NCBI GenBank assembly: GCA_009996515.1
Contig: JAACZV010000020.1
Span: 1-64,000, forward strand
Reading direction: 5' to 3'
From: Comamonadaceae bacterium
Lineage (GTDB): Bacteria; Pseudomonadota; Gammaproteobacteria; Burkholderiales; Burkholderiaceae_C
DNA length: 64,000 nucleotides
Below are positions 1 to 64,000 of the stretch, one piece after another (the stretch's first letter is position 1; every line of letters begins with the position of its first letter). The notes under the pieces were generated by a model that saw nothing but the letters and a program-made list of their open reading frames with translations, was not told the origin of the DNA and searched no databases. A program made the position numbers and the translations under genes.

Positions 1-1873
1 GCAGCAGGCGGCGCATGATCTTGCCGGAGCGGGTCTTGGGCAGGTTGTCGCCGAAGCGGATGTCCTTGGGCTTGGCGATGGGGCCGATCTCCTTGGCCAC
101 ATGGTCGCGCAACTGCTTGGCGATGGCCTTGGCCTCCTCACCGCTGGGGCGGGGGCGCTTGAGCACGACGAAGGCGCAGATGGCCTCGCCGGTGGTGTCG
201 TCGGGGCGGCCCACCACGGCGGCTTCCGCCACCAGCTCGGTGCAGCCCACCAGTGCCGACTCGATCTCCATCGTGCCCATGCGGTGGCCCGACACGTTCA
301 GCACGTCGTCGATGCGGCCCGTGATCGTGAAGTAGCCCGTCTCGGCGTCGCGGATGGCGCCGTCGCCGGCCAGGTAGTAGCCCTTGAGCTCGGCCGGGTA
401 GTAGCTCTTCTTGAAGCGCTCGGGATCGCCGTAGATGGTGCGGATCATGCTCGGCCACGGCTTCTTGACGACCAGGATGCCGCCCTGGCCGTTGGGCACG
501 TCGTTGCCCATCTCGTCGACGATGGCGGCCGTGATGCCCGGGAAGGGCCGCGTGCAGGAGCCCGGCACCAGCGTCGTCACACCGGGCAGCGGCGTGATCA
601 TGTGGCCGCCCGTCTCGGTCTGCCAGAAGGTGTCGACGATGGGGCAGCGGCCGCCGCCCACATGCTGGTGGTACCACTCCCAGGCCGCCGGGTTGATGGG
701 CTCGCCCACCGAGCCCAGCAGGCGCAAGGACGACAGGTCGTAGTTCTTCGGATGCACGGCGGCATTGGTCTCGGCCGCCTTGATCAGCGAACGTATGGCC
801 GTGGGCGCCGTGTAGAAGATGGTGACCTTGTGCTTCTGGATCATCTGCCAGAAGCGGCCGGCGTCCGGATAGGTGGGCACGCCCTCGAAGACAATCTCGG
901 TGCCGCCCAGCGCCAGCGGGCCATAGGTGATGTAGCTGTGGCCGGTGACCCAGCCGATGTCGGCCGTGCACCAGAAGATGTCGTCGTCCTTCAGGTCGAA
1001 GGTCCACTTGGTGGTCAGCGCCGCATGCAGCAGATAGCCGCCGCTGCTGTGCTGCACACCCTTGGGCTTGCCGGTGGAACCCGAGGTGTAGAGCAGGAAC
1101 AGCGGATGCTCGGCCTCCACCCACTCGGGCGGGCAGTGGCTGGTCTCGGCGTCCATCAGGTCGTGCAGCCACAGGTCGCGGCCCTCGGTCCAGCCGATCT
1201 TGCCGCCGGTGCGCTGGTAGACGATGACGTCGCGCAGCGTCGGGCAGGAGCCGCCCTCCAGCGCCTCGTCGACGATGGCCTTCAGCGGCAAGGCCTTGCC
1301 GCCGCGCATCTGCTCGTCGGCGCAGATCAGTGCCACGGCGCCGGCGTCCTGCACGCGGTCGCGCAGCGACTGTGCCGAGAAGCCGCCGAACACGACGGAA
1401 TGCGTCGCGCCGATGCGGGCGCAGGCCTGCATGGCCACGACGCCCTCGACGGACATGGGCATGTAGATGACGACGCGGTCGCCCTTCTGGATGCCGCGCG
1501 CCTTCAGCGCGTTGGCGAGCTGGCTGGTCCGGGCCAGCAGTTCGGCATAGCTGACGTGGGTGACGGTGCCATCGTCGGCCTCGAAGATCAGCGCGGTCTT
1601 GCCGCCCTTGCCCGCCTCCACATGGCGGTCCAGGCAGTTGTAGGAAACGTTGAGCTTGCCGTCCTCGAACCACTTGAAGAAGGGCGCGTCGCTGTCGTTG
1701 AGCGTCTTCGTGAACGGCGTCTGCCAGCTCAGCAGCTCGCGGGCCAGGCGGGCCCAGTAGCCGGCGTAGTCTGCCTCGGCCTCGGCCACCAGCGCCGCAT
1801 AGCCGGCCTCGCCCTTCACATGGGCGTTGGCGAGCCACTCGGGGCTGGGCGGATAGGTGTTGGGCGTGCTCAT
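1..1873 (-). CDS. acs: Acetyl-CoA synthetase, C-terminus cut by window edge
   Basis: AMP-forming acetate:CoA ligase; it activates acetate to acetyl-AMP and then acetyl-CoA in the cytoplasm. About 624 residues are present; only the last few tens of residues lie beyond base 1. The phosphate-binding loop [11 protein letters not shown] is near residues 262-272, and the C-terminal motif [10 protein letters not shown] sits near 610-620; its lysine is the catalytic and acetylation-regulated residue of the family. The WQTETG substrate motif and the [10 protein letters not shown] hinge are also present. The ATG at 1873 is preceded by a good AGGAGA ribosome site, which fixes the start. It stands alone, divergent from the membrane protein at 1994. 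Identification is firm. Confidence 0.94.
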
Positions 1874-1993
1874 GGGCTTGTCTCCTGGAATGACTGGCGC
1901 GGACTGTGCTTGTGACGACTGACGATGTCCTGACGACAGGACGTGCAGCTCGCCACCTAGAATTTCCCGCCATTGTTGCCCGACCACCCGTCC

Positions 1994-2593
1994 ATGCAAT
2001 CCGACCCCCAACTGCGCCCCCTGCCCCGCCTGATCTTTGCCAGCCGCTGGCTGCAACTGCCGCTGTACATCGGCCTCATCCTGGCCCAGGCCATCTACGT
2101 GTTCCAGTTCTGGACCGAGCTGCTGCACCTCATCGAGGCGGCATTTGGCGACAAACATGCGCTGGAGCTGCTGGTCAAGAGCATCGGCTACCGCGCCGAA
2201 GCCGTGCCGGAGAAGCTCAACGAGACCATCCTGATGCTGGTGGTGCTGGGCCTGATCGACGTGGTCATGATCTCCAACCTGCTGATCATGGTGATCGTGG
2301 GCGGCTACGAGACCTTTGTGTCGCGCATGAACCTCGAGCACCACCCCGACCAGCCGGAATGGCTGGGCCATGTGAACGCGTCGGTGCTGAAGGTGAAGCT
2401 GGGCCTGTCCATCATCGGCATCAGCTCCATCCACCTGCTGAAGACCTTCATCAACGCGGCCAACTACGACGAGAAGACGCTGATGTGGCAGACCATCATC
2501 CACATCACCTTCCTGCTGTCGGCCATGGCCATTGCCTACACCGACCGGCTGGTGGACCTGACCTCCCACGGGTCGCATTCCGGCAAGCACTGA
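1994..2593 (+). CDS. YqhA/TIGR00645-type inner membrane protein
   Basis: Integral membrane protein of 199 residues matching the UPF0114 (YqhA, TIGR00645) family, whose function is unknown. Hydrophobic segments are visible near residues 17-40, 72-100, 132-152 and 165-185. The loop after the second segment carries [10 protein letters not shown], typical of the family. Translation could begin 21 bases upstream at a TTG, but the ATG at 1994 gives the usual family N-terminus. The gene is followed directly by a strong hairpin terminator, so it is probably a single-gene unit. Confidence 0.8.
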
Positions 2594-2608
2594 GGCCCCC
2601 AAGACAAA

Positions 2609-2640
2609 CGCCCCGGCCGCATCGCGACCGGGGCGTTTTT
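2609..2640. terminator. Bidirectional rho-independent terminator
   Basis: An 8-bp stem, CGCCCCGG at 2609-2616 pairing with CCGGGGCG at 2628-2635, is followed by TTTTT on the plus strand. The minus strand reads CGTTTGTCTT after the same stem. It lies between convergent genes and can end transcription from both sides. Confidence 0.85.
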
Positions 2641-2674
2641 CATCCGGGTTGACGGTGGCAGCGCCACCGAGCAA

Positions 2675-3337
2675 TCACCCCAGAGGGTTCGCGCCGCGCC
2701 TGCGCGCCTGCGCGGCAGACAGCGCCGCCAGGGCCAGGCCCAGCAGCAGCAGGCTGGCCGGCTCCGGCACGGTGCCGGCCGCATCGAACAGGAAGTTGGG
2801 CCCGAAATAGGCGGGCAGCACGCCGCCTGTATTGCTGGTGGGATTCGCGAGCGCGCCGCCCACGGCGAACCGGGTCTCCATGAAGGAGATGTCCGCGGGC
2901 GTGGAGAACCCCGTCGCGTCCCCTGGGTAGATCAGCCCGTCGAGCAAATTGTTCCAGACCGCCCCGATGGTGTAGGTCTGGCCGGCGGTCAGCGTCAGCG
3001 CGGTGATGCCCGAGTAGCGGAACTGCGCGGTCAGCGGATCGGCCGTACCCGCGCCGACGATGGTGGATGCCAGCAGCGTGCCGTCGCTGCTCCACAGGCC
3101 CACTTCATGGCGCTCGGCCAGGCCGTCCTGGTCGGCATCAAAGACGCCTAGCGCCATGATCGTGATGTCGCTGTTGACCGTGAAAGACCAGCCCAGCGTG
3201 AAAGGTCCGTTGCCCAAAGTCAGGCCGGTGGTGTTGGTGATCGAGATGGCAGGCGCTGCCACGGCCTGCAACGGAAGACAGATCGCCGCCACGGACACCG
3301 CGGCACCTGCCAGCCAATTCCTCATTGATCGCGTCAT
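2675..3337 (-). CDS. PEP-CTERM sorting-domain protein
   Basis: Predicted secreted protein of 220 residues handled by an exosortase. A signal peptide occupies about residues 1-31 (MTRSMRNWL start, then a hydrophobic run ending AVAAPA). The C-terminus has the full tripartite PEP-CTERM signal (TIGR02595 type): VPEPAS, a hydrophobic helix of about 15 residues, then ARRR. The middle is serine/threonine/glycine-rich, resembles beta-sandwich PEP-CTERM proteins, and has no recognised catalytic motif. The ATG at 3337 has a strong AGGAGGG ribosome site, so the longer upstream frame is not used. A sigma-54 promoter and a distal dyad lie upstream. The processing exosortase must be encoded elsewhere. Confidence 0.82.
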   Translation of the reverse strand: MTRSMRNWLAGAAVSVAAICLPLQAVAAPAISITNTTGLTLGNGPFTLGWSFTVNSDITIMALGVFDADQDGLAERHEVGLWSSDGTLLASTIVGAGTADPLTAQFRYSGITALTLTAGQTYTIGAVWNNLLDGLIYPGDATGFSTPADISFMETRFAVGGALANPTSNTGGVLPAYFGPNFLFDAAGTVPEPASLLLLGLALAALSAAQARRRGANPLG

Positions 3338-3375
3338 GACGAGCCCTCCTGGGAACATTCCCGGGGGCGTCCGAA

Positions 3376-3390
3376 GCAAAGTTCGGTCCA
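3376..3390 (-). promoter_or_regulatory. Sigma-54 promoter of the PEP-CTERM gene at 2675-3337
   Basis: Minus strand reads TGGACCGAACTTTGC, with GG (-24) and GC (-12) in the exact sigma-54 spacing and a perfect TTGC -12 box. Transcription would start near 3364, leaving a leader of about 27 bases before the ATG at 3337. Compare the matching element at 51034-51048. Confidence 0.72.
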
Positions 3391-3442
3391 GAACAACAAG
3401 CCGTTGATGCAAAAGGAGTTTTTCCGCAAGCCAGGACGGCCA

Positions 3443-3459
3443 TGTCAGAAAAACCGACA
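3443..3459 (-). promoter_or_regulatory. Candidate PrsR upstream activator site
   Basis: Minus strand reads TGTCGGTTTTTCTGACA, an imperfect dyad TGTC-N9-GACA centred about 62 bp upstream of the -24 element. The same TGTCG-N7-TGACA pattern occurs upstream of the other sigma-54 PEP-CTERM promoter at 51122-51138. Binding by PrsR is inferred from position and sharing; it has not been shown. Confidence 0.55.
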
Positions 3460-3470
3460 GTCATAACGCG

Positions 3471-4856
3471 TTAGCGCCCCACCATCCGCCCCGGCACCAC
3501 CCAGGCGTCGAACTGCTGGGCCGTCACATGGCCCAGCGCCAGCGCGGCCTCTCGCAGGCTGCTGCCGTCCTTGTGCGCCTTCTTGGCGATCTCGGCGGCC
3601 TTGTCGTAGCCGATGTGGGTGTTGAGCGCCGTGACCAGCATCAGCGAGCGCTGCACCAGCTCGGCGATGCGCGCCTCGTCGGGCTCTATGCCCACGGCGC
3701 AGTGGCGGTTGAAGCTGGCCATGCCATCGCCCAGCAGGCGCACGCTCTGCAGGAAGTTGTGGATGACCATGGGGCGGAACACGTTGAGCTCGAAATTTCC
3801 CGACGCGCCGCCGATGTTGATGGCCACGTCGTTGCCCATCACCTGGGCGGCCAGCATGGTCATCGCCTCGCTCTGCGTCGGGTTGACCTTGCCCGGCATG
3901 ATGGAGGAGCCCGGCTCGTTCTCCGGGATGCGGATCTCGCCGAGGCCGCTGCGCGGACCGCTGGCCAGCCAGCGCACGTCGTTGGCGATCTTGTTCATGC
4001 TGGCGGCCAGCGTCTTCAGCGCGCCGTGGGCATGGACCAGCGCGTCGCAGGCCGCCATGGCCTCGAACTTGTTGGGCGCCGTGACGAACGGTTGGCCGGT
4101 CTGACGCGCCAGCTCCGCGGCGACCTGCTCGGCGTAGCCCTTGGGCGCATTCAAGCCCGTCCCCACCGCCGTGCCGCCCAGCGCCAGCTCGTGCAGATGC
4201 GGCAGCGCCGCCAGCAGGTGGCGCTCGCCCTGCGCCAGCTGCGCCACCCAGCCGGAGATCTCCTGCCCCAGCGTCAGCGGCGTCGCGTCCTGCAGATGGG
4301 TGCGGCCGATCTTGACGATGTCGTCATAGGCCTCGGCCTTCTGCCGCAGCGTCTCCCGCAAGGCGCGCAGCGGCGGCAGCAGGCGCTCCTGCAGCGCCTG
4401 CACGGCCGCCACATGCATGGCGGTGGGAAAGACGTCGTTGCTGCTCTGACTGCGGTTCACGTCGTCGTTGGGGTGCACGAGGCGCCCTTCCCCGCGCCGG
4501 CCGCCCAGCAGTTCGCTGGCCCGGTTGGCCAGCACCTCGTTGACGTTCATGTTGGTCTGCGTGCCCGAGCCCGTCTGCCAGACGACCAGCGGGAACTCAT
4601 CGGCGTGCAGGCCGCCGATGACCTCGTCGGCCGCGGCCACGATGGCGTCGGTCTTGCGCGCATCCTGCAGCCCCAGCGCATGGTTGACGACGGCGGACGC
4701 GCGCTTCACCCGCGCCAGCGCGCGGATCAGCTCGGGCGCCTGACGCTCGCCGGAGATGTCGAAGTTCTGCAGCGAGCGCTGCGTCTGCGCCCCCCACAGT
4801 CGGTCGGCCGGCACCTCGATGGGGCCGAAGCTGTCGCGCTCAATGCGGGTGTTCAT
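3471..4856 (-). CDS. fumC: Class II fumarate hydratase
   Basis: Iron-independent fumarase of the TCA cycle, 461 residues, as usual for the family. The superfamily signature [11 protein letters not shown] is at about 316-326, the substrate-site segment [10 protein letters not shown] at 95-104, and the catalytic-region [10 protein letters not shown] near 184-193. The ATG at 4856 is preceded by AGGAGACCCCTTG; a TTG one codon earlier is less likely. It is transcribed away from a second, oxygen-sensitive fumarase starting at 4943, so the strain encodes both enzyme classes side by side. Confidence 0.96.
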
Positions 4857-4942
4857 CAAGGGGTCTCCTGAGGGCTGTCAGCAGCATAGTGGCCCTGGCG
4901 CCGGATAATCCCGGCCGCAGTCCATCCTCACCCGACTCCGCC

Positions 4943-6484
4943 ATGACCGTCACGATCCGCCAGCAAGACCTCATCGACAGCGTTGCTGCCGCTCTGCAGT
5001 ACATCTCGTACTACCACCCGGCCGACTACATCGCCCACCTGGCCCGCGCCTATGAGAGCGAGGCTTCGCCGGCGGCCAAGGACGCCATCGCGCAGATCCT
5101 CACCAACAGCCGCATGTGCGCCGAGGGCCGCCGCCCGATCTGCCAGGACACCGGCATCGTCAACGTGTTCCTGAAGATAGGCATGGACGTGCGCTGGGAA
5201 GGCTTCAGCGGCAGCATCGAGGACGCCATCAACGAGGGCGTGCGCCAGGGCTATCTGAACCCCGACAACAAGCTGCGCGCCAGCGTGCTGGACGACCCCA
5301 TCTTTGCGCGCAAGAACACCAAGGACAACACGCCCGCCGTCGTGCAGATGGAGGTGGTGCCCGGCAACACCGTGGACGTCATCGTCGCGGCCAAGGGCGG
5401 CGGCTCGGAGAACAAGAGCAAGGTCTACATGCTCAACCCCAGCGACGACATCGTCGACTGGGTGCTCAAGACCGTGCCGACCATGGGCGCCGGCTGGTGC
5501 CCGCCCGGCATGCTGGGCATAGGCGTGGGCGGCACGGCCGAGAAGGCCGCGCTGCTGGCCAAGCAGGCGCTGATGGAAGACATCGACATGTACGAGCTGC
5601 TGCAGCGCGGCCCGCAGAACAAGCTCGAGGAGCTGCGCATCGAGCTCTACCAGAAGGTCAACGCCCTCGGCATAGGCGCCCAAGGCCTGGGCGGTCTGAC
5701 GACGGTGCTCGACGTGAAGATCAAGACCTTCCCGACGCACGCGGCCAGCAAGCCCATCGCGATGATCCCGAACTGCGCGGCCACCCGTCACGCCCACTTC
5801 GTGCTGGACGGCAGCGGCCCCAGCTACCTGGAGGCCCCGAGCCTGGACCTGTGGCCCGACGTGCACTGGGCGCCCGACTACAACAAGAGCAAGCGCGTCG
5901 ACCTGAACACGCTGACGCCGGCCGAGGTCGCCAGCTGGAAGCCCGGCGACACGCTGCTGCTGAACGGCAAGATGCTGACCGGCCGCGACGCCGCGCACAA
6001 GCGCATCCAGGACATGCTGGCCAAGGGCGAACAACTGCCGGTGGACTTCACCAACCGCGTCATCTACTACGTGGGCCCGGTCGACCCGGTGCGCGACGAG
6101 GTGGTGGGCCCGGCCGGCCCGACGACGGCCACGCGCATGGACAAGTTCACCGACATGATGCTGGCCAAGACCGGCCTCATCGCGATGGTGGGCAAGGCCG
6201 AGCGCGGCCCCGTGGCCATCGAGTCCATCAAGAACCACAAGAGCGCCTACCTGATGGCGGTCGGCGGTGCGGCCTACCTGGTCAGCAAGGCCATCAAGGG
6301 CGCCAAGGTGGTCGGCTTCGCGGACCTGGGCATGGAGGCCATCTACGAGTTCGACGTGGTGGACATGCCGGTCACGGTGGCCGTGGACGCCAGCGGCACC
6401 AGCGCCCACATCACGGGCCCGGCCGACTGGAAACAGCGCATCGCCTCGGGCAAGCCGCTGGGCATCCCGGTCGCGGCAGGCTGA
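4943..6484 (+). CDS. fumA: Class I (iron-sulfur) fumarate hydratase
   Basis: Single-chain [4Fe-4S] fumarase, 513 residues, with the alpha and beta domains fused as in E. coli FumA/FumB. Candidate cluster cysteines are C67 (PICQDTG), C186 (GWCPPGM) and C278 (IPNCAATRH). The beta-domain segment GPTTATRMDK is present near 395-405. The ATG at 4943 is chosen because the family begins with a short polar segment; an upstream in-frame ATG would add 18 unrelated residues. It reads in the same direction as the dehydrogenase that follows 11 bases later and may share its transcript. Confidence 0.94.
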   Translation: MTVTIRQQDLIDSVAAALQYISYYHPADYIAHLARAYESEASPAAKDAIAQILTNSRMCAEGRRPICQDTGIVNVFLKIGMDVRWEGFSGSIEDAINEGVRQGYLNPDNKLRASVLDDPIFARKNTKDNTPAVVQMEVVPGNTVDVIVAAKGGGSENKSKVYMLNPSDDIVDWVLKTVPTMGAGWCPPGMLGIGVGGTAEKAALLAKQALMEDIDMYELLQRGPQNKLEELRIELYQKVNALGIGAQGLGGLTTVLDVKIKTFPTHAASKPIAMIPNCAATRHAHFVLDGSGPSYLEAPSLDLWPDVHWAPDYNKSKRVDLNTLTPAEVASWKPGDTLLLNGKMLTGRDAAHKRIQDMLAKGEQLPVDFTNRVIYYVGPVDPVRDEVVGPAGPTTATRMDKFTDMMLAKTGLIAMVGKAERGPVAIESIKNHKSAYLMAVGGAAYLVSKAIKGAKVVGFADLGMEAIYEFDVVDMPVTVAVDASGTSAHITGPADWKQRIASGKPLGIPVAAG

Positions 6485-6495
6485 GGCAGCGGACC

Positions 6496-7509
6496 ATGGC
6501 CCCCATCCGCGCCTACGCCGCCCACGCCGCCGGCGGCCCGCTGCAGCCCTTCGACTTCGACCCCGGCGCGCTGGGCGACGAGGACGTCGAGATCACGGTG
6601 GAGCATTGCGGCATCTGCCACTCCGATCTCGCCATGATCGACAGCGAGTGGTTCCCGGCCAGCTACCCCGTCGTGCCCGGCCATGAGGTGGTGGGCCGCA
6701 TCACGGCGCTGGGGCCGCGCGCCAAGGGCCGACAGCTCGGCCAGCGCGTGGGCGTGGGCTGGCACAGCAGCAGCTGCACGCATTGCAACTTCTGCCTGGG
6801 TGGCGAGCAACACCTGTGCGGCCAGCGCCAGCCGACGCTGATCGGCCGCCATGGCGGCTTCGCCGACCGGCTGCGCGCGCACTGGAGCTGGGCCATCCCG
6901 CTGCCCGACGCGCTGGACCCCGCCGCGGCCGGCCCGCTGATGTGCGGCGGTGGCACGGTCTTCCTGCCCTTCGTGCTGCACGCCATCAAGCCCACCGACC
7001 GCGTCGGCGTGGTCGGCATCGGCGGCCTGGGCCACCTGGCGGTGAAGTTCGCGCGCGCCTGGGGCTGCGAGGTGACGGCGTTCACATCGTCGGCGTCCAA
7101 GCGCGAGGAGGCGCTGGCGCTGGGTGCGCACAAGACCGTGTCCAGCGTCGACAAGGCCGAGCTGAAGGCCGCCGCCGGCAGCCTGGACTTCCTGCTCATC
7201 ACCGTCGGCGCCGCGCTGAACTGGGACGCGCTGCTGGGCACGCTGGCGCCCAAGGGCCGCATGCACCTGGTGGGCGTGGTCACCGAGGCGATGGCGCTGA
7301 AGAGCGGCGGCCTGCTGAGCTGGCAAAAAAACCTGTCGGCCTCGCCCACGCCGCCGCCGTCGGTGCTGGCGACCATGCTGGAGTTCTCGGCCCGCCACCA
7401 GATCCTGCCGCAGGTGGAGCGCTTCCCGATGAGCCGCGTCAACGACGCGCTGGATCACCTGCGCTCGGGCAAGGCGCGCTACCGCGTCGTGCTGGACGCG
7501 GACTTCTGA
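6496..7509 (+). CDS. Zinc-dependent alcohol dehydrogenase, YahK/cinnamyl type
   Basis: Medium-chain dehydrogenase/reductase of 337 residues. Catalytic zinc ligands are C38 in CGICHSD, the GHE at 62-64 and a distal cysteine. Structural zinc is held by the C94, C97, C100, C108 spacing. The nucleotide-binding turn GIGGLGHLAVKFA lies near 172-184, followed by SSASKREEA, a serine-rich loop that in this family favours NADP(H). Substrate is probably an aldehyde, but it cannot be named from sequence. The ATG at 6496 follows the fumarase stop by 11 bases; the gene ends directly against the convergent chemoreceptor gene with no spacer. Confidence 0.88.
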   Translation: MAPIRAYAAHAAGGPLQPFDFDPGALGDEDVEITVEHCGICHSDLAMIDSEWFPASYPVVPGHEVVGRITALGPRAKGRQLGQRVGVGWHSSSCTHCNFCLGGEQHLCGQRQPTLIGRHGGFADRLRAHWSWAIPLPDALDPAAAGPLMCGGGTVFLPFVLHAIKPTDRVGVVGIGGLGHLAVKFARAWGCEVTAFTSSASKREEALALGAHKTVSSVDKAELKAAAGSLDFLLITVGAALNWDALLGTLAPKGRMHLVGVVTEAMALKSGGLLSWQKNLSASPTPPPSVLATMLEFSARHQILPQVERFPMSRVNDALDHLRSGKARYRVVLDADF

Positions 7510-9036
7510 TCAGCGCACCCGGAACACGCCCACCAGCCCCTCCAGCCGCGCGGCCTGTTCGTTCAGGCTCATCGCGGCGGCGGTGCTTTCCTCCACCAGC
7601 GCGGCGTTCTGCTGCGTCACCTCGTCCAGCCGGCCCATGGCCTCGCTGACCTGGCCGATGCCGCCGCTCTGCTCGCGGGTGGCCGTGGAGATCTCGCCGA
7701 TCAGCGTGCTGACGCGCTGCACCTGGCTGACCAGCTCGGCCATGGTCTGGCCGGCCTGCTCCACCTGCTGGCTGCCGCCGGAGATCTTCTCGATGTTCTC
7801 GGCGATCAGCTGCTTGATCTCGCGCGCCGCCTCGGCGCAGCGCTGGGCCAGCGAACGCACCTCGCCGGCGACGACGGCAAAGCCGCGCCCCTGCTCGCCC
7901 GCGCGCGCCGCCTCGACGGCCGCGTTCAGCGCCAGGATGTTGGTCTGGAAGGCGATGCCGTCGATGACCGACGTGATGTCGGCGATCTTGCGGCCCTGGC
8001 CGCTGATGGCGTCCATGGTCTGCACCACCTGCTGCACCACCTTGCCGCCGTCGGTCGCCAGGCTGCTGGCCTGGCGCGCCAGCTGATTGGCCTCGGCGGC
8101 CGTGTCGGCGTTCTGCCGCACGGTGGAGGCCAGCTGCTCCATGGACGCCGCCGTCTCCTGCAGGCTGCCGGCCTGGCGCTCGGTGCGGTTGGACAGGTCC
8201 TGGTTGCCGGCCGCGATCTCGCCGGTGGCGCCGCTGATGGCCTGGGCGCTCTGGCTCACATCGGCCACCAGCGCGCGCAGCGACTGCTGCGTGCGCGCCA
8301 GCGCCGACATCATGCTGTGCTGGTCGCCCGGCGCCACCGGCGCCTCGGCCACCAGGTCGCCCTCGGCCACGCGTTGCAACACGGCGCGCGCCACGGCCGG
8401 GTCCCCGCCCAGCTCACGGCGCAGCACGGCACGCAGCTGCTGCAGCAGCACGGCACACACCACCAGGCAGACCAGCACCACGCCCAACACCCACCCACGA
8501 GCCTTGCTCATGGCCGCGCTGGCCTCGGTGCGCGCCCGCTCCTTGTCGGCCACGGTGACCTTCTTGAGCTCCAGCAGCGCGCCTCTGAGCTCGCGCCAGG
8601 CCGGCGTTTCCTGCTTGTTGATCAGCTGGATGGCCGCCGCCGTGTCCTGCGCCGCCAGCTTGACGGCCTCGGCCTGCACCTGGGCCAGCCTGGTGCGCAT
8701 GCCGACCATGGCCTGGAGCTGCTGGAGTTCGGGCGAATCCGCCGCTGCGGCCGCCGCCGCACGGGCCGCCACGTCGTAGTCGCGCCCCGCGTTCTCCAGG
8801 TTCTCGTAGGCCTTCTTGTTGGCCGGATCCAGCACCACGTTGCGCAGCGCCTGCCCCATCTGCAGGCCCTGCGCGTACATCTCGCCCACCTGGCTGGCCA
8901 GCGCGTCCTGCTTGCGGAAATACTCGCCCAGCCGCGACTCCATGCTGGACGTGCCCACCAGCACGAACAAGCCCAACGCCGCGACCAGCCCCGCAGGCAC
9001 CAGCTGCGTCAGCATCACTCTCTGCATGAATCCCAT
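7510..9036 (-). CDS. Methyl-accepting chemotaxis protein
   Basis: Transmembrane chemoreceptor of 508 residues. A first membrane helix near residues 8-29 is followed by an all-helical periplasmic domain of the four-helix-bundle type to about 190, a second helix ([18 protein letters not shown]), a HAMP linker, and a long coiled-coil signalling domain. The signalling hairpin tip carries [20 protein letters not shown], the invariant CheA/CheW contact region. No chemotaxis operon lies nearby, so it is an orphan receptor; ligand unknown. The ATG at 9036 has a GGGAGACAGGC ribosome site; a longer upstream reading would add a basic non-conserved stretch. Confidence 0.92.
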
Positions 9037-9138
9037 GCCTGTCTCCCTTGGTTCGCCCAAGGGGCGCATCCTAGGAGGCCTGGCGCTCACGCCGACGGCT
9101 CCGCGCCGCCGGCGCGGGAACATTTCACGGCATGCCGA

Positions 9139-10440
9139 TCAGGGCTGGGGCGACGCAGGCTGCGCGGCGCTGGCGGCGGCCTTGGGCTGATGCTGCACCT
9201 GCTGCGGGTAGGGAATGTCCACGCCCAGCTCCTTGAGCTTGCGCCAGATCGCCAGGTTCACGTTCGAGCGCACGCCGCCGGCGCCGTTCTCCGGGTCCAT
9301 GATCCAGAAGCCCACGGTCAGCTCGATGCCGTTGTCGGCGAAGGCGGTCAGCGTCGTGGACGGCGCGGGCTGCTGCAGCACGCGCGGCACGGCCGCCGCG
9401 GCCGCCTCCAGCTCGCGCATGACGAGCTCCACGTCGCAGCCGTAGTCCACCTGCACGACGGTGGACAGCGACACGCGCGGGTCGGCCAGCGAGGAGTTCT
9501 CCACGCGCTGCGTGATCAGCATCTCGTTGGGCACGATGGCCTCGCGGCCGCCCAGCGAGCGGATGACGGTGTAGCGCGTCGTGATGTCGGTCACGCGGCC
9601 CTCGAAGCCGTCCACCTTGACCATGTCGCCGATGCGCAGCGAGCGCTCGGCCAGGATGACGAAGCCTGACACATAGTTGGCCGCCAGCTTCTGCAGGCCG
9701 AAGCCCAGGCCCACGCCCAGCGCGCCGCCCAGCACGCCCAGCGCCGTCAGGTCGATGCCGGCCGTCGACAGCGCCACCAGCAGCCCGACGAACAGCAGCA
9801 GCGCGCGCACCGCGTTCGCGGCGATCTTGCGCATGGACATGTCCAGCGAATCGCGCTTGAGCAGCTGCGCCTCGATGGCCGACGACAGCCACAAGGCCAG
9901 CAGCAGCACGACGATGGCGGTCAGCCCGCCCTCGATGAGATTGAGCAGCGTCAGCCGCACGGTGCCGAACTTCCAGCCGATGTCGTCCAGTGCGTCGAGG
10001 ATGATGGGCAGCAGGCCGGTCACCCACAGCGCGGCGCCCATCCAGATCAGCCAAGAGCCGATGCGCTCGATGGACTTGATGGGCCGGGAGTCCGGAAAGG
10101 CGCGGGCCAGCACGCGCGCCACCAGCCGGATGACCGCCAGCGACACCAGCAGCGGCAGCACCAGCTTGAACAGCGCCGGCGCCACGCCCCACAGCGGCAG
10201 CAGCCGCCGCGCCACGAAGGCCAGCGCCACGGCCAGCACCGGCAGCAGCGCACCGTCGATGACGCGCCGGCCGAACAGCACGCTCTGCGGCTGCCGCGGC
10301 GTGGCGCGGAACAGCAGCCAGCTGATCAGGCCGGCCAGCAGCAGACAGCCCAGCAGCAGCAGCCATTCGGCCAGCGCGGCGGCGCTGAAGGCGTGGGCCA
10401 GCAAGGCCCGGAGTTCGTTCAGGTTCAGAGGTTCATGCAT
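9139..10440 (-). CDS. MscS-family mechanosensitive channel
   Basis: Multi-helix channel protein of 433 residues. Several N-terminal hydrophobic helices precede the MscS core: a glycine/alanine-rich pore helix (LGGALGVGLGFGLQKLAANY) followed by the beta domain with GDMVKVDGFEGRVTDI and the VPNEMLITQ motif. The family opens under membrane tension and releases solutes in hypo-osmotic shock. Extra N-terminal helices make it longer than E. coli MscS (286 residues). An alternative start at 10479 would add 13 residues and bring it within 6 bases of the upstream gene; neither start has a clear ribosome site. Probably co-transcribed with the deacetylase-like gene. Confidence 0.88.
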   Translation of the reverse strand: MHEPLNLNELRALLAHAFSAAALAEWLLLLGCLLLAGLISWLLFRATPRQPQSVLFGRRVIDGALLPVLAVALAFVARRLLPLWGVAPALFKLVLPLLVSLAVIRLVARVLARAFPDSRPIKSIERIGSWLIWMGAALWVTGLLPIILDALDDIGWKFGTVRLTLLNLIEGGLTAIVVLLLALWLSSAIEAQLLKRDSLDMSMRKIAANAVRALLLFVGLLVALSTAGIDLTALGVLGGALGVGLGFGLQKLAANYVSGFVILAERSLRIGDMVKVDGFEGRVTDITTRYTVIRSLGGREAIVPNEMLITQRVENSSLADPRVSLSTVVQVDYGCDVELVMRELEAAAAAVPRVLQQPAPSTTLTAFADNGIELTVGFWIMDPENGAGGVRSNVNLAIWRKLKELGVDIPYPQQVQHQPKAAASAAQPASPQP

Positions 10441-10485
10441 GTCTGTGGTGTCCCGCGTCCTGCCGCGGGACGCTGTCATTCGGCA

Positions 10486-11421
10486 TCAGAGATCGGCCAG
10501 CGCCCGCAGATGCACCGCGACGCTGCGCGACAGCGCGTGCAGGTTGTAGCCGCCCTCCAGCACCGACACGATGCGGCCCTGGGCATGGCGCTCGGCCACG
10601 GCCTTGACCTTGAGCGTGATCCACTCGTAGTCCGCCTCCACCAGGCCCAGCTGGCCCAGGTCGTCGTCGCGATGCGCATCGAAGCCGGCCGAGACGAAGA
10701 TCATCTGCGGCCGGAAGCGCTCCAGCGCCGGCAGCCACATGGCCTCGATGATCTCGCGCACCTCGCCGCCCCGCGTGTAGGGCGGCAGCGGCACGTTGAC
10801 CATGTTCTCGCCCTTGGGCAGGGCGCCGCTGTAGGGGTAGAGCGGATGCTGGAACAGGCTGACCATCAGCACGCGCTCGTCGCCCGCGATGATGTCCTCG
10901 GTGCCGTTGCCGTGGTGCACGTCGAAGTCCACGATGGCCACGCGCTCCAGGCCGCGCCGGTCCAGCGCATGCCGCGCCGCGATGGCCACGTTGTTGAAGA
11001 AGCAAAAGCCCATGCTCTGGTCGCGCGTCGCATGGTGGCCGGGCGGCCGCACGGCGCAGAAGGCGTTGTCGGCGCCGCCATCCAGAACCAGGTCGGTGGC
11101 CTGCACCGCCGCGCCCGCGGCATGCAGCGCAGCCGACCAGGTGTGGGCATTGGCCCAGGTGTCGGGGTCCACGGCACAGCGCCCGCCGCTGTCGGCGCAG
11201 CCGCGCAGCAACTCGCCGATCTCGGCCACATAGCCATGGGTGTGGGCCAGTTCCACGTCCTGCAGCTCCGCCGGCCGGGTGCTCACATAGGCCAGCGCCT
11301 GGCTCAGGCCCGATGCGATCAGCCAGTCATCGATGGCGGCCAGGCGCTCGGGGCACTCGGGATGCCCTTCGCCCATCTCATGACGGCGGCATTCGGGGGG
11401 ATTGAAGTAAGCGGTGGGCAT
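10486..11421 (-). CDS. Histone deacetylase/AcuC/acetylpolyamine amidohydrolase family protein
   Basis: Zinc-dependent deacylase of the arginase-deacetylase fold, 311 residues. It shows the paired histidines in RPPGHHAT (about 129-130), metal ligands in VDFDVHHGNGT (D167, H169), and SAGFDAH further on supplying the third ligand. Bacterial members remove acetyl groups from proteins, polyamines or small amides; which substrate applies here is not visible. The ATG at 11421 lies head to head with the MoxR gene, the two starts being only 22 bases apart, so promoters must lie inside the opposite coding regions. Confidence 0.88.
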   Translation of the reverse strand: MPTAYFNPPECRRHEMGEGHPECPERLAAIDDWLIASGLSQALAYVSTRPAELQDVELAHTHGYVAEIGELLRGCADSGGRCAVDPDTWANAHTWSAALHAAGAAVQATDLVLDGGADNAFCAVRPPGHHATRDQSMGFCFFNNVAIAARHALDRRGLERVAIVDFDVHHGNGTEDIIAGDERVLMVSLFQHPLYPYSGALPKGENMVNVPLPPYTRGGEVREIIEAMWLPALERFRPQMIFVSAGFDAHRDDDLGQLGLVEADYEWITLKVKAVAERHAQGRIVSVLEGGYNLHALSRSVAVHLRALADL

Positions 11422-11443
11422 GTCTCTTGATATGGTCAGGCCC

Positions 11444-12372
<929 letters not shown>

Positions 12373-12376
<4 letters not shown>

Positions 12377-13350
12377 TCGCCGCCGCCCGCGCCCGCTGGC
12401 AGCGCTGGTGGCAGGCCCGCCAGCCGCGCGCCGACACCCACCAGACCACGCAGCGCAACGTCTACATCGTGCCCACCTGGGCCGGCCTGGCCTTCTGCGG
12501 CACGCTGGGCGTGCTGCTGCTGACCAGCATCAACGAGCAGCTCAGCCTGGGCTATGCGCTGACCTTCGCGCTGACTGGCGCGGGCCTGGCGTCCATGCAC
12601 ACCACCCACGCCAACCTGCGCGGCCTGCAGATGGACCTGCGGGCGCCCGACGGCGTGCATGCCGGCGACGAGTACGCGCTGGAGCTGCGCCTGCACAACC
12701 CGGGCCGCGCCCGTTTCGGCATCGCCATCGCCGCCCAGCTGGAGGGCGGCGCCACCGAGCCCGCCTGGGTGGACGTGCCGGCCCTGGGGCATGCCGCACT
12801 GAAGCTGCGCCTGCCGGCCGTGAAGCGCGGCCTGCACGAGCTGCCCCGCCTCATCGTCACGACGCGCTTCCCGCTGGGCTTCTTCCGCGCCTGGAGCTAC
12901 TGGCGGCCGGCCAGCCGGGTCTGGATCTACCCGCGCCCGGAAGAGCTGCCCGCGCCCTTCCCGGCGCAGGCCGAAGCGGGCGCTGCCGAGGCGGCGTCCA
13001 TGCGCCTGGCCACCAGCGGCACGGACTTCTCCGGCGTGCGCAGCTACCGCCGCGGCGACTCGATGAAGCAGATCCTGTGGCGCAAGTCGGCGCTGGCGCT
13101 GGAGCAAGGCCTGCCGCTGTGGGTGCGCGAGACCGAGGCGCCGCTGGCCCGCGACCTGTGGCTGGACTGGCGCGACACCCAGGGCCGCGACGTCGAGGCC
13201 AGGCTGTCACGACTGACCGCCTGGGTGCTGGCCGCCGAGCGCCTGGGCCAGCCCTATGGCCTGCGCCTGGCCGGCCGCGAGATCGCGCCGGCCCTGGGCG
13301 CCACGCACCGGCAGGCCTGCCTGGAGCTGCTGGCGGGGTTCGGCGCATGA
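12373..13350 (+). CDS. DUF58 domain protein
   Basis: Protein of 325 residues starting at a GTG that overlaps the MoxR stop. Two hydrophobic segments near residues 35-75 anchor it in the membrane. The DUF58 core follows, with GTDFSGVRSYRRGDSMKQILWRKSA in family-typical form near 215-240. The family has a von-Willebrand-like fold and is thought to be the partner of MoxR ATPases; its molecular role is unsettled. It overlaps the next gene by ATGA. No frameshift or truncation is seen. Confidence 0.88.
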
Positions 13351-15380
13351 GGGCCTGGTCTGCCTGGTGGGCCCGCCTGCCGCGCGACACCCGCGACAGC
13401 CTCTTCCTGCTCGCCGTCATCGGCGCCGTCATCGCGCCGCACGCCGATCACCTGCCCTGGTGGAGCACGGCGCTCACCGCCGTCGTGCTGGGCTGGCGCG
13501 CGGCGCTGGCGGTGCGCCAGCGGCCGCTGCCCAGCCGCTGGTGGCTGCTGGTGGTCGTCGCCGTCTACACGGGCCTGACCTGGCTGAGCTACCGCACCGT
13601 CATCGGCCGCGAGGCCGGCATCACGCTGCTGGTCATGCTGATGGCGCTGAAGACGCTGGAGCTGCGCGCGCGGCGCGACGCCTTCGTCGTGTTCTTCCTC
13701 GGCTTCTTCCTCGTGCTGACGCAGTTCCTGTACTCGCAGTCGCTGCTGACGGCCGCCGGGTCGCTGGTCTCGCTGTGGGGGCTGCTGGCCGCCGTCGTGC
13801 TGTCGCAGATGCCGTCCACCGAACTGCAAGGCCTGCCCAGCATCGCCACCGCCGCGCGGCGCGCCGCCGGCACGACGGCGCTGGGCCTGCCGGTCATGGT
13901 GCTGCTGTTCCTGCTGTTCCCGCGCATCGCGCCGCTGTGGGGCATGCCCACCGAGGCCATAGGCCGCACCGGCCTGTCCAACCAGCTCGAGTTCGGCGCG
14001 ATGAACGAGATCGCCAACGACGACAGCATCGCGCTGCGGCTGAAGTTCGACGGCCCGGTGCCGCCACCCGACCAGCGCTATTTCCGCGGCCCGGTGCTGA
14101 CCCGCTTCGACGGCAAGACCTGGCGCGCGGCCGACGCCCGGCCCGGCCAGGGCTGGCTGCGCGGCCGCGACGACCTGGCCACCACCGGCCCGGCGCTGCG
14201 CTACGAGATGACGCTGGAGCCGCTGCGCATCCCGGTGCTGCCGCTGCTGGAGATGAGCCCCGGCGGCGTCGGCAGCGAACTGGCGCTGCCCGACCTCACC
14301 GTCGTGCGCGGCCCCGAGCTGCAATGGCTGTCGCCGCGGCCCATCACCGAGCGGCTGCGCTTCAACACCAGCGCCTACCCGGCCTGGCGGGCCGGCGAGC
14401 AGCGCAACCGCCTGCAGCTCGCGCCCGACCTCGCCCTGCCCGCCGGCGCCAATCCGCGCACGCTGGCCTGGGCCGCGGCGCTGGCCGCCCAGCCGCGCTT
14501 TGCCGGCCTGGCGCCGGGCCCGCGCGCGGAAAGCCTGGCGGCGGCCCTGCTGGCCCATGTGCGCAGCCAGGACTTCACCTACACGCTAACCCCGGGCCGC
14601 TACGGCACGACCTCGCCCCATGTCATCGACGAGTTCTGGCTGGACCGCCGTCTGGGCTTCTGCGAGCACTTCGCGTCCGCCTTCGTCGTGCTGATGCGCG
14701 CCATGGACGTGCCGGCACGCATCGTCACCGGCTTCCAGGGCTGGGATGCCGAACCGCAGGACGGCTACCTGGTCGTGCGCAACGCCAACGCCCATGCCTG
14801 GGCCGAATACTGGGTGGACGGCAAGGGCTGGCTGCGCAGCGACCCCACCGCCGCCGTCGCGCCCAACCGCGTCAGCCAGGGCGAGGCGCTGCGGCCGGCA
14901 CCGGGCGTGCTGGGCCAGCTCAACCCGACGCTGTGGCGGGCCGTGCGCAACGGCTGGGAGACGCTGAACAACCGCTGGCAGCAGCTGGTGCTGAACTACT
15001 CGCGCCAGAACCAGTTCGACCTGCTGAAGCAGCTGGGCTTCCAGCGCCCGGACTGGACCGCGCTGGGCCAGGCGCTGGCCGGCGTCATCCTCGTGCTGGC
15101 CGCGGCCGGCGCCGCCTGGATACGCTGGAGCAGCCGCCCGCACGACGCCTGGAGCCGCCAGCGCACCCGCATCCTGGCGCGGCTGAGCCGCTGCGGCGTG
15201 GCGCTGCCGCCGCACGAGAGCCCGGCCGCCTGGGCCCGCCGCCTGCGCGGCCAGTTAGGCACACATGCCGGGCCGGCCGCGCAGTGGCTGGAGGAGCTGG
15301 AGCGCTCGCGCTACGCGGCCGATGCGCCGGCACCTCCCTGGCGTGAATTTCGCCGCGCTGCGCGCTTGCTGGACGGCTGA
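13347..15380 (+). CDS. TgpA-type membrane transglutaminase (DUF3488/DUF4129)
   Basis: Membrane protein of 677 residues, third gene of the MoxR-DUF58 operon. The N-terminal third carries five or six hydrophobic helices (DUF3488). The periplasmic transglutaminase-like domain has the Cys-His-Asp triad: Cys in LGFCEHFAS near 439, His in NAHAWAEYW near 481, Asp in SDPTAAV near 498. A late helix near 575-595 precedes a soluble DUF4129-like tail. The homologue TgpA of Pseudomonas aeruginosa is an essential periplasmic protein, and the operon suggests a role in envelope protein modification. Substrate unknown. Confidence 0.9.
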   Translation: MRAWSAWWARLPRDTRDSLFLLAVIGAVIAPHADHLPWWSTALTAVVLGWRAALAVRQRPLPSRWWLLVVVAVYTGLTWLSYRTVIGREAGITLLVMLMALKTLELRARRDAFVVFFLGFFLVLTQFLYSQSLLTAAGSLVSLWGLLAAVVLSQMPSTELQGLPSIATAARRAAGTTALGLPVMVLLFLLFPRIAPLWGMPTEAIGRTGLSNQLEFGAMNEIANDDSIALRLKFDGPVPPPDQRYFRGPVLTRFDGKTWRAADARPGQGWLRGRDDLATTGPALRYEMTLEPLRIPVLPLLEMSPGGVGSELALPDLTVVRGPELQWLSPRPITERLRFNTSAYPAWRAGEQRNRLQLAPDLALPAGANPRTLAWAAALAAQPRFAGLAPGPRAESLAAALLAHVRSQDFTYTLTPGRYGTTSPHVIDEFWLDRRLGFCEHFASAFVVLMRAMDVPARIVTGFQGWDAEPQDGYLVVRNANAHAWAEYWVDGKGWLRSDPTAAVAPNRVSQGEALRPAPGVLGQLNPTLWRAVRNGWETLNNRWQQLVLNYSRQNQFDLLKQLGFQRPDWTALGQALAGVILVLAAAGAAWIRWSSRPHDAWSRQRTRILARLSRCGVALPPHESPAAWARRLRGQLGTHAGPAAQWLEELERSRYAADAPAPPWREFRRAARLLDG

Positions 15381-15401
15381 TCTGGTAGACACTCCGGGCC
15401 C

Positions 15402-16436
15402 ATGTTTCTGCGCCCGCCCCACCTCCTGCTGCCGCTGATACTGGCGTTTAGCACCGCCCTGGCCCAGCCCGACATCCCGACGCCGCGCCGCTTGATCGAC
15501 GGCCTGGGCGTCACGCTGCGCCAGGCCGCCATGAGCGCCCAGCCGGGCCAGGCCAGCGAGGCGGCCGAGCGCGCCGTGGCCGAGCAGATCGCCGCGCTGC
15601 CGCCCGAGCAGCGCGGCTCGCTGGTCGATGCCGACGAGCAGGGCCGCACGCCGCTGATGCAGGCCGTCAGCGGTGGCTATCCGCAGGTCGTGAAGGCCTT
15701 GCTCGCCGACGCCGGCGTCAGGGCCGGCATCGAGCGGCCGGATGCCCACGGCGAGACCGCCTGGATGCTGGCCAACTTCGCGCCCGCGCTGACGCTGGTG
15801 GCCTGCCAGCCGGGCGCGCTGACGCTGGAGCGCTACCCGCTGCTGCGCCCCTATCTGATGCGCATGACGCTGCTGCTGAATGCCAGGACCTCGGTGGCCG
15901 TCGGCATCGTCCAGGCGCTGGAAGCCGCGGGCGCACGGCCCACGCCCGAGGCCGCCACCAAGGCCTGGCTGGCACGCTGCCCCAATGCGACGCCCGAGCT
16001 GCGCCAGGTCCTGGTCCGGGAGCCGCTGCTGCCGGCCCTGGTCAATGAGTCCCTCGCCAGGCAGCTGGCCTTCAACAAGGCCTTGCGCGCGGGCGAGGTC
16101 GACGTGCCGCAGAAGCCGCCCGAGGGCATGGTCTTCAATCCCCGGCGCGATGGCGATCCGGCCCTGTCTGCCGACGCCAACCGCGTGAACTGTGCGCGCA
16201 GGCCCCAGCCGGCGCTGCGCGGCGCGCTGGGCTGGTCGGGCAGCCTGCTGCTGCGGGCCAGGATCGCAACCCACGCCGGCATCGTGGAGACGGCCGACTT
16301 CACGCTGCCGTCGCCCGGCGACCCGCCGCCGGCCGTCGTCGACTTCTTCCGCGGCACCGTCATCCGCGCGCTGACGGGCTACCACTGCGAGGGCAATCAC
16401 GTGTTCGAACAAGACTTCCAGTTCAAGGTGGAGTGA
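15402..16436 (+). CDS. Secreted ankyrin-repeat protein with TonB-like C-terminal domain (copy 1)
   Basis: Exported protein of 344 residues with a signal peptide (residues 1-19, ending ALAQP). Ankyrin-type repeats appear as EQGRTPLMQAVSGGYPQVVKALL near 78-100 and HGETAWMLANFAP about 30 residues later. The last 80-90 residues (from GWSGSLLLRARI to FEQDFQFKVE) follow the strand-helix-strand pattern of TonB C-terminal domains, including an ALxxYxCEG segment; this is my inference. The next gene is a full-length paralogue. It starts 21 bases after the transglutaminase stop, so it may extend that operon. Function unknown. Confidence 0.7.
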   Translation: MFLRPPHLLLPLILAFSTALAQPDIPTPRRLIDGLGVTLRQAAMSAQPGQASEAAERAVAEQIAALPPEQRGSLVDADEQGRTPLMQAVSGGYPQVVKALLADAGVRAGIERPDAHGETAWMLANFAPALTLVACQPGALTLERYPLLRPYLMRMTLLLNARTSVAVGIVQALEAAGARPTPEAATKAWLARCPNATPELRQVLVREPLLPALVNESLARQLAFNKALRAGEVDVPQKPPEGMVFNPRRDGDPALSADANRVNCARRPQPALRGALGWSGSLLLRARIATHAGIVETADFTLPSPGDPPPAVVDFFRGTVIRALTGYHCEGNHVFEQDFQFKVE

Positions 16437-17563
16437 CCTTGAGCGCCCCCAACGCCCACCCCATGCCCCAAGCCCTGAACTGCACCGGCACCGCCGGCGC
16501 GCGCGCCATCGCCCTGCTGCTGCTCTGCCTGTCCCTGGGGCTGCAGGCGGCCCGGGCGCAGACGGCACCGACACCACCACCGGCCCGGACGCCGCACCAG
16601 ACCATCGCCCGGCTGGGCCTGGACATCCGCAAGATCCTGGAGGATCCCCAGGCGAGCACCCGCCCCGAGGACGCCGAAGCTGCGGTGGCGGAGCAGATCC
16701 GCGCGCTGATCGCCCACTCGCCGGGCCATCTGTCGCTGACCGCCACCGACAACCTGGGCCGTACGCCGCTGATGCTGGCGGCCAGCGGCGGCTATGCCCA
16801 GGTCGTGCAGGCCTTGCTGACCGATCCCGCCGTCAGGCTGACCATCAACCAGCCGGACGCCCGCGGTGAGACGGCCTGGATGCTGGCCAATTTCGCGCCG
16901 ACGCTGACGCTGACGGCCTGCCAGCCGGCCGCGCTGACCGTGGACCGCTACGCGCTGCTGCCGCCCTATCTGCGGCGCATGGCCCATCTGCTGAAGCAAC
17001 AGCCCTCCCCCATCAGCCTGCTCATCCGCGACCTCGAGGCCGCGGGCGCCGAGGCCGACCCGGAGGCGGCCAAGCGGGCCTGGCTGGCGCGCTGCCACAA
17101 CGCGGCCCCCGAAACGCGCGAAGCGCTGGCCCAGGGCGATCTGCTGTCCACGCTGGTCACGGACGCCCTGAGCCGCCAGCGCGAATTCAACCAGGCCGCC
17201 GGGGACAGCTTCCGTCGCCTGCCCCAGAAGCCGCCGGCCGACATGAAGTTCGTCCAGGACCACGGCGACCGGCCCAGGAGGCGCGAAGCACCGCTGCTGC
17301 GGATCAGCGAGATGCGCTGCGAGTTCATGGCCAGGCCGGAGCTGCCCAACCTCATCAAATGGAGCGGCCACCTGAAGCTCAAGGCCGTGGCCTCCACCCG
17401 TGCCGGTGTCGTGGAAACCGCCGACTTCACGCTGCTGGCCGGCAGCACCAAGGACGCGCGCGTCGTCGATGCCTTCAGCGCCGTCATCGTGCGCGCGCTG
17501 GCGAAGTACCGCTGCGAGGGCGACCTGGTCTTCGAGCAGGAGTTCGAGATCCGCGTCCAGTGA
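16433..17563 (+). CDS. Secreted ankyrin-repeat protein with TonB-like C-terminal domain (copy 2)
   Basis: Paralogue of the preceding gene along its whole length (376 residues from the overlapping GTG start, 366 from the ATG at 16463). Matching segments are NLGRTPLMLAASGGYAQVV, RGETAWMLANFAPTLTL, the CQPxALTxxRYxLL block and the C-terminal GVVETADFTL...YxCEGxxVFEQ block. A signal peptide ends near ARAQT. The GTG overlaps the previous stop (GTGA), suggesting coupled translation; neither start has a good ribosome site. The pair arose by tandem duplication. Function unknown. Confidence 0.7.
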   Translation: MTLSAPNAHPMPQALNCTGTAGARAIALLLLCLSLGLQAARAQTAPTPPPARTPHQTIARLGLDIRKILEDPQASTRPEDAEAAVAEQIRALIAHSPGHLSLTATDNLGRTPLMLAASGGYAQVVQALLTDPAVRLTINQPDARGETAWMLANFAPTLTLTACQPAALTVDRYALLPPYLRRMAHLLKQQPSPISLLIRDLEAAGAEADPEAAKRAWLARCHNAAPETREALAQGDLLSTLVTDALSRQREFNQAAGDSFRRLPQKPPADMKFVQDHGDRPRRREAPLLRISEMRCEFMARPELPNLIKWSGHLKLKAVASTRAGVVETADFTLLAGSTKDARVVDAFSAVIVRALAKYRCEGDLVFEQEFEIRVQ

Positions 17564-17602
17564 CGGCGGCCCGGCGCGGCGCGGCGCCCGTATGCTGCGG
17601 TC

Positions 17603-18679
17603 GTGAAACGATCCCGACTCCTGCCCGTCCTGTGCGCCGGCCTGCTGCTCAGCCTGAGCCTGGCCGCCGCTGCCAAGCCCCGCCATGCCAGGCCCGCGCC
17701 GCCACCGCCGCCCCAGGCGCTGGGCCAGCGTCCCGACCTGGTCGCCTTTGCCGATGAGCTGGCCGCGGCCCAGGGCTGGGACGCTGCCGCGCTGCGCGAG
17801 CAGCTGGGCCAGGCGCTGGACCTGCCGCGCGTCAAGCAGCTCATCCTGCCCGCCGCCGCCGGCACGGCCAAGAACTGGACGGCCTACCGCGACCGCTTCA
17901 TCGAGCCCCAGCGACTGGATGCCGGCGTGGCCTTCTGGAATCAGCATGAGGCCGCACTGACGCGCGCCGAGGCCCGCTACGGCGTGCCGGCCGCCGTCAT
18001 CATCGGCATCCTGGGCGTCGAGACCTTCTACGGCCGCATCACCGGCGGCTTCAAGGTGCTGGATGCGCTGGCCACGCTGGCCTTCGACTTCCCCGCCGGG
18101 CATCCGCGCGCGGCCGAGCGCCAGGCCTTCTTCCGCAGCGAACTGGCCGAGTTCCTGAAGCTGTGCCGCGAGAACGGCCTGGACGCCGCCGAGGTGCGCG
18201 GCAGCTATGCCGGCGCCCTGGGCCTGCCGCAGTTCATGCCGGGCAGCTGGCGCCGCCACGCGGTGGACTTCGACGGCGACGGCCGCATCGACCTGATCGC
18301 CAGCGCCGAGGACGCCATCGGCAGCGTGGCCCATTACCTTTCGGAGTACGGCTGGACACCCGGCCAGCCCACCCATTTCGGCGTGCGGCTGCCCGCCGAC
18401 CGCAGTGAGCGCGCGCGGCTGCTGGCGCCCGACATCAAGCCCAGCTTCACGGCCGCCGAGCTGCTCGCCGCCGGGGCCCAGCCGGCCGACGCCGCACGCG
18501 AGCATGAAGGCCCGCTGGCCGTCATCGAGCTGCAGAACGGCCCCGGCAAGCCGACGACGGTGCTGCTGGGCACACAGAACTTCTGGGTCGTCACGCGCTA
18601 CAACTGGTCGGCCTATTACGCGCTGGCCGTCATCGAACTGGGCCAGGCCGTGCAGGCCCGGCGCCGTCCTCAGAACTGA
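17603..18679 (+). CDS. mltB: Membrane-bound lytic murein transglycosylase B
   Basis: Peptidoglycan lytic transglycosylase of 358 residues. A GTG start gives a signal peptide (about 1-24, ending LAAAAKP); no clear lipobox cysteine is seen, so it may be periplasmic rather than a lipoprotein. The SLT_2 catalytic segment GILGVETFYGRITG is near 134-147, with the glutamate as general acid/base, followed by GSYAGALGLPQFMPGSW and the FDGDGRIDLIAS motif. It cleaves the glycan backbone to 1,6-anhydro ends. It precedes a membrane protein and an amidase on the same strand, a run of wall-related genes. Confidence 0.9.
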   Translation: MKRSRLLPVLCAGLLLSLSLAAAAKPRHARPAPPPPPQALGQRPDLVAFADELAAAQGWDAAALREQLGQALDLPRVKQLILPAAAGTAKNWTAYRDRFIEPQRLDAGVAFWNQHEAALTRAEARYGVPAAVIIGILGVETFYGRITGGFKVLDALATLAFDFPAGHPRAAERQAFFRSELAEFLKLCRENGLDAAEVRGSYAGALGLPQFMPGSWRRHAVDFDGDGRIDLIASAEDAIGSVAHYLSEYGWTPGQPTHFGVRLPADRSERARLLAPDIKPSFTAAELLAAGAQPADAAREHEGPLAVIELQNGPGKPTTVLLGTQNFWVVTRYNWSAYYALAVIELGQAVQARRRPQN

Positions 18680-18740
18680 GGTTTCGGGCGCGCCGCCGCG
18701 CGGCCACAGTCGGCCCTCTTCCGTGGCGAAGGAGACCGAC

Positions 18741-19547
18741 ATGGCCTTGGGGAGCTTTGGCGCCGCCGTCGCGCGGCTGGCAGGCAACGGCGGCCTGGGC
18801 GTGGGCCTGGTGCTGGTGGCCGGGCCCAGCGTCATGCTGTTCGCAGGCGCGCGGCAGATCCATGCGATCCCGCTCGTGGGCCTGCCGCTGCTGGCCATCT
18901 TCGGCATCATGATCCTGTTCGGCAGCGTGGCCCTGGTCGCGCTGCTGTTCCAGAGCCTGGGCCTGACCAACGCCAGCCAGCCGCTGGGCCTGCCCGAGGG
19001 CTCCATCCGCGCCGTCATCGCGCTGGCCCTGGTGGTGCTGTTCGCCATCATCGCCATCATGCTGTTCCGCACGACGGCCGAGCCGCTGCGCATCGACGGT
19101 CTGACGGCCACCCAGCTGGCCGAGCTGGCCTCGGGCAAGAGCGGCGAGCGCCTGCTGGGCAGCATGGAGCTGGGCTGCGCGCGTCGCCCGCCGAACGCCG
19201 CCGCCAGCGCCCCTGCGCCTTGCGACGAGGCGGACCGGCGCTACGCCGTGATGCTGCGCGCGGGCGTGCCCACCGAAACCACCGACCTCGCCAAGCAGCT
19301 GCTGATGCTGGTGGGGACGCTGATGACCTCCATCACCAGCTACTACTTCGCCGCCCGCAGCGTGCAGGCCGCCGCGGCAACCCAGGCCGCGCCGCCGCCC
19401 ACGGCCGCGGCAGCGGCCGCCGCGCCGCAGGCCGAAGACCATGTCGATGGCTGCGACGTCGCCATCACCCAGCCCACCGCCGACAGCGAGCTCCCCGCGG
19501 CCTACGGCGGCGTCGCCCCCGGCTCGAACCCGACCCTGGGAGGCTGA
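18741..19547 (+). CDS. Uncharacterised four-helix membrane protein
   Basis: Protein of 268 residues that I do not recognise. Hydrophobic segments lie near residues 18-40, 44-74, 90-112 and 187-207. Before the third is GLPEGSIRAVIA; between helices three and four is a soluble loop of about 70 residues with two cysteines (ELGCARR, APCDEA). The C-terminus is alanine/proline-rich and low in complexity. The ATG at 18741 has a strong GGAG ribosome site. The amidase gene starts one base after its stop, so the two are surely co-translated. A holin-like or amidase-anchoring role is possible but only inferred. Confidence 0.65.
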   Translation: MALGSFGAAVARLAGNGGLGVGLVLVAGPSVMLFAGARQIHAIPLVGLPLLAIFGIMILFGSVALVALLFQSLGLTNASQPLGLPEGSIRAVIALALVVLFAIIAIMLFRTTAEPLRIDGLTATQLAELASGKSGERLLGSMELGCARRPPNAAASAPAPCDEADRRYAVMLRAGVPTETTDLAKQLLMLVGTLMTSITSYYFAARSVQAAAATQAAPPPTAAAAAAAPQAEDHVDGCDVAITQPTADSELPAAYGGVAPGSNPTLGG

Positions 19548-19548
19548 C

Positions 19549-20346
19549 ATGGCATACGCACTGACCTGGCTGCCGGCCGTGCTGGACGCGGCCGGCCTCA
19601 AGGTGGCCGAGGTGCCGGGCTGGCAGAACCGCGGCCGCGCCGAGATGGGCACGCCGCTGGGCTGCATGGTCCACCACACGGCCGGCCCGCGCGCCGGCAA
19701 CATGCCCAGCCTGCGCACGCTGGTGGACGGCCGGCCCGACCTGCCCGGGCCCTTGTGCCAGCTGGGCCTGGGCCGCGACGGCACCTGGTATGTGGTGGCC
19801 GCGGGCCGCGCCAACCACGCCGGCGCCGGCAACTGGCGCGGCGAGACCCAGGGCAACAGCCACTTCATCGGCATCGAGGCCGAGAACACCGGCGGCGCCG
19901 ACGACCTGCCCTGGCCCGAGGTGCAGATGAGCGCGCTGGTGCACGGCCTGGCGGCGCTGCTGCGCCACATCGGCCGCGACGTGGACTGGTGCGCCGGCCA
20001 CAAGGAGTACGCCCTGCCCAGCGGGCGCAAGAACGATCCCTCCTTCGACATGGGCCCGCTGCGCATGCAGGTGGCCCAGGCGCTGGCCGGCAACCTGCCG
20101 CCGCCGGCGCTGATCCCGGCCGTCGAGCCGGCCGCCCCACCCGGCCTGCCGCCGCGGCCCACGGTGCGCCGCGGCAGCGCGGGCGCCGACGTCACGCGGC
20201 TGCAGCAGCTGCTGCACATCGAGCCCGCCGACGGGCTGTTCGGCCCCGGCACCGAGGCCGTCGTGCGCCAGTTCCAGCGCGACCACGGCCTGGTGCCCGA
20301 CGGCATCATCGGCCCCAAGACCTGGCCGTTGCTGGAGCCGCGCTGA
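19549..20346 (+). CDS. N-acetylmuramoyl-L-alanine amidase with peptidoglycan-binding domain
   Basis: Predicted zinc amidase of 265 residues that cuts the bond between MurNAc and the peptide stem. The Amidase_2 domain shows GCMVHHTAG near 37-45, IGIEAENTG near 105-113, and CAGHKEYALPSGRKNDPSFD near 147-166, supplying zinc ligands and the catalytic lysine. A PG_binding_1 domain fills residues 203-262 (GADVTRLQQLL ... DGIIGPKTW). No signal peptide is visible, as in phage endolysins, so export would need the neighbouring membrane protein or lysis. The start at 19549 follows GGAGGCTGAC. Confidence 0.85.
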   Translation: MAYALTWLPAVLDAAGLKVAEVPGWQNRGRAEMGTPLGCMVHHTAGPRAGNMPSLRTLVDGRPDLPGPLCQLGLGRDGTWYVVAAGRANHAGAGNWRGETQGNSHFIGIEAENTGGADDLPWPEVQMSALVHGLAALLRHIGRDVDWCAGHKEYALPSGRKNDPSFDMGPLRMQVAQALAGNLPPPALIPAVEPAAPPGLPPRPTVRRGSAGADVTRLQQLLHIEPADGLFGPGTEAVVRQFQRDHGLVPDGIIGPKTWPLLEPR

Positions 20347-20361
20347 GCCGCCGCGGGCGCC

Positions 20362-21435
20362 TCAATAGGGATAGGGCATCAGCACGCCGGCCTCGACCGA
20401 GATGAAGTAGGGCGACACGGTGGGCCAGTTCACGAGGTCGTAGCGGCCGCCGGCCGTGCGCTTCTCGACCTGCAGGCTGCGGAAGGTCAGCGGCGTCTTG
20501 GGCTGCACCGTCGTCGGCGCCATCGTCGGCTTAAGAAAATAGGCCCGCCCGGTGCGCCCGCCCAGGCCGTCGTCATTGCCCATGACGGTGCCGATGCCGC
20601 CCTCGACGACGACGGCCGTCTGCTCGTCCACCCCGATGCCGCGCAGCTGGGGCCAGCCCGCCCAGCCATCCGCGCTCAGCCGGGCCAGGAAGCTCACGAG
20701 CCGGCCCATGCGGTCGCGCGTGACCAGATGGGCATCCGTGATGACGCCGGCCATCCAGGGCAGCCCGTTCAGCAGGCTGCGGTCCAGCGTGACATTGCGG
20801 TCGTAGGGGTTGGCCATGGCCTGGGCCGACGAGACCGACTTGTTGGCGCCGGAATAGTCGAACTGCCCCAGCACCGAGAGGCCGGCACTCGTGCCGCCGA
20901 AGGGCACGTTGCGCGCCACGGCGGCCTGCACCGCGGCCTCCAGCGGCGTGCCGGCCCAGTCGTCGATGTAGGTGGACTGGTCGCCACCGGCGATGAAGAG
21001 CACGTCGGCGCGGGCGACGAGGTCCAGCACCTGCGGCGCGCTGGCGCCGGCCCGGGTCTTGATGACGATGGACTCGACCGAGTCGACGCCGCCCATCGCC
21101 ATCAGATAGGCGTTGTAGCCGTCGGCGCCGGAGGTGCGCAGGATGACGATGTCGACCTGGGTGGCCGAGCCGCCACGCGCCTTGGCGATCATCGCGCGGA
21201 AGGCGTCGTCGACATCGATGCCGCCGCCCATCAGCACCAGCATGGGCGAGGTCGGCCGCGGCGGCAGCGCGTCGCCGGCGTTGCCGCTGCGGTAGAGGTC
21301 GTAGTCCTTGGTGCTGACGGTGGGCTGGGTTCCGCTGCCGGCGCTGCCGCCACCGGCCCAGGCCGGGCCGGTGGCCAGGCCCATGCAGAACAGGCCGGCG
21401 ATGAAGGCGCGGCGAGCGAGGAGGAAGCGGTTCAT
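20362..21435 (-). CDS. Cyanophycinase-like S51 serine peptidase, exported
   Basis: Protein of 357 residues with a signal peptide carrying twin arginines (LARRAFIAGLF), ending near AWAGG. The peptidase S51 core is clear: LFIAGGDQSTY, the nucleophile-elbow GGTSAGLSVLG with serine near 179, and ITDAHLVTRDRMGRL. Cyanophycinases cleave the storage polymer multi-L-arginyl-poly-aspartate to beta-Asp-Arg. An exported form would use external polymer. No cyanophycin synthetase is in the window. The ATG at 21435 has an AGGAC ribosome site. Family assignment is good; exact substrate is inferred. Confidence 0.82.
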   Translation of the reverse strand: MNRFLLARRAFIAGLFCMGLATGPAWAGGGSAGSGTQPTVSTKDYDLYRSGNAGDALPPRPTSPMLVLMGGGIDVDDAFRAMIAKARGGSATQVDIVILRTSGADGYNAYLMAMGGVDSVESIVIKTRAGASAPQVLDLVARADVLFIAGGDQSTYIDDWAGTPLEAAVQAAVARNVPFGGTSAGLSVLGQFDYSGANKSVSSAQAMANPYDRNVTLDRSLLNGLPWMAGVITDAHLVTRDRMGRLVSFLARLSADGWAGWPQLRGIGVDEQTAVVVEGGIGTVMGNDDGLGGRTGRAYFLKPTMAPTTVQPKTPLTFRSLQVEKRTAGGRYDLVNWPTVSPYFISVEAGVLMPYPY

Positions 21436-21490
21436 ACGGTGTCCTGTGACGCCCGTCGGGGGCGGCGAGCCAGTTTAGGCAGGGGCGCGC

Positions 21491-23911
21491 TCAGGGCGCC
21501 AGCTCGGGTTCGGGGGGTGTGGCCTCGTCTTGCAGTGGGCCGGCCAGGCCGGCACTGGCCGGCGTGCGGTCCTGCCAGTAGCGCCGCCGGCGCTCGCGCT
21601 CGCAGCCGGCCTGGGCAGGCGGCAGCTCGCTGCGCCAGCGCCAGGCACCACAGCTGGGGCTGGCCAGCACCGCGATGCCGGCCGCCTGGTAGCGCGCCAG
21701 CACCGCTGGCGCCGGATGGCCGAAGCGGCTGCGATAGCCCGCCTGCACCAGGCCCACGGCGGGCCGCACGGCGTCCAGCAGCTCGGCGCTGGACGAGGTC
21801 TTGCTGCCATGGTGGGGCACCAGCAGCAGGTCGGCGCGCAGGTCGGCCTCGCGCTCCACCAGGCCCCGCTCCTGCCCGGCCTCCAGGTCGCCCGCCAGCA
21901 GCGCACGCCGGCCCGACGCGGCCGTGATGCGCAGCACGCAGGACAGGTCGTTGGGCTTGAGGCCGGCCGCGTAATGGGCCGGCAGGGGATGCAGCAGCTC
22001 GAAGCGCACGCCGTCCCAGGTCCAGCCCTGGCCGGCCTCGCAGCGCCGCGCCGGCGGCCCGGCCTTCAGCAGCGCATGGCCCGGCTCCAGCGAGCTGCGC
22101 AGCTCCGACACCGCCAAGGCCTGCAGCAGCGTCGCCGCGCCGCCCACATGGTCGCCGTCGCGATGGCTCAGCAGCAGCAGGTCCAGCCGCCGGATGCCCA
22201 GCGAGCGCAGCAGCGGCAGCAGCACGCGCTCGCCGGCATCCGCGCCGGGCGCATAGGTCGGCCCGGCGTCGAACAGCAGCGCATGGCCCCGGGTGCGCAC
22301 CAGCACGGCATTGCCCTGGCCGATGTCGGCCGCCAGCAGCTCGAACTCGCCCTGCGCCGGCCGCGGCACGGCCGGCCACAGCAGCGGCAACGTCATCAAC
22401 AGCCCCGCGCCGCGCAGCCGCCAGGGCAGGCGCAGCACCATCAGCACCGCGCCCAGCAGCGCCAGCCCCTGGGCCCAGACCGGCGCCGCCGGCAGCCACC
22501 AGACGGCGCCGGGCAGCGCCAGCAGCAGCTTGAGCCAGGCCAGCAGGCCCTGCACCAGCCAGGCGGCCAGCGTCCACAGCGGCGGCGCGAGACCGCCCAG
22601 CAGCGCCAGCGGCGTGATGACGAAGCTGATCAGCGGAATGGCCAGCAGATTGGCCAGCAGGCCGACGGCGGACAGCTGGGCGAAGCAGATCAGGCTCAGC
22701 GGCGCCAGGCCCACCGTCGCGATGGCCTGGGTGCGCAGCGCGGCCTTCAGCCGGGCCCGCCAGCCCGCGGCCGGCTCGCCGCCGGCCGCCATCAGCAGGC
22801 CCACGGCACCGAAGGACAGCCAGAAGCCGGGCTGCATCAAGGCCCAGGGGTCAACCGCCGTCACGACGACGGCCGCGCCCAGCAACACCAGCGGCCAGGG
22901 CCAGCGCAGGCCGACGCTCTGCAGGCCCGCGACGGCGGCCAGCATCAGCACCGTGCGCTGCGCCGGCACGCCCAAGCCGGAGAACAGCGCATAGCCCAGC
23001 GCCGCCGCCACGCCCAGCCAGCGCGCCGCCATGGGGGCCGGCAGGCGCAGGCAGAGCCGGCCGCTGCGCCGCCACAGCGGCCCCACCGCCGCGGCGGCCA
23101 GCCAGGCGAACAGCGTCACATGCAGGCCCGACACGCTGAGCAGGTGGGCCACGCCCGTGTCGCGGAACAGCGCCCAGTCGGCGCGCTCGATGGCGTTCTG
23201 GTCGCCCAGGCTCAGCGCCGCGAGCACGCCGGCCATGCCGGGGTCGGCCACATGGGCCTGGATGGCCCGGCGCAGGCGCTGGCGGGCCGCGTCGAGCTCC
23301 CACCAGGGCGCCGCCTGCAGGCGCTGGGCGGCGCGCACGACGCCGCTGGCGCGCAGCCCCTGCTCGAACAGCCACAGCTCGGCGTCGAAGCCGCCCGGGT
23401 TGGCCAGGCCATGGGCGCGCTTGAGCCGGGCCGTGAAACGCCAGCGCTCGCCGGCCGTGAGGGCCGGCAGGCCGTCCGGCAGCTCGTAGGCCAGCAGCAT
23501 CAGCCGGCGCGGCAGCTCCGGCGGCAGCGCCGTGCCGGCCGGCCCCACCGCCTCGACGGCGAACTCGAAGCGCCAGCCGGGCACGCCGCCCTGGCCCAGG
23601 ATGGCCACGGGCAGCGAGTCGATGCGGCCGGTCAGCGCGAGGTCGCGCCCCTCCCAGGCCGGATGCAGCTCGGGCGTCAGGCGCCACTCGGCGCGCAGTG
23701 CGCCCTGGGTGAAGGCCAGCAAGGCCGCGCCGGCGGCCAGTGCCGTCCAATGCCGCCGGCACCACGGCAGCAGCAGCGCGAAGGCCGCGGCCAGCAGCAG
23801 GTACTCGCCCGCGCCGGGCAGGCGCTCGCAACGCTGCAGCAGCGCCAGCCCGGCCAGCCAGGCCAGCCCCGTCGCCACCAGCTCGCGCATGCCCCAGGGC
23901 CGCTTGGTCAT
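21491..23911 (-). CDS. comEC: ComEC/Rec2 DNA-uptake channel
   Basis: Inner-membrane protein of 806 residues that carries single-stranded DNA into the cytoplasm in natural transformation. The N-terminal DUF4131 region (to about 200) precedes the multi-helix Competence domain (around GVAHLLSVSGLHVTLFAW) and a C-terminal metallo-beta-lactamase domain with DIGQGNAVLV and the metal motif HRDGDHVGG near 580-590, followed by PHHGS. The ATG at 23911 follows a strong GAGGGG site that sits directly beside a stable hairpin. It is a stand-alone gene, divergent from ridA-dsbB. Intact, so competence machinery is probably present elsewhere. Confidence 0.92.
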   Translation of the reverse strand: MTKRPWGMRELVATGLAWLAGLALLQRCERLPGAGEYLLLAAAFALLLPWCRRHWTALAAGAALLAFTQGALRAEWRLTPELHPAWEGRDLALTGRIDSLPVAILGQGGVPGWRFEFAVEAVGPAGTALPPELPRRLMLLAYELPDGLPALTAGERWRFTARLKRAHGLANPGGFDAELWLFEQGLRASGVVRAAQRLQAAPWWELDAARQRLRRAIQAHVADPGMAGVLAALSLGDQNAIERADWALFRDTGVAHLLSVSGLHVTLFAWLAAAAVGPLWRRSGRLCLRLPAPMAARWLGVAAALGYALFSGLGVPAQRTVLMLAAVAGLQSVGLRWPWPLVLLGAAVVVTAVDPWALMQPGFWLSFGAVGLLMAAGGEPAAGWRARLKAALRTQAIATVGLAPLSLICFAQLSAVGLLANLLAIPLISFVITPLALLGGLAPPLWTLAAWLVQGLLAWLKLLLALPGAVWWLPAAPVWAQGLALLGAVLMVLRLPWRLRGAGLLMTLPLLWPAVPRPAQGEFELLAADIGQGNAVLVRTRGHALLFDAGPTYAPGADAGERVLLPLLRSLGIRRLDLLLLSHRDGDHVGGAATLLQALAVSELRSSLEPGHALLKAGPPARRCEAGQGWTWDGVRFELLHPLPAHYAAGLKPNDLSCVLRITAASGRRALLAGDLEAGQERGLVEREADLRADLLLVPHHGSKTSSSAELLDAVRPAVGLVQAGYRSRFGHPAPAVLARYQAAGIAVLASPSCGAWRWRSELPPAQAGCERERRRRYWQDRTPASAGLAGPLQDEATPPEPELAP

Positions 23912-23918
23912 GCCCCTC

Positions 23919-23945
23919 CCCCGGCCCCGAGGATGGGGGCCGGGG
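23919..23945 (-). promoter_or_regulatory. Hairpin abutting the comEC ribosome site
   Basis: A perfect 10-bp inverted repeat, CCCCGGCCCC at 23919-23928 and GGGGCCGGGG at 23936-23945, has a 7-base loop. On the comEC transcript it ends immediately before the Shine-Dalgarno GAGGGG. It could modulate translation by occluding the ribosome landing site. It has no adjoining T-run in the comEC direction, so it is not a terminator of that transcript. Confidence 0.5.
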
Positions 23946-23989
23946 TGTAGCATGCCGCCGTTTTTTTCTCGCGCCAGCGCGCTTCCCCC

Positions 23990-24457
23990 ATGAGCTCCTC
24001 CGCCATCCAAGCCAAGCTCGCCGAGCTCGGCATCACCCTGCCCCCCCTGGCCGTGCCGGCCGCGGCCTATCAGCCCTTCGTTCGCACGGGCAACCTGCTG
24101 TTCCTGTCGGGCCACATCGCCAAGAAGGACGGCAAGCCCTGGGTGGGCCAGCTGGGCAAGGACGTGGACACGGCCACCGGCCAGGCGGCCGCCCGGGCCG
24201 TCGCCATCGACCTGCTGGGCACGCTGCAGGCCGCCACCGGCGACCTCGGCAAGGTGGTGCGCGTCGTCAAGGTCATGAGCCTGGTCAACAGCACGCCCGA
24301 CTTCACCGAGCAGCACCTGGTCACCAACGGCTGCTCCGAGCTGCTGGCCGCCGTGCTGGGCGACGCGGGCAAGCATGCGCGCAGCGCCTTCGGCGTGGCG
24401 CAGATCCCGATGGGCGCCTGCGTCGAGATCGAGCTGATCGCGGAAGTGCGGGACTGA
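23990..24457 (+). CDS. RidA/YjgF-family protein
   Basis: Small enzyme of 155 residues. RidA proteins hydrolyse reactive 2-aminoacrylate and related enamine/imine intermediates; some members do other chemistry. The core blocks NLLFLSGHIAKKDG, the central VVRVVKVMSLVNS and the C-terminal AFGVAQIPMGACVEIE fit the YjgF fold. It lacks the archetypal C-terminal RVAVEVARLP wording, where the substrate-binding arginine resides, so it belongs to a divergent subfamily. The stop overlaps the dsbB start (TGATG), showing one transcript. Confidence 0.87.
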   Translation: MSSSAIQAKLAELGITLPPLAVPAAAYQPFVRTGNLLFLSGHIAKKDGKPWVGQLGKDVDTATGQAAARAVAIDLLGTLQAATGDLGKVVRVVKVMSLVNSTPDFTEQHLVTNGCSELLAAVLGDAGKHARSAFGVAQIPMGACVEIELIAEVRD

Positions 24458-24948
24458 TGTTCGCCCCGCCTTCCAAGTGGCCGGCGCGCGCGCTGGCGGC
24501 CATGGCCGTCGCGAGCTTCGCCGCCGTGGCGGCGGCCCTCGTCGCCCAGCACCAGTTCGGCGTCAAGCCCTGCCCCTGGTGCGTGCTGCAGCGCGGCATC
24601 TTCCTGCTCATCGGTGCGGTCTCGCTGCTGGGCTGGCTGGTGCAGGCCCGGCGCCCGCTGCGCCAGGGTGCGCTGGTCGTCGTGCTGGCGCTGTGCGCGG
24701 CGGGCCTGACGGCCGCGGTCTTCCAGCATGAGGTGGCCTCGCAGACCGCCAGCTGCGCGATGGGCCTGGCGGACAAGATCCTGACGGCCCTCAACCTCGA
24801 GGAGCTGTGGCCGCCCGTCTTCATGGTCACGGCCGGCTGCGCCGAGGCGGCCGCCTACCGGCTCGTGGGCCTGCCCTACGAGGTGTGGAGCGGGCTGCTG
24901 TTCGTCGCCATGGGTGCCGTGGGCCTCGTCGCGCTGAACAAGCGCTGA
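24457..24948 (+). CDS. dsbB: Disulfide bond formation protein B
   Basis: Inner-membrane quinone reductase that reoxidises DsbA, 163 residues with four helices. The first redox pair CPWC is at C39/C42, the second at C100 (TASCAMG) and C128 (TAGCAEA), all in the expected periplasmic loops. The helix-adjacent arginine in LQRGIF near 46 is the conserved quinone-interacting residue. It overlaps ridA by one base of its ATG. The gene ends 7 bases from the convergent gamma-glutamyltransferase stop. Confidence 0.93.
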   Translation: MFAPPSKWPARALAAMAVASFAAVAAALVAQHQFGVKPCPWCVLQRGIFLLIGAVSLLGWLVQARRPLRQGALVVVLALCAAGLTAAVFQHEVASQTASCAMGLADKILTALNLEELWPPVFMVTAGCAEAAAYRLVGLPYEVWSGLLFVAMGAVGLVALNKR

Positions 24949-24955
24949 GGCGGCA

Positions 24956-26728
24956 TCACTCGCCCTTGACGATGCCCTCGCGGCGCGGGTCGGCGCCGCC
25001 GGCCCAGCCGCCGCCGTCCACACGCATCAACACCTGCAGGCCGCTGGTCAGGTCGGCCTCGACGACCTGGTGGCCGCGGCCGCGCAGCTCGGCCAGCTGC
25101 CCGGCCGTCAGCGCCGCACGCTCGACGATGAGGCTGCCGGCGTTGAAGTGGCCGAAGTTGGGCAGGTCCACCGCCTGCTGCACCGGCAGGCCCCAGGCCA
25201 GCGCGCCGGTCAGCAGCTTGGCCACGTAGTGGATGATGACCGGCCCGCCCGGCGAGCCGGCCACCATGAGCAGTTGGCCGTCGCGGTCGAACACCAGCGT
25301 GGGCGCCATGCTGGAGCGCGGCCGCTTGCCCGCCTCCACGCGGTTGGCCACCGGCCGGCCGTCGGCGCCCGCCGGGTTCAGCGAGAAGTCGGTGAGCTGG
25401 TTGTTCAGCATGAAGCCGCCGGCCAGGCCGGTGCCGCCGTCGCTCATGACGCGGTTGCCGAAGGCCGACTCGACGCTGGTCGTCATGGCCACCGCCCGGC
25501 CCTGGGCATCGACGATGCTGATGTGGCTGGTGCCGGCCTCCAGCTGCTGGGCCTGGGGCGCCAGCGAGCGCTTGACCGCGCCGGGATCGCCCGCCGTGGC
25601 GGGCGGCATCGCGCGCTCGCCGATCAGCGCGCCGCGCGCCTTCAGGTAGGCCGGTGCCAGCAGGTTGAGCCAGTCGCCGCCCGGCGCGGTGACGAAGGCC
25701 GGGTCGGCGATGAACTGCGCCCGGTCGGCGAATGCCAGCTTGGCGGACTCCGCATAGGCATGCAGCCAGTCGGCCGTCAGGCCCCGGGCCGAGCGCGCGG
25801 CGGGCTGGGTCTCCAGCAGGCCCAGGATCTGCATCAGCGTCAGATGGCCCGAGGTCGGTGGGCCGAAGCCGCAGACGCGAACACTGCGCCAGTCGTTGCA
25901 CAGCGGCGGACGCAGGACGGGCTGGTAGCCGGCCAGGTCGGCCGTCGTCAGCAGGCCGGGGCGCGCATGGCCTTGCACGCGACGCACGATGTCCTCGGCC
26001 ACCGGGCCGGTGTAGAAGGCCTTCACGCCCTGGCTGGCGATGCCGCGCAGCACGGCGGCATAGGCCGGGTTCTTCAGCAGCGTGCCGACCGGCCTGGGGT
26101 TGCCGGCGGCGTCGAAGAAGTACGGCGCGGCCTGCGGATCGCGGCGCAGCGCGGCCTCGGCGCTGAACAGCTCGAACAGCCGCGGGCTGATCGCAAAGCC
26201 CTGCTCGGCCAGCGCGATGGCCGGCTCGAACAGCCGCGCCCAGGGGAGCTTGCCATGCCGGCGGTGGCCTTCGGCCAGCATGGCCAGCACGCCGGGCGTG
26301 CCGGTGGACAGGCCGCTCAGGATGGCGTCGCGCATGGCCAGCGGGCGTCCGTCGGGCCGCAGGAACATCCCGGGCGTGGCCGCCGCCGGCGCCGTCTCGC
26401 GGCCATCCAGCGCCTGCACCTGGTGGCCGTCCCAGTGCAGCAGGAAGGCGCCGCCGGCAATGCCGCTGGACTGCGGCTCGACGAGGCCCAGCACGGCCTG
26501 CACGGCGATGGCCGCATCCATGGCCGAGCCGCCGGCCTTCAGCATGGCGGCGCCGGCCTCGGCGGCCAGCGGATTGGCCGCCGACACCGCGAAATGCCGG
26601 GCAGGCGTCGTCAGGCCACCCTGCTTGGCCGTGCGGGTGGTGGCGGCCTCGGGCTGGTCCAGGGCCTGGGCCGGAGCCAGCAGGCCGGCCAGCAGCAGGG
26701 AACAAAAGAGTCGGCGCATGGCGGGCAT
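24956..26728 (-). CDS. ggt: Gamma-glutamyltransferase
   Basis: Periplasmic Ntn-hydrolase of 590 residues that cleaves and transfers the gamma-glutamyl group of glutathione. A signal peptide ends near PAQALD. The proenzyme self-cleaves before the catalytic threonine of GTSHISIVD near residue 400, giving large and small subunits; the small-subunit motifs TTSVESAFGN, LNNQLTDFS and GSPGGPVIIHY are present. Two starts are possible (26728 and 26719); both keep the signal peptide. It faces dsbB tail to tail and stands apart from the CoA-transferase genes upstream by 36 bases. Confidence 0.93.
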   Translation of the reverse strand: MPAMRRLFCSLLLAGLLAPAQALDQPEAATTRTAKQGGLTTPARHFAVSAANPLAAEAGAAMLKAGGSAMDAAIAVQAVLGLVEPQSSGIAGGAFLLHWDGHQVQALDGRETAPAAATPGMFLRPDGRPLAMRDAILSGLSTGTPGVLAMLAEGHRRHGKLPWARLFEPAIALAEQGFAISPRLFELFSAEAALRRDPQAAPYFFDAAGNPRPVGTLLKNPAYAAVLRGIASQGVKAFYTGPVAEDIVRRVQGHARPGLLTTADLAGYQPVLRPPLCNDWRSVRVCGFGPPTSGHLTLMQILGLLETQPAARSARGLTADWLHAYAESAKLAFADRAQFIADPAFVTAPGGDWLNLLAPAYLKARGALIGERAMPPATAGDPGAVKRSLAPQAQQLEAGTSHISIVDAQGRAVAMTTSVESAFGNRVMSDGGTGLAGGFMLNNQLTDFSLNPAGADGRPVANRVEAGKRPRSSMAPTLVFDRDGQLLMVAGSPGGPVIIHYVAKLLTGALAWGLPVQQAVDLPNFGHFNAGSLIVERAALTAGQLAELRGRGHQVVEADLTSGLQVLMRVDGGGWAGGADPRREGIVKGE

Positions 26729-26764
26729 CTTAGGCAGACGCCCGCCAATCCGGCGGCAGCGACC

Positions 26765-27403
26765 TCAGAGCAGCGGCACGCCGGTCTTGCTCTGCGCGAA
26801 CTCGCGCGTGACGCCCTCGGCCAGCTCCACGAGCTTCAGCCCTTCCGGCACGACGTCGAAGACGCCCAGGTCCGTGATGATGCGGTCCACCACGCCCACG
26901 CCGGTCAGCGGCAAGGTGCAGTTCGGGATGATCTTCAGGTCTTCCGTGCCGTCCTTCTTGCGGGCCACATGCTCCATCAGCACGATGACGCGCTTGACGC
27001 CGGCGACCAGGTCCATCGCGCCGCCCATGCCCTTGACCATCTTGCCCGGGATCATCCAGTTGGCCAGGTCGCCACGGCCGCTGACCTGCATCGCGCCCAG
27101 GATGCTGAGGTTGATCTTGCCGCCGCGGATCATCGCGAAGCTGTCGTGGCTGCCGAAGATGCTGGAGCCCGGCAGCGTCGTCACCGTCTGCTTGCCGGCG
27201 TTGATGAGGTCGGCGTCGACCTGGTCCTCGGTCGGGAACGGGCCTATGCCCAGCATGCCGTTCTCGCTCTGCAGCCAGACTTCCTTGTCCGCCGGCACAT
27301 GGTTGGCCACCAGCGTCGGGATGCCGATGCCGAGATTCACGTAGAAGCCGTCCTCCAGCTCCTGGGCCGCGCGCGCGGCCATCTGGTCTTGCGTCCACGC
27401 CAT
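26765..27403 (-). CDS. scoB: 3-oxoacid CoA-transferase subunit B
   Basis: Beta subunit, 212 residues, of the succinyl-CoA:3-oxoacid CoA-transferase type. The catalytic glutamate is E47 in the LQSENGMLG motif, which forms the glutamyl-CoA thioester. [10 protein letters not shown] and GGAMDLV are family blocks. It starts one base after the stop of subunit A, so the two are made together as a heteromer. The enzyme activates acetoacetate or related 3-oxoacids for ketone-body or PHB-derived carbon use; adipate-type substrates cannot be excluded. Confidence 0.92.
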
Positions 27404-27404
27404 C

Positions 27405-28112
27405 TCAGCTCTCCTTCTTGGGCGACAGCGTCACCTTCTCGATGCGCTTCTCGGGATGCGCGTTGACGACGATGCGGTGCACATAGATGCCCGGCAGGTG
27501 GATGTCGTCCGGGTCGATGTCGCCGGTCTCGACCAGCTGCTCCACCTCGACGACGGTCAGCTTGCCGGCCATGGCCGCGGCCGGGTTGAAGTTGCGCGCG
27601 GTGCGGCGAAACACCAGGTTGCCGCTCTTGTCGGCCTTGTAGGCCTTGACCAGGGACACCTCGGGCAGCAGTGCGCGCTCCATCACATAGGTCTCGCCGT
27701 CGAACTCGCGCAGCTCCTTGCCCTCGGCCACCACGGTGCCGACGCCGGTCTTGGTGAAGAAGGCCGGGATGCCGGCACCGCCGGCGCGCAGCTTCTCGGC
27801 CAGCGTGCCCTGGGGCGTGAACTCCAGCTCCAGCTCGCCGGCCAGGTATTGGCGCTCGAACTCCTTGTTCTCGCCGACATAGCTGGAGATCATCTTCTTG
27901 ATCTGGCGCGTCTCCAGCAGCTGGCCCAGGCCGAAGCCGTCCACGCCCGCGTTGTTGGAGATCACCGTCAGGCCCTTGACGCCGCTGTCGCGCAGTGCCG
28001 CGATCAGCGCCTCGGGGATGCCGCACAGGCCGAAGCCGCCGACGGCCAGCAACTGCCCGTCCTTCACGACCCCACGCAGCGCCTCGGCGGCGCTGGGGTA
28101 CACCTTGTTCAT
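27405..28112 (-). CDS. scoA: 3-oxoacid CoA-transferase subunit A
   Basis: Alpha subunit of 235 residues, first gene of the pair. The glycine-rich CoA-binding block [11 protein letters not shown] is near 24-34 and the ISNNAG segment follows near 51-56. [13 protein letters not shown] and [12 protein letters not shown] are typical of the family. Start at 28112 is preceded by GGAGACGGC. Together with subunit B it forms an operon of two genes; no thiolase or reductase gene is adjacent. Confidence 0.92.
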
Positions 28113-28186
28113 GCCGTCTCCTGCTTTTGGAAAAGAGCACGAAGCGTAGCGCCCCCGGGGCGGCGGCGTCGATTACGCAGAATCGC

Positions 28187-28774
28187 CTATTCGGGCCGGG
28201 GCCGGCGGCGCTGCAGCAACAACGCGCCCAGGCAGGCCGCCGCCAGGCCCAGCGAGCCCGGCTCGGGCAACTGGCCGGGCTCCGTGGGGCTGGCGGCGAC
28301 GACGTTCAGGAACAGGCTGTGCTCGGGCGTCCACGACACCTCGGCGCCGCTCGCGTCGAGAAAGGCCAGCGAGAAACCGCCTCCCGAGTAGCCGCCCAGC
28401 GCGGCCTGCCCGCCCACGGGCGCCAGCCGGCCGAACACGAAGTCCATGCCCTGCCCCGGCGCCAGATCCATCGCGGCGAACTGCTCGGCCAGCGACTGCA
28501 CGGGCGCCAGGAACTCATAGGCGGACTCGATGCCCTCGCCGTAGGCCGCCAGGAAGCGGCTGCCCAGCAGATGCTCGGTCGCCGAGGCCGCGTTGTAGAT
28601 CGTCGCGTGCAGCTCCAGCGTCTGGTCGGGGGTCAGCGTGTAGCTCCACTGCTTCAGATCCCAGGCCAGGCCGAGGCCCGCCTGGGCCGCGCCAGCGGCG
28701 GCCAGCAGCCCGGCGGCCAGCAGCGCGCGCAGCATCCGGCCCCTGCGGGCCGCCATAGAAACCAAAGCCATCAT
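28187..28774 (-). CDS. PEP-CTERM sorting-domain protein
   Basis: Predicted exported protein of 195 residues. The N-terminus has positive charges then a hydrophobic run ending GAAQAG, a signal peptide. The C-terminus carries LPEPGS, a hydrophobic helix and QRRRPR, the PEP-CTERM signal. The middle has no recognised motif. The start at 28774 (two consecutive ATGs) has CTGGAG upstream. Unlike the other two PEP-CTERM genes in the window I see no convincing sigma-54 promoter or TGTCG-N7-TGACA dyad upstream, so its control is likely different. Confidence 0.72.
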   Translation of the reverse strand: MMALVSMAARRGRMLRALLAAGLLAAAGAAQAGLGLAWDLKQWSYTLTPDQTLELHATIYNAASATEHLLGSRFLAAYGEGIESAYEFLAPVQSLAEQFAAMDLAPGQGMDFVFGRLAPVGGQAALGGYSGGGFSLAFLDASGAEVSWTPEHSLFLNVVAASPTEPGQLPEPGSLGLAAACLGALLLQRRRPRPE

Positions 28775-28915
28775 CGAACTCCAGGTTTGAGGTGAAGGCC
28801 TGCACGGTAGGGCGCCCTGCGCGGCGCCGAATCGCCCATTGGAGCCATGGCCCGGGCCATCCCCAAGAGCCAGGGGGCCGAGCCCGGGTAGCATCGCGGC
28901 CCGCAGCCGCCGGCC

Positions 28916-29479
28916 ATGCCCTCACCCGTGCTCCCCGCCCTCGACTACCGCAGCGCCTTTCAGTTCGCCCCCATCGGCCTGGTGCTGTCGGTGCAGCGCC
29001 AGATCGTGGACTGCAACGAGCGCGTGCTGCAGATCTTCGGCGCCACCCGGGAGCAGCTCATCGGCCAGAGCTTTGCCGTCATGTACCCCAGCGCCGCCGA
29101 GTTCGAACGCACCGGCGCGCGCATCGTCGCCAGCCTGGACGCCCAGGGCCGCTACGCCGACGACCGCGTCATGCGCCGGCTGGGCCGGGGCGAGCTGTTC
29201 TGGTGCCATGTGACGGGCCGCGCGCTGGACCCGGCCGACCCGCATGCGCGCGGCATCTGGAGCTTCGAGGACTTGTCGGCGCGCCGCCAGATCACGGCCG
29301 AGCTGACGCCGCGCGAGCGCGAGATCGCCGCGCTGCTGGTCGAGGGCCAGACCAGCAAGCTCATCGGTCGCCGCCTGGGCGTGAGCCCGCGCACGGTGGA
29401 CATCTACCGTGGCCGGCTGATGAAGAAGTACGCGGCGGGCAGCACGCCCGAACTGATACACAAACTGCTGTCCGCATGA
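28916..29479 (+). CDS. PAS-LuxR transcriptional regulator
   Basis: Regulator of 187 residues. Residues 10-125 form a PAS domain (FQFAPIGLVLSVQRQIVDCN start; WCHVTGRALDP near 96-106). A LuxR-type helix-turn-helix follows from about 129, with LTPREREIAALL and the recognition segment GRRLGVSPRTVDIYRGRLMKK. There is no receiver domain, so the signal is sensed by the PAS domain itself. The stop overlaps the start of the DUF3667 gene (ATGA), linking the two functionally. Ligand unknown. Confidence 0.86.
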   Translation: MPSPVLPALDYRSAFQFAPIGLVLSVQRQIVDCNERVLQIFGATREQLIGQSFAVMYPSAAEFERTGARIVASLDAQGRYADDRVMRRLGRGELFWCHVTGRALDPADPHARGIWSFEDLSARRQITAELTPREREIAALLVEGQTSKLIGRRLGVSPRTVDIYRGRLMKKYAAGSTPELIHKLLSA

Positions 29480-30435
29480 GCCACGGCGCCACCGAACTGC
29501 CCTACTGCCGCAACTGCCACTACACGCTGGCCACGCCGCGGCCGCACTACTGCGGCCACTGCGGCCAGGAGACCGACCTGCATCCGCCCTCGGTGCGCGA
29601 GATGGTGACGGAGTACCTGGGGCACTACGTGGCCCTGGACGGGCCGCTGCTGCGCACGCTGTGGGCGCTGATCGCGCTGCCCGGCCGCCTGACCAATGCC
29701 TATTTCCATGGTGCGCGCCGGCGCTATGTGCTGCCGCTGCGGGTGTATCTGAGCGCGAGCTTCGTCTTCTTCGTCGGCTGGGCGCTGCTGCCGCAGGACC
29801 CGGGCCCGGCCATCGCCGATGTCCCCGCCGCGGCGGCCTCCTCCGCTTCCTCCGCCGCGCCCGGCCAACCCCGCAGGCTGCGGGTCAGGCCGGACATGAC
29901 GCCGGCGCAGGTCGCCGCGGCGGCCGAGGCCCTGGCCGGCGGCGCCAGCGCGGCCGACGCCGCCCGGGCACACAGCCGCATCGGCGACTGCGAACTGGCC
30001 CGCCCCGAGGACTGCAGCCGTGGCCTGCGCTGGCTGGTCGGCGTCGTCGACAAGGCCCAGTCCATGACCCTGCAGCAGTGGAAGACGCGCGCCGGCGCAT
30101 TGGCCCCCTACGCCATGCTGGCCATGCAGCCCATCTTCGCGGCCCTGCTGCTGCTGGCCTTCGCCGGCAGCGGCCGCCGCTACGCCGAGCATTTCGTGTT
30201 CTCGCTGCACAGCCACAGCCTGTGGTTCCTGGCCCTGCTGCTCGCGATGGCCACCGGCGTGGACGGGCCGCTGGCGCTGGCCGTGTTCGCGCATGGCCTG
30301 GTGGCGATGCGGCGCGTCTATGGCCTGCGCTGGTGGGGGGCGGCCTGGCGCGCGCTGCTGCTCAGCACGCTGTACTTCAACCTGCTGGCCTGCGTGGCGC
30401 TGGCCATGGCCGCGATGATCGCGGCTACCGCCTGA
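29476..30435 (+). CDS. DUF3667 membrane protein with zinc ribbon
   Basis: Protein of 319 residues. The N-terminus has a zinc-ribbon pattern, YCRNCHYTL then YCGHCGQET, near residues 10-34, followed by a DUF3667 segment around VTEYLGHYVALDGPLLRTL. Hydrophobic helices are near 90-105, 208-228, 242-262 and 297-315. A low-complexity alanine/serine linker sits near 115-135. The family is uncharacterised. Co-translation with the PAS-LuxR regulator suggests it is part of the same response. Confidence 0.78.
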   Translation: MSHGATELPYCRNCHYTLATPRPHYCGHCGQETDLHPPSVREMVTEYLGHYVALDGPLLRTLWALIALPGRLTNAYFHGARRRYVLPLRVYLSASFVFFVGWALLPQDPGPAIADVPAAAASSASSAAPGQPRRLRVRPDMTPAQVAAAAEALAGGASAADAARAHSRIGDCELARPEDCSRGLRWLVGVVDKAQSMTLQQWKTRAGALAPYAMLAMQPIFAALLLLAFAGSGRRYAEHFVFSLHSHSLWFLALLLAMATGVDGPLALAVFAHGLVAMRRVYGLRWWGAAWRALLLSTLYFNLLACVALAMAAMIAATA

Positions 30436-31278
30436 TCAGGTGAACACGCCCTGGCGCAGCCACTTGGTGGCCACCCATTTCTCGCCCTCGATGACCGGCG
30501 AGCCGCCATGCAGGGTCTGCGTGGCCGGATGCGGCCGGTCGTAGCTGAAGAAGACAGCATTGCCCTTGACGGGCGCAACGTCCAGGCCGATGTCCGGGAA
30601 GATGGTGGAGCCGCCCGCGGCGGGCGTGTTCAGGTAGATGACCAGCGTTGCCACGCGCTGGCCGCCGCGCCTGAGGATGGCCGGCGTGCTGACATGGCCG
30701 GGGTCGAAATAGTCGTAATGCGGCTGGTACTCGGCGCCGGGGCGGTAGCGCAGCACCTGCAGGCCCTCGCCATGGTCCAGCGGCCAGCGCAGCAAGGTCG
30801 CGATGCGGGCCTCGACCCGACGGATCAGCTCGGTCTCGCAGCGCTCGAAGAACATGCCGTCGCTGGTGCGCGCCGCGTTCACCTCGCTGCCGTCGCTGCC
30901 GGTGGCGACGGTCTCCGAGCGCGCCAGGCGCTTGCTGGCCAGGCCGATGATGCCGTCGCACTCCTCGTCGGACAGCAGGTCGCCGAAGACGACGACGCGC
31001 GGCTGGCGCAGCGCCATCAACACCTTGACCTGGCGGTCGCCGGCATCGATGACGGGCGCGAACCGGCTCAGTTCGGGCTCGGGCAGGCCCGGCGTGGCGC
31101 CCGGCGGCGCGGTGAGCGTGGCCGACTGGCCCAGCGTGCGCGCCAACGCCTGGCGGGCCACGGATTCATCCCAGCCACTGCCCAGCATGGCCGCCAGGAT
31201 GCTCTCGGACGCATGGCCGGCGCGGCTCTGCTCGGTGATCCAGGCGCACAGCTCGGGGGTGATGACTTGTTGGCTCAT
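30436..31278 (-). CDS. 2OG-Fe(II) oxygenase, prolyl-4-hydroxylase type
   Basis: Dioxygenase of 280 residues. The double-stranded beta-helix shows the iron ligands in YQPHYDYFDPG (H and D) and a distal histidine in LHGGSPVIEGEKW, with the 2-oxoglutarate-binding lysine following. The N-terminal 80 residues are helical and unassigned. Bacterial homologues hydroxylate prolines in proteins such as EF-Tu or collagen-like chains; the target here is unknown. The ATG at 31278 overlaps the yaaA stop by ATGA. It abuts the convergent DUF3667 gene without a spacer. Confidence 0.85.
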   Translation of the reverse strand: MSQQVITPELCAWITEQSRAGHASESILAAMLGSGWDESVARQALARTLGQSATLTAPPGATPGLPEPELSRFAPVIDAGDRQVKVLMALRQPRVVVFGDLLSDEECDGIIGLASKRLARSETVATGSDGSEVNAARTSDGMFFERCETELIRRVEARIATLLRWPLDHGEGLQVLRYRPGAEYQPHYDYFDPGHVSTPAILRRGGQRVATLVIYLNTPAAGGSTIFPDIGLDVAPVKGNAVFFSYDRPHPATQTLHGGSPVIEGEKWVATKWLRQGVFT

Positions 31279-32054
31279 GACTTGCGGCGGAAGACGAGTC
31301 GATCGGGGGAGGAAGCTTCGGGAGCCAGACGATAACCGTCCAGATCGAAGCCCTTGAGGCCCTCGGGCGTCTGCAGGCGCTGCTGGATGGCGTAGCGGGC
31401 CATCAGGCCGCGGGCGCGCTTGGCGAAGAAGCTGATGATCTTGTAGTCGCCGTTCTTCCAGTCCTCGAACTGGCAGTCCACGACGCGCGGCTTCAGCACC
31501 TTGCGATCGGCGGCACGGAAATACTCCTGCGACGCCAGGTTGACGATGACGGGCGCCTGCTCGGCGGCGGCGAGCTTGTTCAGGTGCAGGGCCAGGCGGT
31601 CGCCCCACCAGTCATAGAGGCTGGCGCCCTGCGGGTTGGCCAGCCGCGTGCCCATCTCCAGACGGTAGGGCTGCATGCGGTCCAGCGGCCTCAGCAGGCC
31701 GTACAGGCCCGACAGCATGCGCACATGCGTCTGCGCCCAGGCCAGGTCGGCGGCGGACAGGGTCTTGGCGTCCAGGCCGTCATAGACGTCGCCGTTGAAG
31801 GCCAGCACGGCCGGCTTGCTGTTCTTGTCGGTGAAGCGCGGGCGCCAGGCAGCGTAGCGGTAGACATTGAGCTGGGCCAGCGGCTCGGACAAATCCATCA
31901 GCGCGCGCACCTCGGCCACGCTCTTGTGGCGCAGGATGTCTATCAGTGCGGCCGTGTCGTCCAGGAACTGCGGGCGGGTCAGCGCGGCGCTCAGTTCGGG
32001 CGGCGTCGGGGTGTCATAGTCCAGTGACTTGGCGGGCGAGAGCAGGAACAACAT
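31275..32054 (-). CDS. yaaA: Peroxide stress protein YaaA
   Basis: Protein of 259 residues from the YaaA (DUF328) family. It has the characteristic start [13 protein letters not shown] and the blocks [15 protein letters not shown] and [23 protein letters not shown]. In E. coli YaaA limits intracellular free iron and Fenton damage under peroxide stress, and is a DNA-binding protein. It lies downstream of the YeeE/BigR sulfur genes on the same strand (22-base gap) and is coupled to the following oxygenase, so a redox-stress operon is plausible. Confidence 0.93.
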
Positions 32055-32076
32055 GGGCGCGGATTTTGGCCCACGC

Positions 32077-32487
32077 TCAACGCCGCTCCAGCCACTCGAA
32101 CAAGGCCATGCCGGCCACCATGGCCGCGACGAAACCCAGGGCCTTGGGGTCGCCGCTGCCGGCCACCACCAGGGCCGGGCCGGGGCACAGGCCCGCCAGG
32201 CCCCAGCCGGCGCCGAACATCAGGCTGCCGCCCACCAGCCGGCGGTCCAGCAGCGTCGACGTGGGCAGCTGCATCTGCAGGCCCAGGAAGGTCTCGCGCC
32301 GCCGCCGCGCCAGCGCGAAGGCCGGCAGGCCCACGGCGATGGCGCCTCCCATCACGAAGGCGAGCGAGGGGTCCCAGGCCCCCGCGAGATCGAGAAAGCC
32401 CAGCACCTTGGCCGGCTGCACCATGCCCGAGATGATCAGGCCGAGACCGAACACCAGGCCGGCCAGCGCTCCAACAACGCTTCCCAT
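32077..32487 (-). CDS. YeeE/YedE (DUF6691) sulfur transporter half
   Basis: Membrane protein of 136 residues with about four hydrophobic helices. It has the family glycine-rich signature [19 protein letters not shown] at the N-terminus and a second, similar half around [16 protein letters not shown], where the cysteine sits in the position used for sulfur relay in YeeE proteins. Paired small YeeE/YedE proteins move thiosulfate or other sulfane-sulfur species across the inner membrane. Starts 9 bases after its partner gene ends. Confidence 0.85.
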
Positions 32488-32496
32488 GTCTACTCC

Positions 32497-32925
32497 TCAG
32501 AAGACGTGCCGCACGGCGAAGACCGTCGCGAAACCGGCCGCCATGAACACGGCCGTCGCCACGGCCGAGCGCAGCGACAGCCGCGACAGGCCGCACACGC
32601 CATGCCCGCTGGTGCAGCCGGCGCCGTAGCGCGTGCCCACGCCCACCAGCAGGCCGGCCACCAGCAGCAGCCCCCAGCCCGCGTCGATCTGCGCATGCAG
32701 CGGCGCGGCGAGGGCGGCATAGAGCCAGGGCGACGCCAGCAGGCCCAGCAGAAAGGCCAGGCGCCAGCCACGCTCGCCCGGCACGCGCCGCAGCAGGCCG
32801 CCCAGGATGCCGCTGATGCCGGCGATGCGCCCGCCCAGCAACACCAGCAGCGACGCGGCGACGCCGATCACGAGTCCGCCCGCCAGGGCGCTTCCCGGCG
32901 TGAAGGCCGGCCAGTCCAGAGTCAT
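32497..32925 (-). CDS. YeeE/YedE sulfur transporter half (first of pair)
   Basis: Membrane protein of 142 residues. The family repeat appears as [13 protein letters not shown] near 31-43 and [19 protein letters not shown] near 98-116, with two cysteines in the pore-lining motif. A very strong AAGGAGG ribosome site precedes the ATG at 32925, which overlaps the repressor stop (ATGA). Together with the next gene it forms the two-subunit transporter found beside BigR-type regulators and persulfide dioxygenases. Confidence 0.86.
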
Positions 32926-33245
32926 GTTGCCTCCTTGGGGCAGTAAAGCATGTAGAGGGTGCGCAGCAGCGCCAGCAGCCGCTCGTCGGCGACGCGGTAG
33001 AAGACCTTCTTGCCCTCGCGACGCGTCTCGACCATGCCCTCGCGGCGCAGCACGCCCAGCTGCTGGGACAGCGTGGGCTGCAGGATGCCCAGCGCCTGCT
33101 CCAGCTCGCCGACGCTGGTCTCGCCCTGCGACATCTGGCACAGCAGCAGCAGCCGCTCCGGGTTGCCCAGCACCTTCAGCGCCGCCACGGCTTCGCCCGC
33201 GGCGGCGCGCAGCAGCTCGGGGTTCAGTGATTTGGGCTTGAGCAT
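32922..33245 (-). CDS. ArsR-family sulfide/persulfide-responsive repressor (BigR/SqrR-like)
   Basis: Winged-helix repressor of 107 residues from the ATG at 33245. The helix-turn-helix is around [22 protein letters not shown]. Two cysteines, C36 (LLLLCQMS) and C102 (LYCPKE), occupy the places that form the sensing disulfide or polysulfide bridge in BigR and SqrR. The ATG at 33254 is also in frame but lies inside the palindromic operator. With a -10 hexamer at 33253-33258, transcription would begin next to 33245, giving a leaderless or nearly leaderless message. It controls its own operon and the divergent dioxygenase. Confidence 0.87.
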
Positions 33246-33251
33246 GCTCAA

Positions 33252-33273
33252 CATTATATCAATCAATATAATG
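33252..33273. promoter_or_regulatory. BigR-type operator overlapping divergent promoters
   Basis: Perfect inverted repeat CATTATAT (33252-33259) and ATATAATG (33266-33273) with a 6-base spacer, strikingly AT-rich in this GC-rich DNA. Each arm contains a TATAAT -10 hexamer, one per direction (33267-33272 plus, 33258-33253 minus). Repressor bound here would block both the repressor-transporter operon and the persulfide dioxygenase gene. Confidence 0.78.
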
Positions 33274-33303
33274 AAACCCTCGCAGCCCCACCGGGATCAC
33301 CCC

Positions 33304-34167
33304 ATGAGCGTCGCCATCCAAGCCTTCCACGACCCCGCCACCGGCACGGTCAGCTATGTCGTGCACGACCCGGCCACGCGCCAGGCCGCGGCCATTGACC
33401 CGGTGCTGGACTACGACGCCGCCGCCGGCCGCACCTCCACGCGCTCGGCCGACGCGCTGCTGGCCCATCTGCGCGCGCACGACCTGAGCCTGCAGTGGAT
33501 CCTGGAGACCCATGCCCATGCCGACCACCTGTCCGCCGCGCCCTACCTGAAGCAGCAGGCCGGCGGCCTCATCGCCATCGGCGAGCACATCCGCACGGTG
33601 CAGGCCACGTTCGGCCGCTTCTACAACCAGCCCGTGGCCGAGGACGGCTTCGACCGCCTGCTGCGCGATGGCGAGACGCTGCACATCGGCAGCGTCGAGG
33701 TCACCGCCCTGCTGGTGCCGGGCCACACGCCGGCCGACCTGGCCTACCGCATCGAGGACGCCGTGTTCGTCGGCGACACCCTGTTCATGCCCGACCTGGG
33801 CAGTGCCCGTGCCGACTTCCCCGGCGGCGACGCCGGCCAGCTCTACCGCTCCATGCAGCGCCTGCTGGCCCTGCCGCCCGAGACGCGGCTGTTCGTCTGC
33901 CACGACTATCCGCAGGGCCGCGAGGCGCGCTGGCAGACCACGGTGGCCGAGCAGCGCGCCGCCAACATCCATGTGCGCGACGGCGTGACCGAGGCGACCT
34001 TCGTCGCCATGCGCCGCGCCCGCGATGCGACGCTGGGCGCACCGGCGCTGATCCTGCCGGCGCTGCAGGTCAACATCCGCGCCGGCCAGCTGCCGCCGGC
34101 CGAGGACAACGGCGTGCGCTACCTGCGCATCCCCCTCAACGCGCTGCCGGGCGGCGCCGGCCGGTGA
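33304..34167 (+). CDS. Persulfide dioxygenase-type metallo-beta-lactamase-fold protein (Blh/ETHE1-like)
   Basis: Protein of 287 residues. The metal motif THAHADH is at 69-75, with later ligands in GHTPAD and FVGDTLFMPD, and the C-terminal CHDYP. Proteins of this kind beside BigR oxidise glutathione persulfide to sulfite in sulfide detoxification. No rhodanese domain is fused. The ATG at 33304 lies about 30 bases after the operator's plus-strand -10 box. Its 3' end overlaps the convergent transporter gene by 32 bases. Confidence 0.87.
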   Translation: MSVAIQAFHDPATGTVSYVVHDPATRQAAAIDPVLDYDAAAGRTSTRSADALLAHLRAHDLSLQWILETHAHADHLSAAPYLKQQAGGLIAIGEHIRTVQATFGRFYNQPVAEDGFDRLLRDGETLHIGSVEVTALLVPGHTPADLAYRIEDAVFVGDTLFMPDLGSARADFPGGDAGQLYRSMQRLLALPPETRLFVCHDYPQGREARWQTTVAEQRAANIHVRDGVTEATFVAMRRARDATLGAPALILPALQVNIRAGQLPPAEDNGVRYLRIPLNALPGGAGR

Positions 34168-35053
34168 GCAGCAGCACCACCCCCAGCAGCACCACGCCCG
34201 CGGCCAGCCACTCGGGGCCGCTGATGTGCTCGCCCGCCAGCGTGACGCCCAGCAGCATCGCGATGACCGGGTTCACGAAGGAATAGCTGGACGCCAGCCC
34301 CGCCGAGGCCTCGGCCAGCAGCACCATGTAGGCATTGAAGGCGATCAGCGAGCCAAAGACGACCAGATAAGCCCAGGCCCACAGGGCCCGCGGCTCGACC
34401 TGGGCGGGCAGCGTCTCACCGCCCAGCAGGCTCAAGCCCATCAGCACCACGCCACCCGCCAGCATCTCGCTGGCAAAGCCCATCGCGCCCGGCGCCAGCG
34501 GCAGGCTGCGCTGCGACAGCACGCTGCCCACGGCCCAGCTCGCGCAGGCCACGCTGATGGCCAGCAGCCCGGCGGGCGAGGCGCCGAAGCCCTGGCCCTG
34601 CGTCAGCAGCAGCACGCCCGCCAGGCCGAAGGCGATGCCCAGCGACTCCAGCCGCGTCGGCCTCTCGCCCCACAGCAGATTGAGCCCGGCGATCATCAGC
34701 GGCATCACGGCGATGAAGGCCACCACCAGGCCCGAGCCCACCGTCTGCTCGGCCGTGGCCGTGCCGCCCATGCCGCCGCCCAGCATCAGCCCGCCGATGA
34801 GCAGCGCGTTGCGCCACTGCCGGCGGTCGGGCCAGGGCGTGCCTCGCCAGCGCATCCAGCCGGCCAGCAGCACACCGGCGACGAGGAAGCGGCTGCCCAT
34901 CTGGAAGAACGGCGGCAGGCTGACCAGCGCGACCTTGATGGCCAGATAGGTCGAGCCCCAGACCAGCCAGGTGGCGGCCAGGCACAGCAGCAGTTTCGGC
35001 CCCAGGCCAGGGGAAGTTTTCACGCTCGGGCTCGTTGTCATCGCTGCCGGCAT
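34136..35053 (-). CDS. EamA-family (DMT) transporter
   Basis: Inner-membrane carrier of 305 residues with ten hydrophobic helices in two EamA repeats. The N-terminal repeat has WGSTYLAIKVAL and the second ends in SSYSFVNPVIAMLLG, both characteristic of the YedA/RhaT-like subgroup. Such proteins export metabolites, often amino acids. It is divergent from an Lrp/AsnC regulator, a common pairing that suggests amino-acid-controlled export. Starts at 35053 or 35041 are both possible; neither has a strong ribosome site. Confidence 0.87.
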   Translation of the reverse strand: MPAAMTTSPSVKTSPGLGPKLLLCLAATWLVWGSTYLAIKVALVSLPPFFQMGSRFLVAGVLLAGWMRWRGTPWPDRRQWRNALLIGGLMLGGGMGGTATAEQTVGSGLVVAFIAVMPLMIAGLNLLWGERPTRLESLGIAFGLAGVLLLTQGQGFGASPAGLLAISVACASWAVGSVLSQRSLPLAPGAMGFASEMLAGGVVLMGLSLLGGETLPAQVEPRALWAWAYLVVFGSLIAFNAYMVLLAEASAGLASSYSFVNPVIAMLLGVTLAGEHISGPEWLAAGVVLLGVVLLLTGRRRPAAR

Positions 35054-35137
35054 CGAAGAAACTCAGGCCCGACCACGCGACAGCCACTTGGACGCCGAAG
35101 CACACATATTGTTTGACTTTCCAGCATATTTCAGAGC

Positions 35138-35149
35138 ATTTCCGGAAAT
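35138..35149. promoter_or_regulatory. Palindrome in the Lrp/transporter divergent region
   Basis: Perfect 12-bp palindrome ATTTCCGGAAAT, three bases before the regulator's ATG, within an AT-rich stretch (35101-35152) that also has CATATTT repeats. Its place over the regulator's ribosome site suits an autoregulatory Lrp-type operator. Binding is inferred. Confidence 0.45.
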
Positions 35150-35152
35150 TTC

Positions 35153-35653
35153 ATGACTCTTGAGCTTGATCAACATGACCACCGCATCCTGGCCGAACTG
35201 CAGGCCGACGCGCGGCTGACGATGGCCGAACTGGGCCGGCGCGTGCACCTGAGCCAGCCCGCGGTGACGGAGCGCGTGCGCAAGCTGGAGGAAGGCGGCG
35301 TCATCACCGGCTACCGCGCCATCGTGGATGGGGCCATGCTGGGCTATGCCATCCGCGCCGTGATGCGCGTCGAGGCCATGGACGAGGCGCAGCTGCTGCG
35401 CGCCCTGGACGCCAGCCCCGAGGTGCTGACGGCCTACGAAGTGACGGGCGAGGACAACTGGATCCTGGAGATCGCCGTGCATGACGTGGCCCATCTGAAG
35501 GCCGTGCTGTCGCGCTTCAGTCATCAGGCACCGACGTCCACCGCCATCATCCTGCGCGCGCTGCGCGAGCATGCGCCGCTGCAGCCACTGCAGCCCCTGC
35601 CGACGGTGGTCGAGCCGCTGCCCCGCAAGAGGGCCGGCGGCCACGGCGGCTGA
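35153..35653 (+). CDS. Lrp/AsnC-family transcriptional regulator
   Basis: Regulator of 166 residues. The N-terminal helix-turn-helix is LDQHDHRILAELQ to LSQPAVTERVRKLEEGGVI (about 5-50). The RAM/AsnC ligand-binding domain follows with YEVTGEDNWILEIAV near 95-110. A proline/arginine tail of about 20 residues is unusual for the family. It is divergent from the EamA transporter and is likely its regulator, with an amino acid as effector. Confidence 0.9.
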   Translation: MTLELDQHDHRILAELQADARLTMAELGRRVHLSQPAVTERVRKLEEGGVITGYRAIVDGAMLGYAIRAVMRVEAMDEAQLLRALDASPEVLTAYEVTGEDNWILEIAVHDVAHLKAVLSRFSHQAPTSTAIILRALREHAPLQPLQPLPTVVEPLPRKRAGGHGG

Positions 35654-35666
35654 GCGCCGCCGCGGC

Positions 35667-37013
35667 CTACTTGGCCAGCAGCGCGTTGACGGCGGCGAGA
35701 TCCTCGGCGCGCAGCTGGCCCGAGGCCTGGCGCAGCTTGAGGCTGTTGACGACCACGTCGTAGCGCGCCTTGGCCAGGTCGCGCTGGGTGGAGTAGAGCT
35801 GGGTCTGGGCGTTCAGCACGTCCAGGTTGACGCGCACGCCGACCTTGTAGCCCAGCTGCGTGGCCTCCAACGCCAGCTTGGTGGACGACTCGGCGGCCTC
35901 GTAGGCGCTGACCTGGGCCTTGAGCGACTGCACGCCGAAGAAGGCACGGCGCGTGCCCTCGGCAATGCTGCGGCGTGCGAAGTCCAGGTCGTTGCGGGCC
36001 TTCTCCTCCAGCACCAGGGTTTCCTTGATGCGGTTCTGCGTCAGGCCGCCGGTGTAGATCGGGTAGGAGAAGGTCAGGCCGACGCTGGCGTTCTTGGACG
36101 TCCCGCCGCCCCCCTGGGCTGCCGCAATGGCCGCCGGGCTGGTGTGCAGGTTCTGGCCACCCAGCGTCGCCGTGGCGTCCAGCGTCGGCTTCTCGCCGGC
36201 GCGGGCGATCTGCGTGTCCAGCTGGGCGATTTCCAGGCCCAGCCGGGCGCGCCGGATATTGGGATGCTGCTCGTCGGCCGTCGCGACCCAGGTGTCGATG
36301 TTGTCGCTGGGCAGGGCGGGCAGCGCCACCGGCTGGGCCAGGCCCTTGGGCTCGACGCCGACGCGGCCGACGAACTGGTCCAGCGTCACGCGCTTGACGC
36401 GCAGGTCGTTGTCGGCCGCCAGCTCCTGGGCCACGGCCAGGTCATAGCGGGCCTGGGCTTCGCGCGTGTCGGTGATGGTGGCCGTACCGACCTCGAAGTT
36501 GCGCTTGGCCGACGCCAGTTGCTCGGCGATGGCGGCCTTGTTGGCCCGCGAGGTGTTCAGCGTGTCGCTGGCGGCCAGCACGTCGAAGTAGGCGGTCGTC
36601 AGGCGCACGATCAGGTCCTGCTCGGCCAGGTCCAGGTCCGCCTGGGCCAGCGCATAGGCACGCCGGGCCTTGTCTATGGTCGGGATGTTGCTGGCGTTGT
36701 AGACCGAGTACTTGCCCTGCAGGCCGGCGGTTAGGGTGCGCGCGTTGTAGGCCGCGGTGGACGGCGGATCGGTGCGGGCATAGGTGCCGGTGGCCTGCAG
36801 GCCCAGCGTCGGGCGCAGCAGGGATTCGGCCTGGGCCACCCGGGCGGCCGCCGCATCGGCGCTGGCGCGGCTGGCCAGGAAGGTCGCGTCATAGCCCCTT
36901 GCCGCGTCGTAGAGCTCTTGCAGGCTCTGAGCCTGGGCCGCGCCGGCGAGCAGGAGACCGGCCGCGATGGCCAGCGGTTGCAGGATCAGGCGAGAGGCTT
37001 GGGCGAGGGGCAT
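35667..37013 (-). CDS. tolC: TolC-family outer membrane channel
   Basis: Outer-membrane efflux/type I secretion duct of 448 residues. A signal peptide ends at GAAQAQS. Two OEP repeats follow, each with long amphipathic helices; the first begins SLQELYDAARGYDATF and the second near PNIRRARLGLEIAQLD. The ATG at 37013 has AAGGAA upstream. A glycine-rich insertion (QGGGGTSKN) marks an extracellular loop. The isoaspartate-methyltransferase-like gene lies upstream on the same strand, a pairing common in Burkholderiales. No pump genes are adjacent. Confidence 0.92.
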   Translation of the reverse strand: MPLAQASRLILQPLAIAAGLLLAGAAQAQSLQELYDAARGYDATFLASRASADAAAARVAQAESLLRPTLGLQATGTYARTDPPSTAAYNARTLTAGLQGKYSVYNASNIPTIDKARRAYALAQADLDLAEQDLIVRLTTAYFDVLAASDTLNTSRANKAAIAEQLASAKRNFEVGTATITDTREAQARYDLAVAQELAADNDLRVKRVTLDQFVGRVGVEPKGLAQPVALPALPSDNIDTWVATADEQHPNIRRARLGLEIAQLDTQIARAGEKPTLDATATLGGQNLHTSPAAIAAAQGGGGTSKNASVGLTFSYPIYTGGLTQNRIKETLVLEEKARNDLDFARRSIAEGTRRAFFGVQSLKAQVSAYEAAESSTKLALEATQLGYKVGVRVNLDVLNAQTQLYSTQRDLAKARYDVVVNSLKLRQASGQLRAEDLAAVNALLAK

Positions 37014-37224
37014 GGGATTCCTTGGCTGGAGCAACGATGAAAGCAGCGGCCGGGTTTATAGAGGCAAAGCCCGCCGATGACTGAAGCCATGTGACGACCT
37101 GCTCCCAAACGGGGGCAAGCGGCGTTTTAGGGCGACGGACTGCACCGCGGTACCGGCCGACCGCCCAGGGCCCGCCGACGCACCCGCAGGTACGGCGTCG
37201 CGGCAACGGCGGGCCGGCATCGCC

Positions 37225-37878
37225 TCAGAAGCTGAAGCTGGGCGCTTCGGCAAAGCCCGGCAGCCGGCCGGCGACCGTGTCGAACAACTCCACGGTGCGG
37301 AAGTCGCTGGCGCCGGTGCGCGTGACCAGCACGGCGCGCATGACCGGCTCGTTGCCGACGATGGCCGCCAGGCGGCCGCCCAGCTTGAGCTGGTCCAGCA
37401 GCACCTGCGGCACGGCAGCGACCGAGCCGGACAGCAGGATGACGTCGAAGGGTTCCTCCTCGGCCAGGCCAGCGGCGCCGTCCTGGTTGAGCACGGTCAC
37501 GTTCAGCACGCCGGCCCGCTTCAGGTTGGCCTGGGCCTGGGCGGCCAGGTCGGCGTCGGGCTCCAGCGCGATGACGCGCTGGGCCTTGTGACCCAGCAGC
37601 GCGGCCAGATGGCCCGTGGCGGCGCCGATCTCCAGCACCTTCTCGTGGCGCTGCACCTTGAGCTCCTGCAGCAGGCGGGCCTCGACCTTGGGCGCCAGCA
37701 TGCGGCGGGTGGCGGTCAGCGGCAGTTCGGTGTCGACGAAGGCCTGGGCCCGGTGGGCCTGGGGCACGAAGTCCTCGCGGTGCACCACGTGCAGCAGCTC
37801 CAGCACGCTGGGGTCGAGCACGTCCCAGGGGCGGATCTGCTGCTCGATCATGTTGAAGCGGACTTGTTCGAGATTCAT
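37225..37878 (-). CDS. Protein-L-isoaspartate O-methyltransferase-like protein
   Basis: SAM-dependent methyltransferase of 217 residues. The SAM-binding motif I is VLEIGAATGHLAALL near 81-95, and LEPDADL gives the acidic residue of motif II. N-terminal RFNMIEQQIRPWDVLD matches the PCMT-like group found beside tolC. Motif I differs from classic Pcm (EIGTGSGY), so repair of isoaspartate is not certain. It is followed by a 211-base spacer and then tolC. Confidence 0.83.
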   Translation of the reverse strand: MNLEQVRFNMIEQQIRPWDVLDPSVLELLHVVHREDFVPQAHRAQAFVDTELPLTATRRMLAPKVEARLLQELKVQRHEKVLEIGAATGHLAALLGHKAQRVIALEPDADLAAQAQANLKRAGVLNVTVLNQDGAAGLAEEEPFDVILLSGSVAAVPQVLLDQLKLGGRLAAIVGNEPVMRAVLVTRTGASDFRTVELFDTVAGRLPGFAEAPSFSF

Positions 37879-37922
37879 CTAATTCTCCGAAGCGCGGTAC
37901 GGCGGGGCTGAAAAACAAAATT

Positions 37923-38564
37923 CTAGGTGCCTGGCGCGCGGGCCAGCAGGCCGTGCAGCAGGAGCTCGACCTGGGCGTCCAGCAGCTGCTCGGCACTCAT
38001 GCCCTCATGGCAGCCCCCATGCGCGCCAAAGGAGTGCTCGTGCAGCAGCAGGTGCAGCATGGGCGCGATCAGCATGTGCACGGTGGCCTCCACCGGCACG
38101 GCGCGGAACTCGCCGCTGCGGATGCCGCGCTCGATCAGGCCGCCCACCAGGCTCTGGGAGGGCCGGATGACCTCGTCCACATAGAAGCGCGCCAGTTCGG
38201 GGAAGTTGCGCGCCTCCACCATCATGATCTTGCAGACGACGCCGGCATTGCCGTGCCCCACCTTGGCCCACCAGGCCTGCATCATCTGGCGTGCCAGCCC
38301 GGCGATGGGCCCCTGGTGCTGCGCCACCTGGGCCGCCGACTCGGCGATGTGTACCGACAGCTTGTCGCGCACCACGGCCTTGAACAGTTCGTCCTTGCTC
38401 GGGTAGTAGCGGTACAGCGTGCCCTTGGCCACGCCGGCCCGCGCGGCCACCTCCTCGCTGCGCGTGGCGGCAAAGCCTTTCTCGACGAAGAGCGCCAGGG
38501 CGGCATCCAGCAGTTCCTGCGGACGGGCATCCTTGCGGCGTTGGCGAACAGGGGTGGCGGCCAA
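37923..38564 (-). CDS. TetR-family transcriptional regulator
   Basis: Regulator of about 213 residues. The helix-turn-helix lies in RPQELLDAALALFVEKGF to VAKGTLYRYYPSKDELFKAVV. The C-terminal half is helical and ends with a histidine-rich segment (HEHSFGAHGGCHEG). No in-frame ATG exists near the conserved start, so the TTG at 38564 is my choice; the region upstream contains the likely operator and so is not coding. It is divergent from uppP. Possible targets are itself and the adjacent genes. Confidence 0.82.
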   Translation of the reverse strand: MAATPVRQRRKDARPQELLDAALALFVEKGFAATRSEEVAARAGVAKGTLYRYYPSKDELFKAVVRDKLSVHIAESAAQVAQHQGPIAGLARQMMQAWWAKVGHGNAGVVCKIMMVEARNFPELARFYVDEVIRPSQSLVGGLIERGIRSGEFRAVPVEATVHMLIAPMLHLLLHEHSFGAHGGCHEGMSAEQLLDAQVELLLHGLLARAPGT

Positions 38565-38584
38565 GAGAGGGTGGGCGGAGTTAA

Positions 38585-38598
38585 TGACCGAAGGGTCA
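38585..38598. promoter_or_regulatory. Candidate TetR operator
   Basis: Inverted repeat TGACC (38585-38589) and GGTCA (38594-38598) with GAAG between, 21 bases upstream of the regulator's start codon, in the divergent region shared with uppP. A -35/-10 pair TTGCCG and TACATT is visible on the minus strand just upstream with 18-base spacing. Confidence 0.45.
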
Positions 38599-38678
38599 AC
38601 AATGTAGCCGGCGACGCCAGCTGACGGCAAGAACCGCTGGCTACACTGCGCGGCTTTGTTCGCCCCCGGAGCCGTTAC

Positions 38679-39503
38679 GTGGATGTCATCCTGCTGATCA
38701 AAGCCGCCATCATGGGCATCGTGGAGGGGCTGACCGAGTTCCTGCCGGTGTCGTCCACGGGCCACCTGATCCTGACCGGCAGCCTGCTGGGCATGACGGA
38801 CGCCAAGTCCAAGGTCTTCGACATCGCCATCCAGAGCGGCGCCATCCTGGCCGTGCTCATCGTCTACTGGGCGCGCATCCGCGAGGCGCTGGGCGGCCTG
38901 GCCAGCAGCAGCAAGCAGCGCCGCTTCGTCGGCAACGTGATCATCGGCTTCATCCCGGCCGGCATCGTGGGCCTGACGGTGTACAAGCTGATCAAGGCGC
39001 ATCTCTTCAACGCGCCCGTGGTGGCCGGCGCCTTCATCGTCGGCGCGCTCATCATCCTGTGGGCCGAGAAGCGCGCCCAGCCCGTGGCCCGCGTGCAGAG
39101 CGTGGACGACATGACGCCGCTGGACGCGCTGAAGGTGGGCCTGGTGCAATGCCTGGGCATGATCCCCGGCACCAGCCGCTCGGGCGCCACCATCATCGGC
39201 GGCATGCTGCTGGGCCTGTCGCGCAAGGCCGCGACCGATTTCTCCTTCTTCCTCGCCATCCCGACGCTGATCTCGGCCGGCGGCTACAGCCTGTGGAAGG
39301 AGCGCCACGCCCTTTCGCTGGCCGATCTGCCGATGTTCGCGGTGGGCTTCATCGTCAGCTTCCTGGCCGCCTGGGCCTGCGTGCGCTGGCTGCTGCGCTA
39401 CGTGTCCAGCCACACCTTCGTGCCGTTCGCCTGGTACCGCATCGCCTTCGGCCTCATCGTGCTGGCAACCTGGGCCACGGGCACGGTCATCTGGGCGGAC
39501 TGA
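38679..39503 (+). CDS. uppP: Undecaprenyl-diphosphatase
   Basis: Integral membrane phosphatase of 274 residues, also called BacA, that recycles the lipid carrier C55-PP for peptidoglycan and polysaccharide synthesis. Active-site motifs are [14 protein letters not shown] near 16-29 and the second [10 protein letters not shown] near 162-171. Translation begins at a GTG with GGAG seven bases upstream. The map gene starts 13 bases after its stop, so co-transcription is likely. Confidence 0.95.
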
Positions 39504-39516
39504 GATAATTCGGCCC

Positions 39517-40338
39517 ATGGCCATCACGATCAAGACCGCTGCCGACATCGAAGGCATGCGCATCGCCGGGCGCCTGGCGTCGGAAGTGCTCGACATGCTG
39601 ACGCCCCACGTCAAGCCGGGCGTCACGACCAACGAGCTGGACCGGCTCGCCCACGACCACATCGTCAACGTGCAGCAGGCCATTCCCGCGCCGTTGAACT
39701 ATTGCCCGCCGGGCTACATCCCCTACCCCAAGTCCATCTGCACGTCGGTGAACCAGCAGGTTTGCCACGGCATCCCCAACGACAAGCCGCTGAAGAACGG
39801 CGACATCGTCAACATCGACGTCACCGTCATCAAGGACGGCTGGCACGGCGACACCAGCCGCATGTTCGTCGTCGGCGACGGCTCCATCGCGGCCAAGCGG
39901 CTGTGCGCCTTCACCTACGAGGCCATGTGGAAGGGCATCGCCAAGGTCAGGCCCGGCGCCCGCCTCGGCGACATCGGCCACGCCATCCAGACCTTTGCCG
40001 AGAACGCCGGCTTCTCCATCGTGCGCGAGTTCTGCGGCCACGGCATAGGCCGCGTCTTCCACGAGGAGCCGCAGGTGCTGCACTACGGCCGCCCGGGCAC
40101 GCTGGACGAACTCCTGCCCGGCATGATGTTCACCATCGAGCCCATGATCAACGCCGGCCGCCGCGAGATCAAGGAACTGGGCGACGGCTGGACCATCGTC
40201 ACCAAGGACCGCTCGCTGTCGGCCCAGTGGGAGCACACCCTGCTCGTCACCGACACCGGCTACGAGATCATGACGCTGTCGGCCGGCAGCCCGCCGCCGC
40301 CCGCCTTCATCACGCAGGCCGCGGCCGCCACGGTCTGA
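39517..40338 (+). CDS. map: Methionine aminopeptidase, type I
   Basis: Cytosolic enzyme that removes N-terminal methionine from new proteins, 273 residues. Metal ligands are visible in NIDVTVIKDGWHGDTSRMF (two aspartates), CGHGIGRVFHEEP (histidine), the TIEPM glutamate and the final QWEHT glutamate. It sits directly before glnD with a 4-base gap, the arrangement seen in many betaproteobacteria. Confidence 0.96.
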   Translation: MAITIKTAADIEGMRIAGRLASEVLDMLTPHVKPGVTTNELDRLAHDHIVNVQQAIPAPLNYCPPGYIPYPKSICTSVNQQVCHGIPNDKPLKNGDIVNIDVTVIKDGWHGDTSRMFVVGDGSIAAKRLCAFTYEAMWKGIAKVRPGARLGDIGHAIQTFAENAGFSIVREFCGHGIGRVFHEEPQVLHYGRPGTLDELLPGMMFTIEPMINAGRREIKELGDGWTIVTKDRSLSAQWEHTLLVTDTGYEIMTLSAGSPPPPAFITQAAAATV

Positions 40339-40342
40339 CACG

Positions 40343-42931
40343 GTGGCCACGCTCGCCGAACTCCGCCAGCGGTTCAAGGCGGGCAAGCAGACCCTGATCG
40401 ACGACTTCCTGGCCGCGCGGCCCACGCAGGCCGGCGCCCAGGGCCTGCTGCGCCGCCTGGCCCGCCACGTCGACGACACGCTGCGCGAGCTCTGGAACGC
40501 CGCCGGCATGCCCGCCGGCGCCTGCCTCGCGGCGGTCGGCGGCTATGGCCGTGGCGAGCTGTTCCCGCACTCGGACGTGGACGTGCTGGTGCTGCTGCCC
40601 GATGGCGTCGAGGCCTACCAGCCCGGCCCGGCCAAGACCGCCATCGAAGGTTTCATCACGGCCTGCTGGGATGTGGGGCTGGAGATCGGCTCCTCGGTGC
40701 GCACGCTGGGCGAATGCCTGAGCGAGTCGCAGGCCGACGTGACGATACAGACGGCCCTGCTGGAGGCCCGCCCGCTGGCCGGCGACGCGAAGCTGTTCCG
40801 CCTGTTGACCACCAGGTTCATGCAGGCCCTGGACGCCAAGGCCTTCTTCCGCGCCAAGACGCTGGAGACGCTGCAGCGCCACACCAAGTTCGACGACACG
40901 CCCTACGCGCTGGAGCCCAACTGCAAGGAGAGCCCCGGCGGCCTGCGCGACCTGCAGATGCTGATCTGGCTGTCGCGAGCTGCCGGGCTGGGCAAGACCT
41001 GGAAGGCACTGGCCCAGCGCGGCCTGATCACGCCGTTCGAGAGCCGCCAGCTGCAGCGCAACGAGGGCCAGCTCAAGCTCATCCGCGCCCGCCTGCATGC
41101 GGTGGCCGGCCGGCGCGAGGACCGGCTGGTCTTCGACCTGCAGACCGCCGTGGCCCAGAGCTTCGGCTTCGAAGGCACCGGCGCCCAGCGTGCCTCGGAG
41201 GTGCTGATGCGGCGCTACTACTGGGCGGCCAAGGCCGTCACGCAGCTGCACCAGATCCTGCTGCTGAACCTGGAGGAGCAGATCAACGGTTCCCAGCAGG
41301 ACCAGTTGCGCCCCATAGAGGGCCACCCGGAGTTCCTGGACCGCGGCCGCATGCTGGAGGTCGCCGGCGATGACTTCTACCAGCGCGATCCGCACGCCAT
41401 CCTGCGCACCTTCCTGGTCTACCAGCAGACGCCCGGCATCAAGGGTTTGTCGGCGCGCACGCTGCGGGCGCTGTACAACGCGCGCGGCCTGATGGACGCC
41501 GCCTGGCGGCGCGATCCGGTCAACCGCGCCACCTTCATGGCCATGCTGCGCCAGCACGACGGCCAGACCCACGCCTTCCGGCTCATGAACCAGACCTCGG
41601 TGCTGGGCCGCTACCTGTGGGTGTTCCGCGCCATCGTGGGCCAGATGCAGCACGACCTCTTCCACGTCTACACCGTGGACCAGCACATCCTCATGGTGCT
41701 GCGCAACGTCCGGCGTTTCTTCATCCCGGAGCATGCCCACGAGTACCCGTTCTGCTCCCAGCTGGCGGCGCAGTTCAGCGAACCCGAGGTGCTCTACATC
41801 GCCGCCCTCTTCCACGACGTGGCCAAAGGCCGCGGCGGCGACCACTCCGAACTGGGCGCCATCGAGGTGAAGCGTTTCTGCCGCCAGCACGGCCTGAATG
41901 CGGCCGACACGGCCATGTGCGTCTTCCTCGTCGAGCATCACCTGACGATGTCGCGCGTCGCGCAGAAGGAAGACCTGTCCGACCCCGACGTCATCGCCGC
42001 CTTTGCCGCCAAGATGGGCGACGCAAGACGGCTCACGGCCCTGTACCTGCTGACCGTCGCCGACATCCGCGGCACCAGCCCCAAGGTCTGGAATGCCTGG
42101 AAGGGCAAGCTGCTGGAAGACCTCTACCGCATCACGCTGCGCGCGCTGGGCGGCGCCCGCATCAACCTGGACGCCGAGATCGAGGCCCGCAAGCAGGAGG
42201 CCCGGCAAGACCTGGCGCTGCACTCCCAGCTGCCCGGCACCGAAGAGCCGCTGTGGAGCCGCCTGGCCGTCAGCTACTTCGCCCGCCACGATGGCGCCGA
42301 GCTGGCCTGGCATGCGCGCTCGCTGTGGCGCCACGTGGACACGCAGGTGCCGGTCGTGCGCGCCCGCCCCTCGCCCATAGGCGAGGGCCTGCAGGTGCTG
42401 GTCTATGCGCCCGACCAGCCCGACCTGTTCGCCCGCATCTGCGGCTATTTCGACGGCGCCGGCTTCAGCATCCTCGACGCCAAGGTGCACACGACGCGCA
42501 ACGGCTATGCGCTGGACACCTTCCAGGTCATACGCCCCGAGGCCGACGTGCACCACCGCGACCTCGTGCCCCTCGTGGAGCAGAAGCTGGCCGTCGCACT
42601 GCAGGCCGGCGGCCCGCTGCCCGAGCCGCGGCGCGGCCGGCTGTCGCGCCGCGTCAAGAGCTTCCCCTACTCACCGCGCATCTCGCTGCGGCCGGACGAA
42701 CGCGCCACCGCCTGGCTGCTGACCATCTCGACCAGCGACCGCGCCGGCCTGCTCTACGCCATCGCCCGCGTGCTGGCCCGCCACGGCATCAACCTGCAGC
42801 TGGCCAAGATCTCCACGCTGGGCGAGCGCGTGGAGGACACCTTCCTGCTCGACGGCCCGGCGCTGCAGCAGAACAAGGCCCAGCTGCAGATCGAGAGCGA
42901 GCTGCTGGACGCCGTCTCCCTGCCCGCATGA
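40343..42931 (+). CDS. glnD: [Protein-PII] uridylyltransferase/uridylyl-removing enzyme
   Basis: Nitrogen sensor of 862 residues that uridylylates PII when glutamine is low and deuridylylates it when high. The nucleotidyltransferase motif GGYGRGELFPHSDVD is at 66-80. The HD hydrolase domain shows FHDVAKGRGGDHSELG near 490-505, and two ACT domains occupy about 690-765 and 790-862, the glutamine-binding regions. It begins with GTG and overlaps the next gene by ATGA. Full length, no defects. Confidence 0.96.
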   Translation: MATLAELRQRFKAGKQTLIDDFLAARPTQAGAQGLLRRLARHVDDTLRELWNAAGMPAGACLAAVGGYGRGELFPHSDVDVLVLLPDGVEAYQPGPAKTAIEGFITACWDVGLEIGSSVRTLGECLSESQADVTIQTALLEARPLAGDAKLFRLLTTRFMQALDAKAFFRAKTLETLQRHTKFDDTPYALEPNCKESPGGLRDLQMLIWLSRAAGLGKTWKALAQRGLITPFESRQLQRNEGQLKLIRARLHAVAGRREDRLVFDLQTAVAQSFGFEGTGAQRASEVLMRRYYWAAKAVTQLHQILLLNLEEQINGSQQDQLRPIEGHPEFLDRGRMLEVAGDDFYQRDPHAILRTFLVYQQTPGIKGLSARTLRALYNARGLMDAAWRRDPVNRATFMAMLRQHDGQTHAFRLMNQTSVLGRYLWVFRAIVGQMQHDLFHVYTVDQHILMVLRNVRRFFIPEHAHEYPFCSQLAAQFSEPEVLYIAALFHDVAKGRGGDHSELGAIEVKRFCRQHGLNAADTAMCVFLVEHHLTMSRVAQKEDLSDPDVIAAFAAKMGDARRLTALYLLTVADIRGTSPKVWNAWKGKLLEDLYRITLRALGGARINLDAEIEARKQEARQDLALHSQLPGTEEPLWSRLAVSYFARHDGAELAWHARSLWRHVDTQVPVVRARPSPIGEGLQVLVYAPDQPDLFARICGYFDGAGFSILDAKVHTTRNGYALDTFQVIRPEADVHHRDLVPLVEQKLAVALQAGGPLPEPRRGRLSRRVKSFPYSPRISLRPDERATAWLLTISTSDRAGLLYAIARVLARHGINLQLAKISTLGERVEDTFLLDGPALQQNKAQLQIESELLDAVSLPA

Positions 42932-43983
42932 GCTACACCATAGACATCGGCGACGCCATCGCCGAGCTGGACCGCTTCGACGCCATCCTCGACGTGCGCT
43001 CGCCGGGCGAGTTCGCCGAGGACCACCTGCCCGGCGCCGAGAACTGGCCCGTGCTGGACGACGAGGAGCGCCGCATCGTCGGCACGCTCTACAAGCAGGA
43101 CCCGCTCGAAGCCCGCCGCCTGGGCGCCATGCTGGTGGCGCGCAACGTCGCCCGGCTGCTGGACGAACGCACCGGCGGCAAGCCCAAGACCTGGCGGCCG
43201 CTGGTCTACTGCTGGCGCGGCGGGCAGCGCTCGCTGTCGCTGCACTGGTTCCTGGGCCAGATCGGTTTTCGCTCGCGCCAGCTCGTCGGGGGCTACAAGG
43301 GCTATCGCGCCCAGGTGCGCGACGATCTGGCCACGCTGCCGGCTGGTTTCGCCTGGCGGGTGCTGTGCGGCCGCACCGGCAGCGGCAAGACCCGGCTGCT
43401 GAACGCCATCGCCGCCGCCGGCGGGCAGACGCTGGACCTGGAGGCCCTGGCCGCCCACCGCGGCTCCGTGCTCGGCGCGCTGCCCGGCGCGCCCCAGCCC
43501 AGCCAGAAGGGCTTCGACAGCGCTTTGTGGACCGCGCTGCGCGGCCTGGACCCGGCCCGGCCGGTCTTCGTCGAGAGCGAGAGCCGCAAGATCGGCCGCA
43601 TCACCCTGCCCGAGCCGCTGCTTGACGCCATGCGCGAGCGCGGCGACTGCGTCTGGCTGCAGATGCCCGAGGCGGCCCGTGTCGAGCTGCTGCTGCAGGA
43701 CTATGCCCATTTCAGCGCCGATCCCGAGGCCTTCTGCCGGGCGCTGGACGGTCTTGTCGAGCTGCGCGGCCACGCACGCGTCGAGGGCTGGCAGCAGCGC
43801 GCCCGTGCCGGCGACTGGGGCGGCGTGTTTGCCGAGCTGATGCGCGAGCACTACGACCCCGGCTACGAGCGCTCGCTGCGCCGCCATTTCCCGGCGCTGG
43901 CCAGGGCTCTGGAGCTGCCTCTCGTCGACGGCTCGCCGGCCTGCATGGCCGAGGCCGCGCAGGAGCTGCTCGCTCGGGGTTAG
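42928..43983 (+). CDS. mnmH: tRNA 2-selenouridine/geranyl-2-thiouridine synthase
   Basis: Enzyme (SelU/YbbB) of 351 residues that converts 2-thiouridine at the tRNA wobble position to geranylated and then selenouridine. The N-terminal rhodanese domain has LDVRSPGEF and the catalytic cysteine C95 in VYCWRGGQRS. The P-loop GRTGSGKTR is near 148-156. It overlaps glnD by four bases, so it is expressed as the tail of the map-glnD operon. Selenophosphate synthase (selD) is not in the window but should exist for full function. Confidence 0.93.
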   Translation: MSYTIDIGDAIAELDRFDAILDVRSPGEFAEDHLPGAENWPVLDDEERRIVGTLYKQDPLEARRLGAMLVARNVARLLDERTGGKPKTWRPLVYCWRGGQRSLSLHWFLGQIGFRSRQLVGGYKGYRAQVRDDLATLPAGFAWRVLCGRTGSGKTRLLNAIAAAGGQTLDLEALAAHRGSVLGALPGAPQPSQKGFDSALWTALRGLDPARPVFVESESRKIGRITLPEPLLDAMRERGDCVWLQMPEAARVELLLQDYAHFSADPEAFCRALDGLVELRGHARVEGWQQRARAGDWGGVFAELMREHYDPGYERSLRRHFPALARALELPLVDGSPACMAEAAQELLARG

Positions 43984-44052
43984 GGCGGCCGGCGCGCCAT
44001 ACGGGCCATGGCGGGGAGCCTGCGCGCATGGCTCCTCCGGTCGATGCGGGCG

Positions 44053-44081
44053 GTGGGGTGCAAATCCAAGATGCGCCCCAC
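44053..44081. repeat. Inverted repeat in the leader of the delta-60 lipoprotein gene
   Basis: Arms GTGGGGTGC (44053-44061) and GCGCCCCAC (44073-44081) pair over nine positions with one G-U and an 11-base loop, 25 bases upstream of the next ATG. No T-run follows. It may be a leader structure or the end of the mnmH transcript. Confidence 0.4.
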
Positions 44082-44105
44082 ACCCACCATGGCCTCGGCC
44101 CCGAC

Positions 44106-45806
44106 ATGAAAGCCCTTCTCGCCTCCTGCCCCCGCCCTGCCCGCCTCGGCGCGCTGACCCTGGCCCTGTGCGCCACGCTGACCGCCTGCGGCGGCAGCGA
44201 CGGCGCCGTCACGTCCGGCAACCCCGCTCCTGCGCCCGGCCCCGCCCCCGTGCCGCCGCCTCCGCCACCGCCGGCCGGTTTCAGCTTCGCGCTGGACACC
44301 GGCAAAGCCATCGTCTGGCAGGGCAAGCAGGCCAGCGTCGCCGTCACCGTGCAGCGCGATGCCGGCTTCACCGAGGCCATCCAGTTCAGCGCCGACGGCC
44401 TGCCCGCCGGCACGACGGCCGCCGCACTGAGCGTCCCTGCCGGCAGCAACACCGGCACGCTGACGCTGCAGGCCGGCACCACGGCGCCGCACTCGCTGCC
44501 CACCGGCGTCACCATCAAGGGCGCCGCCGCCACGGCCAGCGCCACCCAGGCGCTGACCGTCACCGTGCGCGGCGAAGCCGGCGACATCGACACCAGCTTC
44601 GGTGGCGGCGTCCTGGTCACGCCGGGCGGCATCACCGACGACTATGTCCGCGGCCTCGCCGTGCAGGCCGACGGCAAGGTCCTCGTCGTCGGCCACGGCG
44701 TGTTCAACGTCGCCACCGGCACCGACTTCATGCTGCTGCGCCATCTGCGCGATGGCGGCCTGGACAACGGCTTCGGCAATGGCGGCAAGGTCGCCACCGC
44801 CTTCAACAACGGCGGCCGCAGCGACGAGGCGCTGGCCGTGGCCGTGCAGCCGGACGGCAAGATCCTCGTGGCCGGCGCCAGCGACCAGGGCACCAGCGGC
44901 TACGACTTCGCGCTGGCCCGCTACAACGCCGACGGCACGCTGGACGCCAGCTTCGGCCATGGCGGCCGCGTGACCACCTCCTTCGGCAACGGCGACGACA
45001 AGGCCTATGCGCTGCTGCTGCAGCCGGACGGCAAGATCGTGCTGGCCGGCGGCAGCAACCAGGGGCTCACCGGCAATGACTTCGCGCTGGCCCGCTACCT
45101 GCCCGACGGCAGCCTCGACGCCGGCTTCGGCAACGGCGGCCAGGTGTTGACCGCCATAGGCTCGGGCGCCAAGAGCGAAACCGCCTACGCGCTGGCCTTG
45201 CAAACCGTCAACGGCGCGGCGCGCCTGATCGCGGTCGGCGGCGAGGGCGACTTCATCGCGGCAGCCTACCGCGCCGACGGCACGCTGGACGCCGGCTTCG
45301 GCACGGCCGGCATCGTGCGCGACGTGTTCGGCAGCATCACCGGCGCGGCGCGCGGCGTCGTCGTCACGGCCGACAACAAGCTCGTGCTGGCCGGCCACCG
45401 CGACCACGACTTCGCCGCCGTGCGCCTGTCACCCAACGGCGCGCTGGACGCCGGCTTCGCCGCGACCGGCCGCGGCGTTTTCGCGGTCAGCGCCGACAAC
45501 TGGGACGAGGCCACGTCCCTGGTCCAGCAGGCCGACGGCAAGCTGCTGCTGGGCGGCTGGGTCTACAGCGGCAACAGCTCCAGTGCCGACACCGTGCTGC
45601 TGCGCCTGAACACCGACGGCAGCGCCGACACGGGCTTCGGCCCCGGCGGCCTGCGCATCACGCCGGTGGCGGCCGGCACCAAGAGCGATGCCGGCCGCGC
45701 GCTGGCCCTGCAGCCCGACGAGCGCGTGCCCACCGTGCGCGTGCTGCAGGCCGGCGAGGCCAATGGCAGCGACCTCGACGTGGTGCTGATGCGTCATTGG
45801 CTGTGA
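44106..45806 (+). CDS. Delta-60-repeat surface lipoprotein
   Basis: Exported lipoprotein of 566 residues. A signal peptide ends in the lipobox LTAC (cysteine near 29), followed by a proline-rich linker and an immunoglobulin-like region. From about residue 160, seven delta-60 repeats occur (DTSFGGG, DNGFGNGG, DASFGHGG, DAGFGNGG, DAGFGTAG, DAGFAATG, DTGFGPGG), each with a QPDGKILVAG-like strand: a beta-propeller-type fold. The fourth and sixth are less regular. The function of these proteins is unknown; many are secreted. Single gene with its own leader hairpin. Confidence 0.83.
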   Translation: MKALLASCPRPARLGALTLALCATLTACGGSDGAVTSGNPAPAPGPAPVPPPPPPPAGFSFALDTGKAIVWQGKQASVAVTVQRDAGFTEAIQFSADGLPAGTTAAALSVPAGSNTGTLTLQAGTTAPHSLPTGVTIKGAAATASATQALTVTVRGEAGDIDTSFGGGVLVTPGGITDDYVRGLAVQADGKVLVVGHGVFNVATGTDFMLLRHLRDGGLDNGFGNGGKVATAFNNGGRSDEALAVAVQPDGKILVAGASDQGTSGYDFALARYNADGTLDASFGHGGRVTTSFGNGDDKAYALLLQPDGKIVLAGGSNQGLTGNDFALARYLPDGSLDAGFGNGGQVLTAIGSGAKSETAYALALQTVNGAARLIAVGGEGDFIAAAYRADGTLDAGFGTAGIVRDVFGSITGAARGVVVTADNKLVLAGHRDHDFAAVRLSPNGALDAGFAATGRGVFAVSADNWDEATSLVQQADGKLLLGGWVYSGNSSSADTVLLRLNTDGSADTGFGPGGLRITPVAAGTKSDAGRALALQPDERVPTVRVLQAGEANGSDLDVVLMRHWL

Positions 45807-45874
45807 GCAGCGCGGGCGGGGCTTGCGCCGGATCAAGGCCGCCCCGGCGCGGATAGGTCACACTGCATGCCGTC

Positions 45875-46669
45875 ATGCCCCACCGCTACAGCGAACAGGC
45901 CCTGAAGGAATCGCGGGCCTTCGGTGTCCGTCCCATCCCCGTGCTGCGCCCGCTGGGCTGGCTGGCGCGCGGCTGGACGGACCTGTGGCAGACGCCGCTG
46001 GCTTCGCTGAGCCACGGCCTGGCGATGGCCTTGTTCGGCGCCCTGCTGTTCGCGCTGGCACGCGACCGCTTCTGGCTGCTGGCGGGGGCGTTCAGCGGCT
46101 TCCTCATCGTGGCTCCCATCCTGGCCACGGGCCTGTATGCGATCAGCCGTGAGCTGGGGCGCGGCGGCCGGCCCGGCTGGCGCGTCGTGCGCGAGGCCTG
46201 GCGGCCGCGCGACGGCCGGCTCATCGTCTTCGGCGTGCTGCTGGCCTTCGCCGGCACCGGCTGGGTGCTGTGCTCCGCCGCCTTCGTGACCGGCTTCGCC
46301 GCCGACCCCATCCACAACCCGCGCGACTTCCTGCTCAAGGTCGTGCTGAACGACGACTCGCGCCTGTTCGAGACCTGGCTGATGCTGGGCGCCGTGCTGG
46401 CCGCGCCGGTGTTCGCGTCCACCGTCGTGGCCATCCCGGCGCTGGTGGACCTGCCACCGGCCAAGCTGGGCGTGCTGGGCGCGGTGTTCACGAGCTGGCG
46501 GGTGGTGCTGGAGCACCCCGCGCCCATCGCGCTGTGGGCCGCCCTCATCCTGGCGCTGACGCTGGTGGGCATGGCCACGGCCCTGCTGGGCCTCGTCGTC
46601 ATCGCGCCCTGGCTGGGCCATGCCAGCTGGCATGCCTACCGCGACCTCGTCACCCGGCGCCCCGACTGA
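45875..46669 (+). CDS. DUF2189 membrane protein
   Basis: Inner-membrane protein of 264 residues fitting the DUF2189 family. It has about six hydrophobic helices and the N-terminal phrase VRPIPVLRPLGWLARGWTDL that marks the family; ILATGLYAISRELGRG is a second typical block. Role unknown; the family is often found near cytochrome oxidase or c-type cytochrome genes, which is not the case here. An ATG at 45866 is a possible upstream start. Confidence 0.82.
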   Translation: MPHRYSEQALKESRAFGVRPIPVLRPLGWLARGWTDLWQTPLASLSHGLAMALFGALLFALARDRFWLLAGAFSGFLIVAPILATGLYAISRELGRGGRPGWRVVREAWRPRDGRLIVFGVLLAFAGTGWVLCSAAFVTGFAADPIHNPRDFLLKVVLNDDSRLFETWLMLGAVLAAPVFASTVVAIPALVDLPPAKLGVLGAVFTSWRVVLEHPAPIALWAALILALTLVGMATALLGLVVIAPWLGHASWHAYRDLVTRRPD

Positions 46670-46690
46670 AGACATGGACCGTCGGCCCCC

Positions 46691-46733
46691 GCGCTCACTT
46701 CGTTCACCGCCCCCCGAGGGGGCGCGTCAGCGC
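46691..46733. repeat. REP-like nested palindrome
   Basis: Core hairpin GCCCCC (46709-46714), loop CGA, GGGGGC (46718-46723), embedded in outer arms GCGCT (46691-46695) and AGCGC (46729-46733). Similar cytosine/guanine palindromes with an ACTTCGTT flank are scattered between genes in related Burkholderiales. I saw only this copy in the window. It may act as a REP element or a transcript stabiliser. Confidence 0.5.
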
Positions 46734-46758
46734 CTGCGGGCGACCGGGCGGCGCTGAC

Positions 46759-46977
46759 ATGTGGGGCTATACCGAAGCCGAGATTGCGCAGTTCGGCCTG
46801 ACCTTCGGGGTCGCGGCCTTCATGCTGTACATGGTGTTCATCATCCTGCAGCTGGCGCGCGAGTCCAAGGCCGGCCGCTTCGGCACCTTCGTGCTGCTGC
46901 TGGGCCTGGGCTTCGGCCTGGTGGGCTTCGCGGCCAAGGGCATCATCAAGTTCTTCCTGTCGGGCGTCGTCGGCTGA
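46759..46977 (+). CDS. DUF2788 small membrane protein
   Basis: Protein of 72 residues with two helices, matching the DUF2788 family (TEAEIAQFGLTFGVAAFMLYM, then GLGFGLVGFAAKGIIKFFL). Family function is unknown. The start at 46759 is the only ATG giving the family N-terminus; the ribosome site is poor. It ends 11 bases from the convergent DUF3501 gene. Confidence 0.82.
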   Translation: MWGYTEAEIAQFGLTFGVAAFMLYMVFIILQLARESKAGRFGTFVLLLGLGFGLVGFAAKGIIKFFLSGVVG

Positions 46978-46988
46978 CGCCCCGCCCC

Positions 46989-47567
46989 TCAGGCCAGGTC
47001 CGAAGCCAGGCTGGCCAGCGTCTCCGGCGCGATCTGCACATGGGCCGGGTAGTGGGTGTGGTCGCAGCCCAGCTTCACGCCAGCGCCCGCCTTGACCGCC
47101 TGGCGCATGGCCGGCGTCAGCTCGAAGCGCACGAAATGCACGGCCGAGGTCTTCGCGTCGTTCTCGCGGTCCAGGTCCTCGTCGGCAATGGCATAGACGC
47201 GCGGCTGGCCCTCCACCTCGACGAACAGCCGGTCCTCCACGCCGATGAGCCGCGAGAGCTCGCGGCGGCGCTCGTTGGGATCGGGGTACTCGATGAGCAG
47301 CGTCGCCTTCCAGTTGCCGCCGTCGGGCACCAGCGGCAGGTAGGCGGCGATCTCGCTCTGGATGCCCTCCTCCTCGAAGATCTTCTCGATGCGCAGCATC
47401 TCCTGGATCTGGTAGCGGATGCTGCGCTCGTCCTCGAACTGCAGGTTCAGGTGCTCGCCCAGGCGCACGCTGCGCAGGCGGCGGTGGGCCATGATGGCCG
47501 GCTTCTCGGCCTTGCGGAACTTCGCATAGGCCTCCAGCGTCATGAGGCTGTCTCGGGTGATGGTCAT
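46989..47567 (-). CDS. DUF3501 protein
   Basis: Soluble protein of 192 residues matching DUF3501 (TLEAYAKFRKAEKPAIMAHRR start; LQFEDERSIRYQIQEMLRIEKIFEEEGI block). No cofactor motif is evident. Its start overlaps the stop of the Hdr-like gene (ATGA). It forms a three-gene set with rubrerythrin and the iron-sulfur protein that recurs in proteobacteria, suggesting a joint redox function, but its own role is unknown. Confidence 0.86.
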   Translation of the reverse strand: MTITRDSLMTLEAYAKFRKAEKPAIMAHRRLRSVRLGEHLNLQFEDERSIRYQIQEMLRIEKIFEEEGIQSEIAAYLPLVPDGGNWKATLLIEYPDPNERRRELSRLIGVEDRLFVEVEGQPRVYAIADEDLDRENDAKTSAVHFVRFELTPAMRQAVKAGAGVKLGCDHTHYPAHVQIAPETLASLASDLA

Positions 47568-48913
47568 GGCAGGCCGTAGGCGGTGCGCATCAGCGTGAGG
47601 GGGTGGGCCAGGGAGCGGGCCGGCGTGCCGGCCTGAGCCATGCCCTGGGCGATGTGGTGGCCGGCCAGCGCACAGTCGCTGGCGATGACGTCGGGCTCGT
47701 CCTTGGCCATGGCCTTGAAGACGGGCCTGCCGATCTTCATCGCCACCGGATGGGTGGGCGTCTTCACGCCATAGGTACCGGCGTGCCCCGAGCAGCGCTC
47801 GACGGTGTTGAGCCTGACGTCCACGCTCTGGGCCATGAGCTTGAACATCTCCTCGGTCTTGCGGCCTATCTTCTGCACCCGGCCATGGCAGGGAATGTGG
47901 TAACTGACCTTGCCCAGCGGCTGCTTGAAGTCGGTCTTCAGCAGACCGTCCTTGTGGCGGGCCATGAGGTATTCGAAAGGATCCCACATCGCCTCCTGCA
48001 CCTGCTTGACAGCCTCCTCGTCGGGAAACATCAGCGGCAGTTCCTGCTTGAACATCAGCGTGCAGCTCGGGATGGCCGACAGGATGGCAAAGCCGTCGCG
48101 GGCGTAGGGCGCGAGCACGGCGATGTTGGCCGTCTTGTGCTTCTCCACCGTCTCCAGGTCGCCCAGCTCCAGCTTGGGCATGCCGCAACAGGCCTCCTTC
48201 TCGACGATGACGTAGGGAATGGCGTTGTGGTCCAGCAGCTTGAGCAGGTCGAAGCCGATGCCGGGCTCGTTGTAGTTGACATAGCAGGTCGAGAAGATCG
48301 CCACCTTGCCCGGCGTGCGCTCGCCGTCGGTGACGACCTGGGCCTGCGCCCTGGGAGCGCTCCAGCGGAAGCGCTTGGAGGCCAGCTCGGGCAGCCAGGC
48401 CTCCGGATGCACGCCCAGTTGCTTGTCCAGCAACTTGCGCGACAGCTTCGTGCGGTTCACCGCATTGACGGCCTGCACGACGATAGGAATACCGGCGAAC
48501 TGGCCATGCACGTCGGTGGACGCAAGAAACCTCTCACCAGCGCCGACCTCGCCCTTGCTGAACTTGATCGCCTTGGCGCGCAGCATGGTGTGCGGGAAGT
48601 CCAGGTTCCACGCATGCGGCGGCACGTAGGGGCACTTGGTCATGTAACAGAGGTCGCACAGATAGCACTGGTCGACCACCTTCCAGAAGTCCTGCTTGTC
48701 CACGCCGTCCAGTTCGCCCGTCGGGCCCGCGTCGACAAGGTCGAACAGCGTCGGGAAGCTCTGGCACAGGCTGACGCAGCGACGACACCCATGGCAGATG
48801 TCGAAGATGCGCTCCATCTCCTGCAAGCAGGCCGCCTCGTCGTTGAACTCGGGGCTCTTCCAGTCGAGCGGGTGCCGCGTCGGGGCTTCGAGATTGCCTT
48901 CTCTGGTGCTCAT
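47564..48913 (-). CDS. Heterodisulfide-reductase-like iron-sulfur oxidoreductase (CCG domain)
   Basis: Protein of 449 residues related to GlpC/HdrD. Two [4Fe-4S] sites are formed by C40-C43-C46-C50 (CHGCRRCVSLC) and C83-C86-C89-C94 (CYLCDLCYMTKC). Two CCG-type regions follow, with STCYVNYNEPG and ACCGMP, then PCHGRVQ and the modified RCSGHAGTYG. The second CCG is degenerate. It probably passes electrons between a quinone or dehydrogenase and a redox partner. The ATG at 48913 has AGGAGTGAGG. Genes on both sides (rubrerythrin, DUF3501) point to oxidative-stress or thiol chemistry. Confidence 0.88.
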   Translation of the reverse strand: MSTREGNLEAPTRHPLDWKSPEFNDEAACLQEMERIFDICHGCRRCVSLCQSFPTLFDLVDAGPTGELDGVDKQDFWKVVDQCYLCDLCYMTKCPYVPPHAWNLDFPHTMLRAKAIKFSKGEVGAGERFLASTDVHGQFAGIPIVVQAVNAVNRTKLSRKLLDKQLGVHPEAWLPELASKRFRWSAPRAQAQVVTDGERTPGKVAIFSTCYVNYNEPGIGFDLLKLLDHNAIPYVIVEKEACCGMPKLELGDLETVEKHKTANIAVLAPYARDGFAILSAIPSCTLMFKQELPLMFPDEEAVKQVQEAMWDPFEYLMARHKDGLLKTDFKQPLGKVSYHIPCHGRVQKIGRKTEEMFKLMAQSVDVRLNTVERCSGHAGTYGVKTPTHPVAMKIGRPVFKAMAKDEPDVIASDCALAGHHIAQGMAQAGTPARSLAHPLTLMRTAYGLP

Positions 48914-48968
48914 CCTCACTCCTGGCCAAGAGGACCGCGGCCGCCGCGCGCAGCGGCCGCACGAGACG

Positions 48969-49388
48969 TCAGTCCACCAGGGCGTCCAGCGCCTTCTGGT
49001 AGCGGTTGGCGTGAGAGCGCTCGGCCTTGGCCAGCGTCTCGAACCAGTCGGCGATCTCGTCGAAGCCCTCGTCCCGCGCCGTCTTGGCCATGCCCGGGTA
49101 CATGTCGGTGTACTCGTGGGTTTCACCGGCCACGGCAGCCTTGAGGTTGTCACGCGTCGCGCCGATGGGCAGGCCCGTGGCGGGGTCGCCGACGGCCTCG
49201 AGAAACTCGAGATGACCATGGGCATGGCCAGTCTCGCCCTCGGCCGTGGAGCGGAACAGCGCCGCCACATCGTTCTGGCCTTCGATATCGGCCTTGTTCG
49301 CGAAGTAGAGGTAGCGGCGGTTGGCCTGGGACTCGCCGGCGAAGGCGTCCTTCAGGTTCTGCTCGGTCTTGGATCCTTTCAAGCTCAT
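48969..49388 (-). CDS. Rubrerythrin-family diiron protein
   Basis: Ferritin-like protein of 139 residues. The diiron ligands lie in [32 protein letters not shown] and [10 protein letters not shown]. There is no C-terminal rubredoxin domain, so electrons must come from a separate donor, possibly the iron-sulfur protein encoded next. Rubrerythrins reduce hydrogen peroxide. The ATG at 49388 follows CAAGGAGAC. It is the first gene of the three-gene operon. Confidence 0.9.
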
Positions 49389-49506
49389 CGCAGTCTCCTT
49401 GGAGTGGGTCTCGGGACGCTACTCCCGTGCCGCCGCCTTCAGCCAATGGATAGCTTCAATGTCCACCATAGCGGCCTGCTATGTCGATGCCGGCAGATCC
49501 GATCCC

Positions 49507-49537
49507 TTGAAAGGCCATCCCCGCAGCAGGCTATACT
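49507..49537 (+). promoter_or_regulatory. Sigma-70 promoter of tRNA-Ala
   Basis: TTGAAA (49507-49512) and TATACT (49532-49537) are separated by 19 bases, slightly long. The tRNA 5' end is 13 bases beyond the -10, leaving a short leader. Confidence 0.6.
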
Positions 49538-49550
49538 TTCGAAATCGCGT

Positions 49551-49626
<76 letters not shown>

Positions 49627-49667
49627 CCCGATCATTTCAGGCGGTCCCGCACCGCCCCAGGAAATCC

Positions 49668-49703
49668 AAAAAGCCCTTGAGAATCAACGCTCTGGGGCTT
49701 TTT
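49668..49703 (+). terminator. Terminator after tRNA-Ala
   Basis: Stem AAAAAGCCC (49668-49676) with GGGCTTTTT (49695-49703), followed by further Ts. Its A/T flanks make it usable in both directions. Confidence 0.8.
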
Positions 49704-50088
49704 CTTTTTCTTGCAGCCCCGCAAGATCCCACGAGATCCGAGTTCACATTGCAGTAGCTAATGCAGTAACTCAAAAATTTGGGCCTCCGAGCCCAAAAAG
49801 TTACTGCATGCCATGGCACAGCATCTCATCCCTTCCAACGCCACGAGCAAGGGCGTCAAGGCCGGCTTTGAAGCCCCACCTGCCGCAAGAACCGGCTCTC
49901 CGCAGTTCAGACCGAACGAGCCAAAGCCTCGCTGTAGCCAGGACGCTCACGCCGGCGTCGCCTCGCTGGATGAACCGATGATCTGCTCGCGGGCAACACG
50001 CTCGCCATATCACGACGGGCGCGGATCTCTTAGACGTCGTGGCACGAGCGCGAACTGCAGACCGGTTCGATCTCAGCGAGCCCAAAGA
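49704..50088. other. Intergenic region between tRNA terminator and PEP-CTERM terminator
   Basis: No supported gene. Short open frames exist on both strands (about 95 codons each) but show no family resemblance, no good ribosome sites, and overlap one another. The region includes the compound inverted repeat at 49761-49809. Together with the tRNA 3' end it may mark an old integration site, although I find no duplicated tRNA end and no recombinase gene. Confidence 0.5.
49761..49809. repeat. Compound inverted repeat downstream of tRNA-Ala
   Basis: Outer arms ATGCAGTAACT (49761-49771) and AGTTACTGCAT (49799-49809) are a perfect 11-bp inverted repeat. Inside is a second perfect repeat, TTTGGGC (49778-49784) and GCCCAAA (49791-49797) with loop CTCCGA. 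TGCAGTA also occurs directly at 49750-49756. The arrangement resembles recombination or replication-type sites, but no partner enzyme is visible. Confidence 0.65.
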
Positions 50089-50116
50089 AAAACGCCCCGA
50101 TAACTCGGGGCGTTTT
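50089..50116 (-). terminator. Terminator of the PEP-CTERM gene
   Basis: Perfect 12-bp stem AAAACGCCCCGA (50089-50100) with TCGGGGCGTTTT (50105-50116) and loop TAAC. The minus strand continues CTTT. It lies 28 bases after the PEP-CTERM stop and closes the cluster. Confidence 0.88.
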
Positions 50117-50144
50117 GTTGCGACTGGCTTCGCGCCAGCTCTGC

Positions 50145-50975
50145 TTACTTGCGGCGGCGGGCGACGAAACCAACGCCAGCCAGAGCCAGGCCGACCAGGG
50201 CCAGGGAGGCCGGTTCCGGCACGGTCGAGAACGTCTGGTTCGCGTCAGCCTGGAACACCACTTGACCGGCGCCGACGGCATTGCCATCAACCGAGCTCGG
50301 CGCAGAGAAGTTGGTCACCGAGGAACCCAGTTGCAGCGTCGACGTGACGTTCGTGCTGACCAGTGCCGGGTTGATGTAGGTTGCGTTGGTGTAGGTCACG
50401 ACACCCGTCAGGGCGGCCTGACCGCCCGTCAGCGTGTCGAACAGCGTGGTCGAGCCAGAGTTGAAGGTACCCGACAGGATCTTGGTACCGTCGCTGAAGC
50501 CCGTCCAGGTCGAACCGGTAGCCTTGGCATTGGCAGCCGTGTCGTAATAGATGTCGAACGTACCGCCCGTGACCTTGAACGTGCACTGGGTCGCGCTGAC
50601 GCAGCTGACGACCGTCTCCGTGAACGTGGCAACGACGGTGTACTCATACGAGCCGTTCATGCCGGGGATGTTGAGCTGCTTGCCCAGCGAGTTGCCGATG
50701 CCATCGGCAGTATTGTCGAACTGCAGCAGCGACATCGGGTTGCCGTCGGTCTTGGTCACGGCCGTCGCCCAGCCGGCGTAGTTCAGCGTGAAGTTCGAGC
50801 CCGGAGCGCCCGTGAAACCGGAAGTCCAGGCAGCGGAGCCGGAGGCCCAGTCGAAACCACCGAACGGCGTGTTGACACCATCCAGGTTCGTGATGCTCGG
50901 GTCGGCAAATGCGGCACCGCTGAAGACGGTCGCGCCAGCCATCGAGAGCGCGGCAGCAATCTTCTTGAAGTTCAT
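50145..50975 (-). CDS. PEP-CTERM protein, PepA-like, under sigma-54 control
   Basis: Exported protein of 276 residues. A signal peptide ends GAAFAD. The body is rich in Thr/Ser/Asn/Gly with beta-strand character. Two cysteines lie 7 residues apart (VSCVSATQCT) and may form a disulfide. The C-terminus is VPEPAS, a hydrophobic helix and RRRK, a model PEP-CTERM signal. The ATG at 50975 follows AGGAG. It is the last gene of the PrsK/PrsR/PrsT cluster and has its own sigma-54 promoter. From memory, a PEP-CTERM protein called PepA in floc-forming Burkholderiales and Zoogloea has similar context and control; orthology is inferred. Confidence 0.88.
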   Translation of the reverse strand: MNFKKIAAALSMAGATVFSGAAFADPSITNLDGVNTPFGGFDWASGSAAWTSGFTGAPGSNFTLNYAGWATAVTKTDGNPMSLLQFDNTADGIGNSLGKQLNIPGMNGSYEYTVVATFTETVVSCVSATQCTFKVTGGTFDIYYDTAANAKATGSTWTGFSDGTKILSGTFNSGSTTLFDTLTGGQAALTGVVTYTNATYINPALVSTNVTSTLQLGSSVTNFSAPSSVDGNAVGAGQVVFQADANQTFSTVPEPASLALVGLALAGVGFVARRRK

Positions 50976-51033
50976 GTCAACTCTCCTAAACGTTACGAGC
51001 GCGCGACCTTCGCACGATCTTGCCAACCAATAA

Positions 51034-51048
51034 GCAGCCTCCGTGCCA
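51034..51048 (-). promoter_or_regulatory. Sigma-54 promoter of the PEP-CTERM gene at 50145-50975
   Basis: Minus strand reads TGGCACGGAGGCTGC: a perfect TGGCACG -24 box and CTGC -12 box (consensus TTGC) with exact GG/GC spacing. Start of transcription would be near 51022, giving a leader of about 47 bases. PrsR, a sigma-54 activator, is encoded 5 kb upstream. Confidence 0.82.
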
Positions 51049-51121
51049 GATTCTGCAAATACCTGTCGGCAAACACTTTTTTCCAGATTTACCGCCATTG
51101 AGCAGGGCGCAGAACAGGAAG

Positions 51122-51138
51122 TGTCAAGTTTCTCGACA
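51122..51138 (-). promoter_or_regulatory. Candidate PrsR upstream activator site
   Basis: Minus strand reads TGTCGAGAAACTTGACA, a TGTC-N9-GACA dyad centred about 83 bp upstream of the -24 element and starting 7 bases after the prsT stop codon. It shares TGTCG-N7-TGACA with the site at 3443-3459. Confidence 0.58.
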
Positions 51139-51144
51139 AGCAGT

Positions 51145-53931
51145 TCAGAGGGCGTCCATCATCTTCCTGACCTCGGCCTGCTGGGCGAAGCCATCACCCA
51201 GCAGAGCCAGCCGTTGCAGATGCTCGCGAGCCTCAGCCTTTTGTCCGGCCTTGACGTAGTACTGTGCGAGGTGGAACCGATGCATGGCGTGATCGGGCGC
51301 CCGATCGACGGCCTTCTTCTGAATGTCGATCGCTTTGTCAAAACGACCGGCGGTCGCCAGGACCTGTGCCAGCGTGTCCATGTAGTCCGGGTTGTCCGGC
51401 GCCAGCTTGGCGGCCCGCTCCGCATACTCCAAGGCCTTGGGATCCTTGCTGCGATTCAACAGCCAGGCGATGTTGTTGGCCGCATTGGCGTTTTCGGGCT
51501 GCAGTTTCAGCACCGCCTGGTAGCGCTCCAGCGCGAGGTCGTAGTTCAGCAGCAGCAAGGTCGCGTCGGCGGAATAGATCAAGAACTTGAGGTCCTTGGG
51601 ATGTGCGGCCAGCCAGTCGGATTCGAACTGCTTGGCCTCGGCCGACTTGCCGGCACCGATCAGCACACGATGCAGCTTGATCGCCACATCCACTTGGGAC
51701 AGTAGCGCCAGCGCAGCGCGATAGTTCTGTGCTGCGCCAGCCCAGTCTCGCTGCACGGCCGCGATGTCGCCGATGACGGAGTACACCAGCGGATCGTTGG
51801 GATACAAGGCTTTCATCGTGCCGGCGAGGCGACGCGCCTCGGCAAAGTTGCCGACGGCCAGTTCGTTGGCGATCAGCGCCCGCTGGGCCGGCTGGTAGCC
51901 CGGCTTCAGCTTCAATGCACGCTCCATCGATGCCTTGGCCGCCGCCTTGTCGCCGCGCGCCGCATAGGTCTGCGCCAGCAGCAGCAGCGGCTCGGGGGCA
52001 TTGGGCAGCATCGCAATCAACTTTTTATAGGAGTTGATGGCCTGGTTGTAGTCGCCCGACATCGCCTGGGCGCCAGCCAGATGCCGCAGCACATTGGGAT
52101 CATGCGGCATCGCGGTGGCCGCTTCGGTGGCGACGGCAAGCGCCTCCTTGACCTGCTGGCGGCGCAACTGCAGTTCGATCAAGGCCAGGCGTGGTCGTGG
52201 CTCGTCGGGCATCTGCTTGATCAACTTCTCCAGTGCTGCAACGAGCTCTTCCTTGTTGGCACCGGTCTGATCGCGCAGCCCGATCAATGCCATGTTGGCC
52301 GCCAGCCCCTTGGGATTGGCGGCCAAGACCTGCTGCATGCGGGCTATGGCGGCGTCGGGCTTCTTGGCCTCCATGTCCAATGCGGCAAGGCTGGCGGCGG
52401 CCGGATAGTAGGCAGGGTCGCGCTTCAGCGCGGCCTCGAAGGCCTGGATCGCTTTGTCCTTGTTGCCGCGCGCGAGTTCGATGCGTCCGCGCAGATTGCT
52501 CGGTCCGGCGCTGTCCGGCATCTTCCGGTCCAGCGTTTCGACGGCCTTCAGCGCCTTGCCCCAGTCCGCCAGCCGCATGAAGGTCGACACCAATGCCAGG
52601 TCCGCCACCGGACTGGGGTCCGAAGCGGACAGCGCGTTCAGGGCTGCCACGCCCTGGTCCACCCGGCCTTTTCCGATGTCCACGAGCGCCAGCGCCGCGC
52701 GGCTGGGCACGTCGTTCGGATTGAGCTTGGCGATCCTGGCGAAGGCCCCCTCGGCGCGCTGCGCATCACCGGACTGCAGGTAGGCCTCGGCGGCGACGCT
52801 CAAGGCATCGACGCTGCGACCTTCAGCCAGCAGCGGCTGCAGCACACTCAGGGCCTTGCCGGGGTCGCCGGCGCGCAACTGTGTCTGCGCCAGCAGCACA
52901 CGCGCCTTCTCGAAGTTCGGCGCCACGAGAAGGGTCTTGCTCAGATAGTCCTCGGCCTCGAGCAGCGTGCCACGCCGGAACGCGACGACGCCCGCAAGAT
53001 GCAGCACCCGCACGTCCTCCGGCGCGTTCTTCAGCAAAGCCTGGATGCCGTCGCGCGCGGCGTCCAGGTCATTGCGCTCCAGCGCAAGCAACACCGTCAG
53101 CAGCTGCACCTGCCCCGCCGCGCCACGTACACCGCGCAACGCATCGATCTGGGCCTTGGCTCCTTCAAGGTCCTTCTTGGCCAGCAGCAAATGGAAGATG
53201 CCCACGTGGGCCAGCACGTGCTTCTTGTCCAGCGCGATGGCCTTGCGATAGGCCTCCATCGCCTGGTCAGCCTTGCCCTGCACACCCAGCAGGTCGCCCT
53301 TGGTCTGCCAGCCATCGGGGCTCTGAGGCAATTTGCCCAACATCTCCTCGACGGCACCCAGGCCCGCCTCAGGCCCCGAGGCCGAGGCCAGCATACGAAC
53401 GCGGATCAACTGCGCTCGCTGCTCTCGCGGATCGGCCGCCACCGCCGCGTTGGCCATCTCCAGAGCCTTCGCCGCGTTGCCGGTGGCACTGTAGGCAACG
53501 GCCAGCGAAGCCTGCAGGTCGGCCTGCGCGGCGCTCGACGAGGGCTTCACCTTGGCGAACTCGGAGATCACCTTGGCAAACTGCGCCTGGCCCAGCATCG
53601 CCTGTGCAATCAGCGGCTCGAGCCTGTCGCCGTTGAAGCCCAGCTCCTTGGCCTTGTTGAACTCGGTCAGGGCCCCACGCGCATCGCCCCCCTGCAACAA
53701 GGCTTCGCCCAACAAGGCCCGCGCCTCGGCCAGCGATGGATTGGCCTGCAGCGCGTTCTTCAGCTGAATCACCGCGGCGGCATCGTTCTTCTTGGCCAGG
53801 TCGGCCTTCGCGTCCGCCAGGTACTGTTCGGCCGACTTGCCAAAGCAGCCAGCCAACAGCAAACCCGACAGCGCCAACCCCGTCGCATAACGACGCTTTG
53901 AGCCAACTCCAGATGACGAGGCTTTGTTCAT
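51145..53931 (-). CDS. prsT: PEP-CTERM system TPR-repeat lipoprotein PrsT
   Basis: Large lipoprotein of 928 residues. The signal peptide ends in LAGC (cysteine near 29), followed by KSAEQYLADAKADLAKKND, the typical start of the family (TIGR02917). The rest is a superhelix of some twenty TPR-type helical repeats. The protein is probably held in the outer or inner membrane and is thought to assist export or surface assembly of PEP-CTERM proteins or exopolysaccharide. The ATG at 53931 lacks a strong ribosome site; a TTG five codons earlier is possible. It lies 63 bases after the acyltransferase gene, on the same strand. Confidence 0.92.
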   Translation of the reverse strand: MNKASSSGVGSKRRYATGLALSGLLLAGCFGKSAEQYLADAKADLAKKNDAAAVIQLKNALQANPSLAEARALLGEALLQGGDARGALTEFNKAKELGFNGDRLEPLIAQAMLGQAQFAKVISEFAKVKPSSSAAQADLQASLAVAYSATGNAAKALEMANAAVAADPREQRAQLIRVRMLASASGPEAGLGAVEEMLGKLPQSPDGWQTKGDLLGVQGKADQAMEAYRKAIALDKKHVLAHVGIFHLLLAKKDLEGAKAQIDALRGVRGAAGQVQLLTVLLALERNDLDAARDGIQALLKNAPEDVRVLHLAGVVAFRRGTLLEAEDYLSKTLLVAPNFEKARVLLAQTQLRAGDPGKALSVLQPLLAEGRSVDALSVAAEAYLQSGDAQRAEGAFARIAKLNPNDVPSRAALALVDIGKGRVDQGVAALNALSASDPSPVADLALVSTFMRLADWGKALKAVETLDRKMPDSAGPSNLRGRIELARGNKDKAIQAFEAALKRDPAYYPAAASLAALDMEAKKPDAAIARMQQVLAANPKGLAANMALIGLRDQTGANKEELVAALEKLIKQMPDEPRPRLALIELQLRRQQVKEALAVATEAATAMPHDPNVLRHLAGAQAMSGDYNQAINSYKKLIAMLPNAPEPLLLLAQTYAARGDKAAAKASMERALKLKPGYQPAQRALIANELAVGNFAEARRLAGTMKALYPNDPLVYSVIGDIAAVQRDWAGAAQNYRAALALLSQVDVAIKLHRVLIGAGKSAEAKQFESDWLAAHPKDLKFLIYSADATLLLLNYDLALERYQAVLKLQPENANAANNIAWLLNRSKDPKALEYAERAAKLAPDNPDYMDTLAQVLATAGRFDKAIDIQKKAVDRAPDHAMHRFHLAQYYVKAGQKAEAREHLQRLALLGDGFAQQAEVRKMMDAL

Positions 53932-53994
53932 GAGATCAGCAATCAAGAGGATTTGCAGCAGGGCAAGATGCTGCGGGAAGTGAGCCCAGGGCGG

Positions 53995-54780
53995 TCAGCG
54001 CAAAGTGGGCCGGAGCCTTTCCAGCGCCTCCGGATGCGCCTGGAATGAAAGATTCACCAGTCGGTCAATCACCGCGTACAGCGGCTGGATGAGGGGGCGC
54101 AGATTGCTCACGACCTTGCTGGAACTGAGCACCGACGGCACGCGAATGCCGCGATGATCGATCTCGCCACCAATCGGATGGATGTCGAAGCCGAGGCGCA
54201 GGAAATGGCTGGCCAGACGAGGCTCGGTCAATACGAAGACGTTCTCGATGTCGAGCCGCCGCGCTGCCGCGGCAGCGCCGAGATACAAGCTCATGGGAAT
54301 GAACGGAAAGCGCGGCTGGCCACCTCTGGCTTCGAAGTCGCGCTCACCCACGGAGACGGGCTTGTCAGCCTCACCCTGGCGTTGGCGGAATTCGCTCATG
54401 ACCGCCAGACGGGAGACTTCCGCCACGTCATGCCTGGGCAAACGAGCAGGATCCAGTTGATCGCGACGAATCACGTCGCGGCAACTGATCTCGAACGGCA
54501 GCGGGAACGAAGGCTGCTCGGGTCGGGCCAGCACCAGACGCGAGCACCCCACCAGGTCACCCGTATCGCGCTTTCGCAGGAGGCAGTGAACCGAATGCCG
54601 GTCATAGTCGTCCATCTCGAGGCCGTCGCTGCGAACCGCCTCCCACCCGAGCTCACGACAGTAAACGTCGTGCCGGATGCGGTACACCATCTCAACACTG
54701 GGAGCATCCAGGGCCAGCGAGAACTCAAAAAGCTCTTCGAATCGATGGCCAAGGTTTCCGCTTGAAATCGATGGGTTCAC
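53995..54780 (-). CDS. PEP-CTERM/exosortase-associated acyltransferase
   Basis: GNAT-like protein of 261 residues related to acyl-homoserine-lactone synthases (TIGR03694 type). Blocks include YRIRHDVYCRELGWE near 33-47, GCSRLVLARPE near 78-88, EVSRLAVMSEFR near 121-132 and IPMSLYLGAAAAARR near 160-175. In exosortase genomes this family occurs next to PrsT and XrtA genes; its product is unknown, and an acyl transfer to a protein, lipid or small molecule is possible. It begins with GTG preceded by a strong GAGGTGAT site. Confidence 0.88.
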   Translation of the reverse strand: MNPSISSGNLGHRFEELFEFSLALDAPSVEMVYRIRHDVYCRELGWEAVRSDGLEMDDYDRHSVHCLLRKRDTGDLVGCSRLVLARPEQPSFPLPFEISCRDVIRRDQLDPARLPRHDVAEVSRLAVMSEFRQRQGEADKPVSVGERDFEARGGQPRFPFIPMSLYLGAAAAARRLDIENVFVLTEPRLASHFLRLGFDIHPIGGEIDHRGIRVPSVLSSSKVVSNLRPLIQPLYAVIDRLVNLSFQAHPEALERLRPTLR

Positions 54781-54840
54781 AAGATCACCTCGAAGTGCAT
54801 TGATCGTATCAAGGTGTTTGCTTGACCCAAACGCTCTGCG

Positions 54841-55638
54841 CTACCGCCCGGCGCCACTGGCGGCCTCGGACAGCAGGTTGCGCACACCCCGCACCGGGAT
54901 CGCATAGCTGATGCCGCTGGGCGCACTCAGGGCCGACTCGTGCGCCGCCTTGATCGCCACCATGCTGACAACACCGACCACCTCGCCCGTCGCGACGCTG
55001 ATAACCGGCCCCCCGCTGTTGCCGGGGTAGGCGGTGGCGTCGAGTTGCAGCACCTCGAAGCTGCCCTGGCGCAACTGCCGCACCGCCTTCTCGCTCAGGC
55101 CCTGCGGACCGGAGGCCGGCGGCACGATGGCGGTACGCGCCGACACGATGCCGCGATGCGTCACATGGGAGAACCCCAGCGCCCCGCCGATGGGAAAACC
55201 GATCAGCGCGATCATCTCGCCCTCGGCCGCCTCCTGCTCGGCCAGAGGCAGCGTCGGCAAGGGTTTGCCATCGTCGATCTGCAGCAGCGCAAGATCCTGG
55301 GACGGGTCCACCTTCGCGATGCGCGCGCCGCGCAGCAGCCAGCCGCCATCGGGCGTCCAGGCCTGTATCGCCAGGCTTCGATCGATGCGGGTCGACTCCT
55401 GTGGCGGCAGCACATGGGCATTGGTGATGACGTGCATGCCGTCGCCGACGGCGAAGCCGGTGCCACGAAATCCGAAGCGGGGCGCGTCCAGCAGTCCGTA
55501 GCTGCCCACCAGGACGATCGCCGGCTTGGCCCGGGCGATCAGGCCAGGCAGGGCGGCATCGCCCCAAGCCGGATGGACGCCGATGAGGCCCAGCAGCACC
55601 ATGGCCAACTTGGCCGACAAAGCTCTCCCCATGCCCAT
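54841..55638 (-). CDS. Exported trypsin-like serine protease of the exosortase cluster
   Basis: S1-family protease of 265 residues with a signal peptide ending HPAWGD. The triad is seen as His in TNAHVL, Asp in SQDLALLQ, Ser in YPGNSGGPV. There is no PDZ domain, unlike DegP. It lies between PrsR and the acyltransferase, so it may trim or quality-check PEP-CTERM proteins in the periplasm. The start at 55638 has GAGACGACTG upstream; the ATG at 55668 would add ten residues. No sigma-54 element is seen before it. Confidence 0.82.
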   Translation of the reverse strand: MGMGRALSAKLAMVLLGLIGVHPAWGDAALPGLIARAKPAIVLVGSYGLLDAPRFGFRGTGFAVGDGMHVITNAHVLPPQESTRIDRSLAIQAWTPDGGWLLRGARIAKVDPSQDLALLQIDDGKPLPTLPLAEQEAAEGEMIALIGFPIGGALGFSHVTHRGIVSARTAIVPPASGPQGLSEKAVRQLRQGSFEVLQLDATAYPGNSGGPVISVATGEVVGVVSMVAIKAAHESALSAPSGISYAIPVRGVRNLLSEAASGAGR

Positions 55639-55851
55639 CAGTCGTCTCACAGTGTCCTCGCCAAGCATTCGATGTCGGCGCGTTCGTGCACGGCGCCTCG
55701 CGCGCCTTGACGCACGACCTCGGGAAAATTGTCTTGCTGAATCTGCATGGGGCTGACGCCTTGATACGCAGCCCACCCTAGGGCAGAGCCACCCAGGCGA
55801 AAACCCCCGACAACGCAGAAGCCGGGCGCGCGAGCCTCGCAGCGTCGGCTT

Positions 55852-57209
<1,358 letters not shown>

Positions 57210-57213
<4 letters not shown>

Positions 57214-59324
57214 GGGGTGTCGAGCGCGGCCAACGGCGCGTCGGCCTGTGCATGGAACAAGGGCAGCAGCAGCGTCACGGTGGTGCCTCGGTTCAATTCG
57301 CTCTGCACGCTGATCTTGCCTCCCAGTTCATGCACGTATTGGTAGCTCTCGTGGGCGCCTATGCCCATGCCGCTGGCCTTGGTGGTCTGGAACGGCTTGA
57401 AGAGACGATTCTGGATGAAATCCTCGCTCATCCCGCAGCCGCTGTCCTCCACTCGAACACGGGCCTGGCTGCCCTCGGCGTCCAGTTTCAGGCGCACGTG
57501 GCCACTGGCGGGTGTTGCATCGAAAGCGTTCTGCACGACGTGGCCCAGCACACGCTCCACCCGCTCGGCATGCCCTCGCGTGCTGACGCCGGCCTGCAGT
57601 TCCAGCTCCAGCACCCTGCCCTTGCTGGACGCTGCGGCCGCGAGCCGCTTGGCGATCTCCTCCAGGTCAACGCCGCTGGTCACGCCGTGGGGCTTGTCGC
57701 CCTCGCGCAGCTGCAACATCAGCTGGCGCATCTTCTCGAGCGAGTTCTCGACGGTGTCCAGCATGTCCTGCTGGAATTCGGGGTTGTCGCGCAAGCGCTT
57801 GGCGTTCTTCATCATCAGCGACAGCTGCGTGACGATGTTCTTCAGGTCATGCACGACAAAAGCCGACATGCGGTTGAAGGCATCGAACTTGCGTGCCTCC
57901 AGCAAGGCCTCCGTCGCCTGAACCTGGTCCAGGTAGCCCGAGGCCTGGCTGGCTGCCGTGCGCAACAGGTCGCGCACCTCCCAGTTCAGCTCGACGACGG
58001 CGCGCGAGCGGCCCAGCACGACGAAGCCGATCAGCTCCTCCCGCACCAGCAGGGGCACCAGCAGCCAGCAGCGCGGCTCGTCGATCAACCAGGCGGGAAG
58101 TTCGAGCCCGGGATAGGCATCACGCCTGCCACGCCACTCGTCCAGATCGATGATCCAGGCCCGCTCCCGCCAGAATCGGGCCAGCGTCCCGTCCCGGGGC
58201 TCGCTGCCGGCCTGCGCTGGCAGGTTCCAGCGCGCGACCTGCTGAAAGTCGCCGCCCGCAACACGCTGCATCCAGAGCATGCCGCTCGGGCTTTCGACCA
58301 GGTTGGCCAGTGCGCGCACCACCGTCTCGGCGGTGTGTTGCGGCTCGGCGCTGCCGGACAGCAGTTGCGTGAAGCGCAGCCACTCCTCGCGGTAGTCGTA
58401 GCGATAGCTGAAAAAATTCTTGCTGATGTAGACGCGCAGCCGCGAACGCATGGAGCCGGACGCGACCAGCAGGGCCAGCGCCACCAGCGCAACGAAGACC
58501 AGGGCCACGGACAGGGCCCGCGCCCAGTGGCCGCCCGTGTAACGCACGTAGTAGCCGACACCGGCCACCATCAGCAGATAGCCGCCGACCAACAGCAGCG
58601 TCGCCGAATGGAAAACGGCCGCGCGCGACACATGCAGCTTGCCCAGCCAGTCGGCATGCCGGCGCGAAGCGACATAGAGCAGCGGAACCGCCGCTGCATG
58701 CACCAGCGAGCGCACGCTGACCGCATCGGCATCGAAGCGCTGGAACAGGGCCGCCTGCGAGCTGATGAAGAGGTCGAACACGAAGATGGCCCCCAGGCCG
58801 AGGCAAACCGGCTTGGCATTCCAGCGCGCGTCGCCCACGGCATTGCGCAGCGTCTGCTCGACGAGCAGCAGGCCCAGCACCGCGATGCCCAGTGCCACGA
58901 ACGCCTGCGGGCGGGCCAGCTCCTCAGCCGGCACCCCTTCTGCCGACAGGATCAGTCCCAACTGCGCCAGCACCGCCAGGCCCGCCAGCGGTCGCATCCA
59001 GCCCAGCCCTCCACCATGCCGAGGTGGCGGCAGCAACAGCAGCAGGAAGGCAAACCACAGCGCGAACCGCAACAGATCCAGCGCGGGCACGATCCACGTG
59101 GGCAGGTGGTCGGACCAGTGCCGCAGACCATCTGTCAGCGCCACGCCGGCCCAGACCGAGCTGGCCACGAGCGCCAGCAGGAAGACAACAGCCAAGGCCG
59201 TGACCGGCAGGCCGCCGCGCAGCAGGCGCCGCGCAAAGTGCAGCGCGAACACGCCATAGGCCAGCGCGCAGGTCAGGTCACCCAGGTTGCTCAAGGACAG
59301 CAGCGGCGTGAGCACCTCGGTCAT
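57210..59324 (-). CDS. prsK: PEP-CTERM system histidine kinase PrsK
   Basis: Membrane kinase of about 704 residues (TIGR02916). Eight or so N-terminal helices occupy the first 290 residues, followed by a GAF-like sensor region near 330-460. The phospho-acceptor histidine lies in FVVHDLKNIVTQLSLM near 490, then the ATPase N-box GHVVQNAFDATP and G-boxes DSGCGMSEDF and KASGMGIG. The signal is unknown; the many helices suggest a membrane or cell-envelope signal. The start is uncertain: 59324, 59363 or a GTG at 59378. Paired with prsR. Confidence 0.93.
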
Positions 59325-59425
59325 GGCGCCTGGGACGGAGTCCAAGTCGGCAGCTGCAAACATGCCGGATTCAAGCACGCCTCCCGAATCCAGGGCGGTG
59401 AAGCCCGCAGCCGAGCCCTCGGATC

Positions 59426-60808
59426 TCAGCGCGCGCCCTTGCCCGTCAGCACGACGGCAACCGTCTCCAGCATGATCAGCAGATCAAGGAAGAGCGAATG
59501 GTTCTTGACGTAGTACAGGTCGTACTGCAGCTTCTCGACCGAATCCTCGATCGTCGAGCCGTACTCGTAGCGCACCTGGGCCCAGCCCGTGACGCCGGGC
59601 TTCACGCTGTGGCGGACCGCGTAGTAGGGAATCTTGCTGATCAGCTCGTCGACGAAGTACTGCCGCTCCGGGCGCGGACCGACCATGCTCATCTCACCCA
59701 CCAGCACGTTGAACAGCTGGGGCAGCTCGTCGATGCGGACCTTGCGAATGAAGCGGCCGACACGGGTCACGCGATCATCGTTCTTGGTCGCCCAGCGCGG
59801 CTTGCCATCCTTCTCGGCATCGGTGCGCATGCTGCGGAACTTGATCACGTTGAAAGGCACGCCGTTCAAGCCCACGCGTTCCTGGCGATAGAGCACCGGG
59901 CCGCGCGATTCGAACCGGATGGCCAATGCCGTGACCAGCATAATGGGCCAGGTGACGGCCAGGATCAGTGACGCGAAGATGATGTCGCAAACCCGCTTGA
60001 TCGCCGCACGCAGCATGCCCTGGCTGAAACCGTCGCCAAACACCAGCCAGCCCGCGTTGACATGCTTGATGTTGATCTGGGCCAGCGTCTTCTCGAAGTG
60101 GGTGGCGATGTCGACGACGCGCACGCCTGACAGCTTGCAATCGAGCAACTGGCGCAACGGCATGCTGCCGCCGCGGCGCTCGCTCAGCGCGACGACGATC
60201 TCGTCCACGTTGTGCTTGAGGGCGGCTTCCGTGAGGTTGGCGCCGTCGTTGATGATCTCGTCGCGCGGCACCTCCGGCTGGTCCTCGTTGGGGCCGGCAT
60301 AGAAGCCGACGATCTGCGCGTGCGGGTCGGACGCGCGCAGCGTGTTGCCCACCGTGCGCGCGGCAACACCGGTGCCGAAAATGAGGATGCGGCTGCGCAA
60401 ACGGGCCTGGGTGCCGGAGTGCGCGGCATAGACGCGATGCACCATCACCGCGGCCACCGCGATCATGGCCACCAGGGTCAGCAGTTCACGATGGCTGGTG
60501 CTGGACGGCACCAGGCTGAAGATCACATAAGCCAGCGGCAGGCCGAACAGCAGGCCGAACAACGCACGCGCGCAGGACTCCGTGATGGAGCGGTTGTGCA
60601 CATGCTGATAGAAGCCCGTGGCCGAGTTGATCACGAACATGCAACCCGCCAGAGACAGGCCGTGGGACGCCGCGAAGGGCAGCACCGTCTGCGCCGATTC
60701 GCCTTGGCTGAGGACCACGGCAATCACGGCAAACACGATCAGGCCGAGATCGAAGAAGACCTGGAGCAAGGTCTGCCTGTGCAGATAATGGTTGAATATT
60801 CGAATCAT
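59426..60808 (-). CDS. TIGR03013-family sugar transferase (EpsB-like)
   Basis: Initiating glycosyltransferase of 460 residues that transfers a sugar phosphate to undecaprenyl phosphate for exopolysaccharide synthesis. Four or five N-terminal helices precede a nucleotide-binding region near 135-240 (ILIFGTGVAART). The bacterial sugar transferase domain spans residues 270-460 with KRVCDIIFASLILAVTWP, RQERVGLNG, KFRSMRTDAE and the catalytic-region VRIDELPQLFNVL. This subgroup is the marker of XrtA exosortase clusters. The ATG at 60808 has GGGGGA in good position; the one at 60814 sits on it. Further EPS genes are not in the window. Confidence 0.93.
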   Translation of the reverse strand: MIRIFNHYLHRQTLLQVFFDLGLIVFAVIAVVLSQGESAQTVLPFAASHGLSLAGCMFVINSATGFYQHVHNRSITESCARALFGLLFGLPLAYVIFSLVPSSTSHRELLTLVAMIAVAAVMVHRVYAAHSGTQARLRSRILIFGTGVAARTVGNTLRASDPHAQIVGFYAGPNEDQPEVPRDEIINDGANLTEAALKHNVDEIVVALSERRGGSMPLRQLLDCKLSGVRVVDIATHFEKTLAQINIKHVNAGWLVFGDGFSQGMLRAAIKRVCDIIFASLILAVTWPIMLVTALAIRFESRGPVLYRQERVGLNGVPFNVIKFRSMRTDAEKDGKPRWATKNDDRVTRVGRFIRKVRIDELPQLFNVLVGEMSMVGPRPERQYFVDELISKIPYYAVRHSVKPGVTGWAQVRYEYGSTIEDSVEKLQYDLYYVKNHSLFLDLLIMLETVAVVLTGKGAR

Positions 60809-61429
60809 TGACATCCCCCGATCATTACTGCCGGCACTCTCCGCAGCTGCAATCCAATCAACGGAATCCGATTCAGTATCGATATTCCACTTGATATCAC
60901 GCGCAGGCCACCTGTCGCCTCACCGACCCGGCGGCGGCCGACGGTCACGGACCACCTGGGAGATCGCCCGGCCGGTCTATGGAAGTCCCTGACTTGACGT
61001 CGCGACGGACATGCCCGACCAACCCTTGATCGCGCCGGCATCATGCCTCTGGCTCCCCGGGCTTGAAAGCCCCCCGTTTAGAGGGTGCTTGACCCTTGAA
61101 TCCGCGTCGTGACGCAGCCTGCCGGCCCGGTCATTTTCACAACGGGCGGCAGTAGAACCGAAAGCCGGCGGCCGCACCATGCCGGCCCGGCAGTCAGCGC
61201 AGCAAAACGTGCGAAACGCACAGGCATTCCCGTGGGATTCGATAAAACGGGGCTGCCGAAAGATTGCTCACGCTTCATCGCACCCACGAGTTTGAACGGC
61301 GCATCGATATTGAAGAATCCCGCACCGCCTGGGTAGTATTCACGAATCACCCATGCCCGACGCGGCAGCCGGACTCAGGGCTCGGGCCCGCGGGCTGAGC
61401 CGGCCTACCAGCGTTGCCGATCAGGAATG
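60809..61429. other. Long intergenic region upstream of the exopolysaccharide gene
   Basis: About 620 bases with no supported gene. Part of it (60841-60900 and 61201-61350) is less GC-rich than the surroundings. Frames of 60-90 codons occur on both strands but lack ribosome sites and similarity. A possible but weak sigma-54-like element occurs near 61272-61286 on the minus strand (TGGGTGCGATGAAGC). It probably holds the promoter of the sugar transferase gene and the end of the livJ transcript. Confidence 0.45.
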
Positions 61430-61454
61430 AAAAAGGCCCGCGTACAGCGGGCCT
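61430..61454 (-). terminator. Terminator of the LivJ-type gene
   Basis: Stem AGGCCCGC (61434-61441) with GCGGGCCT (61447-61454), loop GTACA. On the minus strand it is followed by TTTTTC. It lies 48 bases after the stop codon. Confidence 0.85.
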
Positions 61455-61501
61455 CTGGGCAAGACGCCCGCGGGAGCGGGCACTTCGGCGGAGCAACCGG
61501 G

Positions 61502-62644
61502 TCAGCGCACGACGGCGAGCTGTTCGCGGTTGCCACCCTTGTAGGTGTAGAGGGTCAGCGCGCCGTTCTTGATGTCACCCTTCTCGTCGAAGGAGATGAT
61601 GCCGGTCACGCCCTTGTAGCCCGAGGTCTTGGCCAGCACCGGCAGGTACTTGGCCGGATCGGCCGAGCCGGCCTTGGCCATCGCGGCAACCATCACGTTG
61701 ACGGCGTCGTACACATAGGGTGCGTAGATCTGCACGTCGACATTGAACTTGGACTTGAACTTGGCCTTGAAGTCATCCATGGACTTCTTGGCTTCGCCCT
61801 CGACGCCGCCTGCTTCGGCACAGACGACCTGGCCGTCGCCCATGGTGCCGGCCGCCAGCTTAGGCAACTCGCCCGTACAGATGCCGTCGCCGCCCATGAA
61901 CTTGGCCTCGATGCCCAGCTGCTTCATCTGGCGCAGCATCGGGCCGGCCACGGCGTCCATGCCGCCGAAGAAGACCACGTCGGGCTTCTTGGCCTTCAGG
62001 GAGGTCAGGATGGCGGTGAAGTCCGTGGCCTTATCGTTCGTGAACTCGCGGCCGACGACCTTGCCGCCCGCGCCCTTGACGCCCTTCTCGAACTCGTCGG
62101 CGACGCCCTGGCCGTAGGCCGTGCGGTCATCGATGACGGCGATGGACTTGCCCTTGAGCTGGTTGACGGAGTACTTGCCCAGCGTGCCGCCCAGGTGCAC
62201 GTCGTCGGCGACGACGCGGAAGGTGGTCTTGTAGCCGTTGCGGGTGAATTTGGGATTGGTGGCCGACGGCGAGATCTGCGGGATGCCGGCGTCGCTGTAG
62301 ACCTTGGAGGCCGGGATGGACGTGCCGGAGTTCAGATGGCCCACGACGCCGTTGACCTTGGAGTCGACCAGCTTCTGCGCCGCCGCCGTGCCCTGCTTGG
62401 GATCGCCGGCATCGTCTTCGGCCAGCAACTCGAACTTGGCCTTCTTGCCGCCGATCATGACGCCCTTGGCGTTCAGCTCCTCGATGGCGAGGCGGGCGCC
62501 CAGCTCATTGTCCTTGCCAAGGTGAGCGATCGCGCCGCTGGTCGGGGCGACATGGCCGATCTTGACGATCAGGTCCTGCGACATAGCGGCGCCACTGACA
62601 AGTGCTGCCACAGCACCCACCACAATATTCAGCTTGATATGCAT
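61502..62644 (-). CDS. Branched-chain amino-acid ABC transporter binding protein (LivJ/LivK type)
   Basis: Periplasmic binding protein of 380 residues. A signal peptide ends GAAMSQ. The two-lobe type I fold is clear: VKIGHVAPTSGAIAHLGKD at the start, VVGHLNSGTSIPAS, SPSATNPKFT and IDDRTAYGQGVADEFE. Ligand may be leucine, isoleucine, valine or another amino acid or amide. No permease or ATPase genes lie nearby. The ATG at 62644 has CAGGAG. A GTTGA-TCAAC dyad at 62687-62700 lies in its leader. Confidence 0.9.
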   Translation of the reverse strand: MHIKLNIVVGAVAALVSGAAMSQDLIVKIGHVAPTSGAIAHLGKDNELGARLAIEELNAKGVMIGGKKAKFELLAEDDAGDPKQGTAAAQKLVDSKVNGVVGHLNSGTSIPASKVYSDAGIPQISPSATNPKFTRNGYKTTFRVVADDVHLGGTLGKYSVNQLKGKSIAVIDDRTAYGQGVADEFEKGVKGAGGKVVGREFTNDKATDFTAILTSLKAKKPDVVFFGGMDAVAGPMLRQMKQLGIEAKFMGGDGICTGELPKLAAGTMGDGQVVCAEAGGVEGEAKKSMDDFKAKFKSKFNVDVQIYAPYVYDAVNVMVAAMAKAGSADPAKYLPVLAKTSGYKGVTGIISFDEKGDIKNGALTLYTYKGGNREQLAVVR

Positions 62645-62760
62645 GGATCAACTCCTGGTTGCAAGAGAGAGGAACACACGGAGAACGTTGAGTTTTCAAC
62701 CGAATGAACATACCCCAATTCCAGGGGCCACCCATTCGGGAAAGCGTGGACGCAACGTTG

Positions 62761-63183
62761 TCAACCTGCCGCTGAAAAATGGTCCAGCTTGGCTCCGGAT
62801 TGCTGGTAGACGCGATAGCGCGCACGCCCCGCTTGAACGCGCGCGGGCTCCTGGCCGATGACCTCCAGCACGCGCTCGAAAGCCAGCGCATCGCCTGGCA
62901 TCTCATCGCCCAGGTTCAGCAGCAGCCCACGGTGCGGCAGGCGCGCCGCGTCCTCGACCAGCAGCACCTCGCCCGGCACCGCCGGCGTCACGCCATCCCA
63001 GCGCCGGTGCGGGATGAATTCGGCCGCATCGAAGCTCCACAGCAGCGCATCCAGGCGCGCGGCATCGCCGGGGGGCACGCAGACCCCGACCGGCTTGCCG
63101 GAGGCCAGCGCCCGCCGCACCAGCCGGCAGGCATAGTGCAGCGGGTCGGCCGCGTCGCTGTAGAAGCTGACCTGGAGCGCCAC
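62761..63183 (-). CDS. holC: DNA polymerase III chi subunit
   Basis: Clamp-loader accessory protein of 140 residues. It connects the DnaX complex, via psi, to single-strand-binding protein. Family blocks are VSFYSDAADPLHYACRLVRRAL at the start, LDALLWSFDAAEFIPHR and LLLNLGDEMP. It starts 4 bases after the pepA stop, the standard pairing in proteobacteria. Confidence 0.92.
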   Translation of the reverse strand: MALQVSFYSDAADPLHYACRLVRRALASGKPVGVCVPPGDAARLDALLWSFDAAEFIPHRRWDGVTPAVPGEVLLVEDAARLPHRGLLLNLGDEMPGDALAFERVLEVIGQEPARVQAGRARYRVYQQSGAKLDHFSAAG

Positions 63184-63187
63184 CGCT

Positions 63188-64000
<813 letters not shown>

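Follow-up and report, generated by a model that had tools for sequence, protein, structure and literature searches.

A predicted PrsR-controlled sigma-54 promoter upstream of pepA in a Comamonadaceae bacterium, and the helical spacing of related PEP-CTERM promoters

The DNA upstream of the PEP-CTERM gene pepA in a 64,000-nt stretch of a Comamonadaceae bacterium genome (assembly GCA_009996515.1, contig JAACZV010000020.1, positions 1 to 64,000; hereafter the window) is most probably a PrsR-controlled sigma-54 promoter of the PEP-CTERM/exosortase regulon, a reading to which we assign a probability of about 0.9. It draws on features of the DNA itself: the parts of the promoter, their recurrence, orientation and phasing, the IHF consensus of related spacers and the link between such sites and PrsR. 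In the proposed mechanism, the PrsK-PrsR two-component switch would answer some stimulus and act through sigma-54: phosphorylated PrsR (NtrC-type, with a Fis HTH) would bind a 17-bp imperfect dyad, TGTCGR-N5-YTKACA, make contact, through a DNA loop, with sigma-54 RNA polymerase at TGGC-N8-TGC and spend ATP to open the promoter, so that pepA is expressed. Relative to the polymerase, only one helix face would be open to the box, and spacers would accordingly differ by whole turns (about 42, 53, 63, 74 and 85 bp). IHF, at a fixed place, would bend the loop in most related promoters of the 63-bp spacer class and in some of the other classes; pepA, with its 73-bp spacer, seems to do without IHF.

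The features of the pepA locus and of a sister promoter in the window are collected in Table 1. The genes for PrsT, the acyltransferase, PrsR, PrsK and the glycosyltransferase all lie upstream of pepA, and the profile matches of prsR, prsK and prsT in the window exceed their cut-offs. For the second PEP-CTERM gene the start was placed by eye at the ATG at 3337, which follows AGGAGGG; in the list of open frames it begins with a TTG at 3412.

Table 1. Coordinates of the pepA promoter, its gene cluster and the sister promoter in the window
Feature	Coordinates	Strand	Description
Candidate PrsR box (motif 1) of pepA	51122..51138	-	TGTCGAGAAACTTGACA, imperfect dyad; prsT stop codon 6 bp before box
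Spacer of 73 bp, PrsR box to -24 element	51049..51121	-	No IHF-consensus site at the offsets of related promoters (4 mismatches)
Sigma-54 element of pepA (-24/-12)	51033..51048	-	TGGCACGGAGGCTGCT
pepA, PEP-CTERM protein	50145..50975	-	NF033554, 119 bits, cut-off 80; TIGR02595 also over cut-off
prsT, XrtA/PEP-CTERM TPR protein	51145..53946	-	TIGR02917
PEP-CTERM/exosortase-associated acyltransferase	53995..54780	-	TIGR03694
prsR, proposed binder of the box	55852..57213	-	TIGR02915, 724 bits; receiver, sigma-54 activation domain (AAA+) with GAFTGA, Fis-type HTH
prsK histidine kinase	57210..59378	-	TIGR02916
XrtA/PEP-CTERM glycosyltransferase	59426..60814	-	TIGR03013
Second candidate PrsR box	3443..3459	-	TGTCGGTTTTTCTGACA, 52 bp before its -24 element
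IHF-consensus-like site	3397..3409	-	CATCAACGGCTTG, 1 mismatch; starts 19 bp before -24 T, an offset recurring in relatives
Sigma-54-like element	3375..3390	-	TGGACCGAACTTTGCT, 2 mismatches, weaker than that of pepA
PEP-CTERM gene of second site	2675..3337 (about)	-	TIGR02595, 20.7 bits, cut-off 16

The sigma-54 consensus is TGGCACGNNNNTTGCW. The pepA element differs from it by one mismatch, as expected from the original prediction of a near-perfect sigma-54 promoter, and is the sole site in the window with at most one. With up to two mismatches allowed, 27 sigma-54-like sites were found in the window against 41.6 expected by chance; since such sites are not commoner than chance, a sigma-54 match alone proves little. 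The locus also has the other attributes of an enhancer-dependent sigma-54 promoter, namely rpoN in the genome and an activator with GAFTGA. The dyad had been placed 83 bp upstream of the -24 box, a figure that holds when measured between the middle of the box and the GG of -24; from the end of the box to the -24 T there are 73 bp. The sequence TGTCG-N7-TGACA is indeed common to the two PEP-CTERM promoters, on the minus strand at both, and a full scan of the window returned exactly these two occurrences where 0.13 would be expected (about 0.1 had been estimated); two were reached in 1 of 100 shuffles. The distances differ by the predicted 21 bp or so (73 bp at pepA versus 52 bp at the sister gene), and this two-turn difference exemplifies a general phasing, near 10.5 bp, described below. 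The original interpretation of box and sigma-54 element as one architecture is supported.

The shared box, real and recurrent as it is, is not new. Published sources are used here in excerpt; in the part of Haft et al. (2006; PMC1569441) so used, a 17-nt motif 1, a spacer (mean 62.8, SD 10.6, range 32-92; 13 species) and a sigma-54 motif are described upstream of proteobacterial PEP-CTERM genes, and PrsR is predicted to be the binder of motif 1. The pepA promoter is a correct rediscovery, a further case of the type of switch predicted in 2006. Its box is 17 nt long; the 73-bp spacer lies within 32-92 nt and is followed by a -24(GG)/-12(GC) element; the pepA ATG stands 57 nt from the sigma-54 element, the reported range being 23-221 nt upstream of a PEP-CTERM gene; and PrsR, PrsK and PrsT are all encoded in the window. 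The pepA box differs from that account in its 3' end, TTGACA instead of TTTACA (one of six letters).

Among 142 dereplicated sites, the consensus of the box was TGTCGR-N5-YTKACA. The search pattern fixed or constrained ten of its positions, but neither R at position 6 (98%) nor Y at position 12 (97%). Its outer TGT and ACA mirror each other, as do R and Y, and symmetry is incomplete in the bases between them: position 5 was G in 93% of the sites, and position 14, where the pattern allowed both letters, was T in 79% and G in 21%. Of the two endings, the TGACA of pepA, on which the original box was built, is therefore in the minority, and the TTTACA form given by Haft et al. is the more frequent.

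The genome-wide scan proposed with the original prediction bore it out. TGTCG-N7-TGACA occurs five times in the 4.58-Mb source genome (two occurrences of the same pattern read backward as a control), and four of the five boxes, accompanied by sigma-54 elements, closely precede PEP-CTERM genes. The fifth, C1:266828, is inside long open frames, on a contig with none of the genome's listed PEP-CTERM matches. Allowing a TTACA ending added a sixth site, C25:29114, likewise at a PEP-CTERM gene. With one mismatch allowed in the box, the genome-wide search found 293 matches versus 156 for the backward control and was too noisy without the sigma-54 element. Of the 24 PEP-CTERM genes in the genome, 22 were examined (at two loci the fetched DNA fell short of the gene start), and a box with at most one mismatch together with a sigma-54 element was found at 7, with gaps of 73, 52, 62, 72, 62, 54 and 63 bp; the remaining 15 of the 22 had no such combination. 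Five of these 15 carry a PEPGSYAMLLAGLG-like tail, perhaps marking a class under another regulator or exosortase. One rpoN is encoded in the genome; ihfA scored over its cut-off and an ihfB candidate just under (119.1 versus 119.95 bits).

Related genomes were searched with a composite pattern, TGTCR-N7-TKACA, a gap of 40-70 and TGGC-N8-TGC, without use of gene information. Twenty genomes of the genus yielded 76 composite sites, and the backward-read pattern none. All 76 were examined and 73 precede a PEP-CTERM gene, 70 by a stricter regular expression and 3 by eye (L100, L101 and L191); L178 is at a contig end, and the two sites without such a gene, L082 and L170, both have an off-phase gap of 66. 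With the box turned round, the same genomes gave 5 sites as against 76, so the box has direction.

In the order, 90 of 300 genomes had a composite match (227 matches, 3 of them in the source genome, G000; the analysis covers the 147 listed outside G000). Among the matches listed, 66 of 147 sites lacked a PEP-CTERM gene by the regular expression. Counting as PrsR-positive the genomes with TIGR02915 over the curated cut-off, and as negative those with partial matches below it (e.g. G163 and G127), a composite site was present in 61 of 71 PrsR-positive versus 29 of 229 other genomes, leaving 10 of the 71 without one. The link was sharper for two or more sites (48/71 versus 5/229; Fisher 4e-32). 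The five exceptions, G040, G069, G119, G135 and G172, gave no TIGR02915 match at E 1e-120, probably because of assembly gaps and possibly because another activator is at work.

Distances from box to promoter fall into groups near 42, 53, 63, 74 and 85 bp. In the genus, all gaps lie within 41-45, 50-55 or 61-65 except for the two non-PEP sites at 66, and the intervals 46-49 and 56-60 are empty; a search for gaps of 66-96, in which 12 of 15 rows were kept, placed PEP-CTERM sites at 73, 74, 74, 78, 78, 80, 85, 85, 85, 86, 86 and 96. Rayleigh statistics over all gaps did not separate a period of 10.5 from periods of 9-12 because one cluster dominates, and counts of sites outside that cluster were used instead. 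Relative to a phase reference of 63 bp, which was picked after the genus data had been inspected, 41 of 45 off-main sites departed from the 10.5-bp phase by no more than a quarter turn (chance would give half), those out of phase having gaps of 45, 78, 78 and 80. Related sequences are not independent, and after dereplication of similar spacers at 55% identity, which answers kinship only partly, 38 of 41 were in phase. The order set alone, the fairer test given the choice of reference, had 11 of 11 off-main PEP-CTERM sites in phase among the matches listed. Order sites without an assigned PEP-CTERM gene also leaned to this phase (21/27, P = 0.006, among the matches listed), perhaps because real targets were missed by the regular expression. 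Such phasing fits a looped activator that has to reach the polymerase from one side.

A further element was seen inside the spacers. In the main cluster, YAANNNNTTGATW starts mostly 31-32 bp, or WATCAANNNNTTR 19-20 bp, before the -24 T; the two are the two orientations of the IHF consensus, mirrored about one axis. This consensus is quoted for E. coli as WATCARXXXXTTR, WATCARNNNNTTR (PMC7962754). With a match defined as at most one mismatch at offsets of 31-33 (reverse) or 19-21 (forward), 77 of 121 sites of the main class (58-66) matched against a mean of 1.7 in 60 shuffles, 34 of them at every set position, as did 10 of 26 in the 50-55 class (0.03 in shuffles). At these fixed offsets no match was found among the 7 sites of the 41-45 class or the 12 with gaps of 73 and above. 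In the off-main classes, 20 of 45 sites had a match somewhere, 17 of the 20 at the same offsets or one turn away, the shifted offsets (reverse 21-22, forward 30-31) having been noticed and counted in the same data. Four of the seven box promoters of the source genome had a match, the one at 3443 included. The pepA spacer holds no IHF consensus, its best score away from the conserved offsets being 2 mismatches.

We consider it likely that the PEP-CTERM promoters of the order obey one spacing rule, by which PrsR box, IHF bend and sigma-54 promoter would occupy set helix faces, whole turns of about 10.5 bp could be inserted or removed on either flank of the IHF site, and the consensus of that site could stand on either strand provided that its bend axis kept a distance of about 19.5 bp, or that distance plus or minus one turn, upstream of the -24 T. 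If this rule is true, IHF would be a regular co-regulator of the exosortase regulon and pepA would belong to an IHF-free minority. IHF-assisted sigma-54 promoters include nifH and Pu. As in these, activator box, IHF site and promoter stand in line at 3443 and at many related PEP-CTERM promoters, whereas pepA has no recognisable IHF site; we do not file pepA among IHF-assisted sigma-54 promoters, a class to which its relatives and the 3443 site would, on their sequences, belong. The pepA spacer is also shorter than the 100-140 bp given as usual in the part of PMC7962754 consulted. Section 7 of Haft et al. (PMC1569441) mentions neither helical phasing nor an IHF site, and the spacer SD of 10.6 given there could arise from neighbouring classes separated by one turn. 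In excerpts of the freely accessible literature on IHF with PEP-CTERM, or on exosortase with sigma-54 activators, no description of IHF at PEP-CTERM promoters was found; as far as this literature extends, the helical phasing and the IHF site go beyond the published account. Table 2 of PMC7962754 lists GSU1943, a PEP exosortase substrate, as raised in ihf mutants of Geobacter. That is the opposite of simple IHF activation, in a distant organism, where IHF may act on PEP-CTERM genes in the opposite sense.

The dyad at 51122-51138 could be read otherwise, as a terminator that ends prsT transcription; its likeness to the other box would then be due to chance. A terminator scan does pick it out (seven pairs, a loop of 3 and a T-containing tail, with 0.4 terminator-like sites expected in shuffles of the region), only 6 bp from the prsT stop codon. 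Just 3 of the pairs are GC, however, the T tract is broken, and TTTACA, the commoner form, pairs worse on inspection; nor does a terminator explain 76 genus sites phased to sigma-54 elements, 73 of them before PEP-CTERM genes. We give this reading very little chance. The dyad arms at 3443 could, by eye, pair nearly as well as those of pepA, and the pepA dyad could do both jobs, as weak terminator hairpin and as PrsR box. That the box serves some other NtrC-type activator while PrsK-PrsR acts elsewhere also seems highly improbable. Genomes hold many sigma-54 activators, the five exceptional genomes have at least two sites with no PrsR match at E 1e-120, and DVU0110 and DVUA0057 of Desulfovibrio are predicted to share one motif (PMC4641369, in excerpt). 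Against this stand the strong link of the sites with PrsR over 300 genomes, the encoding of PrsR and pepA in one cluster and the finding of PrsR by profile in Haft et al. (PMC1569441); as to the exceptions, each of the five belongs to a genus in which other genomes have PrsR, and the five are 87-99% complete. DVUA0057 of D. vulgaris, moreover, bound PEP-CTERM targets in vitro, namely its five predicted ones in DAP-chip (PMC3333781, in excerpt). It resembles PrsR as a response regulator predicted by Haft et al. to control PEP-CTERM genes (PMC3333781, PMC4641369), although it comes from a distant organism.

It is also rather unlikely that the fixed YAANNNNTTGATW element, instead of binding IHF, serves a second regulator or is an intrinsic bend. 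The element is missing at pepA and at two of the other six box promoters of the genome, and is flanked by A/T-rich columns that could bend DNA alone. Yet it fits the quoted E. coli consensus (PMC7962754), at every set position in the 34 main-class sites mentioned above; its position, with the activator box on one side and the sigma-54 promoter on the other, is that of IHF sites; it is found in either orientation, mirrored about one axis (reverse mostly 31-32, forward 19-20); and in some sites of other spacer classes it has moved by one turn.

With PrsR control of the box as the preferred reading, the 2006 prediction from 13 species that PrsR controls PEP-CTERM genes gains support from 300 genomes of one order. 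The composite pattern provides a searchable signature that finds PEP-CTERM genes from DNA alone, and with the phasing and the IHF site added, a loose account of two motifs becomes a testable geometry. PEP-CTERM proteins are involved in floc formation (PMC9850573, in excerpt), so knowing their switch is of practical use. The same source reports for pepA of Aquincola tertiaricarbonis RN12 RpoN1 dependence by RT-PCR, a mapped start, TGGCAC at -24 and CTGCTT at -12, with a predicted enhancer upstream. There as here pepA adjoins prsT and has a -24/-12 promoter, but there pepA is described as upstream of prsT, whereas here it follows prsT.

Ten loci of pepA homologues were scanned (L050-L059, that of the window being L056), with the scan of L055 ending short of the gene start. 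A box with a sigma-54 element was found at L051, L056 and L057; the box was absent at L050 (the best-scoring homologue), L052, L053, L054 and L059. A prsT-like match was nearby only at L056, L057 and L058, L051 thus having a box without prsT. No prsT match was near L050, L052, L053 and L054 (in G002, G007, G005 and G013), whose sequences suggest different control. These four share a similar other leader, ACAGACG followed by CTGTACTG or CTTTACT, and three of them also contain GCATGGTGC. At L058 the box is 98 bp before its sigma-54 element. Two PrsR boxes (1199-1215 and 1306-1322) precede the one PEP-CTERM gene there, an arrangement comparable to the repeated motif 1 reported for Rhodospirillum rubrum.
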